A stretch of DNA of 64,000 bases from Halichondria panicea (taxonomy: Eukaryota > Porifera > Demospongiae > Suberitida > Halichondriidae): the NCBI RefSeq assembly GCF_963675165.1, contig NC_087387.1:4614990-4678989 (forward strand), in the 5' to 3' direction. Of this stretch, positions 1-64,000 are shown in pieces. Below the pieces are notes generated by a model. The model had not been told where the DNA came from. It worked only from the letters and a program-made list of their open reading frames with translations, and searched no databases. The first letter of the stretch is position 1. The number at the start of each line of letters is the position of its first letter. The position numbers and the translations under genes were made by a program.

Positions 1-3000
1 GGCAGTTACTCCTGACAAAGCAGGTGCTAAAACTGATGCTGTTTCTCCAGAGTTAAGTGCAAGTACTCCGCCTAAAAAATCTGTCGGTGTGAAACGAACT
101 ATGTCCTTTGCACTCCTTCCTGAAGTAAGAGTCAGTAAAAAGTTGAAGTTTGCACCAAAAACATTTACAGTCACTTCCTCTAGTAAAATTGACGGGAATA
201 AAAAGAAACGAAGGTGGTCTTCAGGCAGAATGAAGTTGAAAAATTCATGCCAATCATCTGAAGAGGACGAAGTATCAAAAACGAAAAAACTGATGTCACT
301 TTTGAAAAAAACAAATATCACCCTCAGTACAGATATTCCCGGCAAGTCAGCGAACAAACAGATGGAGTTAGCGCTTAAATCACCCCCTACAAATTCTGCA
401 AGTGGTGGTGGTTTTGTACGGTCAAGGTCCCAGAGTGGGTATTGCAATGTACAGGAGATCCTCAAGCAGGCCAAACTGAGTTTGTCTAGAGAGAGTATTC
501 AAAACCCTATGCTAATTGAAGAACCACTGCCACTGACGCACAACTCAAACAGTGTCTCGGAGAAGTCGTCTGCACCTTCTACTAATAGTAAAGAAAAATT
601 AGTCAGCAACTCGAGCAAGAGTGGCAGCAACCAAGTTACACCAAGTCCTGAGGAAACCCTTCTCTCTCCTATTATAGCGTTATTAAAAACTAATACAAAT
701 ATTTCATCTGAGACCCAAAAACACGTTCCAAATAATGCCAGTTCCACGAAGGGAACAAAGATACGTGTAAGAAATCCATTCCAGAAGTCCAAAAATGTGA
801 CCGCAACGACTAAATCTGACTGTAAAGATTCTGATGTTGATATAAAAACTATGATGTGTATTGACGAAGGAACAACTACCACTGTACTCTCAGAGAGCTG
901 CAACCAAGCAACTATCAACCACAGTAATCTCAATGAAAATCAATCTGCTGAAAATACATCTTCTCCTATGAGCGTACAGCATGTTGAAAATATGAACTTC
1001 TTGCTATCCAAACAACCTTTTCCCACCATCACTGATCCCCGTGACGATGAACTCGGATACCTCATGGACCAACTTCTCCCAGATCCTATGGATGATATAA
1101 CGACGATGGACTTGGGGGGAGGTGCTCCCGTAGAGAGCGGAGGGAATCATTTACCACCAACTCTGCTAACAACTGAAGTTGAAACAAATGGAATTACGCA
1201 ATTATTTAATGGGAAAACAGTGTCTGAAACTTTTGATGGAAACATGCTAGCGTTGCTTGAAGAAACTTCTTCATTTAAACTTCCTTCCTCTCAAGAACTT
1301 TCCAAATTGATGCAAAATGCAATGGAATTAGCCGATGATACTTCTCAAGTTGCCATGCCTACCAACGACAATGCAAGTAAAGCCTGTTCCGTTCGTTCTT
1401 CTACATCCCCACTTGACTCACCATGCCTTGGGATTGGAGATCAAAATTGTTTGCCTAACTCTCAAAAAATTGAAGCAGACCCTGACCCACTCGAAAAGGT
1501 AAAAATGCTCAAAACTGAGTTGTACATGTGTCATTACTTTTATCTTCGTTGCTATGCAGGTCACAACGTTGCTCCATGCTGAATTGAGTTCAAACGTTCA
1601 AGATCTCAATAGAAGCACTGAGCACAGTATTTGTGATAATGATGACGGCACTTCTCAGAATGAGTCCGCTGAAAACAAACTATATTCCCTGAAGTCAGGT
1701 GCAAGTACTCCATCTTCACCTGGTGGCATTGCCGGCCAAGAAGACATCGATGACGTTAGAATTCAAGAAACCGAACACACTACAATACAGAACAATGGTA
1801 TGCTAAAGTCAGATGATGAGGAGTCAATAACAGACAATTTGTGCAAAGCTGACTCAGCAAATTCTCCGGAGCTCTCTGGACATGATGATATTATGCCACA
1901 ATCCAATGCCGTCTGTTTCGATAGCTTGAAGCCCTCACAAGTCAACCCTACAAATACAAAATCTGAGGCAACCATTCCCGATCTTGAACCACCTTCTCTG
2001 GACACAATATTGAACACCAACTCTTCATTATCGAATATTCAGCCCTGCGCGAACTCAAATTCCAACAACCATGAAATGCAGTCACCTAAACAGCACTCCA
2101 CCGATCCTGTCATTATCTCTGATCAGTCTATAGACTCACAATCTGAGGGGTTCAGGGAAACGTTGCAGCCATCTGAAGACCAATCCCTTACTAATCCATT
2201 GATGGACACCATACCATCCGAAGACCAAGACTCACAAGCCACTACCAATCCATCGATGGACAAACCATCTGAAAACCAAGACTCATACCATCCATTGATG
2301 GACAAACCATCTGAAGACCAAGACTCACAATCTCCATCAATGGACACTATACCATCCGAAGACCAAGCCACTACCAATCCATCGATGGACAAACCATCTG
2401 AAGACCAAGACTCACACCATCCATTGATGGACAAACCATCTGAAAACCAAGACTCACAATCTCCATCAATGGACACTATACCATCCGAAGACCAAGCCAC
2501 TACCAATCCATCGATAGACAAACCATCTAAAGACCAAGACTCACACCATCCATCGATGGACAAACCATCTGAAGACCAAGACTCACAATCTCCATCAATG
2601 GACACTATACAATCCGAAGACCAAGCCACTACCAATCCATCGATGGACAAACCATCTGAAGACCAAGACTCACACCATCCATCGATTGACAAACCATCTG
2701 AAGACCAAGACTCACAATCTCCATCAATGGACACTATACCATCCGAAGACCAAGCCACTACCAATCCATCGATGGACACCATACCGTCTGAAGACCAAGA
2801 CTCACAAGCCACTACCAATCCATCGATGGACAAACCATCTGAAGACCAAGAATCACAATCCCTTACTAATCCATTGATGGACACCATACCATCCGAAGAC
2901 CAAGACTCACAAGCCACTACCAATCCATCGATGGACAAACCATCTGAAGACCAAGACTCACACAATCCATTGATGGACTTACCATCTGAAGACCAAGACT

Positions 3001-6000
3001 CACAAGTACCTACCAATCCATCGATGGACACCACACCATCCGAAGACCAAGACTCACAAGCCACTACCAATCCATCGATGGACAAACCATCTGAAGACCA
3101 AGACTCACACAATCCATTGATGGACAAACCATCTGAAGACCAAGACTCACAATCTCCATCAATGGACACTATACTATCTGAAGACCAACACTCAAACAAT
3201 CCATTGATGGACGTACCGTCTGAAGACCAAGACTCACAAGCCCCTACCAATCCATCGATGGACACCATACCATCTGAAGACCAAGACTCACAAGCTCCTA
3301 CCAATCCATCGATGGACACTATACCGTCTGAAGACCAAGGCTCACAAGCCCCTACCAATCCATCGATTAGCACCTTTTTAGTGGAGCAGTTTCTCGGTGA
3401 TGACCAGCAATCAGGCTCTTCCGTTCTTACCCGCTCTGCTCAGTTAAAAAGTGCGGATAGTTTCAGCAAACCTGCTCTAGGGTTTTCTCCGCTCGTGACT
3501 GACAATGAACTCGGTGTCTCACACTCTACCTCTGCTTCATTAAAGTCTAGCGTGAAACTCGAAAATGGACAAACAAACGAACCACCTGAAACCACAGATT
3601 TAATCAACGGCTCAGGTACAAAGACAAACACTGAGAAAACCATGGTTGATCATAAAGACGATCCTTTTCTGCTAGATTTTGAGGAAGGTTTTGATTCGTT
3701 GTCAAACTTAAATTTCCGCAAATTGTACCCGACTCGTTCCAAGTCTCGCCCGGCCTCCAATCATGCTCTCTCCTTAAGCAAGGTTCTGGGTAAGCGAGGG
3801 AGGTCAGTTCCTATGGAACTAAAGTCCCCCTTCAGTGAGACGAGCAGTGTGGGTGACAGTGTGTTCGAGGAGAAGAAGTGCGATGCACCTAAGAGAGGGA
3901 AGAGGAAGAAGTGAGTGTGCGTGGGTGTGGGTGGGTGCGTGCGTGCGTGGGTGTGTGTGTAGACTAATATAGCTGCTCAAGGATCAGTATGTGCAAGTAA
4001 GAGTTTTTAGTCAAGTTTTCTGGATTTTAATTGGTGGATTTGCAAAATAATGCTTTGTTCTCGAGTTATGCCTAGTTTGCTTACTTGGAATGCCATTGCA
4101 GCCTTTTCAGAAGAGTCTGCAGCAAAACTTGTCATAGAGTGTTGCTTAGTAGTTAGCTCTGCACTGTAGAACGCTGGTAGCTGCAAGAGTGATAAGAGAG
4201 CTGCAAGGCCCTACTGATGCAGCAGCCATTACTTTTGACATCATTTTTAGCAGCAATCACAATCGATATTTTCCCACTCTTTGACTTTCCGTGTGATTCT
4301 GCCGGCATGCAGCAAAATCAATTAATGTTCATCATGATAATCATGTTACAGTTTCAAAAACACTATGTGATTGTTATTACTTTGGTTCTCTCGTGCATGA
4401 AAATATCACAATGAGAGCAACTTAATGTAAGTATACTCCTCACAGTTTAACTGAGAGCAGACCCTCCAGGAAGGTCAAAGTGTCTACTCCTCACTCCTCC
4501 ACCACCAGTGCACCTGATCTGGAGCCCTCTACCGCCCCCGACACACCCACGGAGCCCTCTACCGCCCCCGACACACCCACAATGGTGAGGTCGTTTGTGT
4601 GGATACACTGATCATTAATTAGCAGTGGTTATGTTGATGTGGTTAAAGCAATTAAAAGAGTAACTTGAGTATATTATTAAGTAATATACCGTATAGCGGG
4701 TAATTTTTGTGGGATAAAATATTCTATTTTCGTGGGTAAGCTGACCTCCACGAAATTTTAACGTAGGCGTGGCTTACCGGAACGTATAAGTGCAGGCAAC
4801 GAGACTTAACGAAAATTTTACTCGAAAACCACCGTTTTCGAGTTGAACAAATTTTTTACTCCACGAAAATTACCCGCTATACGGTACTGTATGCTACCTT
4901 TTATTGGATTGTACAGTCATAATCATGAATAATTTTTATTGTATAAAGTTCTTATTATAATTCACATACCATGGCAAACACAGTCTCTCAATTTTGTACC
5001 CTTTACTTTTCACTTTCACAGATAAAAAAAACAGTTTTCTCTCTTTTATCTATGCCGCCTCTCAATTACCACCCCCTCACACACACACACGCGCACACAC
5101 ACAGGTGGGGGACATTGTATGGGCGAAAGCGTCCCAGCTTCCCGGATGGCCTGGCCGGATAATTTCTCACAAGAAGAGGCGAGGGATGGGAACACCACCA
5201 GAGAACATGGTGTGTATGTATGTACAATGTATGTTGAGTACTTTGTGTAAATAACATTTGCCTTGACTACCTTCACTAGGTAACCTTGCTACATTTGTAG
5301 CTAGCCTATTGTACGTATACATGTACACGTAGGTGGATAGTAATGTATCGATACGTTGTGATCTACAGGGTGTCATACAGGGGGGGGGAAGAGGGATACC
5401 TCTCCAATCCCCCCCCCCTTTTTTTGCATTCAGGTACTAGTTGTATGACTGAGTGTCCTACTATAACAGGGTATTGAAATAACAGTTGACCCTTTTTTTA
5501 GCAAAATGTTCTGGTTACTTTTCTTATTTCCCCCTCTACTTCAAAATCCTGTATGACACCCTGATCTACTTGTAATTGCATTGTTGACTGATAAAATAAG
5601 ATCGGTTCCTAAAAGATTAATGTTGCCCTTTTGTCGAGAGATTGCCCTTTTCCCAGGTTTGTCTTTGCTGTAACTATGCTTAGGCAAGGTGTACGTTTGT
5701 GTGCGAAGTGAAAAATTTCTTTCAATTGTCATTAATTTGATAAATTTTCAGCTAGTGATAAATGGTATTGCAGTAATCTAATTTGCTACATTCATGTATT
5801 TACACAAGAATATTAATAATTCTCAGTTTTCGCAAGTTTTTCAAATTGCTCGCCCTGTGTTTATTCCTATGCAGGTATGGGTAGAATGGTTCGGTAGTGG
5901 GTCCACCGTCAGTATGGTGGATGTGGCTAATGTGAGGCCTCTGGAAGAGGGTGTCAAAACCAGAGGGGCATTCAAGAACAAGAAAAAGAAAAAATTGGAA

Positions 6001-6042
6001 AAAGCAATAAGTCTGGCTCGAAAGGCTTTACAAGCCAAATAA
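1..6042 (+). CDS. PWWP-domain chromatin protein, 5' end outside window
   Basis: Five exons can be read: 2-1498, 1560-3910, 4461-4584, 5105-5209 and 5875-6042. They join in one frame for 1,414 codons ending in TAA, with GT donors, AG acceptors and phases 0, 2, 0, 0. The frame is already open at base 2 with no start, so the N-terminus lies upstream. Intron 1 is only 61 nt. Most of the protein is low-complexity, Ser/Thr/Asp-rich and probably disordered, with basic patches (residues near KKKRRW and the end of exon 2). The last 90 residues form a PWWP domain: VGDIVWAKASQLPGWPGRI, then VWVEWFG and a Lys-rich C-terminal helix. PWWP domains bind methylated histone tails and DNA in the nucleus. The VWVxWFG strand and terminal basic helix recall the C-terminal PWWP of MBD5/MBD6 and that of DNMT3, but this assignment is an inference because the N-terminal part is not visible. 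A polyadenylation-like AATAAA lies at 6335. Confidence 0.82.
2190..3370 (+). repeat. Coding minisatellite, 26 PSEDQ units
   Basis: Exon 2 of the PWWP gene carries about 26 degenerate units built on the peptide NPSMDKPSEDQDSQ, alternating with SPSMDTIPSEDQATT. Unit length varies from 8 to 16 residues in whole codons, so the frame survives. The array is acidic, Ser/Pro-rich and likely disordered. Because the unit has no stop in the antisense direction either, a 416-codon antisense frame exists here. It is an artefact of the repeat. Confidence 0.9.
4687..4886. mobile_element. TA-flanked MITE in intron 3 of the PWWP gene
   Basis: A 200-bp element has terminal inverted repeats CCGTATAGCGGGTAATTTT and its complement, flanked by TA on both sides. 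This fits a Tc1/mariner-type non-autonomous element. Relatives lie at 37925, 41858, 48179 and 56093. Confidence 0.75.
5366..5563. mobile_element. CAGGGTGTCATACAGG element with 5-bp target duplication
   Basis: The inverted ends are CAGGGTGTCATACAGG and CCTGTATGACACCCTG. The flanks repeat ATCTA on both sides. It lies in intron 4 of the PWWP gene. A second copy is in an intron of SP3 at 54097, also with a 5-bp duplication (CAACT). No transposase is encoded. Confidence 0.75.
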
Positions 6043-6534
6043 ATTGAAGCTGCCTGATGTTCGTTTTTTTTCAGATGCAAACGTTGTCTGTTCCCTGTGT
6101 CTTTATTTATCCTTTGTAGCAGGTTATTTTATGTGGCTATGCAACATGTATACTTTATATTATAAGCTAATAGTGTACGTGGTTTGTGTGCAGCAATTAA
6201 TTGCTCATGATAAAGTTTACGGAGATGAACGGATGTGATAAGTCCGTAAATTAATTTCAATATGTACTATACTTCCGGCTTACAGAGCAGTACACACCAG
6301 AGGGTGTTGCAAATGGCGACAGGATCTAACGGCCAATAAAGAAGACAGTGACCTTCCAAGAAAGCTTCGTGTACGGCCATGGATGGAGTCTATGGCTTGT
6401 AAATAGTATCGTTGTGTTCAGTAATGACTACGCTATCTATTTATGTACCTTGAAGAGTGTATATTGCCTAGCAAAGGCTATTCCAAGGGGGTTTTTGGTG
6501 TTGTGTTAGTCTCTGTCGGTCCCACCTCTTCGCG
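6043..6534. other. Intergenic: PWWP gene 3' end and Epc promoter
   Basis: This 492-bp spacer separates two genes on the same strand. It holds an AATAAA at 6335-6340 that could serve the upstream gene. The remainder presumably contains the 5' UTR and promoter of the Epc gene. No TATA box or other motif stands out. Confidence 0.5.
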
Positions 6535-9500
6535 ATGAGCAAGCTATCTTTTCGAGCGAGGGCCCTGGATGCTACCAAGCCTCTACCTATCTACCATGCC
6601 GATGATCTACCGGATTTATCAGACTTCAGCACCATCAACCGGACGGTGCCTCAGATGCCCACCGGGATGGAGAAAGAAGAAGAGTCGGTGAGTGAATGTA
6701 CCTTTGAGCGTCCGCCATTTTTAAAATGGCGGACGAAACATTTGACACTAAACACATTTTTTTAAAGTCTATAGAGTCTCTAGTAGCCTAGAAAGCTTCA
6801 AGTAGGAAGGTATAATCGTGCTTGTGCTCTAGCTGCAGCTTTAGGCTTGTTTTGTCCATGAGGAGAGAGTAAATTTGCAAGAAGGTTCTATTCTTTCTGA
6901 TGTGGGAGGTGTGGTCATTTAACTTAATGTTATTCATACATGCAGCTTTGCAACAATGCTTTACTTTTGCATGAAACAGATCGCTTTATCGGTTTTTATG
7001 AAGGCATACATGCACGTAGTGTATTTATAGTAACTCAGACAAGTTCTTCATGCATATCTTTGTATCCTCCCCAGGAGCGCCACTTGCAGGATGTGATACA
7101 GGCTAAGCAAACTAACAGTGTGAAAAAGAAGCATGTATACATTCCCATCCCTGAGGCGACCATCCCTGTGAAGCACTATGATACGATCAACCAACAAATC
7201 AACAGGGCGCATCAGTATGTCAGAGTGCCAGGTAAGATACACTGTTTAATTTATTGCAGTAACAGTATCTATTCGTAGTGTTATGTTATTTGAATCAAAG
7301 TCCTATATTTCCAGCTTTACTTTGCACATACATGACTGTACTAGTATACATGTACACGTACACGTGATATGTAGTTGGTACCAAGCTGTACAAATGGTCT
7401 TTATCTCTCCCCTCGTGGTTGGTAGCACCCCTTGCCTGTAGCCACAGTTATTGCAAGTAATGGGTGGGGGTGACATTGGTGGTTGCAGAGATCTACTTGA
7501 ACATTCTCCTCTCTAAAGATGAATCACCTTTATATGCTATGATTTTCTCGATGTCATGGCTTAGTGAATATTGTCAAGGCAATTACTGGGTGGGCACATG
7601 TAGTAATTACATGTATATAATTGTACATGTATGCGGGTTTCCCTTCACCATGCATTGTGTGTGCAGCCTAACTAGATCAAGTAGAAATGTGTATACACTG
7701 TGTAATTGATCTAATTCAGACACACATACATGTAGTGTTGCTATAGCAGCGGTGTGGTGGAAAGACTGTTGTTTGCTTTTGGTGAGAGCTATCCCCACAA
7801 TTAGTTTTCGTATCAGTATGGTGTTTGTGTTCATGTGCTGCTCTGTGTATTCAACCCACCCACTCATCCACCCCCAGGGCTCGGACTGGAGGAGGTCCCG
7901 GACTATGACCTTGACTCAGAGGATGAGGAGTGGCTCAACGCTCAGAGCAACGAGAGAGTGAGTCACTGGAACTCTGTGTGTGTGTGTGTACACTATACAT
8001 GTATGTATAATAATAGCAGAGCTATGTGCGTGTGAGTGTGTGTGCGTGCCTTGTACATTATAGCGGGACTGTGTGTGTATAATGTACATAATTATAATTA
8101 TACAAATCCCTGTACATTTTACATGTATGTTTCATGTGCATGATTTTACATAATTATGTACTATTCATTGGACTGTGACTCTGTGAGTATAGGCACACTG
8201 CATAATTGATGTACATGTGAATGCATGTGCATTGTTTATGTGTAGTAAAGTAATGTCAGTTGTGTATTGTGGTATCTGCCTCCCCTAGAAGCTTGCTTAA
8301 ACTCTCTCTCTCTTTCTCTCTTTGTAGCCTCTCTCTCCCACCCACTTTGAGCGTATGATGGACCGTCTGGAGAAGGGCAGTGGGAACACGGTCCTCTCAG
8401 AGAGGGAGGCCCAGGGTCTGCTCAGGGACGATGAGAACCTCGTGTTAGCCGTGTATGACTACTGGCTAGCCAAGAGACTCAGACTGGTGGGTGAGGGGTC
8501 CGGTGGTAGCAGTGGTATAGAGATACATGTAGGCAGTTCAATTCTTGACAAGTGTACACTGTGTAGGTAGCATTTGAGGACTAGTAGGCAGTTCATGGGT
8601 ACACTGCATTGATATGCTACAATACATGTAGGTACATGTACTACAATTAGGTATAATTTAATTATGTGTATGCATTGTTGATAAGCTATGCACTATAATT
8701 ATTATTCACACACATGTACATGTACATATAGTATCTGTGTGTGCTTTATGACTTTGGCTAGTATTGCCTGAATTCCTCTTTCTAATGGCTTGATCTGTTT
8801 ATGATGTTTCGTGTACAGTGTACGTATATTGTCTGTCACAACCACTATTATTAGTCACTGCATGGTCATCATCTCTGTCTCTCTCCAGGGTCGTTCCCTG
8901 ATGCCAGTGGTGAAGCAGGAGGGTCGTGATGGAGGGTCAGGCTCCAACCCATACCTCGCTTTCAGGAAGAGAACAGAGAAGATGCAGACCAGGAAGGTTA
9001 GTGACTGCATGTGATACGTGTATACTAGTACAGTGAAACCTGCCAGTCTATTGTGGTCACCCTATAAGCAGGTCATCCTCATAATACAGCCAGGTTAATG
9101 GGCTCCAGAGTCTCTCCGAAGCATGCATTTGGACCTGTTAACGCCACCCTCTTTATTACAGCCACTGCTGGTCTGCCCAAGGGTGACCACATTCTTATTA
9201 TTATTTCAGTGTACATTTTTATTGATAAATACCTGTTGAATTTTGAGTTGCATTCTGAAGGTGATTGTTATTACAAGGCATATCTTTCCTTCTAGAATCG
9301 TAAGAATGATGAGACAGCCTACATGCAGATGTTGAAATTGAAGAGAGATCTTGAAAAGGCTGTGTAAGTCGATATACATTTTGTACCATATACAACTAAA
9401 GCACCTGTTGTAACTCGAGCTTTCATGGTCTGTACTGCTTTATCATTATCTGTGGTATGCATTACATGTGTACTACTAGCCTCCTTCACTAGCCTCCCCT

Positions 9501-12500
9501 GAAGAGAAGGCCTGCTACTGACTGCTTGCGCATGTGCAACATTATTGGATATTTGTTCCCGTAAAATGTCCTATAATACTGAATTTATCGCGAAAATATT
9601 CTGACAAAGTATTGAAAGTCATACACAGAGCTATTTAGCCAGCTAGCTAGCTAGAGACAAAGCTGTAGTTTTGTTGTACAGCTATGTACAGCTATTTTCT
9701 TTCTGATAGAGCCAGTAGCAGTAGTATAGTAGACTTTCACCAAAGTTAGTATTAGATGGGCGTGGCCTGTCCATTAGGCTATTGTCAGCTTTCACTCCCT
9801 TCAGACGATTGTCATCCACACTATTGCAGGCTGTGGGTCTTTTGTTAGCATAGCAGGCTACGGGTAGCTATCAGCTCTTTCTCAGAGATGGGCTAGAAAC
9901 CTTCAATCGAACTTTCTATCTACTTCCTTCAATCCACTTCCGTTCGTTGTGACGTCTTTGTTTTACTGAGCATACACGTTGTTATCCTGCGTTAGCCGGT
10001 ATCTGGCTAATGGTTAGCGCATGTGCAAGCAGTCGATACCAGGCCCTCTCTTCGAGGAAGAGCGGCCTGGAATCGAGGCTAGTGTACTACATGTGTACTT
10101 GTAATACACTGGTACTCTATTGTTAATGTTGTGTAGGTCACTGTTTGAGTGGGTGAGAGACAGGGAACAGAAGAAACAAGAGCTCGCCAAAATGCAAATG
10201 AACGCCTTCAAAAAAAGGTATGTCTCAAACTTGGTGAGCCTATGCTGTAAATCAAGTTCTGGGCATGCCCAATCGTACAATGTACATGTACTGTATCAAT
10301 TAATGTACATGTACTGTGTGTGCAATAGGGGGCTTCCCTACGTGTATGTTTGGGGAATTTCCCCTCGAACAGTATCCTGTATAAAAATTATGTACATTAT
10401 AATTATACATGTAATTGTATATACCCTAAACAACAACTCTGACTTCTTGTTTATCTTGTACCTCCATGTACTGTACAGGTATCAGCTTCAAGATTGGAGT
10501 GGTAACATCCTCTCATCATTGCAAGCCTCCACCAAGTCCGGTCTGGGTCGACGTAACTCTGACTGGGACAACAGAGCAAGGCTCAAGGTACGACATGTAC
10601 ACCTACTGTACTGATTGATTGATATGTGCCACTAAATGTGGGCTACCAGTAATGTAACTTGATTTTGGATTGGGCAAAAAAAGAATGAACGTTCAGTAGT
10701 GCCTTATTGATAGCTGGATCTGTTGCTGGCCCAAACCTAGCATTCGTACTGTATTTCACTGTGTACATGTACATGCTGCAACCCTGTGCTATGTGTTGAA
10801 CTGTGGTTATGATCCTGTGTCTACAGTTGGAGGCTAGTGGGGACTATGAAGTCCATCACATGGGAGCGTGAGTGACAGTTACACACATGTACATGTATCT
10901 ACTACAGTGCGTGTATTTACACTGTGGTGAAACCTGTCTATTGTGGTCACCCTCTAGAATACAGCCACCCCAAAGTCTCCCCATAGCATGTGTTTGGATG
11001 ATAAAAATAGCGCACAGTACATGTATGTTTCAACCTAAGCCACCTCTGTTAGTGTACGTACATTTACCTGCTGAGTCAGCACTGCCTGGATGTTGAAGTT
11101 CATAGTCTAAGTTCACTCAAACTTGCTGACAATTTTGTACTTGAGCCTGACCAGTTCTACAGTAAATGTACATTGCTTTGTTGTCATCAACACTGTCACC
11201 GTGACGTTTCTGTGTTTCTGTGCTTACAGTGGCAGGAAAAGGAAGAAGAGAAGAAGCAACTACTTTTATACTGAGGTAGGCAATGATCGCATAATTATGT
11301 TTACAATACCAGTACTATGGACGTAGCCCTCACTAACACCCACACCACCACCCTCACAGGTCCACTCAGAGGCACCCCTCACACCCTCCACTCCAGACAA
11401 GGTCCACCGAGACTCCACCCATGATCTCTCGTCAGACAGACTTGAAGACGAGGAGTACGAGGGACTGTTCTCGTTCAAGAGGAAACCGCACGTCAGATAT
11501 CATTCAGTGAGTGGAGATAGAAATATCCGATGCTTACAGTACTTTTATTGTGTGATGTGTTTTTTACTGAGCACTTGGCCATACATGTACATTGTAGATC
11601 GTAATCAAGATCGTACATTCTTATTGTACAATGTAGATGTACATGTAGGTATACGTATCGTTCCTGGGCAGACCAGCATGGTGCATGTAATTACATGTAT
11701 GAGGTGGCTTCGTGGAGACTAGGGTTGTCCATGTTTGTATGCTCTATGTAGTTTTTATTTGTGTACCTGTATTACTCCCCACACACACAGTCTCGCGATC
11801 CCCTCAGTGTATGGCCATGGACAAACGAGGATGCCCCTGACCATCCCTCCAGTAACGAGCCTGATGACAGCGACCTCATGATAATGGACTATGCCCCTTA
11901 CGCCATGTCCCACGCCGCCAGCAGGGAGAGAGCCAGGGGGGCAACTGGGCCTAGGAGAAGGTATCGATTCAGCAGAGCCAGTCTGAGCAGTGGAGGGGTT
12001 GGGCTGACTAGGCGGAGGCTGGGACGAGGAGGGCGGTGAGTACTGGTCTGATATGTATGTACAGTACATGTTTATTGCATTGTGAATGTATTGTTCCTTA
12101 GTAGTTGTTGGTTATGGTGAATCCTTTCTGAACTAAGACCAAGTTTTTGTTAATCCCTAAAGGGCGAATTTCTCCGAACTAAAACTGTAAGCTCTCTCGA
12201 CTCTCGTATACCTTGTAGTGTAAAAAATACACTTACATGTATCATCATGGAGCTGGTCTAAAACGTTAATGATATGTACTGTTCCCGCCATGTGTAGTGT
12301 ACTATGGGATCGTCTCACACGGACTGAGCTCCTCCCCTCTGCCACACCCCCTGCCACACCCACCAAGGGAGAAGCCTCTGAGAGTATGGACACAAGGTAC
12401 GTGTACATGTAGTGTACTACACTGTAGACATTACTGTAGCCTATGCTTAGCTCATCTTGTACTAATACATGTGCATGTGCATGTAGGTAGTCAGTGCAGT

Positions 12501-15500
12501 GAACCTGTCTGTCTGTTGTGGTCATTCAGGTCACTCTATAATACAGCCAATAATATGGCCCCCAAAGTCTCCATACTTCTCTTTTACTTTTTCTTACATA
12601 TTTTCAGTATAAAAAGTGCACATGTACTCCACAATATAATTATGTAGGTACAGTTAATGTACATGTACTTGAAGTACTGCAAATTAGCCCGGCTATTCTA
12701 TTGGCAAAACCATCAACACTGTACAGTTTTGTACACACTTAATCAGTTTCACGTGCAAGTAAAAAACCAACCGCTAGCTAGCACGCTATGCACACTGTAC
12801 ATGTATAGCTAGCTATCTGCTAGACTGCTACTACAGTGTATGTACTAAGCTATTAATAGACATCTATTTTTAGATTACTGTTGTGCCACCCACTTCTGTG
12901 TTTGCTCTCAAGTAACAGTAGATAATTGCGTGTGCCCTCTTCTCTGCACGCCCTTGGTACCACAATATAAAGTGTTTCAATACTCACACACACACACCCA
13001 CACACCCACACACACACACGCACACCCACACACACACACACGCACAGTGCCCACTTCTACCCTCAGACACCCTCCCCTTCCTCAACCTTTGAGTTCACCC
13101 ATCTCCCGCTGATCGAACTGCCTGGAACAACCGACAACACCTCCACTAAACCACCCTCTCTTACTCCTTTCTCTGGGATCAGTCTGGCCTACAGGGGGAT
13201 TCCCCTAACCACAGAGTTCCGAGAAGATGCCAAAACGTTTTCTTCTCTTCCGACTTCTCAGTTTTTTCTAAAGTCACTCACCCCTCATGTTGATGTCGAC
13301 TATCAAGGCTCATTGTTGGCCTCTGATTCGCCCTGGGGCCTGGTCAAAGGTCAACCAACCGACCCTAGACACAGAACTACTAGTGAACACAGTTCCAATT
13401 CTCCCCTTCATTCCCCCTCTGCCCCTGGTAATTACGCTAACGGGACGTCGGCAAATGACACTGGAAACGATCGAACTCGACAGCTATCGACTGAAAACGA
13501 ACAAACGAAAGAACTGAGTAGATCTTCGTTGTCTGTGGCCGACAGTAAAACTATAGTGCTCTCAAATGTCCCTCTACCTCGGCCCAAACACCAGTTGGAA
13601 AAATCTCAGAGATTGTCCTCTTCTAGTGAAAACGTGCCAAAGGATGCTTCAAAAACTGCTATTACAAAACCAGAAGGAGCACCTTCCTCTAAGGATGGTA
13701 ATGCATCTACTAATTCGACTGCAGAACCATCGCAAAGCAAGCCTGAAGTTGCTAAAGAGGCCAACAAAGTTGTGGAAATTATGAAAAAAACGGATGAGAA
13801 AGTTTCCGATAAGTCTGAAAGCAAACCTTCCCCGCCCACCACTACCCCTCCACAAACAGACTCTAAACAACAAGACACTACTACGGCTCCTGTTAAGACA
13901 CACAAGAAAACACAGGCTGCTGGCAACATTAGCAAACCCGCTGATTATGTTAAAAACTTTGATGTAGCTGTTAAGAAACCTCGATTGAAAGGAGGCCTTA
14001 GGAAAAAACCGAGAACTTTAGTAGCCTCACTTAGTACTGCGACTCTCATTACAACACAGCTTGGTTTGTTCCAGCCTTCTACCACCAAGAAGAAAGAGCC
14101 TGTCATTGTACCACAGAATGTCGTTAGTGCTGCAACTGAACTGATAGCCTCGAGTAGTAACACTAGTGTTGCAAATGTTGTGAATGCGGCAAAATTAGCT
14201 GAGCTTCAATCATCCCTAATCAGCAAGACTCCAGCGTCTAGTACTGGACTGAGTGACAGAAGAGCCTCTACTAGCAATTCTTCGGTTTCATTAGCTACAA
14301 GTTTGGCAGTTACAGCTAACAAACACGTGGGGCAAGCTCTCTCCTCCGTTGGGTCAGCAGTAGCACGGCGAGGCTCTACTCCTGGGACAAATGGTACCAA
14401 CTATCAGGAGATATTTCACACGGCCACGAGGAGGATCTCTGAGAGTGCTGAGAGGGGACTCAAGCAGGCACTGGCAGGGTGAGTATGTTGGCTTACCTGT
14501 GCACATATCAGAGCTAGTACAGTACATGCACGTGACTACTACATGTACTGTAAAAGTGTCATTTGCTATGCCTCAGTGTGCGCATGCGCAAGCGAGGTAT
14601 ACGGCAGTGTGTATCTGTCTGTCTGTCTCAATGAAGTGAAAGTAAGAGTTTCTATAGGCTTGTAACAATTTCAATTTGTGGATTACAGTTTCGTTCTCGA
14701 GTTAGCCTAGTCTTGCGTATTTGAAATGCCGTTGCAGCTTTTTCAGAACAGTGCATAGCGAAACTTGTCCATGGAGTGTTGCTACTCTACTTAGTAGTTA
14801 GCTCTGCACTAAAACGCTAGCTGTTGGTACAAGGTACATGTACATGTATAGCTGCAAGAGTGAGAAGAGAGCTGAAAGGCTCTACTGATGCAGCAGCCAT
14901 TACTTTCAGACTTTGGACTTTTGGTATCTTTTTAACAACATCCACGGTCCACTCTCACGGTCCACAAAATTGATAACTATCGTATTAGACTAATAGCTTT
15001 ATGTTACGTAGCTTTGTGACACACCCACCGAGGCATCAGCACTCGCGATGCTTTCATTTCGCTTGGTAATAGTGTACATGTATATCTGATTGTTGTGTTT
15101 TTGTAGTCATAGCAAGCTTGTGCATTTTACTATTATAATTGTTTTTATGCTACATACATCAGGGTTTCATCTAGGATTAAAAGTTGGGGGGGGAAGTTTG
15201 CGCACGCCGCAACATTTTTGGTCACTCTCACATGTGTTGACCACACCCCCTATTACATGCTAGTGCATCACAGTAGATCTAGTTACATATTGCACATCAC
15301 AGACAGTAATAATGTGATGATGTCATTATTTTACAAATATTTGGGGGGCAGGGGTAGGTTCACCCCTGCCCCCCCCCCACTAGATGAAACCCTGCATGTA
15401 CATGTATGTATTATGCAGTCGATCATTGTCTGTCTGTCCCCCATGCAGGATGAACCACAACAGCCTGATAGAAACTGCCAACTCTTTAGTGCAACTCAGT

Positions 15501-15521
15501 AACTCTTCAGAAGTGACTTAA
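6535..15521 (+). CDS. EPC1: Enhancer of polycomb homologue (NuA4/TIP60 subunit)
   Basis: Fifteen exons: 6535-6687, 7075-7231, 7878-7957, 8328-8486, 8889-8996, 9296-9363, 10137-10217, 10479-10587, 10827-10867, 11230-11275, 11360-11506, 11791-12035, 12298-12396, 13048-14478 and 15449-15521. They sum to 2,997 nt, exactly 998 codons plus TAA, with all phases matching. The first residues MSKLSFRARALD and the motif VPQMPTGMEKEEES are nearly those of vertebrate EPC1. Further EPC1 landmarks are PDYDLDSEDE (residues 113-122), RMMDRLEKGSG, RRTEKMQTRK-like (FRKRTEKMQTRK, 208-219), WPWT near residue 391, RRRLGRGGRVLWDR around 457-470, and a C-terminal EVT. The EPL1 domain covers roughly residues 1-150. 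Exon 14 encodes a long Ser/Thr-rich, poorly conserved region. In animals this protein anchors the catalytic module of the nuclear TIP60 histone acetyltransferase complex. The start is fixed by the conserved N-terminus. Confidence 0.96.
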
Positions 15522-17636
15522 CCACTAAACAATTTTAGTCACTATTCTATCGATTCTCTGAATTTTCATACTTTACCTCCTCACTCTATTAATTCATGGT
15601 GGTTTGTCTATTATTTCACATAGCATCTCTATATACACAGTGTGTGTGTGTGTGCCCGTATTTGTGTGTGTTTGTGTTCTTTCTGGCGTGTGTCGTTTGA
15701 TTGCTATATTCTTTGTAATTTTCAATACATGTGCTCACTGTGAAAGTATGATATGACTTGTTTGCACACTTGATACAAAGTAGCATCAACATAATTATAT
15801 ATGGATATGGTCGTCAGGATTATAGATTAATTAAGGAGTGGGTAAATATCGTTATAATTAAAAGTGATGTATGTATGTATGCAGCTTATACTTGATGACT
15901 GCATGAGCTCTATAGATATATCTGCTGGTGAGTGATGTGCATGATAACATTTTATGGATTGATCTGAGTTGCAGTACATGCATGTATATCATTTTATGTA
16001 TATGCATGCAGAGATCAATCTTTAATTTTCATTACATTCAGTTGTCCAGTGGAATCAGCCTTACAATGCAATATTATACGCTCACAGTCTACTTAACTAA
16101 CAAATACATCTATACAATGTCATGTAAATCAAACTGAACTATATATGACTGACTAATTCATTATACACATCGTTTAATGCATTCAGCAGCCACTGCATTC
16201 CAGGCTGAAGTATTGCCCCTGCACATGAGCTTCTTTGGGAACATGACTGGAAATTATCTACTGCATGCGCCATTGTTACAACTTGCAACAACGATGAAAT
16301 CTTTCCCACATCCTCCGTAGGGATCAGTAAGGAATTGACTATGCACCAGTACTGACGTAATTGTAGACAGTAGAACATTTTGTGGATTCTAATATTTGCG
16401 TTTCATGCCAGGAAACCACACCACCAATAGCTTTGCATGTTAAATACCAGTACGTGGGAGTTTATCCCAATTTCATTTTCACGTTAACTGCTCTGCCCTT
16501 GAAATTTTGCATCTCACGAAAACATCCCGCTATAATTACGGTAATTAACATGACTCTAAGTGCAGTTTTGTTGACTTGAATAGATTTACCTTAATTTTTA
16601 AGGCCATTCTTGTCGTTATGCACTAGAGCACTGAAGACGGTGGGCCAGGCAAAGTAGATTTAGTAGTTTCTCACATGTGTGTTTAGCAGGGAATTATGAG
16701 CCATATAATCTCATAGTTTCCCAGGGAATTATAAGCTTGAAGGTATAAAGTACAAGTATAATTTTTTTACAGTTACAGAAATGCGAATAAATGAAGCTGT
16801 GTGATTATACGGTTATACCAGTTTCTATATATAGCGCTTGCTGGGTTGATGGTCAGTTGGTAAGGCAAAATTATTATCAGCTGAGGAGGTCAGACAGTCA
16901 CACCACTTGCCACCTTTCTGCTAATTATAAATTCTCTTATACCCATACTCATGAGAGAGCTTTTTTAAAAAGGAGTTCTTCAGCTGTCCTTTTTGGAATT
17001 AACTATAGTAATAGCACTACTAGTCTACTATTTTTTTTGGAGTTGTATATAATTATTATGCTTGACATTGCTTGTATTGACAGAGATACCACAATTAGAA
17101 TTAAATTAAAACACTTTAATTGACCATTATACTTAAGTGGGTGTGAAATAATTCATATCACTGGTATCTGTTACCACATGCAATAGTAACTGTTTTTGTT
17201 ACAAAGTCTAAGATATGCCAGACGTAGCCAATTACCCGTGTTAATTGAATGAATTGCAATGGTGTCTCGTAATACCTTCCCTGTCTCATATCCAATCACT
17301 AAAAGCTAGCTTTAGCTGCAAACAAAGCGCTTCAAGCTCACTTGACATTTTTTGCTTTCATGCAAAGCCTAGCTACATGTAGTTTGATTCCTTAAGAATA
17401 TACAAGGGGGTCCAAAAAATGTTGATGTCTCATAACATAATAGCCCATACAATTATACAGATTATTGATTACAAAATCCTAAGTTGTCTTCAATGAATCA
17501 CTCAGTCTTACAATGCACTAAAATGTGCCCACAGTCTGTATATATAACTAAGCTAATAATTATATATGCAAGCAAATTATCTATACATGCAACTATTCAT
17601 GCAATCTAATTAAGTTATACACATCGTTCAATGCAG
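15522..17636. other. Intergenic with a lectin-gene remnant
   Basis: AT-rich sequence between the convergent ends of the Epc gene (+) and the first lectin gene (-). The block at 16000-16355 is a decayed copy of the lectin 3' region. The block 16670-16700 (TTTAGCAGGGAATTATAA) recurs near 24280. No intact coding sequence was seen in 16400-17600. Confidence 0.5.
16161..16352 (-). pseudogene. Truncated SUEL-like lectin remnant
   Basis: Read on the minus strand, this stretch encodes QFLTDPYGGCGKDFIVVASC followed by a stop, matching the C-terminal half of the two intact lectin genes nearby. The N-terminal part of the domain, the acidic exon and the signal-peptide exon are all missing. The flanking non-coding sequence also resembles the 3' flank of the gene at 17637, so it is a partial duplicate that decayed. 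Confidence 0.75.
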
Positions 17637-18291
17637 TTAGCAGCCACCACCACCAGTACTACCGCTGCATTTCAGGCTAAAGTATTTCCCTTGAGCTTCT
17701 CTGGTAACATGACTGGAAATTATCTCTGCGCCATTCTTGCAACTTGCAACAACAATGAAATCTTTTGCACATCCTCTGTAGGGATCAGTAAGGAATCGAG
17801 TATGCACCAGTGCCCTGCAAGACTGCTTTCCCTCGCATTTGCTTTTGGCATATGCAGTGCTTCTAACTTGAACATTTTTTCGGAGTGAACCCCTTGCACA
17901 GGAGAGACCATAGTAGGCATAAAGAATCTTGATTCCTATATAAAATAACATAATTATTATAGGAGTTTCGAGATTAACTGAATCAGATACTGCTTATATA
18001 ATGTATGTACTTACCAGCTCCCTGCTTTTCCACTTCTTCCTCTTCTTGTACCACTTTACCCTCCTCTATCTATAATAAAACTTGAAATACAACATGTGGC
18101 AGTGCTAGCTGCATGCACACTTCAAGTATATATACATATAATGAGTTAAATGCTGCATAATTATATGCTCTTACTTCGGACAAGTCCACCTGATTGGCTT
18201 GTAGGTGTGCTAACACTTCATCAATTGCTGCAGCTTTGATGCTGAGTCCGAGCATCATCACCATCACAAGAGTTAGGATGATTGTCTTCAT
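17637..18291 (-). CDS. Secreted SUEL-type lectin-like protein, copy 1
   Basis: Three exons on the minus strand (18291-18175, 18069-18015, 17935-17637) give 156 aa plus TAA. Exon 1 encodes a signal peptide (MKTIILTLVMVMMLGLSIKA) and a short propeptide-like stretch. Exon 2 encodes an acidic linker (VVQEEEEVEKQGAG). Exon 3 encodes the domain: ILYAYYGLSC, SKCEGKQSC, FLTDPYRGCAKDFIVVASC, then a Gly-rich end. The spacing of Cys, the G-x-x-SC motif and DPyxGc.K.f.VvasC match the SUEL / rhamnose- or galactose-binding lectin family, which acts outside the cell on glycans. The first beta strand (LxC) of typical SUEL domains is not obvious. The exon 1 start is set by the signal peptide, 93 nt after a TATA-like box. 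Sugar specificity cannot be read from the sequence. Confidence 0.78.
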
Positions 18292-18325
18292 GGCTCACCA
18301 GGAAATAATTATCAAGAGAGTGGTG

Positions 18326-18638
18326 TCTGTGTTGTGTTGATACTGTCAGTCACTCTTTTCGAACAACTGGAGCTTTTTTACACTTTATTTATAGTCAGTC
18401 AGACGTTGCACCTAACCCACCCACTTCCTCTTTTGTGCACACACTGACTCCATGACAGATCGGCCTCAGCTGATGCTCCTTGTGACTGTTACTGTCTAGC
18501 AGTGGCATTCAAAGCAGCTTAGCTAATTCGACAGTTCCCTCAAGTAGTGGTGTAAGCTAATTATGCTGAATTAGACAATACCTACAAGTAAGAGAACTCG
18601 TAAATTCTTAAAATGTTTCGGCTTATGATCATGCACGT
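18326..18638. repeat. Duplicated lectin upstream region, copy 1
   Basis: About 310 bp upstream of lectin copy 1 match 21067-21383 upstream of copy 2 almost base for base, including the TATA region, GGCCTCAGCTGATGCTCC and ATGTTTCGGCTTATGATC. The duplication therefore included the promoter as well as the gene. Confidence 0.85.
18384..18393 (-). promoter_or_regulatory. TATA-like box of lectin copy 1
   Basis: The minus strand reads TATAAATAAA about 93 nt upstream of the start codon. The equivalent site of copy 2 (around 21127-21136) reads AAATAAATAAAG within an otherwise well-conserved block. That the motif lies in a conserved upstream block of two paralogues supports function, but there is no direct evidence. 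Confidence 0.45.
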
Positions 18639-20286
18639 TCACTATACATGTATACCATAGTTCTGCATATCAATGGATGTCACAACAGTTACTGCTTGTA
18701 GTTGATATTAATTAAGTGTGTATACGTTACTGATAAGAGCATACTGATAAGAGCCTTTATGTCCATCCACACCATCCTTTTTTATATAGGCTTGGGTTTT
18801 CAATGGCTACAGAATATTTGTATTTCAATTCATCAGATGTACAGTTCACGTTTAGTACGGTGGAATGTGAAGTTGAAGTTCTGATTTTACTTAAGAGGAA
18901 ATTTGCATTGATTGGACAGTTCCTTCATGTTGTAACTAGAGGATAATTTTGTTTGTACTTGCTCAATTGACAGTGAATTCTTATATAGGAAGATGTTTTA
19001 GATATATATACACGAAAGCTTCTGATTTGACAAATTGGGGTGATTAGCACTGATTTGACAGTTCCTTCATGCTGAAAAGAGTTATAATTATGTTATTTAA
19101 GTCTTGTGTGCATGTGACACCATTGAGAAGTGGTGTATGTTGTGCTTGTGCATGGCTTACATGCACTGAGGAATAATTTGGCTAACGAAAAATTGGCCTG
19201 GGAATGAGGCTATAACAACATTTTTAGCTTAGGGGGGTGCTGATCCCATGCATATACAGCTGCATGGATACGCCACTGCATACATATATATACCCATATA
19301 ATTTTCCTTCTAGGAGCTGCCAGAGCAGTGGAAGAATGTGAAGAAGCAGGTTGTGTCAACAAAACAAGCAGTGCATATGAGTTCAGAGGGAAATTGAAAC
19401 AGACATGCAGCTGTGTTGAGTTGACTTTAAGCTGGGTGATGTATAAGCTTAACAGCAGGTGCATGGATAACGTGAGAAATTGCATGTGCATGTGCTGCAG
19501 TGGCGTAGCCAGGGGGTGGCAAAGGGGGCAAATGCCCCCCCTTTTTCTGGATCTCTACTATATACTCTGCTCAAGTTATTGTATCTGATTATCTTGCTGA
19601 GCACTCCCTTTCTTTGGAATCTGGCAAGCAAAACGATTTAGTCTCTAAACTGTGAGCTATTCTGGTCTAAATCTATAGTTGCTAAACTAATCCTGGCTAC
19701 GCTTCTGTGCTGTGTTTGTTCATACATGAAATGGAATTAAGCTATATGAAGTATGACTTGTTACTTAGTGTACCAGATAACTATAACCCATGCACAATGT
19801 AGAGCTATATAGCATACATATAGTGTATACACATGTATTTTTATAATGTTTTAATTTGATCGTGAACTTGCTCAATTGCCCCACAGATAACTGTGCATGA
19901 GGAAGCTGTTTCAGAATGAATTCTTATCGTATATAGACTTCTGATATGACACACATAGATTGAGAAGCAGTTAGCATTGATTATAACAGTTTACATTCTG
20001 GTCCAACCAAGGTTCAAGATATATATATATATATATATATACAGTGTACTATTTGAACAGTGTACTATTTGAACATGCAATTGACAGTCTATCCTACTGA
20101 ACAATGTCCTTGCATGCATGCAGTTATTGTATATACTAGCTGTCGTTTAATCTGTCGTTTAAATCATATAATTTTAATCAACGATAAGTATTCATGTATA
20201 AAAACTCAGGCTATAAAAATTCAGTATAATTATTATAATAGCTATATCACTACAGTTAGCAGCCACTATACACATCTGTCTTCAGG
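18639..20286. other. Intergenic between the lectin genes
   Basis: Mostly non-coding. The stretch 18660-18910 has a dispersed relative at 23940-24200. A frame at 19316-19500 (Cys-rich, EECEEAGCVNKTSS) is open but has no start or matching splice partner. A 210-bp CAG...CTG element sits at 19498, and an (AT)n run at 20020-20040. The segment 20250-20290 carries a partial duplicate of the lectin 3' end. Confidence 0.45.
19498..19707. mobile_element. CAGTGGCGTAGCCAGG element with 5-bp target duplication
   Basis: The ends are CAGTGGCGTAGCCAGG and CCTGGCTACGCTTCTG, flanked by TGCTG on both sides. It is 210 bp with no ORF. Related ends occur at 21978 and 52939. Confidence 0.75.
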
Positions 20287-20956
20287 CTACTTCTTTGAGC
20301 AGCCACTACACTTCAGGCTGAAGTATTTCCCTTCTTTGGTAACATAACTGGAAATAATTTCCTTCCCATTTTTACAACTAGCAACAACGATGAAATTCTT
20401 ATGACAGCCTCCATAAGGGTCAGAGAGATATCGATTAGATACCATTCCTCTGCAAGACTGCTTTCCCTCGCATTTGCTCTTGGCGTATGCAGTGCTTCTG
20501 ACTTCAACACTCTTTCGTAGCACACCTTTTGTGCAGGCGAGGCCGTAATAGGCATAGAGAATCTTAATTCCTAACATAAAAATAATTATATGCAAGATAA
20601 GTTGTGACACCATGATAATAATCATTGTGCATGTGTTTAACGAGCTTTTTGTTGATATAGCTGCTGTAAAATATTTTTGTATATTCTTACCAGCTCCCTG
20701 CTTTTCCACTTCTTCATTTTCTTGTACCACTTCACCCTCGTCCATCTATATTATAAATGTGAAGATGGAATCAAGGGGAGGAAACGCTATAAAATTATAT
20801 ACTCAAGTATAATTATACTCTTACTTCCGACATGTCCACCTGATTGGCTTGTAGGTATGCCAGCACTTCATCCATTTCTGCTTCATTAAATTCTGCAGCT
20901 TTGATACTGAGTCCAAGCATCATCACCATCACTAGAGTAAGAACGATCGTCTTCAT
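20287..20956 (-). CDS. Secreted SUEL-type lectin-like protein, copy 2
   Basis: Exons 20956-20825, 20745-20691 and 20570-20287 give 156 aa, the same length as copy 1, with the same intron phases (0 and 1). The signal peptide is MKTIVLTLVMVMMLGLSIKA. The propeptide part is longer by five residues (EFNEAEMDEVLAYLQANQ) and the C-terminus is shorter (LKCSGCSKK). The domain keeps SKCEGKQSC, YLSDPYGGCHKNFIVVASC and the Tyr-rich ILYAYYGLAC. It is expected to be extracellular and glycan-binding like its paralogue. The second intron is 120 nt without a stop, so the frame stays open from 20745 to 20287. Retention of that intron would insert 40 residues including a strongly hydrophobic stretch. Confidence 0.78.
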
Positions 20957-21066
20957 GGCCTAGCCGAACACTTTTTGCTGCACATTGCAACAGACATTAA
21001 TACAATATCTCATCTGTAGTCACTATACTCACCTATATATATATATATATATAAGAGAGAGAGAAC

Positions 21067-21383
21067 TGTCTGTGTTGTGTTGATGTACTGTGCCTCACTC
21101 TTTTGGAATAACTGGAGCTTTTTTACACTTTATTTATTTTGTCAGACATTGTACCCTAACCCACCCACTTCCTCCTTTGTGCACACACTCCATGACAGAT
21201 CGGCCTCAGCTGATGCTCCTTGGCTGTTTACTGTCTAGCAGTGGCATTCAAAGCAGCTTGGCTAATCGACAGTTCCCTCAAGTAGTGGTGTAAGCTAATT
21301 ATGCTGAATTAGACAATACCTACAAGTAAGAGAACTCGTAAATTCCTGACAACTTAAATGTTTCGGCTTATGATCATGCACGT
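21067..21383. repeat. Duplicated lectin upstream region, copy 2
   Basis: Partner of 18326-18638; see that entry. The main differences are small deletions and loss of the perfect TATA core. Confidence 0.85.
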
Positions 21384-21977
21384 CATAATTATAATTATCA
21401 GTAGGTTAGTAAAACCAGTAGGTTTTACATAGGATTGGCGGTGGGTTTGCCCGTGTTTAGCAATGTTCCACATAATTATTTTGACTCCTGTTCAAACTGT
21501 TCTATCTCTGCAGGGAAAGGCCACATCAAGAACTGAATGGACAGATATGCACCAGATTGTGTATGTATTTTACGACTGAGTTGTATTACGACGAATGCAT
21601 TATGGACTGAGTATTTGTGAGCTATGGTATACACAGTCTAGTCCAGAACGAATAATTATTATGTATGGGCTCAGATTAATATAGGACACAGATAGAGGGC
21701 AGGCTGTTTACTAGAAAACAAAACATATTTCCTAAGCAATCAGAACTAAGATGCACATGCTCTTTTACTTTCATGGTAAACAGCAAAGGATTGGCAGTGG
21801 GTTTGCCCATGTTTATTTGACTCCTGTTCAATCTCTGCATGGAAAGGCCACATCAAGAAACTGAATGGACAGATAGTTTATTTTTAGCCTTTTTTCTCTT
21901 TGTATCTCTCATTTCATAATCCTTGTCTGACTGACTAGATCTAGGGAGTGAGTAAGTTTCTTGCCCAGCATTTGCTC

Positions 21978-22378
21978 CAGTGGCGGATCCAGAGGGGGGT
22001 CCATGGGGTCCCTTGACCCCCCCTTTTGAAGTTAACTTTAAAAGGCTTAATGACACCAGCTAGCTATTTATCAGTTTTTGTAGCTATTGTAATTTGATTC
22101 AATGATTGTACCTGTTGTTTTGATGTATCAACTGCCAAAGGAGTGTTCAGGTTAGCCTAGGCTAGCGCTTTTAGCTAGTTGACTGTTCGTACTCGTGGCA
22201 GCTCTACGCAAGTCTATTATGGGACTTCCCCTGGCTGAGCATGGGATTTTCCCTAGTCACGTGTGACCGGAAGTGGGCGTAACCCTAAAAATTTCGCGCT
22301 GCGCGTGACTTTCATTACTTGTGCTGGGCGCTAGTTAGTTTGGACCCCCCCCTTTCATTTTTCCTGGATCCGCCACTG
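21978..22378. mobile_element. CAGTGGCGGATCCAG element with 5-bp target duplication
   Basis: The inverted ends are CAGTGGCGGATCCAG and CTGGATCCGCCACTG. The flanks repeat TGCTC on both sides. It is 401 bp with no transposase. The ends resemble those of the elements at 19498 and 52939. Confidence 0.78.
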
Positions 22379-22606
22379 TGCTCAAGTACAGCCATCTCCA
22401 GGACATTCTGCACAGGGTTTCCAAACGACTACATGTACAACCTAAATTACAAAGCGCTTCTTCAGATTTGCGATTGCTTCCACGAGGCAGATGACCTCTC
22501 AGGCTCTACTTCTCTTACCTAGACAATTCCACCATCTTTAATGACTCAGCAATTGCGTTGTGGCCAAATAATAGATAGGCGTGGCTAAGAAACTGTGTGC
22601 CTGTTG

Positions 22607-23039
22607 TAGTTGGGCGTGGCCCGATCGTCCCTGACGGGAGGTCGGGTTGCAAGCTTATCTCAGAGGAGGTCCGACATGCGTGCACAAATCACTACAAGTT
22701 CAGTGCATTTGGCCTGGACATTATCACGTGACCGCAATGACATCAATGTACTGAACTTGTATTGATTCGTGCACGCATGTCGAACCTCCTCTGAGCTTAT
22801 CTGGGATTTGTCCTGCTGCATTATGTAACACTGCTATGAATATTATTATTCACAAGTGGGTGTTAACCGACTTGATGACGTGTAGACCATGCACAGCATA
22901 CACTGCATGCGGTTTCGCAACTAGATGCAAACGGAAGTGTAACCAAAAAATGCTTCAATCATATAGTGGCGCTAGAACAAATCCCAGATAGGCTTGCAAC
23001 CCGACCTCCCGTCAGGGACGGTCGAGCCACGCCCAACTA
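22607..23039. mobile_element. Nested foldback element (TAGTTGGGCGTGG ends)
   Basis: The outer inverted repeats of about 45-50 bp start TAGTTGGGCGTGG and end CCACGCCCAACTA. They enclose a second inverted repeat (near 22664-22702 and 22750-22797, core GAGGAGGT.CGACATGCGTGCAC). The flanks share GCCTGTTG. It contains no coding frame. Confidence 0.7.
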
Positions 23040-23283
23040 CGCCTGTTGTGCCACAAATTCTAAGTCAGTGCAGTGCTTGCCTGAGGTGTTGCTTGTCTTC
23101 ACACTGTTCAGCTCTAGCTCCCTTCCTCTGACATGCAGGTACGCTATATGCACTGCATGCATGGCTAGATATCATGCTCTCTTGAAATAACTTAAAATGG
23201 CTATCATAAATTCAACATATCAAGCAATATTACTCATTACTATAATTATTAGTCCTGTCTTCTATACTTCTGTACTGAAACAA

Positions 23284-23843
23284 AATCAGACGAGAGCATA
23301 ACTCCAATCCGTTAAGGCGTCATGAACATGTACAATACAGTACATATAGACTGTGTTCCAGATCTATCTACCAGCTTCCATCCATGCATGCACCACATCA
23401 TTCCATGTAGGTCACCAGTACTGCATGTCACTAGGCCGTATACCTGTGCTCAACACTGCATGTATTAGGAACATTCATCACAATTCATCACAAATCATCA
23501 TGATTATGTGCCCGCAAATTCCAAAATGGATGTATAAATATATAGGGATCGGTCATTACCCCACCAGTAAAATTGCGTGGATTGGCCGGGAAAACATGGA
23601 AAACTACCAGTACATGTGAATGACGTGGACTGTGTGTACCTGTGCGTGTATTAGGAACATCATTTCATCACAAATCATTATGATTGTAATTATGCCCGCA
23701 CATTCCAAAATGGGTGTATAACTATATAGGGATCGCACCCCACCAGTAAAAATTGCATGGATTGGCCGGGAAAACATGGAAAACTATACCAGTATACATG
23801 TGAATGACGTTGTAACGGATTGGAGTTATGCTCTCATCTGATT
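23284..23843. repeat. Inverted-repeat element with internal direct repeat
   Basis: Arms of about 31 bp (core GAGCATAACTCCAATCCGTTA) lie at 23284-23314 and 23813-23843. Inside, 23465-23615 and 23650-23805 are direct copies of one another (core GGATTGGCCGGGAAAACATG). A related right-hand piece occurs at 58187-58260 inside SP4. Confidence 0.6.
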
Positions 23844-24594
23844 TCTTGTTTCCACGTTTTTTGGTGTTGGTGGTTCCCCCGGCCAATCCTAGCAATTTTT
23901 CACATAGCAAATGTTTTTCTAGTTGGATATACATAGGTCTGCATATCATATCAATGGATGTCAAAACTGCTTGTAGTTTGTGTGTATATATACATTATTA
24001 TTTTGCTTATAACTAGTTAATTATCCGGAAACAAGCTAGAACATCGATTTTACGTCCAAATCCATACCATTCTTTATGGCTAATTTTGACTTGTATTTCA
24101 ATACGAATTCATCATGTATACAATTTACGTTTAGTACAGTGAAATGTGAAGTCAAAGTTCTGATGTTACGTAAGTTAGAGTTTATTGGGGAAATTTGCAT
24201 TTAGTGTCAAAGGATGCATTTTATTTATGTTAATGTAATGAAAATTGTTTTATAATGTGTAGATCCCACTTGTGTGTGTTTAGCAGGGAATTATAATTAT
24301 CAAGATTCTCCAACTTCAATTATTGGTCAGGCAAATACTGTACCTCCAAACTACACCTTTATGCAAGTTAATGCTCAATTTTATCTGCCAAACCACAGCC
24401 AAAACGTCATATTCGACCGTAGTAAACATAAAAAATGTAGTGTGGGGCAGCCAGAAAACTGGCCGGTATAAGGAATTAGCAAGTGGCCACATTTCAGGGA
24501 GATCATAATAATCATCCCTAAACCAATTATCCATTATAACAATTCTTTGCTGTTCTATTAATCACCACTGATATTGAACCAAAAGATATCGTAA

Positions 24595-24790
24595 CACCGT
24601 CACGCATGTTGTTATTTGATGTTTATCAAGTGGCTTTTGTTGCTGATGAGGCACACACTGTGTTCCTTGAGGAGATGATTTAGGGACAAATTTGCAGGAA
24701 TCAGACAAATGCGGAGTCGAACACCTACGTCAGTAAACATCCTTGCTTTGACTGCTACTTCAATCAATGGAAACTTATCACGCAGTTTTG
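24595..24790. repeat. Segment duplicated at 33270-33800
   Basis: Matches at about 75-80% by eye to 33290-33394 plus 33740-33790, including CTTTTGTTGCTGA and CAGTAAACATxCTTGCTTTG. The distant copy is interrupted by a transposon, so this copy shows the empty site. Confidence 0.65.
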
Positions 24791-25499
24791 AAGTTAAAGA
24801 AACTCACTGCAAGATCGTGGAAATATACAGTATCCACAATTATACAACGGATTACCTCCTTTTGGGGTAATGTATGCCCATGCGCATATATACAATGTAT
24901 ATACCAGGAGCAGATGAGGGGATGAAGCGTCAACGCATCAGCCACACATATGTACAGAGCACTTAGCACATCGTCAAACAAGGCGTGTGATTACGACGAT
25001 AGTGATAGTGAATCCGCAATACTATATGCATAATTATACTGAGAGTACTGTAATATTTCAGAGAGAGAGCTGTTTCATGCACTGAGGTACTACTGCTGAC
25101 TAGGATTATATTAGATAGTTCAAACGCTTTAACACTTATTTCGATTTCACACAGAGATACTTCTCAACACATGGCATACACATAAAACATTACGTATTGA
25201 CAAGTAAACATAGCCAATGAAATTATCCAACAAGTACCTTAATGTTACGGGTACTTATTCAGGAATTGAGGCTAGCAGTAACTTATGTCCACAAAGTGAC
25301 TCAACCGCAAATGTTTTGCCCCCCCCCCCCCAAGGTTACCGGCTATACTGGTGTCAGAGGAATGAATGACTCCCCGGTAATTCCTGCCTAAGGTGTGGGT
25401 GACTCCCCCAGGAGTAAATGACTCCCTATATGCGCATGCTTGTTTGTTTGCTCCTGCCAATGTTGACCTGTTTTCATCTTATGCAGAGCAAGGTTAGTA

Positions 25500-25860
25500 G
25501 CTGTAACTAGCCCAAATGTACAAGCCTCTATAATAGCGCACAATGGGTTGTTACTGTGTCTGTGCACGGCATCTATTCAGCAGCAGAGCAGGGGCAGCAA
25601 CAACTGTGGTTTATTTGCTATACCGCTGCATACCATGCACCCATTGCAAGGAGACAATTTGGATATTAACATCATTCGACAAAAAGAGGCACCACCTTGT
25701 ACGTTGTTTTGAAATTCAGCCGAAGTCAAAAGAACTGAAGAGCTGCAAGAGACCCGAGAGAACTTACATACTGCCCTTAATTGTCTCCACCCTGACTCCT
25801 ACGATGAAATGATCCAGTGTGATGCGTGTAATTAACTCGTGGTATCATTAAAGTATCTCT
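25500..25860 (+). pseudogene. Ulp1-like peptidase remnant of a transposon-type ORF
   Basis: Three frames together recall the C-terminal half of Ulp1-family peptidases found in transposon ORFs. One frame gives ASIQQQSRGSNNCGLFAI, with the family's QQxxGSxDCGLFAIAfA pattern and the catalytic Cys. A shifted frame gives FDKKRHHLVRCFE, resembling the FDQxxMRxHLxxCFE end. Further on, SYDEMIQCDACN resembles the start of a PHD finger. Frameshifts between the pieces and an early stop mean it cannot make a protein. Confidence 0.5.
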
Positions 25861-26357
25861 CCACTTAGAGAATGGTTGTGTCCCATAGTAGTAGATCTAA
25901 ATAGAAGGCTTTCGTTCGCTGTTTTTGTTTTTCATGCACTGTAATAATTATTTGCACTGTTGTTTTTGTTTACATGAGAAAATGTGAACAGAGTGTACAA
26001 ATTAACTAAGTGAGGTAACTGATAAGTCGAACCAGTTAAGAAACAGCTCAGCCGGATAGATAGATGATCTATATACATTTACTGACAGGAGCAGACATGA
26101 TTACAGAATTATAGGACACTTGTAACAGGCTCTCACAGATACTGTCTTGAATTGTAGACACTGGTAAAGTTGTAGACACAATGTCACTGGTAAAGTCTCT
26201 CGACGTATGAGTTCTACTAGATCTAATACGCATGCGCAAGTTTGCACATAGCTTGCAATGGTGCTTGTAACTACATGTAGACTAGTTATATAGCTCAGCT
26301 TGCAAGTTGTTGTAGTGCATGTTCTCCAGGCTCTAGCTATAGTTACACAGAGATAAA

Positions 26358-29300
26358 ATGAAAGTGCTTTACTTGTCCTGTTGCCTCTACTTCTGGTAAG
26401 TATTGTATACATGTACATAACTTCTGACTAGACTCGGGTGATTAAAATATGTCGAGGTTAGCTTAGGACCTAGAAATATATATATGGACAATTCGATTGA
26501 TAGTAATTCTATTCAGAGAGCAAATTTTTTCACTCTGAAGGTTCCAACTCTTAGGAGCATCCTATTTACAAAGACCAAGGATCAATTTCGCTGGAGAGTT
26601 TAAGGCCGATGTCTCCACTATGAACAACAGAGACGAGAACTATGAACGATCAATGGAGAACGGGGAGGACCTGCAATTGCACAAGTGGTGGAATTGGAAC
26701 CCTGAAGGCACAAGCACTTGGGCAATAATGGACTGTGTAGTAACTTCAGTTGTGTTGGAAAACGGTTTAACCATAAATGACGAAGTTGTTGGCAAGCCGA
26801 TTGTGATTAATCCAGGTAGTTCCCTGCCTAAAATTGTTGATTTTAACTCAGCTAATAAGTTTTCCAGTATCATTTATGGTATGAAGCTAGGTATAAATTG
26901 GAACAGAGATGGAAAATCAAAGAATGCTTTTATTGGAGATTTTATACCGTCACCAGTTACTCACGAGCTATGGACACGTCAAGCAGATACTTCTAAATTT
27001 GCTAATGTAGGTGCTCGTGGTGTTTCTCAGCTTTCTAACGTACAATGGGCTGATCACCTGACTTCCGAAGCTTTAAACAATTTAAAAATACTTACGAATA
27101 GAGACAAAGTAAATGGCTACTCTCTTTCAATCATGCTTGCACTATTTGACTACTCTACAGATAAAGAAGAAAGGCTTTTTTATGGCAAGCTAGTTGGAAG
27201 TATTGGAGTCACTGAACTGGGAGAGTTTTTGGTGTTTCCTGTAAACAGAGTTCTAATGTTTACAGAGAATCCTCCATTACCAGTACCTTACCAGAGTCAA
27301 CTGTGTGTGTACAATTGGACTAATACTGCTTACTTTGATATCTTTGCCTCGAGAATGACTATTGATTTAAGTAACTCTCTTGCTTTGAACGTCAATGGTG
27401 AAGTATGCCATTTTTATCGTTACTATGCTGGCGTTTTGACAGACCAGCAAACCGTTGAAATTTTAGGTGAGATTCCATACATGGAGAAAAACTGGTACAG
27501 GAAAACAAGTGGCATTCAAGATTTCGATCTCGCAAGTCCTCATTTAGAGCGTGCTAAAAATCATCAAATTGTCGTTGTTGTCTTCAAAGAAGAGCCCTCG
27601 GAAATTAACCGTGTAAGATTTCCACTCTGTGAAAACTCCCTCACATATGGTATTGATAGTTGCTTGTACATTATTCTAAGAGAAGCTACTTACTTTATAC
27701 ATCCAATTAGCAGATACATCCTTCGACTAGAGAAAGGAGATTCGGTTCAAGTTAATTTGAAAGTGAAACATTACGGAAGTCAACCAAGCAAGCACATACC
27801 CGTCACACTTTGTGATAGCAGTCGCAGTGTACCTGCAACAAAATCAGATATCGAGTTTCAGAGCACACAAATAACAAACGATGCTGGCATTGCAACGTTC
27901 ACTTTTGTTGCTGGTGATGTTGGAAGTCCTAGGAAAGGTATCGACGGCCAACTGTTCAAATTTAACTATTGTGTATGCGAAGACTGTGAGACTGTGAATT
28001 GCTCTCAGTGTGAAGTGAAGGGTGGTAATCAAATTGTATTTCTGGTATGGAGTGATATTAAATATCAAATGCCGTATTATTGGGACACACACATTAAACC
28101 TATTTTCACTCAATATCAAAACCTTTATCCATCGATGAGCAAGATTATCAAACTAGGTGATTATGATGATGTCACTAAGCCTCTAAATATCGACTTGATT
28201 CTGTTTTCAATGTCTTTAGATCTCAATCACCCCAGCTACATGCCAGTGACGAGAGATCTTTCCCCAGCAAAAATAGATATGATAATCAAATGGTTGAAGA
28301 CTCCCGATCACCCCCGTAACCGAGAAGACGACAAGTTGTACGAATCACCTCCATTCTGCCATCAAACATACTTGTATAACGAAGAGAAACAAAAAATGAA
28401 AGAAGCTAGAATACAAATGGAATACTCATTTCCATGGATGAAACAATACCGTTCCAGCGGGTACATGAGAATACTTTTAGGTGGAACAGAACATTTTCTA
28501 CCAACACTTTCAGATTCTCATGTAACTCGTTCTTTTTTCGATGTTGCCATAGTTACACTGCCAACTTATGACAGGTTTCCGAATCATGTCAGTCCAGGTT
28601 ACTCTCATCTTCTCTCCGCCATTTTAAACCTAGATAGAAAACCACTACCAAATTGGTACACAAATCACTGCTCCAAACAATTGCTCAAAGAGATGTTACA
28701 GTTAGCCGTACAGTTAGAATTCTCTACCATTCCACCGTACTTGACAGCTCTTTACTCTATCAAGGATGGCTACAATCAAGAGGCATACGAAATCATTCGC
28801 TCTGTAGTCATGCAAGAAATGCTTCACCTGGCACAAGCGGCCAACCTGCTGATTGCTATCGGTGGACGGCCAATAATAGATAGTGCACAGGCTGTCCCAT
28901 CTTATCCCGGGAAGATACCGGGAGGAGTGTTACCTGGGCTAAATATAACACTACAGAAAGCATCTCCCAAGTATATAGCTGATGTGTTCATGATGATAGA
29001 ATTCCCTGACAACATCATTTACAAGGACCACCATACAGAAAAAGGAATTGAAACTCACGTACTTACAATTGGAAAGCTTTACAAACGTATACAAGAGTGT
29101 ATGGTTGAAAAAGAAAGAGACAATTTGTTCAAAACAGAAGTCAAGCAGCTCTCATGGCCATGGAAAGAACACGAAGAAGGTATTAAGCTGACGACTGTGA
29201 CCAATATAGAAGAAGCGATAGAGGCCATAAATATGATAATTGAGGAGGGAGAAGGAACTCCACAAAGAGACCCAACCTACTTGAAAACATCAGAGCTTGC

Positions 29301-29694
29301 TCACTTCTTCAAGTTTGAAACGCTCGCCTGCAAACATCATTTGAGAGTCCTCCATGATAACGATCAGTACATGTATGATTTCCGTGGTAAAAAGATAGAG
29401 TTCACATCTGAAGGTGTGTGGCCAATGAGAAATAACCCATCGTCTAAAACTATCCCCAGAAAATCACTTGCATACCGAGAGACTAAAATATTTCATAGCT
29501 TGTATCGTTCTCTATTGACTTTATTTCAAGAATCATTTGATGGACGACCTGACGCTATCAAAGAGGCTGTTCCAATCATGGAAGCAATGCAGCTACAAGC
29601 AAAGAAGCTGATGACTATGGAAGTACCCTCTAAACCTGGTCACCCAAAACAAACTTATGGTCCAACATTTGAATATATAATAGCGAAATTGTAA
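26358..29694 (+). CDS. Secreted VioB/RebD-like ferritin-domain protein
   Basis: Two exons (26358-26395 and 26541-29694, phase 2) give 1,063 aa. Exon 1 plus the first codons of exon 2 form a signal peptide (MKVLYLSCCLYFWFQLLGA), directly followed by RPRINFAGEFKADVSTMNN. That matches the RIHFxGxxxANxxTxNN start of bacterial VioB (violacein) and RebD (rebeccamycin), which couple two imino-indolepyruvate molecules. Other shared landmarks are WNWNPEGTSTW, LYPSMSKIIKLGD, SYMPVTRDLSPAKIDMIIKWL (near residues 577-597) and a C-terminal ferritin-like domain from about residue 727. That domain has QLEFST (E739), MQEMLHL (E772, H775) and FKFETLACKHH (E939, H945). A beta-rich Ig-like stretch (around 415-495) and a CxxC-rich loop lie in the middle. 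Length is close to the roughly 1,000 aa of VioB and RebD. The annotated frame can also start at Met40, but then the conserved N-terminus would be lost. Substrate is unknown; no partner oxidase (VioA/RebO type) is nearby. Confidence 0.85.
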
Positions 29695-30171
29695 TTGCTA
29701 TACAATCATATGAATAATAATCAGTTAGATATGGATTTACCATTGACTATAATTATGTGTTATATACCCTGTTGACATCATAATTATAGATTAGACAGAC
29801 AGAAAGACAGTCAAAATCTCAACGTTGCACACTACGGAAGGAAGTGTAATTGCTTCGCTCGCCCAATAATTCGAGGGCACTAAATTGTCGCGGATTGCTC
29901 AAACTAAACATTTTGCAATTTTATTTTGGAGGATAGAGGTTCAAATGACCAGTCCACACCCCTACAATTGAGAGATATTTTCAAAGTTCAAGGTAAATCT
30001 CCTCGGAAATCTCGAAAATAACAAGCTATATGCGGTATATCCCATGTAATGGTTGCCATGGTTATGTGTGTTCTTGTTAAGTTTCAAGTTGTGTAAAATG
30101 TAGTCATATAATATAGCATAGCAAGGGAGTGTATACACCCTGAATTGGTAGTATAATTATAGTGCATGCAT

Positions 30172-30563
30172 AGGGGTTGGTAGATTATGCTCGAGATATT
30201 GCCTATTATGCTATTCTTTTATGCTCAAGTTAACAGCATTTCAAATTGCCTATTATTTTTTTCAAATTGCCTATTATTCCCACATTATTCCCTCCAAAGC
30301 ACAACATAGACTCCATGTTGTCGCACAAGTAACATCAAACTATAAATAATGGCCACACAACTCTATCTATATTTAGCACTATAATGTACAATGACAACTG
30401 AAGGAGAATCTTAATTATCCACCAGTACTTCCATCAGGCTTACAAATGTTTATGATTCGTACTGATCCAAAACCTACCTATTATTCTCATAAAGGTGCCT
30501 ATTATGCCAGCATAATTCTCACCCAAAAAATGTGCCTATGCCAGCATAATCTACCAACCCCTA
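30172..30563. mobile_element. AGGGGTTGGTAGATTATGCT element, 8-bp duplication
   Basis: The ends AGGGGTTGGTAGATTATGCT and its complement are flanked by GCATGCAT on both sides. The boundary is uncertain by one base because of the flanking repeat. The interior is rich in CCTATTATxC motifs. The 8-bp duplication suggests a hAT-type non-autonomous element. Confidence 0.65.
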
Positions 30564-30600
30564 GCATGCATGCAGTGCAACATGCACATCAAAGTACTGC

Positions 30601-30932
30601 ATGGAATGCTTTAATCTTTGCAGTATAGTCAGGCAACAAATTAATGATTATTTCTGTAAATGTAAACACATTATGTGTTTATATACATTTACAGAGTCTC
30701 ATCAATTCACTGCATGGTAATTGAATCCTTTCAGTGAGCATTCAAACAACACTCTGCATCACTGTGGTGAGCATCAGTCCTATACCATGGAATGCTTTAA
30801 TCTTTGCAGTATAGTCAGGTAACAAATATGTATGTGTTTACATTTATGGAGTCTCAATTCACTGCATGGTAATTGAATCCTTTCAGTCAGCATTCTAAAC
30901 AACACTCTGCATCACTGTGGTGAGCATCAGTC
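30601..30932. repeat. Direct repeat, two copies of about 150-180 bp
   Basis: The blocks 30601-30780 and 30787-30932 share GGAATGCTTTAATCTTTGC, CACTGCATGGTAATTGAATC and CTGCATCACTGTGGTGAGC. A third, weaker copy is at 31556-31700, leading into the small secreted gene. No coding potential seen. Confidence 0.7.
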
Positions 30933-31898
30933 ACACACATGCAGTGCCTGTTCCATGCAGCAACTGGATCATAGATAGAGTAAGAAGGATTGGAAACAGG
31001 ATCCCGTGCAACTCTTACGTTGCCTCTTGAAAGTTCAAACCATCCGCGTTTCGCTTTAGAGTACAATAGGAAGTGGGCGTTAACCTCTATAGAGGTCCTC
31101 TAGCAGCAGTAACTGGAACCATAGATAGATTACTGCTCTATCTATATGATCGATTGGGATGCTGAGGTATAAGTCAAAAAGCAGATTTCATCACCTCCTG
31201 CATTTACACACACGTACTCAGTGCACCATGCCATATAGCTAGCTATTGCAGTGCAATATATGGTTGCTATGCATGGTAGTGATGCAACATGCCATTATAC
31301 AAAGTACTGGATTGCTTTGATCTGCCCACTCACTGGGCAACAAGTCATTATTATAATGCATGACTAGCTGCGTGTGGCCTGGCCAACCGTTCTGACGGGT
31401 GAACGGTTGGGCGGACCACGCCTAGCTACTAATGCACTGCAATAATAATATAATAGTTGCCAGGGTTATGTGTTCTTGCCGGCATAAAATGTATAGTCAA
31501 GGGCGTATGCCCAAAATTAATTGGTAGTAGTGCAGCTAGTGCAACCTGCTAAGCACTGGAATGCTTTAGTATAGTCATGCATGCAGATAACAAATTCATG
31601 AGCAATAATTAATTCATAATTCGCTCTTTTCTTCTTGTTTCAGCAGCATTCTAAGCAATTTTCTGCATCACTGTGGTGAGATCAGTGCCTGTTCCGGCAT
31701 TCAACTGTTTGAGACAGTGTCTTAGATCAGTCTGTGGAAGCCCTGCATGCATGTACAGCTTCTGTCAATATATAAGTAATGTTTTAGTGTGAGTACAATT
31801 ATAGTGCTATAGGACTGACCCTGATCAACCAACTAATAGTATATATCTACAAACCTATATCTCATCAACCAACTGAGTGACTTCTTGCTGAAAGTTAA

Positions 31899-32620
31899 AT
31901 GAAGGGTTTCATCATCATCAGTTTTCTTTTGATTGCTGTTGCAACAATGGCAACAGCCGTACCTAATCCAGGTATGTATTATGTGCTGATGTATGATAGT
32001 AAATTTGCAATGGCATATATACATATATAATTATATGCTTGCACTTCTTCACCGCGCCTGACTCGTATAAATTATAGCTAGCTATAATAGGTTTTTATGT
32101 TGCAAATAATTATTGACTCATTGACACACCATGAATGCACTGTTTGTTGCAATAGCTTTTGAGTTGATTATAAATTATTCATATAGGTGAATGGCAAAAA
32201 GATGCCACTTTTCAGAAGCTGCTGCGTATACTCAGTGTGACTCAAGGTGGTGAAGTAAAGGACTCAGCAGAGTTTAAAATGCCAGACGACGAGAAAATGT
32301 TTGTCAATATATATGGTGAGCCCATGCAGGCATACGTATGTATGCCGGATAAAATCAGCTGTAATGTCTCAAATGTAATTTCAAATTGTATAGTGTGTAT
32401 AATAATATTAAGCCTGTGCGTATACATGATAAATGGTATATAATTATGTTTGCATGTATATAATTTTGCAGATGAGATTAAGTGCATGTGCTTCCAACTC
32501 AAGGGTAAAGATGGCTCGTTCTGTATTGGATCTCCTTGTACCTTTGGGAAACCAGAGACTGCTGAAGTAGCTTCTACCCCATATCCACCGGGTGCAGCCC
32601 CATGGGGGGGCGTATGGTGA
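31899..32620 (+). CDS. Small secreted Cys-containing protein, unknown
   Basis: Three exons (31899-31971, 32187-32315, 32472-32620) in phases 1 and 1 give 116 aa plus TGA. The N-terminus is a clear signal peptide (MKGFIIISFLLIAVATMATA). The mature part starts with VPNPGEWQKDATFQKLLRIL, then a charged middle (KDSAEFKMPDDEKMF). Next comes a four-Cys core (KCMCFQLKGKDGSFCIGSPC) and a Pro/Gly/Trp-rich end (PYPPGAAPWGGVW). I do not recognise the family. An alternative donor 21 nt further downstream in exon 2 would change the frame and lose all the Cys residues, so the model given is preferred. A TATA-like box is upstream and AATAAA at about 32868 is downstream. The four Cys could form two disulfides in an extracellular peptide; this is inference. 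Confidence 0.6.
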
Positions 32621-34452
32621 ACCGATAACAACTGAGAGACATCGCATCAGATCAAAATTAATGTTGAAACTGATAGAGATTAGTATTATTATTGTATAGT
32701 ACATGTATAGTAATAATTATTATAGTCTGTGCGTATACATTATTATGTATATACAGTACATGTATTTAAGTTTAGCTAGGCCATACATGCATGCATGCAG
32801 GCAAAGTAGATCAGTTATGATTCAGTTTCTTATCACAAAAGTCACAGTTTTTGAGTAAAATATTGCAAATAAAAATAAAGCTTAGCCGTAAGATTTTGTT
32901 CATGCTAACAGTGCAATATTTTATTACACAAATAAAAATTCCTCACATGGCAGTAATCGATTTCTATACTGTAATAATTTTGCATGCATGTGCAATGGCT
33001 AGCCTCCTTCTCGGGCCGATTTGTCTCTAAAATAACGCTAGGTCGCCAACTAGGCCTGCTAATTGCAATTGTTTCACCACAAACCCACCACCTTATGTTG
33101 CCATGGAAACATTTTTGAATATTAGATCATAATAATATTATAGGCAAAAGTTTTCTAAGCATGCACTTGACATGTGTGTGGAGAAGGTGTTAATACAGAT
33201 GTGCACGAGAGACAAAATTGCGTTAAGGAAATGTGCACATACACGTATATATATAGATAAATTGTAACATAATAGGATGTTTACCAACAAAATTTAGCGA
33301 CTTTTGTTGCTGAAGCACACGTAGCTACTGTGTCAAGACTTGGGGAGATAATTTTAGAAAATGTTCAGGAATCAGATAAATGCAGAGTCTAATATAGGCC
33401 CTGATAAATTTATGCTCGGAATAATTTTAGCATAGGTGTCTAAGGGCATCAATGTCCATTTTTGGTAAAGATCATTACATTAAGTTTTGCATAACGATGT
33501 TTTCATGGCAAAAAATGGCTGAAGGCCGGTGAATATTTAGTCTCATGAATCAGCCGCCCTTCTAATTATGGCAATTCAGCGAGATAACACGATACAGTTG
33601 TGTGTTGTGTTTATTTCTACGTCTTAATTTACATTTTTGGGGAAAAATCAGAGAATAATCGGATTTTTTATGAGAATAATAGGCACAATTTTCAAGAATG
33701 TATAATGGGTGAAAAAAAAGCATAATTTATCAGGGCCTAGTCTAATACCTATACGTCAGTAAACATTCTTGCTTTGACTGCTACTTCAACTTATCACTAG
33801 GCCTAATTGACAAATTATGCTTTTTTTGTGCCTATTATCAATTATACTAGTTCCTAGAAGTCTCCCTATTACCGGTATTCTAAAAATTATGCTAGCATAA
33901 TATTGTTTGCCAAGCACTACTTATCACATAGTATTGACGCTATCGGCAATGAAAGATCCAAAATTAACTGCCCTATATATTCTAGATCTACCCGTTGATT
34001 TAGAGATAACATTTTGTACAAGGTTGAAAAAAAAAGTGAAATGAATGGAAATTGTGCTGATAGTGAATAAGCTACAACATGATTTAAAAATATTATTTCC
34101 CCAAAAGTTGTTGTAGTGGGAAATAATTTTAGGTGATAATGGGGTGATCGTAAAAAAATGTACGTAACATCAGTTATCTCCGGAACTAAAGTATTTCTGG
34201 ACAAATTTTTCTTATCAAAAGTTAGATAATTTATTCAAGCTAGCTTACTACGTGTAATTTTTGGACCTTAGCCATAAGATTTTCTTCAAATCTCTCCCTA
34301 ACTGAACGGCACTAAAAACTAGCAATTTGAGCACTGCGGAGGATGTGTAGATATTTAAGGAACATCGAACCTTTCATAAGATAGCCAAACTATCTATAGA
34401 CAAAGTTCCAAACCTTAGCCGGAAGCCATTGGCGTTTCTCTTCCTAACCGAT
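32621..34452. other. Intergenic with hAT-like insertion
   Basis: AT-rich, no gene. It holds a copy of the 24595 segment split by a 345-bp element (33395-33739) and a second partial element rich in CCTATTAT motifs at 33797-33915. Nothing identifiable in 33920-34430. Confidence 0.5.
33395..33739. mobile_element. hAT-like MITE with 8-bp duplication and known empty site
   Basis: The ends TAGGCCCTGATAAATT and its complement are flanked by GTCTAATA on both sides (33387-33394 and 33740-33747). The paralogous segment at 24595-24790 lacks the insert and has a single GTCGAACA at that point. No transposase frame is present. Confidence 0.82.
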
Positions 34453-37400
34453 TTACCCAGAGCTGGAGACAGCCAACACTTGAACTTTGTTGACACGACC
34501 AAAACTGAGACACAAAGACGTTTATATTATGTACAAACATACACATATACCATCCAATGAACACAGCATTACAGACAGACAAGCAGTGTAAAGCAATGAT
34601 AGCTATGCATACAGGAAGGAATAGGTACAACTGTTGAAAAGTAAACTAATTATTCAGCATTCTAAAATAACATGCGGAAAAATAAAATGTAGGATATAGG
34701 GAGTGGAGTAGCAACTGTTATACAGAATGTGCTTGGTCAGTGCAAGGTACAAATGAAATCACCAAACATGACTTGAACAACATACGTGAGATAGTAGAGA
34801 GGGTTGGTCCTCTGTAACCAGGGGGTGGAGAACAGTTGATCCACCTGCTCCAGACTCAATTGCTAGAAGCAACGTGGTATATAGTGCAAAATTAATGAAT
34901 ACTGAAAGCAATTGCATTCCATTGAGTATGCAGTTTACAGCTGAATATACACAGTCATGCAGACACACATGCAGACACACACGGTATGATTTAACCGCTC
35001 CTTTGCAGCTACCCCCCCCCCCGAGCATAATTAGCAATATAATAGTGTTTGCTAATAAAAATGATAATTAAAAGGAGCTATACAGTTCTATAACAATGCT
35101 ATACACTGACGGAAATGCACCTAAGTGTATACCGAAATACAATGTAACCTTTACCTTAGTCTCTGGCAATAGTAGCAGTACAAATATAAAAATGAGGGCA
35201 CAGATGATGGTGTCGAGTAGGAGAGTCCCGGCAGTGCCCAAAGAAGAGGAGAGGAGGAAAGGAGAGATCTCCCCACTCACAATATTACCAACCCACCACC
35301 CGACAGATGCCACTGACATTGACACACCTGGGTGGGTGGAGGAAAACATCATCATTGAGTGACATAATTAAACCCAGCATTATTATTATACCGGTAAGAG
35401 TTCAGCTATAATAATAATACACTGCTGACATGTACATCGGATGCATAAAAGCTGCAACTGTATACCGTATGCATGGTTGATCAGAGGCCGCTCCTTGTAT
35501 AAAGGCCATATACTCAAATAGTAGCCTCCCTACACCCCATTTCCAGAAGCCGCTCTCAAATAGTAGCCTCAGTGAACTTTGAGGCTATGTCTCAGCTCGT
35601 GGCAGCCATAATTTTTGTGATAGGTACAGGTATCTACAGTAGCAGGTAAAAAACTTCTGATGACAAACTAAAGGTTGTTGAATTATATAGCTGGGGCTAA
35701 TAAACGCCGCGCCTCTTCTGCCAGCAAAATAAAACATTTAGTAGCCGCGGCCTAGCTCTGATCAAGTATATACGGTGAATGTTATGTCATAAAATATGAA
35801 ACTGCATGCATGAATCCATGGAGACAGACCTTTTATCTTTAATGGATACATCTCACTAACAACAGTCCAACTCTGACTCCTATAATTAGAAGAAAAAATA
35901 AGAAAGTTCAACTGATTCGTGACTCACACAACATATGAACCAACAGCGACAAACAGAGCGAGACAAGCCACGACAAAGTATCCTACGATGGTCCTGTCAG
36001 AGGAGAGCTGGTCTGCCTCAAGTCCAAACCCCAGAATGAGCCCTGAGGCCACTACCAGACAAACACCCATTCCCAAATACCCACACAGAATGATCAACTT
36101 GCGACCCAGCTGGGATGAGATAACAGACATATAAATCAAAACTCCATGTGCATTTCTAGATCTTCAAAATAAAAAATGAAAGCTTGTACTGTACTTTAAT
36201 GCTTACATGCACATAGTAACCAATAACAAGCTATATAGTGCACAAAGCTCACCCTGTCGGCAATGAGTAGTACTGATAGTTGTGAGATTAATTGAGACAA
36301 AGAAATGATTGCCCCTCCAATGAAACCAGACGTGCCGATCTTACAGAATATGGAAACTGAGAAATACCTGAACGCATAAACAGTACACAACCACTATAAA
36401 GGTATATACCATAATGCTTACACAGCTAGTGGCATTCCACTGAACCGTCCCAGAAACAGCAAAAAGAATCCCAAGAACAACCTACAACAAGATTGAAGGG
36501 TAAAGCTATAATTATGATTAATGCAATATTATATATAGAGATACGAATAGTAACCGACGATGTACTCCACCTGTGTGCAATGTCCCAGGACAAGCAAGTC
36601 TGCCAAAGCGTCTTCTTGAGCGAGCTGGGATTTCCGGTAAGAAGCTGATATGTCCTCCAGTCGAGACGCCCCAACTTGATCATCTTTGAAGATTCTCTTT
36701 AAAGTCTTGAGAGCTTTGTGTGGCTTGTTCTTTTTGACATGCCATCTGTAAGAGAACTGATCAAGTGAGACCCATGACAAATAATTCTCTCGGCGCTGGG
36801 TGTTGGGAAAATACACAGCTCTAGCATACTTTTTACATACGTACCTTGGTGACTCTGGAATGAGCGGTGATCCAATTAAGAGACAGCAGGCAGGAATCAG
36901 CTGTAGACCCAGCGACATTCTCCAACCAAACGACAACCCCTCAACCCCAATATTCACCAGAGAAGCAACCTGAGCGATCCACATAATTATCATGTTGACA
37001 TACTGCTTATAATTATTACCAGAGCTCCAACGGTACCTGTAGCTATACTCAAGCTGACCAGTTTACCGCGATGTTGTTTGGGGGCAATCTCAGCAAGGTA
37101 TATTGGCACAAGTTGTACAAGAATTCTGTGAGTGCATGCATGCACACATAATATACATGCAGTGTATATAATTATACTGCCATGCATATATACTGTATGT
37201 GATAACTTCATGACTGTATAATACGCTTATTTAATACATGTGTTGGATAACTGGCATACCCAACATTATTATTTTCAGTGCTCACCCATTTCCAAGACCA
37301 GTCCAAATCCTCCCAACCAGTAGCATCCTGTAAAAAATAAGTATATGAACAATCTATACGAAGCATTTGAACCTGCCATAAAGCGATTGCAGCACTCTGG

Positions 37401-38326
37401 ATGATGGTTCCAGAGGCAACTAGTAGTGCTCCGGTCACTAGAGCAGCCCTCCTCCCAACCCAGTCTGACAGGGGTCCCCCCAACAGAGCACCCACCAGAG
37501 AGCCTAACGAGAACAGTGCCACCACCAAACCCTGAGGGAGTGAACACTGAATACCTCACAGTATACGGTATATATAGAGTGCATGAGTGAACGGACACTT
37601 GTTTCAAAAGAATTCTGACTTTCAAGTGAATTAATTGCTATGAACACTAAGTCACTCAACTAAGACAGCACTAGTTTCCTCACTAGAGTCCCCGGCGGTG
37701 CAGCTAGTGGTGGAGTTGACCTCATACCTCGCAGAGAGATTGAAGTACTCTCTAAAACCATCCATCTCCTTCACTCCATTACTGGAACTGTGGGGGGGGG
37801 GGAGATAAACACATGTGTACTGGTGTATGACTAATTATCCATAATCTAGCACATTCATACATGACACTGGGAAAGCATAAATCAGTTTCTGATTCATGAA
37901 TTCTCCATGGCATATAATTATAGATACCATATAGAGGTAACTTTCGTGGGGAAAAATATTTTTGGTTTTCGTGGTTGAAGGTCTGACCACGAATATTTTA
38001 CCCACAAATGAAGCGACCTTGCCTACCTTTACCTGCAGTGCAAGCTCCAACCACGAAAATAATACCCACGAATGTCTCAATATTGCTGAACCACGAATAT
38101 TTTGTCCCCCGAAAATTACCCGCTATACGGTACAGTACTAAATTTAGCGTAGAATTAATCTATATGCCGTAGATCGGATCTACTAGGCTAGCTGTCTATA
38201 AAAAAATTATGTAATAGCTCACCCGACATCGTATCCATTGAAGAAAGCACCAGAGGCAATAAAGACAGAGCAGGTCACCACATAACACCACTTGCACTCA
38301 CAGCCTGAAGCACGTAGATCTAACAT
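34453..38326 (-). pseudogene. SP1: MFS sugar-porter gene with frameshift
   Basis: Fourteen exons match SP2-SP4: 38326-38223, 37787-37661, 37531-37377, 37327-37286, 37125-37020, 36969-36845, 36745-36571, 36481-36422, 36367-36253, 36109-35928, 35879-35830, 35327-35155, 34862-34786 and 34504-34453. Exon 7 is 175 nt instead of 171: GAGC is tandemly duplicated at 36618-36625, which shifts the frame in the central cytoplasmic loop. The last exon stops early after VLAVSSSG, losing the acidic tail of the paralogues. All other exons are open and keep the GRR, PESPRW, GRK and LPETK motifs, so decay is recent. If the duplication were a sequencing error, the protein would be about 512 aa. Intron 3 has the GC donor seen in the whole cluster. 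Confidence 0.8.
37925..38132. mobile_element. TA-flanked MITE in intron 1 of SP1
   Basis: Ends near CCATATAGAGGTAACTTTCG and CCCGCTATACGG, flanked by TA. Same family as 4687. Confidence 0.65.
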
Positions 38327-38498
38327 GACATAATTATTACATTTAGAGGTCGATTGATGATAATTATTGTTAATTAATCTTCTAATTTTCTTTGTAACCT
38401 CGCGCAGCCATCCCCGGATGTTTTCTATTTTAACGCTAGGTCGATAACATCGGGGCTGGTGCGAGACTAGCCTCGATTCCAAGCCGCTGAGAAAGGCG

Positions 38499-38580
38499 CA
38501 CTATTCAAGGGGCTGGAGTCGAGGCTAGTGCGAGACTCTAGTAGACTAACTAGCCTCGACTCCAGCCCCTTGAATAGTGG
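38499..38580. repeat. Perfect 31-bp inverted repeat
   Basis: The arm starting CACTATTCAAGGGGCTGG and ending GAGGCTAGT returns as its exact complement after about 18 bp. It belongs to the CTAGCCTCGA repeat group. Confidence 0.75.
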
Positions 38581-39385
38581 GCCTGGTATTTACTGTTGGC
38601 GCGTGGGTGGACAATTAATTTATTATTTACCGTATTTTATCTCATTGAACGTTAAAACAGTATTTTATCTTATTGTGATAAAGAACAGAAAAAAGAAAAA
38701 GGAGAGGCTACCTCTCTGTATATACTGTAGACAGAGACAGCTAAGTAAAACATCAGCTCTGTAGATTTATTCATTAACTTGAGGCTCAGATCGGATACAC
38801 ACTCAGGCGACAAGTTAATCTCATAAGAAATTAGTTAAACCTGTGGGTAAAAAATAAATGTGGATAAGTACAGTGGCTGTGACGTAACATAATGTGAGGA
38901 CTACTTATTGATTTACACAATAGATTTACCATTGAAAGCACTATCCATTAATACACACTCAAGCAACAAGTCCCTCGGATCGGATACACACAAGTCCCTC
39001 GGATTGTAAACACATTCAGGCCACACAGTTCTCGGATCAGATACCACGTACTTACTCTGTGACCAATTTTCGGCAAATATCACAACAATACTTCCTTCCA
39101 GAGAGAATGGCACTGAACGTCGAACAGACACACCAACACTTTGAAGATGGCTTCACTCAGAGAAACAAGAGGAGAAATCACCATCACAACACTTCCTTCA
39201 GAGAGAGGTGCACTGGTCCTGTCAAGCTTCACATCAATCAAGAAAGGGAGTGTCTGGAAAGCAGATGGACTTGCTCTGGGACTTGCCATAGCCGGTCGGT
39301 ACGGTACCCACATAAACACCAGCGTACTACAGACACTTCAACGCCTCCAGCTGCTTGTCTTTCAAGACAAGACCTAGCCTCGATC

Positions 39386-41126
39386 CTAGTCTCGCGAGCA
39401 GACGTGGGAGGGAGGGAACGTCTGGTAACTATTGCAGCAATTCCGTGGACCCCTGCCAGAATGTTGGTGCCAATCAGATTTGTCCACGTCATAGTGGGTG
39501 GTAACACCCCGTATATTTTCCTATTATAGCATAAAATGAACGTGAAAAGAAGGATTATTGACTCTAGCAAAGGTTAATTTTAGTGTTGAACCATACCTGG
39601 CTGCGAAGGAGCTCGATTACAAGGAGCTCAGACCAAGCAAGAGCTAGCTAGCTGCGAATGAAAATATTTGTCTACATGTGAATTTGGTTAATTAACAAAT
39701 ATCTTGCACGTGACTACATTCCTCAGTGCCATGGAATTGCTGCAATAGTTACCAGACGTTCCCTCTAGGACAAGTCTGCTCGCGAGACTACCTCGATCCC
39801 AGGCCGATCCATCCGTCTCTAATTGAACGCTAGGTCGCCTCCTCGGCCTGGTATTGATTGTATCTGGGCGTGACCGGAAACTGGTAAGTATCAGCTATGT
39901 ACTGTAAAATCTTCAGTTTAATTAATTATCACAGTTGGCTAAAAATAATGATATAATGACACTAGAAATTAATACTGTGCACAGCAGTACTGCGTCCATA
40001 ATAAATGCAGATGTTTAGAAGCGAAGATCTCAAACAAGAGCTTCCAGGAAGACTGAATAAATACTGCGTTGGATATGCCTGCTAAGCCTTCAGGTGGCAT
40101 AACAAAGATTGTGTGTTCACAGTGCATCAAGAGACAGTAGAATCCTGACGTCACTGGTCAGGATAGCAACCACAAGTGTTGAAAGAGCCATTCCACGTCA
40201 GTAGTTTTAGTGCAGGTAGTTCTATAAGATCGGACCCTTGGGAAGGACACGAGTGGCACTGGGGCATCCTCTTTCAATGAGTTCACACCCATCAGCTAGG
40301 AGGAGTACGACGGGGGTTGGAGGGGAAGGTTCCATTTTGCTCCTGTATATAAATTAGTATGAACTTAAATTCACCATTCCACTATACATTTTGTAACTCA
40401 TAGTGATGGTCCACACAAACTAGCCACGATCCCAGGCCGCACTTCCTTGAAGGCCGGTGAAGGAAGCTAACACAACACCAGTGCCAGTGCTGTAATGTCA
40501 TATCTTGATCCAGATACCAAGGATTGGGCTATAGGCTATAGTGTACAATTTCCAATGATGAAAGGGTATTATTGATTTATATCGCTCACCTTGACAATAC
40601 ATCCCAGGCCCAGCCACTTGTGGACACCCCTGAGCATAGTATACAAGAGATCGATGGCCAGAGTCTGAGGATAGACTCTACCAAGTGTATCTGGCAATCA
40701 ATGGTCTAATCAAGCGCTTGTATTAAATTGTGTAGTCAATCAAAGGTAGCCACTGATAGCAGAAACTTGAGAACCTAGGTCTGTTCTTTCACAAGAGTGA
40801 TGCTCCTTCTTCCTTCGCACAAGACAGCTCCTCACACTCTAGCTAGCTAAGCCTATATCTATGACACTAAACTTGCAAAGAATAGACCTATGACACGGAG
40901 TTCTTTGTGATTTTACGGTGATTTTACGGAGTAAGTATGCTTACATACACTATTAGTGTTCTATTCGCTCCACCTTGCTCAGGTATTCGCTCTTTTTTAG
41001 CGAATACCTGAGCAACCACAGCAACCACAGCACATGCCCAGATACACGCCCAGATACAATCAATACCAGGCCGAGGAGGCGACCTAGCGTTCAATTAGAG
41101 ACGGATCGGCCTGGGATCGAGGCTAG
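39386..41126. repeat. Two large inverted repeat pairs
   Basis: The stretch 39386-39452 (core GGGAACGTCTGGTAACTATT) is inverted at 39732-39796. Right next to it, 39786-39873 (core AATTGAACGCTAGGTCGCC) is inverted about 1.1 kb away at 41036-41126. No transposase frame lies between. Confidence 0.65.
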
Positions 41127-41657
41127 ACTAGACCTGGTTTTCCAACACAGGATAACGCGTACGCGAGAGCAGAAGAGAAGGTAGCAGCCATTAATACACA
41201 ACTTGGACTAGATTTCTTTTTTCAATGACATCATTATAAATGAAACGGATATCAATGTTTTACAAACTAATGCGGAATAAGAATACTGATAAATATACTG
41301 CAATTTACGATTACCCAGATTCTGGGTAATTCTGGCGCATGCGTAAACAGTGTATACCAGGCCGCCTTTCTCAGCGGCTTGGAATCGAGGCTAGTAGACT
41401 AACTAGACCATTGCAGTGGGTGTGGTTATGACGTCACGCTTTGATATTTCAATGATAGCCGCCATTTTGGGGTACCACATCAAACAGATTTGTGCAGTTT
41501 ACAGGTACAAATAGTGATTTTTGTAATTATATATTGTGGAAATTCTAGTAGTAGGGATTAATTAAGACAGTGTCATCCCAAGTAAAAGAGACAAAGAATT
41601 AGAGCTGAGCAGCCTGAGACATGGAGAATGGCTTGTGTATTTTCTGCAGTTTTGCTG

Positions 41658-41717
41658 TAGTTGGGCGGAGTCCAACCAACGCTGCGCTCTGAGCGTTGGT
41701 TGGACTCCGCCCAACTA
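41658..41717. mobile_element. 60-bp foldback with perfect 9-bp target duplication
   Basis: Perfect 26-bp arms (TAGTTGGGCGGAGTCC...) surround an 8-bp loop. Both sides are flanked by GTTTTGCTG. The TAG...CTA ends and 9-bp duplication suggest a Mutator-like origin. Confidence 0.82.
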
Positions 41718-41857
41718 GTTTTGCTGTTCCTGTAACTTTTTCATAGAATGTTCAATTCAGTTCATACTTGCACACTCATGTCACAAATCAATAGCTTATA
41801 GCTAACACATATAAACTTGAAAACAACTCCATGTCATTACAATGTGCACATTTCCAA

Positions 41858-42066
41858 TACCGTATAGCGGGTAAGTTTCGTGGGGTAAAAAATTCGTTCA
41901 ACTCGAGAAATGGTAGTTTTCGTGAGTAAAAAGTTCGTTTAGTCTCGTGGCTGCACGGCATTCCTACGTTCAGATAAGCCACGCCTACGATAAAATTTCG
42001 TGGAGGTCAGCCTGCCCACGAAAATAATGAATATTTTACCCCACGAAAATTACCCGCTATACGATA
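41858..42066. mobile_element. TA-flanked MITE
   Basis: Ends CCGTATAGCGGGTAAG and TTACCCGCTATACGA with TA on both sides. Same family as 4687, with the inner GGCGTGGCTTA block in reverse orientation. Confidence 0.72.
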
Positions 42067-42564
42067 GTACAGAGCCATCTTTTCACTCCTTGTTTTCAGC
42101 CGCATTTTGAAGGATCTAGCCCAATAATGATATCTAGCTTGTTCAGGTACTTCTTCTTGCCACCTTGGTCTTGTTTTGAAGATAAATAACCTTCTACAAA
42201 GGGTATCTTTTTGGTGCTAAATACTAGCCAAATCGTGTTCATTGTACATAAAAGTCTGTTACTGGTACATGCATGGTACGTACCTCAAAATGGCTGACAT
42301 TCCAATGACATCATTACTAGGAGCATGCAGAGCATGTTTGGGGCGAGCGAGCAATTTGTGTTTGTTGTACAGTGCATGATGTGGTAATTTAAGTTTATTT
42401 ATGAAATGAAATTAGTAACAGTGAATAAAAACCTAGTAGTCTGATGCAGTGGATTAGATACGACTTCCCTGTGCCAGCTGTATACCCGTGACAATTATTC
42501 TGAGTGGTGTAGGGTTGTTGTGGTCTTTGACTGTGGTGTAACATCAAGATTCAAGGTGAAACAT

Positions 42565-42662
42565 TAGCCTCGATCCCAGGCCGAGTTTTCGCTTTTATAA
42601 CGGTTAGGTAGTTGTTCGCCTAACCGTTATAAAAGCGAAAACTCGGCCTGGGATCGAGGCTA
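42565..42662. mobile_element. 98-bp foldback with 10-bp target duplication
   Basis: Near-perfect arms of about 44 bp beginning TAGCCTCGATCCCAGGCCG, flanked on both sides by GGTGAAACAT. A half copy lies at 50587-50632 beside SP2. Confidence 0.82.
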
Positions 42663-42829
42663 GGTGAAACATATGTATGAGTGAAAGTTCAGCATGAAAG
42701 AGCTGGCTATACAAACTAACATGAGGAGCAAGGTTAGGAGCAAGGAGATATTATCACTTCTTGCTGGACCCAAATTACAAGATAGTATACTGTGAACAAT
42801 CTTGCCGGGTAAGTAAGTTACTCTGACCT

Positions 42830-43165
42830 GTTGTAAGCGTGCCAGTGTGGCCTCAGAAGTTTCCATCTGAGCTGGTCTGACCTGCCATAGTACTGTATTG
42901 TCTAAAGGTGCATGTGCAACTTCAGAAGTCTCCACCTGAGCTGCTCTGACCTGTCATAGTGACTGGTCTCGATCTCTGTTTTGTCCTGTTGAGCTAGCAG
43001 GTTTATTATCACAAAAACACAAACTTGGAAGTGAAACATGGCAAGTAAGCTGCTGTGGCCTCCTGCAGGCGTGCCTGTGTGATCTTAGGCTCAGAAAGTC
43101 CCCATCTGAGCTGCTCTGACCTGCTGTAGGCGTGCTTGTAGCCTCAAGAGTCTCTGTGTCTTGTC
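42830..43165 (-). repeat. Decayed coding-like tandem repeat (LQQVRAAQMETSE)
   Basis: On the minus strand, several units of about 45-60 bp encode variants of ARLQQVRAAQMGTF and LARLQQVRPAQMETSEV in partly different frames. Upstream, 43205-43165 reads ESCAWAQELATLRNEGSDKT. The Gln/Arg/Leu pattern would suit a coiled coil. No start, stop or splice frame joins the units, so it may be a decayed exon of an unrecognised gene. Confidence 0.4.
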
Positions 43166-44011
43166 TGAGCCTTCGTTCCTGAGTGTAGCTAGCTCTTGTG
43201 CCCATGCGCAGCTTTCACGTAAAAGTTGGTAAAGGGTAACAAGTACAAAAAACAAATAATTATCGTGCCGGTCCCTGACACACACACACACACAGACAAA
43301 ATTGCAACGTTCATCACTAGGAAGGGACTCGCTTCGCTCGCCCCAATTTGCAATTGGTCTATACTCAGTGACACTAGAAAGTGAGTAGCATAGTCATATT
43401 CGAAGCAGTGCACTTTCCTTGTTTCTTTGACTCCTGTCTTAATAATTAGCAGGTGTAGTAACGATAGTTTTAAACTACTACGACTCATAGACTAACAGGA
43501 GACGTAATACAAGACAGATAAAACGCTCAAGAATGTTTAAGATGATAAAGTGCTGACTCAGCGGGTTGGGGTTCCTTTTATGATTTCTGTGCATTTACTG
43601 TATATAGAAACAAAGAAAATTAGAAGATTAATTATCAATCTGCATGCATCATTATAGTGTTCATGCATCTAGCTGGCGTGGCCCGGCAACGCCCAGTTCA
43701 TTGCACTCTATATATAAGTGCCAAATTAAACTGTTCTATTTGTGTGCTACGGGAAAATCATAATTTTTAGTCGGGGCTGGCGCTGTAATTATAGAAGGTA
43801 TAGCCATGCACATAAAGTCAGAACAGAAGAAGGAAATTATTTTTCTTCCTGGGGAAGAGACTATAATATTATGTTACGCAACATGCATAAACAAAATTAA
43901 TTATGAGATGGTATTCAGTGTACAATAAATATGAATAGTACGTGAACAAGGAGTCGTATAAATGACAGAAATAATGATGAATGACCAAGTAGCTATTAAT
44001 TAACATCGTGC

Positions 44012-47000
44012 TCACAGAGTTTGCATTAACTCGCCAGACTGAGTGCCCCCAGTCACATCATCACAGTCATCGTTCTGATTGGTCAGGTCTTCCAGAGAAA
44101 TATCCAATCCTCGTAACTCTTCATCAGAGCTGGAGACAGCCAACACTAGAACTTTGTGCACACGACCACACCTAGTGGTAAGTAACCACAACCTTATATA
44201 CACTAAACACGCGTGATTAAACCTATATATGCACTGTCAAGTAGTAATGATCTACTTTGATGCAAAATAATATCTAAAAAGGTGTTTTAAAAAGCCGAGG
44301 TATATATATGATCAACATACGTACGTGAGATAGTAAAGAGGGTTGGTCCTCTGCAACCAGGGGGTGGAGAACAGTTGGTCCACCTGCTCCAGACTCAATT
44401 GCTGCAAGTCATGCAAACAAACAATAATTAAGAGGGCTATACTTATAATAAGGAAGTTTGTTTATCCCTAACGGTGCATGTAGATATAATTATATAGATG
44501 CTGTAGATCAGCATGATACAGAATTTGCAGTACGTCTTGATGATAAGTGCCACAACTTTACCTTAGTCTCTGGCAGTAGTAGCAGCACAAATATGAAACC
44601 GAGGGCACAGATGACGGCGTGAAGTATGAGAGTCCCGGCAGTGCCCAAAGAAGATGACAGGAGGAAGGGAGAGATCTCCCCACTTAAAATGGTTCCAAGC
44701 CACCAACCGACAGACGCAACTGACACTGACAAACCTGCATGGGCAGAGAGAAGTATCATGCATTGGGTAAAACACCAAACAGCCACAACATCGCATGGTA
44801 ACAGTATAATAATAGAAACACAGTTTACACAAATCTTATCTAAAAAATCCGCACAACATACCGTATATATAGCGTGAAATTTTCAAGGTACATAAATTGC
44901 GTGGAATGGCCTCTAAAAGCATTTCGTTAAATTTCATGGGTTGACTGCATGCTTACTGGAAGCACCCACTCCCAGGCCACGCCTTCAATCTTTGCACATT
45001 ATAGCTAATTAAACAACTATTTTCGTTTTCGTTTCGTGTGACTATACTAACCCATGAAAACAGTGAAAATTAAGCCCCTCAAAAATTTCGAGCTATATAA
45101 TTATATGGTACATTACTATATGCAAACCTTTTATTTTCAATGGATACAACTCACTAACAACAATCCAACCCTGACTCCTGCATGTGCATGTGAAAAGTAT
45201 ACATACCTGAATAGTTAGGAATGCATTCATGCACTCCTGCTAAAAAATAGATCGATCTACTGTTGAAAGTCACAAATCAAATTCCCCAACAACGTGGCTA
45301 TATAGAATCCTATTTATTATATATAGAGCAGTACCAAGGGCAAATTGACTGCCGAAGGTGGGAGAGGGTGGTATGCAACTCAGCATCTACCCAACATACT
45401 TGTTTCGTCGAAATTTAAATAATGTTCATGGAGTACCGGATGCTATAAATAGATAAGAGTGACATGGACTTTTCCACAGTTTACAGAGTATTTATTATTT
45501 CCGTATTTCGGAATCTAGTGTAGCTAGCTATGGATCGTGCTAGTGAGTCCAGGACTGCCAGCGATGAGTTATAGACAGGGAGGACTATGCCATCAAGTCT
45601 CAAGCTCAGTGGGAGTATATAGTGAGGAAGTGCCCGGCCATGCATCGCCTCCTATATAAGACTATTATTAGATGTATATATACAAGTCAAGTAATACTTG
45701 AATAGTCTGTATACTCTACTTCAGAACTGAAAAGCATCTGCATCACCACCATGGAAGTATAGAAGGGTCTGAGAGCGGTCTGGGGAGGCACATTCAATCG
45801 AAAGAACATACTTCGACATTTTCCTTGACATCATTGAACAGACATAATTATGCCCAACTCTCCTCTGCGTACAGAAAACATGAACGTATCAAAATGAACA
45901 ATTATGGATTTTCTCTCTCTAGCTAGCTATATAGCTAGCTCTGTACCTCTAAACTATGGAGGGTCAAAGGATATAATTGCGTATATATATGCAATAAAAT
46001 TATTGCTAAAAACAGACACCTATCTGTACCTATATGAATTTCAATGATATCGAATTGCATGCCCTCTTTTCTATATACGGCCTTGATAGACTGAAGCTGT
46101 TAGTGGTACTTACATTGCAATTGCTGTTTAGCAGTTACATCCATGCAGATCGGCACACAACCACACATAGCTTTACCGTATTCTTCTGCGGCTACACCCC
46201 AAGGCATAATAATCTCTCACCTATCGAGATGGTGGCTCAGCCCAAAACCATTGAATTTCTTGTACACAGATATTTTAACATTACATTACACCACAATTTG
46301 GTGAATATAATTATGTAATTAGTTAATGTAGTTAAACGTAGTTAACGAGGGAATACACTAACCGCGGCCTTACCTCGAAGCCCACGATCGTATAGGCGTG
46401 GCTCCCGGTTACATGCATGCCTACCGCACGTGCGCATCCAGTATAGCATCCTGGTTGCACATGCTAAAGTACAGCTACTGCCAGCGAGCCACAGACAAAT
46501 TGGCTGCTCAAATCTTAAGCCTCCCACCCTCCCATTCACGGAGGTTTTAAGACCTACATTTTCTATCTGACGATGTTGATATACCGTTTCGGGGGCTGAA
46601 TGAGGGCGTAAACTGTACATGGTATTAAACTCACACGCTAGATAAAGCCCCCACACCGACAAACAGAGCGAGACAAGCCACGACAAAGTATCCTGCGATG
46701 GTCTTGTCAGAGGAGAGCAGGTCTGTCTCAAGTCCAAACCCCAGAATGAGCGCTGAGGCCGCTACCAGACAAACACTCATCACCACATACCCACACAGCA
46801 GAATAAACTTGCGACCAAACTGCAGGCAGATGTACCCTCAAACTTAGTGCAATTTACAGATAATAGCCATGGCATATATGCTATATAAACATGTCACCCT
46901 CGGCTATATACCTCTATAATTATTACAGCAGGAGCCCATAAATAAGAGAAGGAGCGGCTAACTTCAACGTATACTCAGGGGGCTCCTGATTTTACAGCCA

Positions 47001-50000
47001 TGCACTATTATAATTATAGTTTGCATGCATGTCCAAGCATGCACAGTATAGACAAATTAAGTGTTGCCATACTACTTTGTTTTCTCGATGCACCCAGAGT
47101 TCACGACCCAAGAGAGGAAAATACTTTGGGAGCTAAGTATAGATACAGGGCTTACCTTGTCAGCAATCAGTAGCACCAAAATTTGAGCAGTTATCAGTGA
47201 CAAACAGATGATTATCGCTCCGATGAAACCAGATATGCCAATCTTGTAAAATATGGATACTGAGAAATACCTGCATAAGAGATGACAACGTGTATTGACA
47301 CATTAATCATTAATTGTACGTATAATTATTAATTAATGCTTACAGAGCAAGTGAAATTCCACACACTCTTGAAAAAAACAGCAAACAAAAGCCAAGGAAC
47401 AGCCTGCAAGTAATTGAATGAATATAATATAATATGGGCTTAACCAACTCTTACCTGTGTGCAATATCCCGGGAGAAGAAAGTCTTCCGGAGTGTCTTAT
47501 CGTACTGGGACTTCTGGTAAGAAGCTGATATCTCCTCCAGTTGAGACGCCACTACTTGGTCATCTTTAAAGATCTTCTTTAGAGTCTTGAGAGCTTTATG
47601 TGGCTTATTCTTCTTGACATGCCATCTGAAATGAGTCAGTATAATTCTAGACTATGCGTTCAAATTCATTTCCAAAGGCACTCGATCATAACACAATTAG
47701 TTACTCAAACTGATGCATATCGATATACAACAGCTAGTACAAAACAGCGAGGCCATAATATAATTTGTTTTTTGTGTCATCACCTTGGAGATTCTGGGAT
47801 GAGCGGTGATCCGATTAAGAGACAGCAGGCAAGAATCAGCTGTAGACCCAGTGACACTCTCCAACCAAACGACAACCCCTCAACCCCAATATTCACCAGA
47901 GCAGCAATCTGGCAACAATATCCTTGTACTTATGCATCATGCATGGTCATAATTATATACAGCACGTACGTACAACAGGCCATATTAAGTATATACACAG
48001 CTTACCAGATTTCCAGTAACACCTGCCATTGGTGCTAAGCTGACCATTCTACCACGATATTGTTTGGGGGCAATCTCAGCAATGTACACTGGCATTGATT
48101 GTACAATAATCCTGTACATGTGCGAGTGCCGTGGGTTTGATACATCGATCCTTGTTGGTATCAGGAGAGCATGAATAATACCGTATAGAGGGTAATTTTC
48201 GTGGGGCAAAAATATTTGTGGTTTTCGTAGTTGAAGGTTTGTTTAACCACGAATATTACCCACAAATGAAGCGACTTTGCCTACCTTTACCTGCAGTGCA
48301 AGCTCCAACCAAAGCTCCAACCACAACAATATTACCCACGAAAGGTCTCAATAATATTGCTGAGCCATGAATATTTTGTCTCCCGGAAATTACCCGCTAT
48401 ACGGTAGTCACATTGGTCATCACTGCAACATACCCAACTCCTAGTCCTGACCAAATCCTTCCAATCAAAAGCATCCTATACAAAGGACAGATCCACACTC
48501 AAACACAAAAGGCGTTTAACAACAAAGCAACCTGCCATAAAGCGATTGCAGCACTCTGAATGATGATTCCAGAGGCAGACAGTAGTGCCCCGGTCACTAG
48601 AACAGCCCTCCTCCCAGCCCAGTCTGACAGGGGTCCCCCCAACAGAGCACCCACCAGAGAGCCTAACGAGAACAGCGCCACCACCAGACCCTGAGGGGGG
48701 TTTAAAGACCTGTATTAATTATACTGATTGCCTTGGACCCATATCATAGCCTGGAGAGTCATTGAAACACTTCACACAAAGGAGCTCAAGAACTCACTAA
48801 CTCACTAAGATGGCGCTTGTTTCCTCACTGGAGTTCCCAGTGGTGGAGTTGTCCTCCAACCCTGAGAGGTTGAAGAAATCTCTAAAACCTTTCATCTCCT
48901 TCACTCCATTACTAGAACTGAGGTGCGAGTGGAATTCTTGAATTACATTGGACACTCAGTGAATAACATTTGGTCACCTCCTCAAGAGGGCAACCGAGCG
49001 CTATTATTGTCGGGGAACATTGATTTTATTAGTGGATTTCGTGTGTATACCTATTGGTACCTACAATCCAGTACTCGACCAGTACAAAGTAGTGCGCAGC
49101 AAGGGTAGAGTGATTGGTGTGTGTGTGTGTGTGTGTGTGGACACAAAAATGAGTTGTGAATATAGGGATGCGGCGATTATGCGAGCATAATTTTGAGAAT
49201 AATAGGTAGCTTGGAGCATTAGGAATTATGCGGGAATAAACGGTAGAGTAGGTGGGAATAATTATGCCACGTGGCTAGCATTCTAAATAAAGCACAATTA
49301 CCAATGTTATTGTACTCTAATCTGAACTAGACTGCAGCTACATATAGCACAGTAGCTAGCTACCGTACTTATTCGATTTAAAGCGACCCTCCAAATATGC
49401 GACACCCTCGATCTTTTCCAATTTTCTGACCTCTAAAAATAGCGACTGCAGCGTTCACAATTATTTTTTTATGTCGCGTCCTAAATAGAGGTCAAACCAC
49501 AGCCTTGATTCCAGGCCGGAAGAAACAACGTAATTTAAGCGGCCTATAATCGAGGACAGTAGAATAACCTCCAATTAGATGCGACCCTCTAAATATGCGA
49601 CACCAGGACTTCAACATAATTTTCAACCTCCAAAAGAAACGACCTCTGGCTTCGTAATTATTTAAAAGTGTCGCTTTAAATCGAATAAGTACGGTAACCT
49701 TATAGCTAGTAGACTACTAGTACTTTATATGGAATCTGAAGAGAATCAAGAGATTAGTACAGCCAGTAGTGCCTATATCCCAACACAACACAACAGACAC
49801 TGAACCTACTGAAGCCACTATGATTCCAGTTCCAACCCCCCAGCCAAGTAGAGACATATTGATGCTGGATCAACTCAAGGCACTTCGTTTGGTGATCAGC
49901 AATACAATGCTCTTCAGGACTATATGTATATATTATATGTAGAGACTTCACTTGTGTTGCAAAAGATGATTTTTATTGTGATTTTAATGAAGAATAATAA

Positions 50001-50537
50001 ATTTGTTATGAGAATAATGGGCTGAATCACTGAGAATAATAGGCTATAGCTTGGGAATTGGAGAATAGAATAACCGGTAAAATTTGGAGCATAATAGCCT
50101 CAAGCCTAGTTGTGAATGACTATATTAGTATATAGACACTTTAATGGACTACTTTAACTGCTAATGAGACAGTGGTTGAAAAATAATAGGCATAAGCTAC
50201 TGATAGTTGAAACTTGTAGGCGATCTTCGAAGGCGACTGTTTTCTAATCGTGGCTTTCTAGATTGACGATCATTTAAGGTCTACGGCAAAAATATATGAT
50301 TGTGTTTGTCTACGGTTTACAGTAAAAAAATATATATATGCAATCGTATGTGTTTGTGAAGCTCAACACACAGCTCTAGCTATGAGCATCTTGTTTCAGA
50401 GTACGTAGCACTCTAGACGATCAAAGTGTAGATCTATTAACTCACCTGATATCATATCCAACGAGGAACCAAGATGAGCCAATGAAGGCAGAGCAGGTCA
50501 CCACATAACACCACTTGCATTCACAGCCAGGTGCCAT
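44012..50537 (-). CDS. SP2: MFS sugar-porter family transporter
   Basis: Fourteen exons: 50537-50446, 48917-48806, 48690-48536, 48475-48434, 48111-48006, 47908-47784, 47625-47455, 47403-47344, 47270-47156, 46819-46635, 45177-45128, 44734-44562, 44401-44325 and 44171-44012. They give 540 aa with matching phases. It is a 12-helix plasma-membrane transporter of the SLC2/sugar-porter family. Seen are GPLSDWAGRR after TM2, PESPRW after TM6, ADKFGRK after TM8, SELYPLKIKG after TM10 and LLPETK after TM12. The N-terminus carries a Cys cluster (GCECKWCYVVTC) and the tail is acidic (SSDEELRGLDISLEDL). The TM7 sugar motif QQLSGIN is replaced by SRVCGIS. A consensus-like donor GCAGGT is used for intron 3. 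Introns host several MITEs. Substrate unknown; the HMIT (SLC2A13) branch is a plausible relative. Confidence 0.88.
44866..45113. mobile_element. Second TATAGCGTGAAATTTTC MITE family, in SP2 intron 11
   Basis: The stretch has ends near ATAGCGTGAAATTTTC and AAAATTTCGAGCTATA and an inner block GGCCTCTAAAAGCATTTCG. An inversely oriented relative is at 57757-57990 in SP4. Confidence 0.5.
48179..48406. mobile_element. TA-flanked MITE in SP2 intron 4
   Basis: Ends CCGTATAGAGGGTAATTTTC and ATTACCCGCTATACGG, flanked by TA. Closest to the copies at 37925 and 56093, sharing GTGGTTGAAGGT and CTGCAGTGCAAGC. Confidence 0.75.
49361..49696. mobile_element. TACCGTACTTATTCGATTTA MITE in SP2 intron 1
   Basis: The inverted ends TACCGTACTTATTCGATTTA and its complement span 336 bp, with TA at the outer edges. 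It contains a decayed CTAGCCTCGA-type foldback (49500-49560), an insertion inside an insertion. Confidence 0.75.
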
Positions 50538-50851
50538 CTTCAATTTCAGCATAATAATATTGTTCCGCACTAGCACTATAGTGGTAGCCTCGATCCCAGG
50601 CCGAGTTTTCGCTTTTATAACGGTTAGGCAAACAACTAGTGATTGTATAGGTCACCCCTCTATATAGCTACAAAAGTATATTCATGCCATGCTTCACTAT
50701 AGCAACAATAGATCAGGCTATATCTAAATCATTGATCAATGCATGGAACACTGGGCCCTAATATATTAATACAGGCTGCAGAGTGATTGATCTGAGATCA
50801 CTTTGGCATGCAGTGCACACTGTATAAAAGCAAATTGACATAATTATTATT
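50538..50851. other. Spacer between SP3 and SP2
   Basis: A 314-bp gap that must hold the SP3 3' end and the SP2 promoter. It contains a half copy of the 42565 foldback at 50587-50632. No TATA box was recognised. Confidence 0.5.
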
Positions 50852-53800
50852 TTACAGAGTTTGAGTTAATTTGTCCGTATCTCTAGTCACTTTATCACAG
50901 TCATCGTTTTGATTGGTCAGATCCTCCAGAGAAATGTCCAGTCCTCGTAACTCTTCATCAGAGCTGGAGACAGCCAACACTTGAACTTTGTTGACACGAC
51001 CACACCTAGTGGGAAGTAACCACAACCTTATCACTCTAAGCACTCGCTATAATTATATATATAGCCTCTCGCTATATATAGCCTCTATTCCAGGCCGCTC
51101 TCAATTGAGAGATACAGTCTGGTATACACTGTTTACAACTAGTGTTCCAGGCCGCTCTCAATTGAGAGATACGGTCTGGTATACACTGTTTACAACTAGT
51201 GTTCAAGCTGGCGCTGTGCTAATGCCTCTCGCCATGTTTTTGCTTTCGAATTTTATATTAAAGTTATATAAAGTCACTGAGAAGAAAACACTTATTTACA
51301 TGCATGCATCTATTGTTGTTATTTATTGTATTATGTGGCTTACCAGGACCTCAAGAAAGAAGAAAATTGATTCTTCCAGGATCTATAGTTCAGTGTATAT
51401 AATATCTAAGAAGAAAAGACCTGTGTACATGCATATTGTTATCTATATTGTTATATGGTAGGCTTACCAGGCCCTCAAGACAAAGATGATTCTGCCAGGA
51501 GGATTTGGATATTATTTTCTCACACATGGGAATGAGCGCGCATGCGCATTACATCCACAGGAATAATTAAAGGGTGTGTCAATTTCACAAATGGCTACTG
51601 CTATATAGCTAGCTGTTTTAACAGATATTTTCTGAGTCTTGTAGCTAACAAAAAGCTAGCGCTTTAGTGCAAGGCTAACTCATATGTTGAATAGAAATTA
51701 AAGTTTGTGCGAACAGATGATGCTATGAAAGATTCTGAAGAGACTGCAACATGCAGCCTTCAATGTGAGTCAAACTAGCCATAACTCGAGAAAGAAGCTT
51801 TAGTTTGCTAATCTACGAATCAAAATCCAAGAGAATGTGGCTAGAAGCCTATAGAAGCTGTTAGTTTTCGTCGCATTGCAACCGTTGAGCAGTTACTGCT
51901 GGAATACACAGACACACACACACACACACACACACACAGTCAGCTTTACCGTATCCCTCCTGCAGCTACGCCTTGAGGCATAATGATGTCATTGCACAAA
52001 TCATCACAGTTTTAATACAAGTGTAATAGCTAGTTTACTGACAGTGATAAGATTTTTTGGCCAACGTCCAACTAATAGACTATAAGAGGGTAGCATTCAA
52101 ATGATACAGTAAAGGTGTTTTAAAAGGTAGAGGTATACTTTTGATCAACATACGTACGTTAGATAGTAGAGAGGGTTGGTCCTCTGTAACCAGGGGGTGG
52201 AGAATAGTTGGTCAACCTGCTCCAGACTCAATTGCTACAAACAAACAATAGGAGGGCAATATACAAAGTTCTAACGGTGTATATATATAATTATACAGAT
52301 GCTGTAGTCGGCATGATACAAAATCTGTAGCCCTATAAGTACCACCATTTACCATAGTCTCTGGCAATAGCAGCAGTACAAATATGAAGATGAGGGCGCA
52401 GATGACGGCGTGCAGTAGAAGAGTCCCGGCAGTGCCCAGAGAAGAAGAGAGGAGGAAGGGAGAGATCTCCCCACTTAAAATGGTTCCAACCCACCAACCA
52501 GACGATGCCACTGACAATGACAAACCTGGGCAGAGAGGAGTTTCATATAGATTGGGTAAAATTCGTACATTTCTTTGCATGCTAGGGCACTATAATGACC
52601 GAGCAAGTAGTTAAATGGTCAGTTAAATACGCCTGATGAGCCTGATAGATATTTATATACCTCTGTATGCATGCATGAACTATAATATTATGCAAACCTT
52701 TTATCTTCAATGGATACAGCTCGCTAACAACAATCCAACTCTGATTCCTACATGTAAAAAAAGAACACCTGAGAAGTTAGCTCTACTGTTTTAAAATTCA
52801 CTTAAAACGTGGCTAAAAGACAATACATGCAGAAGCTGCGCATAGTACTCGCATTGCAACCGTTGAGCAGTTACTCCCATGCAGACAGACAGGCACATGC
52901 AAACACACGGATATACGGATAGTTTTACTGTGGCTACCCAGGGGCGTAGCCAGGATTTTGAGGAAGGGGGTGCTATCACAACTAAAGAGGGCGCGAAGCG
53001 CCGAAATTTGGTTGACCAGAAGCCACACCTCTTATTAATAATTAAATAGTTGGGTGTGGCCCAATCCATAGAGAAGCCTGTTTTGCTACGAAAGAGAACT
53101 AGTCTATAGATCTAAGCCAGAACAGCTCACAGTTTAAAGACCAATTCGTTTTGCTTGCCTATACTAGCTAGCTAACTGCAGCAAGATCTGGAAGAGAAGG
53201 GGGTGCTCAGCTAGACAATCAGGTACACTTTGTGTATAATCTCAGATAGAAAGGGGGTGCTTGAGCACCTCCCCTGGCTACGCCCCTGCTACCCCCCCAC
53301 AAGGCAAAATAATCAACATTCTCAGCTATATCTATAGATGGCGGCTCGCCCCAAAACCATTCTTATTTCTTGTGCACAACTGCATGCAGAGATTATAACA
53401 ATATCATGCAGGGCCCACATATGATACATATAATTATAGCTAAATATACAGTTAGGTGAATATACGTAGTATAACACTGTGCATGATGGTATTAAACTCA
53501 CATGCTAGATAAAGCCCCCACACCGACAAACAGAGCGAGACAAGCCACTACAAAGTATCCTGCGATGGTCTTGTCAGAGGAGAGCTGGTCTGCCTCCAGT
53601 CCAAATCCCAGAATGAGCCCTGAGGCCGCTACCAGACAAACACTCATCACCACATACCCACACAGCAGAATTAACTTGCGACCAAACTGCAGGCAGATGT
53701 ACCCTCAAACTCAGTAAAATTAATAGTGATGGTATGCCATATAAAATTAAATACTGTAATTATAGTGTACGCATGGCACAATAGACGGAGTGCTGCGGAA

Positions 53801-56601
53801 ATCTATATACTTTCTTTTCTCGATGCACCCTGCACAGTTTATGATCCGGAGGAAAAACTTTGAGAGCTAACTATAGAAATGACAGGGGGGGGGAGCGTGC
53901 ATGCCAGTTATTATAAATCGCCGAGTTCCGAAAGACTTGCATGCATTGCTTTTGGATCTTACCTTGTCAGCAATCAGTAGCACCAAAATTTGACCAATTA
54001 ACAGTGACAAAGTGAGGATTACCGCTCCGATGAAACCAGATATGCCAATCTTGTAGAATATAGACACTGAGAAATACCTGCATAGAGATGTCAACTCAGG
54101 GTGTCATACAGGATTTTAAAGTAGAGGGAGGAAATGAGAAAAGTAACCAGAAAATGTTGCTAAAAAAAGGTCAACTGCATGTTATTTCAATACCCAGCTA
54201 TGGACACTCAGTCATAATTGAAAGGGGGGGGATATCCCCCCTTTCCCCCTGTATGACACCCTGCAACTTATAATGATTAATGTATACGGCATTAATGCTT
54301 ACAGAGCAAGTGAAATTCCACACATTCTTGACAAAAACAGCAAACAGAAGCCAAGAAAGAGCCTGCAAGTGTAAATTAAATAATGTGGGCTTAACCAACT
54401 CATACCTGTGAGCAATATCCCAGGAGAAAAAAGTCTTCCAGAGTGTTTTCTCGTACTGGGACTTCTGGTAAGAAGCTGATATCTCCTCCAGTCGAGATGC
54501 CACAACTCGGTCATCTTTGAAAATTCTTTTCAGAGTCTTCAGAGCTTTGTGTGGCTTGTTCTTCTTAACATGCCATCTGAAAAAGAGTATAATTATAGAC
54601 TAGTGTTTGAATTCATTTCCTCCATAACACAATAATTATTAGTTTTACTGCATATCGATATGAAGCCTGCATGTGCCATAAATTTTATAAATGATAATTA
54701 TACTTAATCTAGCTGTTTGTTGTGTAATCCACCTTGGAGATTCTGGGATAAGCGGTGATCCGATAATGAGACAGCAGGCAAGAATCAGATGTAGACCCAG
54801 CGACACTCTCCAACCAAACGACAACCCCTCAACCCCAATATTCACCAGAGCAGCAATCTGGCAAAGACAAGCCAAATTATTAATACTTAAGTCTATTTGT
54901 GTTGAGTTCAAGCTCGGAAGTTATGTGGTCAATTATGGCTTCATTTATGCTTTATGTGGTGGACATGTATGCCTGGGACTTCTACATGGAAAATGCTAAC
55001 TTTTAGCTGGTTGGAGCTTACCAGCTCTACAGCATATAGGTAGAAGCGCTTTTTAACAAGGAATCCAATGGTATAAGAAACTTTGAATTTCAGTAAAGTA
55101 TGACAAAGTTATGACAACTTTATGAAGGTCAAACTCAATACAAATAGACCTTTTTTTTTAAGTATACACAAAGCTTACCAGATTTCCAGTAACGCTTGCC
55201 ATTGATGCCAAGCTGACCAGTCTACCACGATATTGTTTGGGGGCAATCTCAGCAATGTACACTGGTACTGATTGTACAATAATCCTACGAGTGCGGCATG
55301 CATGCATGTGCATGAGTTTGATACAATTATACACTAGTATATAGTCACATTCAATCACTGATTGGTTATCACTGCAACATACCCAAGTCCTAGTCCTGAC
55401 CAAATCCTTCCAATCAAAAGCATCCTATATACATCCACACTCAAACACAAAAAGCTTTTCACAATAAAGCAACCTGCCATAAAGCCATTGAAGCACTCTG
55501 AATGACGATTCCAGAGGCAAATAGTAGTGCCCCGATCACTAGAGCAGCCCTCCTCCCAGCCCAGTCTGACAGGGGTCCCCCTAATAGAGCACCCACCAGA
55601 CAGCCTAACGAGAACAGGGCCACCACCAGACCCTGAGGAAAGTTTGAAGACCTGGTCTTTACGTATAATTAGCCTTGGACCCATATCATAAAGCCTGGAG
55701 AGTCATTAATTGAAACACTTCACGCAAGGAGCTCAGTTGATCTACAAGAACTCACTAACTCACTAAGATGGCACTAGTTTCCTCACTGGAGTCCCCAGTG
55801 GTGGAGTTGTCCTCTGAACCCGAGAGGTTGAAGAAATCTCTAAAACCGTTCATCTCCTTCACTCCATTACTAGAACTGGGGTGGGAGGGAATTCTTGAAT
55901 TACATTTTGGACACTCAGTGTATTATATCTGCTTTAAAATAATTATAGTGGATTTTGTGTGTATATATACTATCTAACCAGTACCTCAACCAGTACAAAG
56001 TGGCGCGCAGCAGGGGTAGAGTGATTGGTGTGTGTGTGTGTGTGTGGACATAACAACGAGACAGTGGTTGAAAAATAATAGGCTAATGATAATATCGTAT
56101 AGAGGGTAATTTTCGTGGGGCTGGTTTTCGTGGTTGAATTAAGGTCTGACCACGAATATTTTACCCACGAATGAAGCCGACCTTTACCTGCAGTGCAAGC
56201 AGCAACCACGAAAATATTACCCACGAAATGTCTCAATATTGCTGAACCACAAATATTTTGTCCCCCGAAAATTACTCGCTATACGGTTTAAAACTCGTAG
56301 AAGGCGACGAAAAACACTGTTTTCTAATCGATCTAATCTTGGCTTTCTAGATTCCCAATCATTCTCTCCATGCATATAATGTTAAGGTCTATGGTAAAAT
56401 CTATTCGCAAATCTAAGCTAACGCACGGCTGGGGTAAATGCTCGATCTACGAGCATCTTGTGTAATAATACGTAGCACTCTAGCCGATCAAAGTGTAGAT
56501 CTATCTCACCCGATATCGTATCCACTGAGGAACCAAGATGAGCCAATGAAGGCAGAGCAGGTCACCACATAACACCACTTGCACCCACATCCAGGTGCCA
56601 T
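50852..56601 (-). CDS. SP3: MFS sugar-porter family transporter
   Basis: Fourteen exons: 56601-56510, 55875-55764, 55632-55478, 55424-55383, 55284-55179, 54857-54733, 54576-54406, 54362-54303, 54077-53963, 53686-53502, 52747-52698, 52525-52353, 52234-52158 and 51005-50852. They give 538 aa. Exon sizes equal those of SP2 except the last (154 against 160 nt). Same 12-helix layout and motifs as SP2, with MAPGCGCKWCYVVTC at the start. Two deviations stand out: the sugar-porter signature after TM12 is LLPETM instead of LLPETK, and exon 11 begins with MNQSW rather than VSQGW. The TM7 motif reads SRMCGIS. SP2 and SP3 are the closest pair in the cluster. The start is set by the conserved Cys-rich N-terminus. 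Confidence 0.87.
51086..51203. repeat. Tandem duplication of about 58 bp
   Basis: Two adjacent near-identical copies (core CCAGGCCGCTCTCAATTGAG and GGTATACACTGTTTACAACT) in the last intron of SP3. CTCAATTGAG inside each copy is a short palindrome. Confidence 0.75.
52939..53288. mobile_element. CAGGGGCGTAGCCAGG element in SP3 intron 10
   Basis: Ends CAGGGGCGTAGCCAGG and CCTGGCTACGCCCCTG, 350 bp, flanked by CTACC on both sides. Its inside shares AAGGGGGTGCT blocks near both ends. Confidence 0.78.
54097..54263. mobile_element. CAGGGTGTCATACAGG element in SP3 intron 8
   Basis: Ends CAGGGTGTCATACAGG and CCTGTATGACACCCTG with CAACT on both sides, 167 bp. It occupies most of a 225-bp intron. Same family as 5366. 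Confidence 0.8.
56093..56288. mobile_element. TA-flanked MITE in SP3 intron 1
   Basis: Ends TCGTATAGAGGGTAATTTTC and CTCGCTATACGG. The right TA is mutated to TT. Same family as 48179. Confidence 0.65.
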
Positions 56602-57063
56602 CTTCAAATTTAGATGTGTTCTGCACTCACTGCACTAGCTTTATAGTGCAAAGGTGCCAACTGTCCCGAATGACAGGGTTGTCACCTCAGATATCCCGGA
56701 TTTTCAAGGTTGCTGCTTTTGATCTGAGCTGGGTTACTAAGCTTGGAACTATTGCTAGAATTCGACAACCTTCACACAGCTTTTTTTACAAATTAATGGG
56801 CGGGGCTCACCTTGTTTTGCAATTTAATGACATCATCATTATTATGACTCATAATAATTATGAGCTTGCACAGCCTTGGCTACTAATTTAGCCTCGAATT
56901 AAGGCGGATTAAACACGTATTTTAATCTGCCTGGTCTCGAGGCTACTACTAATTAGTCAATGTGCCGGGCAGGCTGCAGAGTGATTGATCTGAGTGAGAC
57001 CACTGCATGCATGCACACTAATAAATAAATGATTTTTCTATATCAACTATTGAAATAATTATT
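56602..57063. other. Spacer between SP4 and SP3
   Basis: A 462-bp gap with the SP3 promoter region and the SP4 3' end. It holds a 57-bp foldback (56889-56945). No conserved promoter element was recognised between this and the other spacers. Confidence 0.5.
56889..56945. mobile_element. 57-bp foldback with 9-bp target duplication
   Basis: The ends TAGCCTCGA and TCGAGGCTA, with arms continuing through GGCGGATTAAA / TTTAATCTGCC, are flanked by CTACTAATT on both sides. Confidence 0.8.
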
Positions 57064-59241
57064 TTACAGAGTTTGTGTTAATTTGTCGGTATCTCCAGTC
57101 ACTTCATCACAGTCATCGTTCTGATTGGTCAGATCATCCAGAGAAATGTCCAGTCCTCGTAACTCTTCATCAGAGCTGGATTCAGCCAACACTTGAACTT
57201 TGTTGACACGACCACACCTAAGTAGAGAGAAACTACTGAAAAACAGTAGGACACGCATCACATACACCTCAGTAACCCCATGGATTTAGACAAAGATTTG
57301 TGCATGATTTTCAAGGAGCAAAACAGCAGCGATTCCACGGTAGTTTTCTCTTATATAGCTATTATATCATGCATAGTGAAAAACGATGGTTACTAACTAA
57401 TGGATCAGCGATCCCAATGGAATCCCAGCTCAATAGCTTGAAATTCACCATCAAACCTAGTGGATTTCACAGGCTACAATGGAGAGCAGTCTAGGGAGGT
57501 TAACCCAAGTTAGTTTCCGTCTTCCATAACAATAATATTTACAATGAGATTAAAGTGATGTGACCTAGAGAGCACAACAGTGAGATGGTGTGCACCATTA
57601 TAGGTACACTGAAATCTATAGGAAAGGTTAAAGGTCAAGAGCCTAACATAAACATTGTATACCACACATTCCATTGCCATGTGACATGACCCATGCCCCG
57701 CCTCCTCTGGACAAATAGCAAGTAGAGCGATATTTACATGCATGTATAATTATACTGTATAGCGTGAAATTTTCGAAGGGCTTAATTTTCGCAGATTTCG
57801 TTTCGTGGGTTGGAATTCTACACGAAAATTAAGTCCACGAAAAGTGTTCATTAATAAGAATTACCTGCTATCACGCAAATATTTAAAGGCGTGGCTTCCG
57901 GTAAGCAGTCATTCCGCGAACACTGTGCAACAAAATGGCTTTTAGAGGCCAATCCACGAAATATAAGTGCCTCGAAAATTTTGTATGCTGTCCATGCACA
58001 TATTTATACAACAGTGACGTACACCATTGGAAAGCCTCTGAAAGAGCAACGTACGTTAGATAGTAGAGAGGGTTGGTCCTCTGTAACCAGGGGGTGGAGA
58101 ATAGTTGGTCCACCTGCTCCAGACTCAGTTGCTGCAAGCGAAAGCATTGTTAAAGCCAAAATTTAACGTACATATGAATGATGTTGTAACGGATTGGAGT
58201 TAGGCTCTCGTCTGCTTTCTTGTTTCTGCGCTTTTTGGTGCTTCCCCCAGCCAATCCTTTAGCACATTGCAAATGTTTTTGCGGGTCTTGTAATAATAAA
58301 GGATTGGGATTTTGTACATTGTACCATTTTCTGATAGGCAGTACTACAATATGTACATGCAGCCAAAATTAATGCTTCAATAGTGGAATCCTATAATACT
58401 GATGCATATATCTGACCAATTAAGTGTACATACCGGTAGGATACAATGTGCCTTACCTTAGTCTCTGGCAATAGCAGCAGTATGAAAACAAAGATGAGGG
58501 CACAGATAACGGCGTGGAGTAGAAGAGTCCCGGCAGTGCCCAGAGAAGAGGAGAGGAGGAAGGGAGAGATCTCCCCACTCACAATATTACCAACCCACCA
58601 CCCGGCAGATGCCAATGACACTAACACACCTGGGTGGAAGAGAATGGTAGACATGCATTGAATCCTAGCCAAAAGACAACACCTTAAAGACGAGGGGTTT
58701 AATATCCAAGTAAAGGATCGAGAACATTATGATTTCTTACTTTACTACTTTTATCTTTATGTACGTGCATGTACATAATAAATGCAGAATTATATTATAC
58801 ACACATGCAGGCAGTCCTTGAATTTTCTTTACAAAAAATAATTATTGACCTTTGATTCTCAACGGGTACAGTTCACTGATTACAATCCAACCTTGACTCC
58901 TGTAAGAATAATAGCAGTGGACGATCAATAATCGCATTTTATTTTTTAATGCGGCTACAGGGCCTGACAATTACAAGTACTGACACATAATAAGAATAAA
59001 AAGAACCTACGTACGTAGTCCACTTACCCAGTAGTCATCATTCCCACACCGACAAACAGAGCGAGACAAGCCACTACAAAGTATCCTGCGATGGTCTTGT
59101 CAGAGGAGAGCTGGTCTGCCTCAAGTCCAAACCCCAGAATGAGCCCTGAGGCTGCTATCAGACAAACACTCATCACCACATACCCACACAGCAGAATCAA
59201 CTTGCGACCAAACTGGGAGGAAGAGGAGTGCATGGGTGTGT

Positions 59242-59327
<86 letters not shown>

Positions 59328-61840
59328 AATAAGAGTCAAGCTTGATTAGTACGAAAAAGGTTGTGGGCTGAAAGGGAATAAAGATGTGTATACGTACCAA
59401 TCATGCTTGTATGTATGTACTCACAGATTTTTACAACCCCACCCCCCCAAAATATATACTTTCAGTGTGAAAAAGGCTGTGGGCTGAAAGTGAGATAATT
59501 ACATAGATCAATAAAGATGCGTATAATTATACGTAGCAATCATACATGTTTGTATGTACATGTATGTACCCACAGATTTTTACAACCCCACCCGCAAAAA
59601 AATAACCTCCATGCGTGCAGATACTGTACTCCAGTAACTAAGCTTACCCTGTCTGTAATAAGTAGTACCAACAGCTGTGCTGTGAACAAAGACAGGCCCA
59701 AGACCACTCCACCAATAAAACCAGATATTCCTATCTTGCAGAAGATAGAAACTGAGAAGTACCTGAGTGGTACACGAGTAAGAAATTAATCATCCTTTTC
59801 GAAACATCCAATCACTGATACAACACTTACAAGGCTAGCTGCATTCCGTTAAATCTTGCAAAGAACATTATACTGAATCCCAGAAAAAGTCTGCAAAACA
59901 AAATAACAATTTTAGGCAGATAAATTATTATACTCCATTCACCTGTGCGCTATGTCCCAGGACAAGCAAGTCTGCCAGAGTGTCTGCTTGAGCTGGGATT
60001 TCCGGTAAGAATCTGATATCTCCTCCAGTCGAGATGCCACAACTTGGTCATCTTTGAAGATTCTCTTCAGAGTCTTGACAGCTTTGTGTGGCTTGTTCTT
60101 CTTGACATGCCATCTGAAAGCAGATCAAGAGTCTCCTGAATTAGTATATTCATGACTATGAATAATTTATATAGAATTCAAATTACCCATAGTCAGAATA
60201 TGGATAGCCTCCCGCTGGTGTAACAAAAGTACTCCAGCACTGTACATAAACTCTCTCCTTTTTAAGGCAACCAAACACAATAAGTACTATTGTCCTTAGT
60301 TGTCCATTGTATATACCTTGGAGACTCCGGGATGAGTGATGATCCAATGACGATCCCACATGCTAGTATCAGCTGTAGACCCAACGACACTCTCCAACCA
60401 AATGGCAACCACCCAACCCCAATATTTACCAGAGCAGCAGTCTGTAGAGAAAAAACAGGACACATAGTATGCGTAGGCAAGATTAAGAAAACACACACAC
60501 AACAGGTGAAGAAAGCAATGCTATGGGGCAGCTACCATACCTATTATCAGAGCATATACAAAGTTGCATGTGATGGGTAAAGAATTTCATGTACCAGGAC
60601 TCCAGCTGTGGCTGCTGTTGACGATAGGCTGACCAGTTTACCACGATGTTGTTTGGGGGCAATCTCAGCTAGGTACATTGGCACAACTTGTACTATGATT
60701 CTGTGAGTGTGTGAGTAGAGAGCAAAGAAAAGATGATGGCATTAAAGCAATCATGAATTTACTACACCGAAACGTACCCATTTCCAACTCCTGTCCAAAT
60801 CTTTCCCACCAGCAACATCCTGTACACAAGCAATGCTACACTCATGCACACAGTACAACCTCACATCAAAGCAAATCATTCCAATACGCGACAACAAAGC
60901 AACCTGCCATATAGCGATTGCAGCACTCTGAATGATGATTCCAGAGGCAGCTAGTAGTGCTCCGGTCACTAGAGCAGCCCTCCTCCCAACCCAGTCTGAC
61001 AGGGGTCCCCCTAATAGAGCACCCACCAGAGAGCCTAACGAGAACAGGGCCACCACCAAACCCTGAGGGAATGAATAATGGCTAGTGTTCGACTCAATAA
61101 TTACATGTATAGTATAACTAACGTACAAGAATGTTGAGTTGGTGGCAGATAATAGCAAGACCACGTAAAGTTACACCACTAAACACACACACAAAGTTAT
61201 GCAATTAATATACTGACCTAAGAGGATAGAGATATTAGAGAGAATTAATGGACGTTGATGTATGTAGAGGTCTTTGCTTAATTACACACTCTAAAGGCAG
61301 CCTGCAGAAACCATCGTGCATGAAGTACTGCTTGTCCAGTTAATACATCGAGCACACTGTGCATGTACAAAAACGGGTACTCACTAAGATGGCACTAGTT
61401 TCCCCGCTAGAGTCCTCAGCGGTGCAGCCAGTGGTGGAGTTGTCCTCTGACCCTGAGAGATTGAAGTACTCTCTGAAACCACTCATCTCCTTCACTCCAT
61501 TACTAGAACTAGGGGAGAAGGGACGTCAGTTGTTATGAATAATTATGTGCCGCATGCGCAAACAGTCGATACCATAATAGAATGTCTGAGTCGTACAATT
61601 CCTCGAAATACAACGATTTTGCAGGCCTGTGTACGTGTAAAACTGAAGCAGTACCATGCATGCAAGCAGATTTGTACAAGCTCCCTCGCCCTAGCCCTAG
61701 CCCTATTTGGAAAAGCTTACCAAGCTATAGTAATAGGCTCACCCGACATCGTATCCATTGAGGAACCCAGCAGAGGCAATGAAGACAGAGCAGGTCACCA
61801 CATAACACCACTTGCACCCGTACCCGCAGCCTGAAGACAT
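57064..61840 (-). CDS. SP4: MFS sugar-porter family transporter
   Basis: Fourteen exons: 61840-61743, 61508-61385, 61062-60908, 60819-60778, 60700-60595, 60441-60317, 60113-59943, 59890-59831, 59762-59648, 59212-59028, 58899-58850, 58629-58457, 58131-58055 and 57217-57064. They sum to 1,635 nt (544 aa). Motifs by residue: DWVGRR 97-102, PESPRW 213-218, DRFGRK 331-336, SELYPLRIKG 402-411 and LPETK 464-468. The TM7 motif at 285-297 reads ARFNGMQLALYFS where sugar porters have QQLSGINAVMYYS. The extracellular loop after TM1 has several possible N-glycosylation sites (for example NSTT). An ATG nine bases upstream (61849) is also in frame. A 93-bp (GT)n tract lies just before exon 10. Plasma-membrane localisation and a polyol, sugar or related substrate are inferred from the family. 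Confidence 0.9.
57757..57990. mobile_element. Second-family MITE in SP4 intron 13
   Basis: Starts CTGTATAGCGTGAAATTTTC and ends CTCGAAAATTTTGTATG. It includes GGCTTTTAGAGGCCAATCC, the complement of the block in the copy at 44866. Confidence 0.5.
59235..59327. repeat. (GT)n microsatellite next to SP4 exon 10
   Basis: About 93 bp of nearly pure GT on the plus strand, so CA in the SP4 transcript, ending about 20 nt before the acceptor of exon 10. Other short CA/GT tracts are at 5080-5103, 12984-13046 (just before Epc exon 14), 51908-51938 and 56029-56046. Confidence 0.95.
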
Positions 61841-63154
61841 AATATTCATGATATTGTAGCCCTTGCTTAGCTAATTGGGTATGGACAGTTGCAACTACTT
61901 ATCCACTAACAAATGTGTAAGACAGGAAGTGCTACAAGTTGCCTCATGAATATATTAATGAGAACATGCAGTTTTCTAGGTTTTTAGAGCTAGCTAAGTT
62001 GAAATATGTTTGCAGACCAGTTACACAAACTTTGACATAAATACACAACTTGGCAATAGCACATCATGAATGACTTCAAGCCTTCTAGCTTGCTGCAACC
62101 ATGCACATGCATCAGATGCACTAGTTGATACTTTTGATTCCTTTCACATTATGGAGCCATGAGTTCCACCAACCACAGAATGGGTCAACTTCGAATTTTG
62201 CGCAAGCTGTTCACACTATCTCAATCTATTCCAAACTTGTAGAGTCAACACATTCCATATTGAACTAATACATAATTATATCTAAGTAACAAGTTCTAGT
62301 TCAGTAAATGGTCTGTGTTGAGCTTTGGAAATCCAGAAAAAATCACCCTTCACTACAATCTGTGAATATTTGGGTGTCATCATTATGATAAAATACTTGT
62401 GGTATATGTATTTCCTGTGTCTTGTCTTGCAAATACTGAAAACTTGGGGGAGGTTTCTTAACTGTACGCCCATTTCTTTTTAAATTTGCTGCCTTTTTTT
62501 TGCTATAGCTACCTTAATTCTTCTGGATGAATAATGACAACAGCAAGAAAAAGTAAGGCCTGGGAACGAGGCTAGGTATTAGCCTTAGGGTAGACTAAAG
62601 GTGGGGCTATTGGTTTTGACAACAAACACATAAGATATCAATAGAGCCCTAATACAAATACACAATAAATTCATTCGTGGTTATCTGACTTGAATAATAC
62701 AGTACATCATCGGCAAAAACCATGCATCCAACTAAAGTGTTGAAAGGTTGTTAATTAATTACGCTCTCAATTTTCTCCAAATAGTACCTGTCCACATATT
62801 CTCCGATACCCCAAACACTTAGCCCAGTCACAGCACCAGCCACAGCACCAAAGGGACCTCCTACACCGAATCCAGCAAGACCACCGCCAACAACATTGCC
62901 AAATGCTCCAACAATCTTTGCTTCTTTTTCATAGCCAAATACTTCGAGGGTAAGTTAACGTACAAGGTGGCAGATAATAGCAAGACCACGTAAAGTTACA
63001 CCACTAAACACGCACACAAAGTTATGCAATTATTATACTGACCTAAGAGGATAGAGATTAGTGGACGTTTATGTATGTAGAGGTCACGCGTGTCTTATAC
63101 CTCCTCTGGTTAATACATCGAGCACACTGTGCATGTACAAAAACGGGTACTCAC
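61841..63154. other. Region between SP4 and the SP5 fragment
   Basis: Contains the SP4 promoter region, a glycine-zipper ORF (62751-62954) and, at 62951-63154, a copy of SP4 intron 2 (compare 61115-61384). No TATA box recognised. 61841-62560 shows no coding sequence. Confidence 0.5.
62751..62954 (-). CDS. Glycine-zipper terminal exon, gene incomplete
   Basis: The minus strand encodes about 65 residues ending in TAA: FGYEKEAKIVGAFGNVV, a Gly/Ala-rich hydrophobic stretch (GGGLAGFGVGGPFGAVAGAV) and EYVDRYYLEKIESVIN. Repeated GxxxG spacing suits a membrane-inserting or glycine-zipper segment. An AG acceptor precedes VFGYEK at 62942-62943, so it may be the last exon of a gene whose other exons are not visible. 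The neighbouring SP5 exon 2 is out of phase with it (ends phase 2, this needs phase 1). Family not recognised. Confidence 0.4.
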   Translation of the reverse strand, partial: LTLEVFGYEKEAKIVGAFGNVVGGGLAGFGVGGPFGAVAGAVTGLSVWGIGEYVDRYYLEKIESVIN

Positions 63155-63586
63155 TAAGATGGCACTATAGTTCCTCCGCTGGAGTCTTCGGCAGTGCAGC
63201 CAGTGGTGGAGTTGTCCTCTGACCCGGTGAAACCTCTCATTTTTTTCACTCCATTACTAGAACTAGGGGAGAGGGGTTGTATTCACGGACAGCTATAGAA
63301 TCCGAGTCGTATTCCCCGGAATACAATTATCGTGATCAAATTTAATAAGTCCGTGTAAAAAAAGCTGAAACAGTACCATTCATTCAAGTAGATTTGTAAG
63401 CTGCTCCCTAGATTTTATGGCTCCCTGCAAGTTTATAGAGGATTGTATAGCTATATACAAACTCTTGTAAACCTATAGTAGATCTATAGCTCACCCGACA
63501 TCGTATCCATTGAGGAACCCAGCAGAGGTAATGAAGACAGAGCAGGTCACCACATAACACCATTTGCACCCACAGCCAAGAGACAT
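63155..63586 (-). pseudogene. SP5: 5' fragment of a sugar-porter gene
   Basis: Only exons 1 (63586-63495) and 2 (63262-63155) exist. Exon 1 is intact (MSLGCGCKWCYVVTC...NGYDVG). Exon 2 has lost six codons relative to SP4 (REYFNL region) and gained two bases (ACTATAGT for ACTAGT), which shifts the frame. Part of intron 2 follows as in SP4, then the homology stops near 62950. No further exons are present, so it is a truncated duplicate. Confidence 0.82.
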
Positions 63587-64000
63587 AATAATAATCAGCT
63601 AGATCTAGCACTGTAGCAGGGGCTTATATTTACAAGCCTATAGCCTTTAACCTTGCCGCCTGCATGTACGTACACGTCTGCATGCTAGATCTAAATGGGT
63701 ATGCAGTTGCAGCCAGCTAGTCTACTTCTCCAAGAAGGGTGGGGCTGCTGTCGGTTTTTCTGATGGCCTCTTTTCAGGCACTTTCAACTTTCAAAAACAA
63801 CAAAATTATTCATAACATGACTAGACTATAGTAGATCTAATTAATACACTAGATCTACTAACTGTTACAATTATTATCATCTGCGCTGCCTTGACAATAT
63901 CATAATAATTCTTCAAGCAGCTCAAAATAGCAAGCATCATCGCTAAGCCTTAGAGTTTTTCCAAAAACCATGCATCCAACTAGCAACTGTTGAAATGTTT
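63587..64000. other. Right edge, start of another repeat unit
   Basis: Mostly AT-rich with no gene. The last 45 bases (AAAAACCATGCATCCAACTA at about 63962) match 62714-62733, the sequence just downstream of the glycine-zipper ORF. Another copy of that unit may therefore begin at the edge. Confidence 0.45.

Follow-up and report, generated by a model that had tools for sequence, protein, structure and literature searches.

A ferritin-like protein family of the sponge Halichondria panicea, predicted to be secreted and related to a bacterial gene pair

Introduction

What is a gene that recalls bacterial pigment enzymes doing in the genome of a sponge, and where did it come from? The question is raised by a stretch of 64,000 nucleotides of Halichondria panicea (contig NC_087387.1, positions 4,614,990 to 4,678,989; the window in what follows), where a sequence-only reading had recognized a secreted animal homologue of VioB and RebD, acquired from bacteria, with a possible role in extracellular chemistry or defence. 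VioB and RebD/StaD are located in the cytoplasm, and the chemical defence of animals is often credited to their symbionts. In the open-licence literature of PMC, no animal VioB-like gene was found among the matches listed, judging by titles and the start of abstracts. We consider here the structure of the gene, its family, its kin, its origin and, more tentatively, what it could be for.

The gene and its leader exon

The gene consists of two exons separated by a short intron (Table 1). The exon coordinates and the translation, as they had been read beforehand, match the DNA exactly, and the spliced product is 1,063 amino acids long. It had also been proposed that the intron, and a hydrophobic leader lying on its own exon, were additions to an older gene, and comparison of the copies present in the genome (see below) bears this out. 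In p2, the closest paralogue, the 38-nt exon and its GTAAGT donor have been kept, and the intron has diverged. The splice acceptor has the same place and the same phase in all eight copies, immediately 5′ of the conserved PRINF. A strict scan, asking for a GTAAGT donor after G, in phase 2, a basic residue near the start and a hydrophobic 12-mer, criteria chosen after an earlier look at the upstream exons, found exon 1 upstream of five of the eight copies, as against none of 600 random 3.5-kb window stretches. The five leaders, assessed as such from hydropathy alone, read MKVLYLSCCLYFW, MKVFYLSCCLCLW, MKTSTHWLCLFFFW, MKTSTHWWLCLFICW and MKTSTPWLYLFIIW; with the strict criteria exon 1 was not found in the three other copies, where there are weaker candidates. 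After the leader comes ASYLQRPRINF, which the A2 alignment matches to the first residues of the bacterial N protein discussed below, M-SYLxxPRxxF, so that the leader appears to have been placed directly 5′ of the ancestral start. Splicing and secretion of the gene product are supported by this comparison of sequences.

Table 1. Position of the gene's features in the window
Feature	Positions	Strand	Remarks
Exon 1, leader MKVLYLSCCLYF and split Trp codon	26358..26395	+	phase-2 donor GTAAGT; matching exon in p2, also upstream of p3, p4 and p5
Intron, GT-AG, 145 nt, phase 2	26396..26540	+	GTAAGT...CTGAAG; acceptor position common to the eight copies
Exon 2, entire predicted mature protein	26541..29694	+	ends in a TAA stop
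N-half, exon-2 residues 6-590	26557..28311	+	homologous to the bacterial N gene starting MSYLxxPRxxF (animal N-half HMM, A2 alignment)
Predicted Ig-like beta domain, exon-2 residues ~382-505	27685..28056	+	Ig-like fold class
Family motif SYMPVTRDLSPAKIDMIIKWL	28234..28296	+	closes the N-half; VioB counterpart aligned
Low-confidence linker between the halves, ~114 aa	28312..28653	+	A2 columns 701-815; pLDDT mostly <50
Ferritin-like domain, exon-2 residues 707-1044	28660..29673	+	
E739 (exon-2 E726), candidate metal ligand of helix A	28717..28719	+	invariant 8/8; also in the bacterial rows shown and in VioB/RebD
E772...H775 (exon-2 E759, H762), ExxH of helix B, candidate ligands	28816..28827	+	invariant 8/8
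E914 and E917 (exon-2 E901, E904), E-x-GEG motif	29242..29253	+	invariant 8/8; motif in VioB/RebD
H934 (exon-2 H921), (A/S)H(F/Y) motif	29302..29304	+	invariant 8/8; VioB/RebD counterpart

An eight-copy family in animal chromosomes

The gene described earlier is not a lone gene but belongs to a family of eight. A six-frame search of the 131-Mb assembly (39 contigs) returned eight full-length copies, two each on contigs C11 (which holds the window copy), C3 and C14, and one each on C6 and C1, the other seven being 45-87% identical to the window copy. Every copy is one long exon, devoid of internal stops, in which a single reading frame carries both halves of the protein, and not two separate genes. 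The close pairs are under purifying selection, with dN/dS values of 0.28, 0.30, 0.26 and 0.33 for the four that were compared; one distant pair gave 0.16, with saturated dS. Besides the full-length copies, partial extra ones lie next to two paralogues, at C6:2273561-2273731 (minus strand) and C11:5090058-5090159 (plus strand), one of them with an internal stop.

Wnt genes are a mark of animals. Exons of this family were met on C3, C6 and C12, and in none of 14 control genomes, which add little. Because C3 and C6 hold both Wnt exons and copies of the gene, the family sits in animal chromosomes. For COX1, the genome yielded a single short nuclear fragment, with two in-frame TGA codons. Bacterial contamination is ruled out by the spread of the eight copies over C1, C3, C6, C11 and C14, with Wnt exons on two of these contigs.

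Domains, candidate ligands and cysteines

The landmarks on which the comparison with VioB had been built, namely a RINFxGxF start (here RINFAGEF), the motif SYMPVTRDLSPAKIDMIIKWL and a ferritin-like C-terminus, are all present. The C-terminal domain matches PF12902 (Ferritin-like) with 179.3 bits (E 1.3e-52), the Pfam gathering cut-off being 22.3 bits, and all eight genomic copies exceed this cut-off. The predicted structure, of moderate quality (mean pLDDT 67.5), has a ferritin-like helical fold, matched by PDB 3hl1 (CC_0557); VioB and RebD are absent among the 50 structure matches listed, which is uninformative on fold. The linker that separates the two halves is missing from the fused Streptomyces proteins discussed below (A2 alignment). 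Five residues had been put forward as a metal or haem site. Three of them, E739, E772 and H775, are indeed invariant in the family, whereas E939 and H945, found in six of the eight animal copies and without conservation among the bacterial rows, were discarded as ligands; E914, E917 and H934 are the conserved candidates of the second half.

Ten cysteines are invariant in the eight animal rows and nearly absent from the 17 bacterial rows aligned with them (A2): one of the sites holds a cysteine also in both fused Streptomyces rows, and another in two single-domain rows of Actinomadura. Several of the sites, the linker among them, face gaps in the bacterial rows and not substitutions. In total, the animal proteins have 15-21 cysteines, the paired or fused bacterial proteins 2-10 and the VioB/RebD-like ones 9-14. 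The animal-fixed set fits an oxidizing extracellular setting, and the extracellular role that had been suggested is plausible. N-glycosylation was also considered as evidence of secretion, and set aside, N-linked sequons not being enriched.

Such features might also be understood without any catalysis. The ferritin-like domain would then store or sequester iron, while the other half, with its Ig-like fold class at residues 382-505, would be adhesive or would recognize microbes; eight divergent copies are reminiscent of a recognition family. This seems decidedly unlikely to us, however, as the ligand motif is invariant in the eight copies and common with the catalytic VioB and RebD, and as the close pairs show the purifying selection noted above.

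Remote kinship to VioB and RebD

It remains to be seen how far the likeness to VioB and RebD goes. Profile-profile alignment (hhalign) gives a probability of 98.7% (E 4e-16) over 868 columns at 19% identity, with the inspected alignment covering the N-half, and the ligand motif of the ferritin-like domain is common to the animal copies and to VioB and RebD. The collinearity over the full length that had been claimed therefore stands, and by these profiles VioB and RebD are true full-length kin, but remote: the TIGR04492 model of VioB gives 17.5 bits only, as against an equivalog cut-off of 1250. Taken the other way round, a model of the animal N-half gives 31.9 bits to the VioB of Chromobacterium subtsugae and at most 17.0 to RebD-like proteins of Streptomyces, and a model of the C-half 10.1 and at most 11.0, respectively, where RebD-like means 44-50% C-half identity to VioB, not assayed genes. 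With Pfam, no L-tryptophan oxidase of the VioA/RebO type appears among eight window ORFs. As for cofactors, VioB is reported with haem b in a passage of PMC9705886, and StaD is termed a hemoprotein in the title of a cited reference.

A bacterial gene pair as closer kin

Comparison of the two halves points elsewhere in bacteria: the closer kin is a pair made of an N-half gene and of a gene for a PF12902 ferritin-like protein, not VioB or RebD. Both halves are present at 17 bacterial loci, as two neighbouring genes in 15 of them and as one 946-aa frame in two Streptomyces. Scored with the animal half models, these loci reach 152-242 bits for the N-half and 164-220 bits for the C-half, and what counts here is the contrast with the VioB/RebD scores, because the choice of the loci rests partly on matches to the animal halves. 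The homology first proposed is thus retained, in a weak form, while the assignment to the VioB/RebD family gives way to these nearer relatives. A first scan of genome contigs had yielded 14 loci. In a plasmid collection, eight of 165 records matched over at least 80%; the Aureibacter N gene recovers the same eight, and a ferritin-like gene adjoins in every one (the Mycetohabitans records H7 and H8 lie outside the loci examined). Viral contigs contained 86 pattern-matching stretches, none of which encodes a relative.

The bacterial pair has the same halves in the same order, with some 26-35% identity, the same SYLxxPRxxF start and the same ligand motif. It is known from Aureibacter (WP_309940633/WP_309940635), Mycetohabitans, Chromobacterium and Gloeothece, among others, under the annotations 'hypothetical protein' and 'ferritin-like protein', with variants such as the fused Streptomyces form (L019, L022) and the Azospirillum pair, which comes without the ebo genes discussed below. 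The animal form differs from it by its single chain, its long linker, its leader exon and intron and its ten fixed cysteines. Single-domain PF12902 proteins, such as that of PDB 3hl1 (CC_0557) or those that adjoin LodA genes, have no leader exon, and the N-half is unmatched in the singles examined. In Gloeothece, a second and divergent N-half gene (L033:2899-4935, minus strand; 52 bits) sits beside a 443-aa protein that has no Pfam match.

These scores bear directly on the most literal interpretation of the likeness, that of a secreted bis-indole synthase of VioB/RebD type, which would dimerize an indole-pyruvate imine into a product like chromopyrrolic acid. Full-length profile homology and the common ferritin-like motif speak for it. 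Against it stand the wide gap to the VioB cut-off, the low scores of VioB and RebD-like proteins with the animal models when the pairs score so high, and the fact that VioB/RebD rows form a clade of their own (see the next section), and we hold this role to be very improbable.

Phylogeny and origin

In a full-length tree of 35 rows, comprising 10 of the 13 RebD-like loci L060-L072 (L063, in a wrong frame, and L023, a near copy of L021, were left out), the animal rows form one clade (100/100), and VioB and the 10 RebD-like rows form a separate one (100/100). The animal rows group with the pairs, the nearest being the Azospirillum pair L088 (91/78), and not inside the VioB/RebD clade. The AU test does not reject a sister position that keeps animal and VioB/RebD rows together (p 0.322), in which the animal branch is in effect the first to depart, outside the pairs. 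A second tree was built from the C-half, with 48 rows that include 19 single-domain proteins chosen from a larger set, and without L031, L088, L089, L091, VioB and L066, owing to an over-strict motif filter. There the animal rows nest with the pairs (97/96) within a bacterial clade (99/96), next to L076 and to two LodA-adjacent single-domain proteins of Actinomadura, L025 and L027 (88/95), in a tree for which the program warns of long branches. Placing the animals outside all sampled bacteria other than VioB/RebD costs 13.6 log units (AU p 0.133). In neither tree are the rows nearest the animal branch linked to ebo genes.

It might be argued that the gene was inherited vertically from an ancient eukaryote and lost in most lineages. 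The animal stem is long, and both AU tests leave room for a basal animal branch; moreover, sections of the literature report PF12902 in fungi (PMC4417212) and in vesicle proteins of schistosomes, where ordinary ferritins may be meant (PMC7563238). The supports of the C-half tree nevertheless put the animal branch among bacteria, and the one long exon is collinear with the bacterial genes, so that vertical descent appears rather improbable. Transfer from bacteria, as was first proposed, is the better reading, favoured by the nested position but not proven, the AU tests allowing a basal one and the animal rows having been compared with bacterial rows only.

The ebo gene context

Six Ebo families were sought around the pair or fused loci with queries from Aureibacter and Mycetohabitans, the Aureibacter set having been checked by NCBIfam, and ebo genes adjoin 10 of the 17 pair or fused loci. 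Five or six families accompany nine of these, namely five in Chromobacterium (L017, L018, L020, L021, L023), two in Streptomyces (L019, L022; on the opposite strand, some matches being weak), and those of Aureibacter (L032) and Mycetohabitans (L034), both of which are the sources of the queries; Gloeothece (L033) has two. These associations are not independent events, because five of the 17 loci come from Chromobacterium. Ebo genes are absent from the examined stretch at L024, L031, L088, L089, L090, L091 (on a contig of 7.3 kb) and L092 (close to the end of its contig), as well as at the five C-half-only loci L025-L029, with L028 cut short on its downstream side. At L017 the order, on one strand, is N gene, ferritin-like gene, eboD, E, C, A, B and F. 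Chromobacterium subtsugae combines three versions: VioB (L036), a pair with the full ebo cluster (L018) and a second pair that lacks ebo genes in the examined stretch (L092).

Three of the six families, EboE, EboF and EboA, were searched for in the H. panicea genome and returned no match, with a weak control signal, in one genome only, for EboE, no control for EboF and a silent control for EboA. In Nostoc, a passage of PMC6282210 holds the ebo genes responsible for the export of scytonemin intermediates, and describes the EDB cluster, which makes Pseudomonas fluorescens NZI7 distasteful to Caenorhabditis elegans, as including a full ebo cluster; expressed in Escherichia coli, EDB leads to tryptophan-derived indoles that moderately repel C. 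elegans, according to part of a review (PMC9655573). The EDB cluster has in common with the surroundings of many bacterial pairs the ebo genes that flank them (PMC6282210, PMC9655573). As for eboF alone, a section of PMC5133447 that names no animal describes its acquisition by several groups of algae and by a rhizarian. The word ferritin is missing from PMC6282210, PMC5133447 and PMC6092422.

A proposed function

We can tentatively understand the gene as belonging to a secreted, single-chain animal family of bacterial derivation, comprising iron- or haem-dependent oxidative enzymes of amino-acid-derived chemistry and probably engaged in chemical defence, a proposal to which we grant a little less than an even chance. 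The sequences directly show the gene structure, the paralogues, the homology and the ligand motif, and their comparison lends support to splicing, secretion and a bacterial origin, while the chemistry, the partner and the ecological role are what we infer. A secreted oxidative enzyme acting on amines derived from amino acids is the most economical explanation because, in VioA/VioB and RebO/RebD, imines made by an amino-acid oxidase are coupled (described in parts of PMC9705886 and PMC3158105), because other PF12902 proteins adjoin amino-acid oxidases of the LodA type, and because many pairs adjoin ebo genes, which are connected with the export of indoles and with defence against grazing. Two observations weigh against it: the rows closest to the animal branch in the trees have no ebo link, and the three Ebo searches of the sponge genome came back empty, with a control signal for EboE alone.

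The following scenario may then be proposed. An ancestor would have acquired the two-gene unit from a bacterium; its halves would have been joined through the long linker; an intron and a signal-peptide exon would have come to lie directly before the old start, M-SYLxxPRxxF becoming ASYLQRPRINF; the fixed cysteines would have been gained, and the gene duplicated thereafter. The four-helix ferritin-like domain would bind iron, at a two-metal site made of E739, E772, H775, E914 or E917, and H934, unless its cofactor is haem. Dioxygen or peroxide would be used to couple or oxidize imines or oxo acids from amino acids, which a separate amino-acid oxidase would supply, the beta-rich N-half shaping the site for the substrate or for a partner. 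The product would act outside the cells, most plausibly in chemical defence.

The LodA connection might be taken further, the animal protein then being secreted to work with a quinoprotein amino-acid oxidase of the LodA type, whose peroxide it would remove or use, or whose maturation it would help, as part of an antimicrobial peroxide chemistry. In Actinomadura (L025, L027) the gene of a LodA-type amino-acid oxidase (9049-11304, plus strand) lies beside that of the single-domain PF12902 protein; one of the ten cysteines of the animals is present in these two rows, which group, with L076, with the animal branch in the C-half tree; and ferritin-like genes are described near lodA-like genes in fungi as well (a section of PMC4417212). 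Yet L025 and L027 have no N-half match at E 1e-3, and long branches may be falsely joined in that tree, which makes this partnership unlikely.

Within the oxidative-enzyme proposal itself, a more specific and more daring version can be entertained: the animal would have co-opted from bacteria an oxidative coupling enzyme of the ebo-associated kind, secreted it and brought it to eight copies, so that alkaloids derived from amino acids, indoles for example, are made or finished outside the cells as a defence. The enzyme would then represent a branch of the VioB/RebD superfamily with chemistry uncharacterized even in bacteria. This is conceivable, although we would not expect it to hold in this precise form. 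A nuclear, multi-copy secreted family with natural-product kin in bacteria would nevertheless offer a directly testable route to defence encoded by the animal, and the bacterial pair, where it lies beside an ebo cluster, could supply an oxidative step in the biosynthesis of the products of such clusters.

Other features of the window

Elsewhere in the window, two similar lectin-like exons are found on the minus strand, at 17640-17993 and 20290-20745, the second matching SUEL_Lectin (E 4e-4) under the Pfam cut-off. Further along, again on the minus strand, repeated similar exons between 35000 and 61200 look like those of MFS sugar transporter genes in tandem; one of the exons passes Pfam Sugar_tr (2.6e-9).
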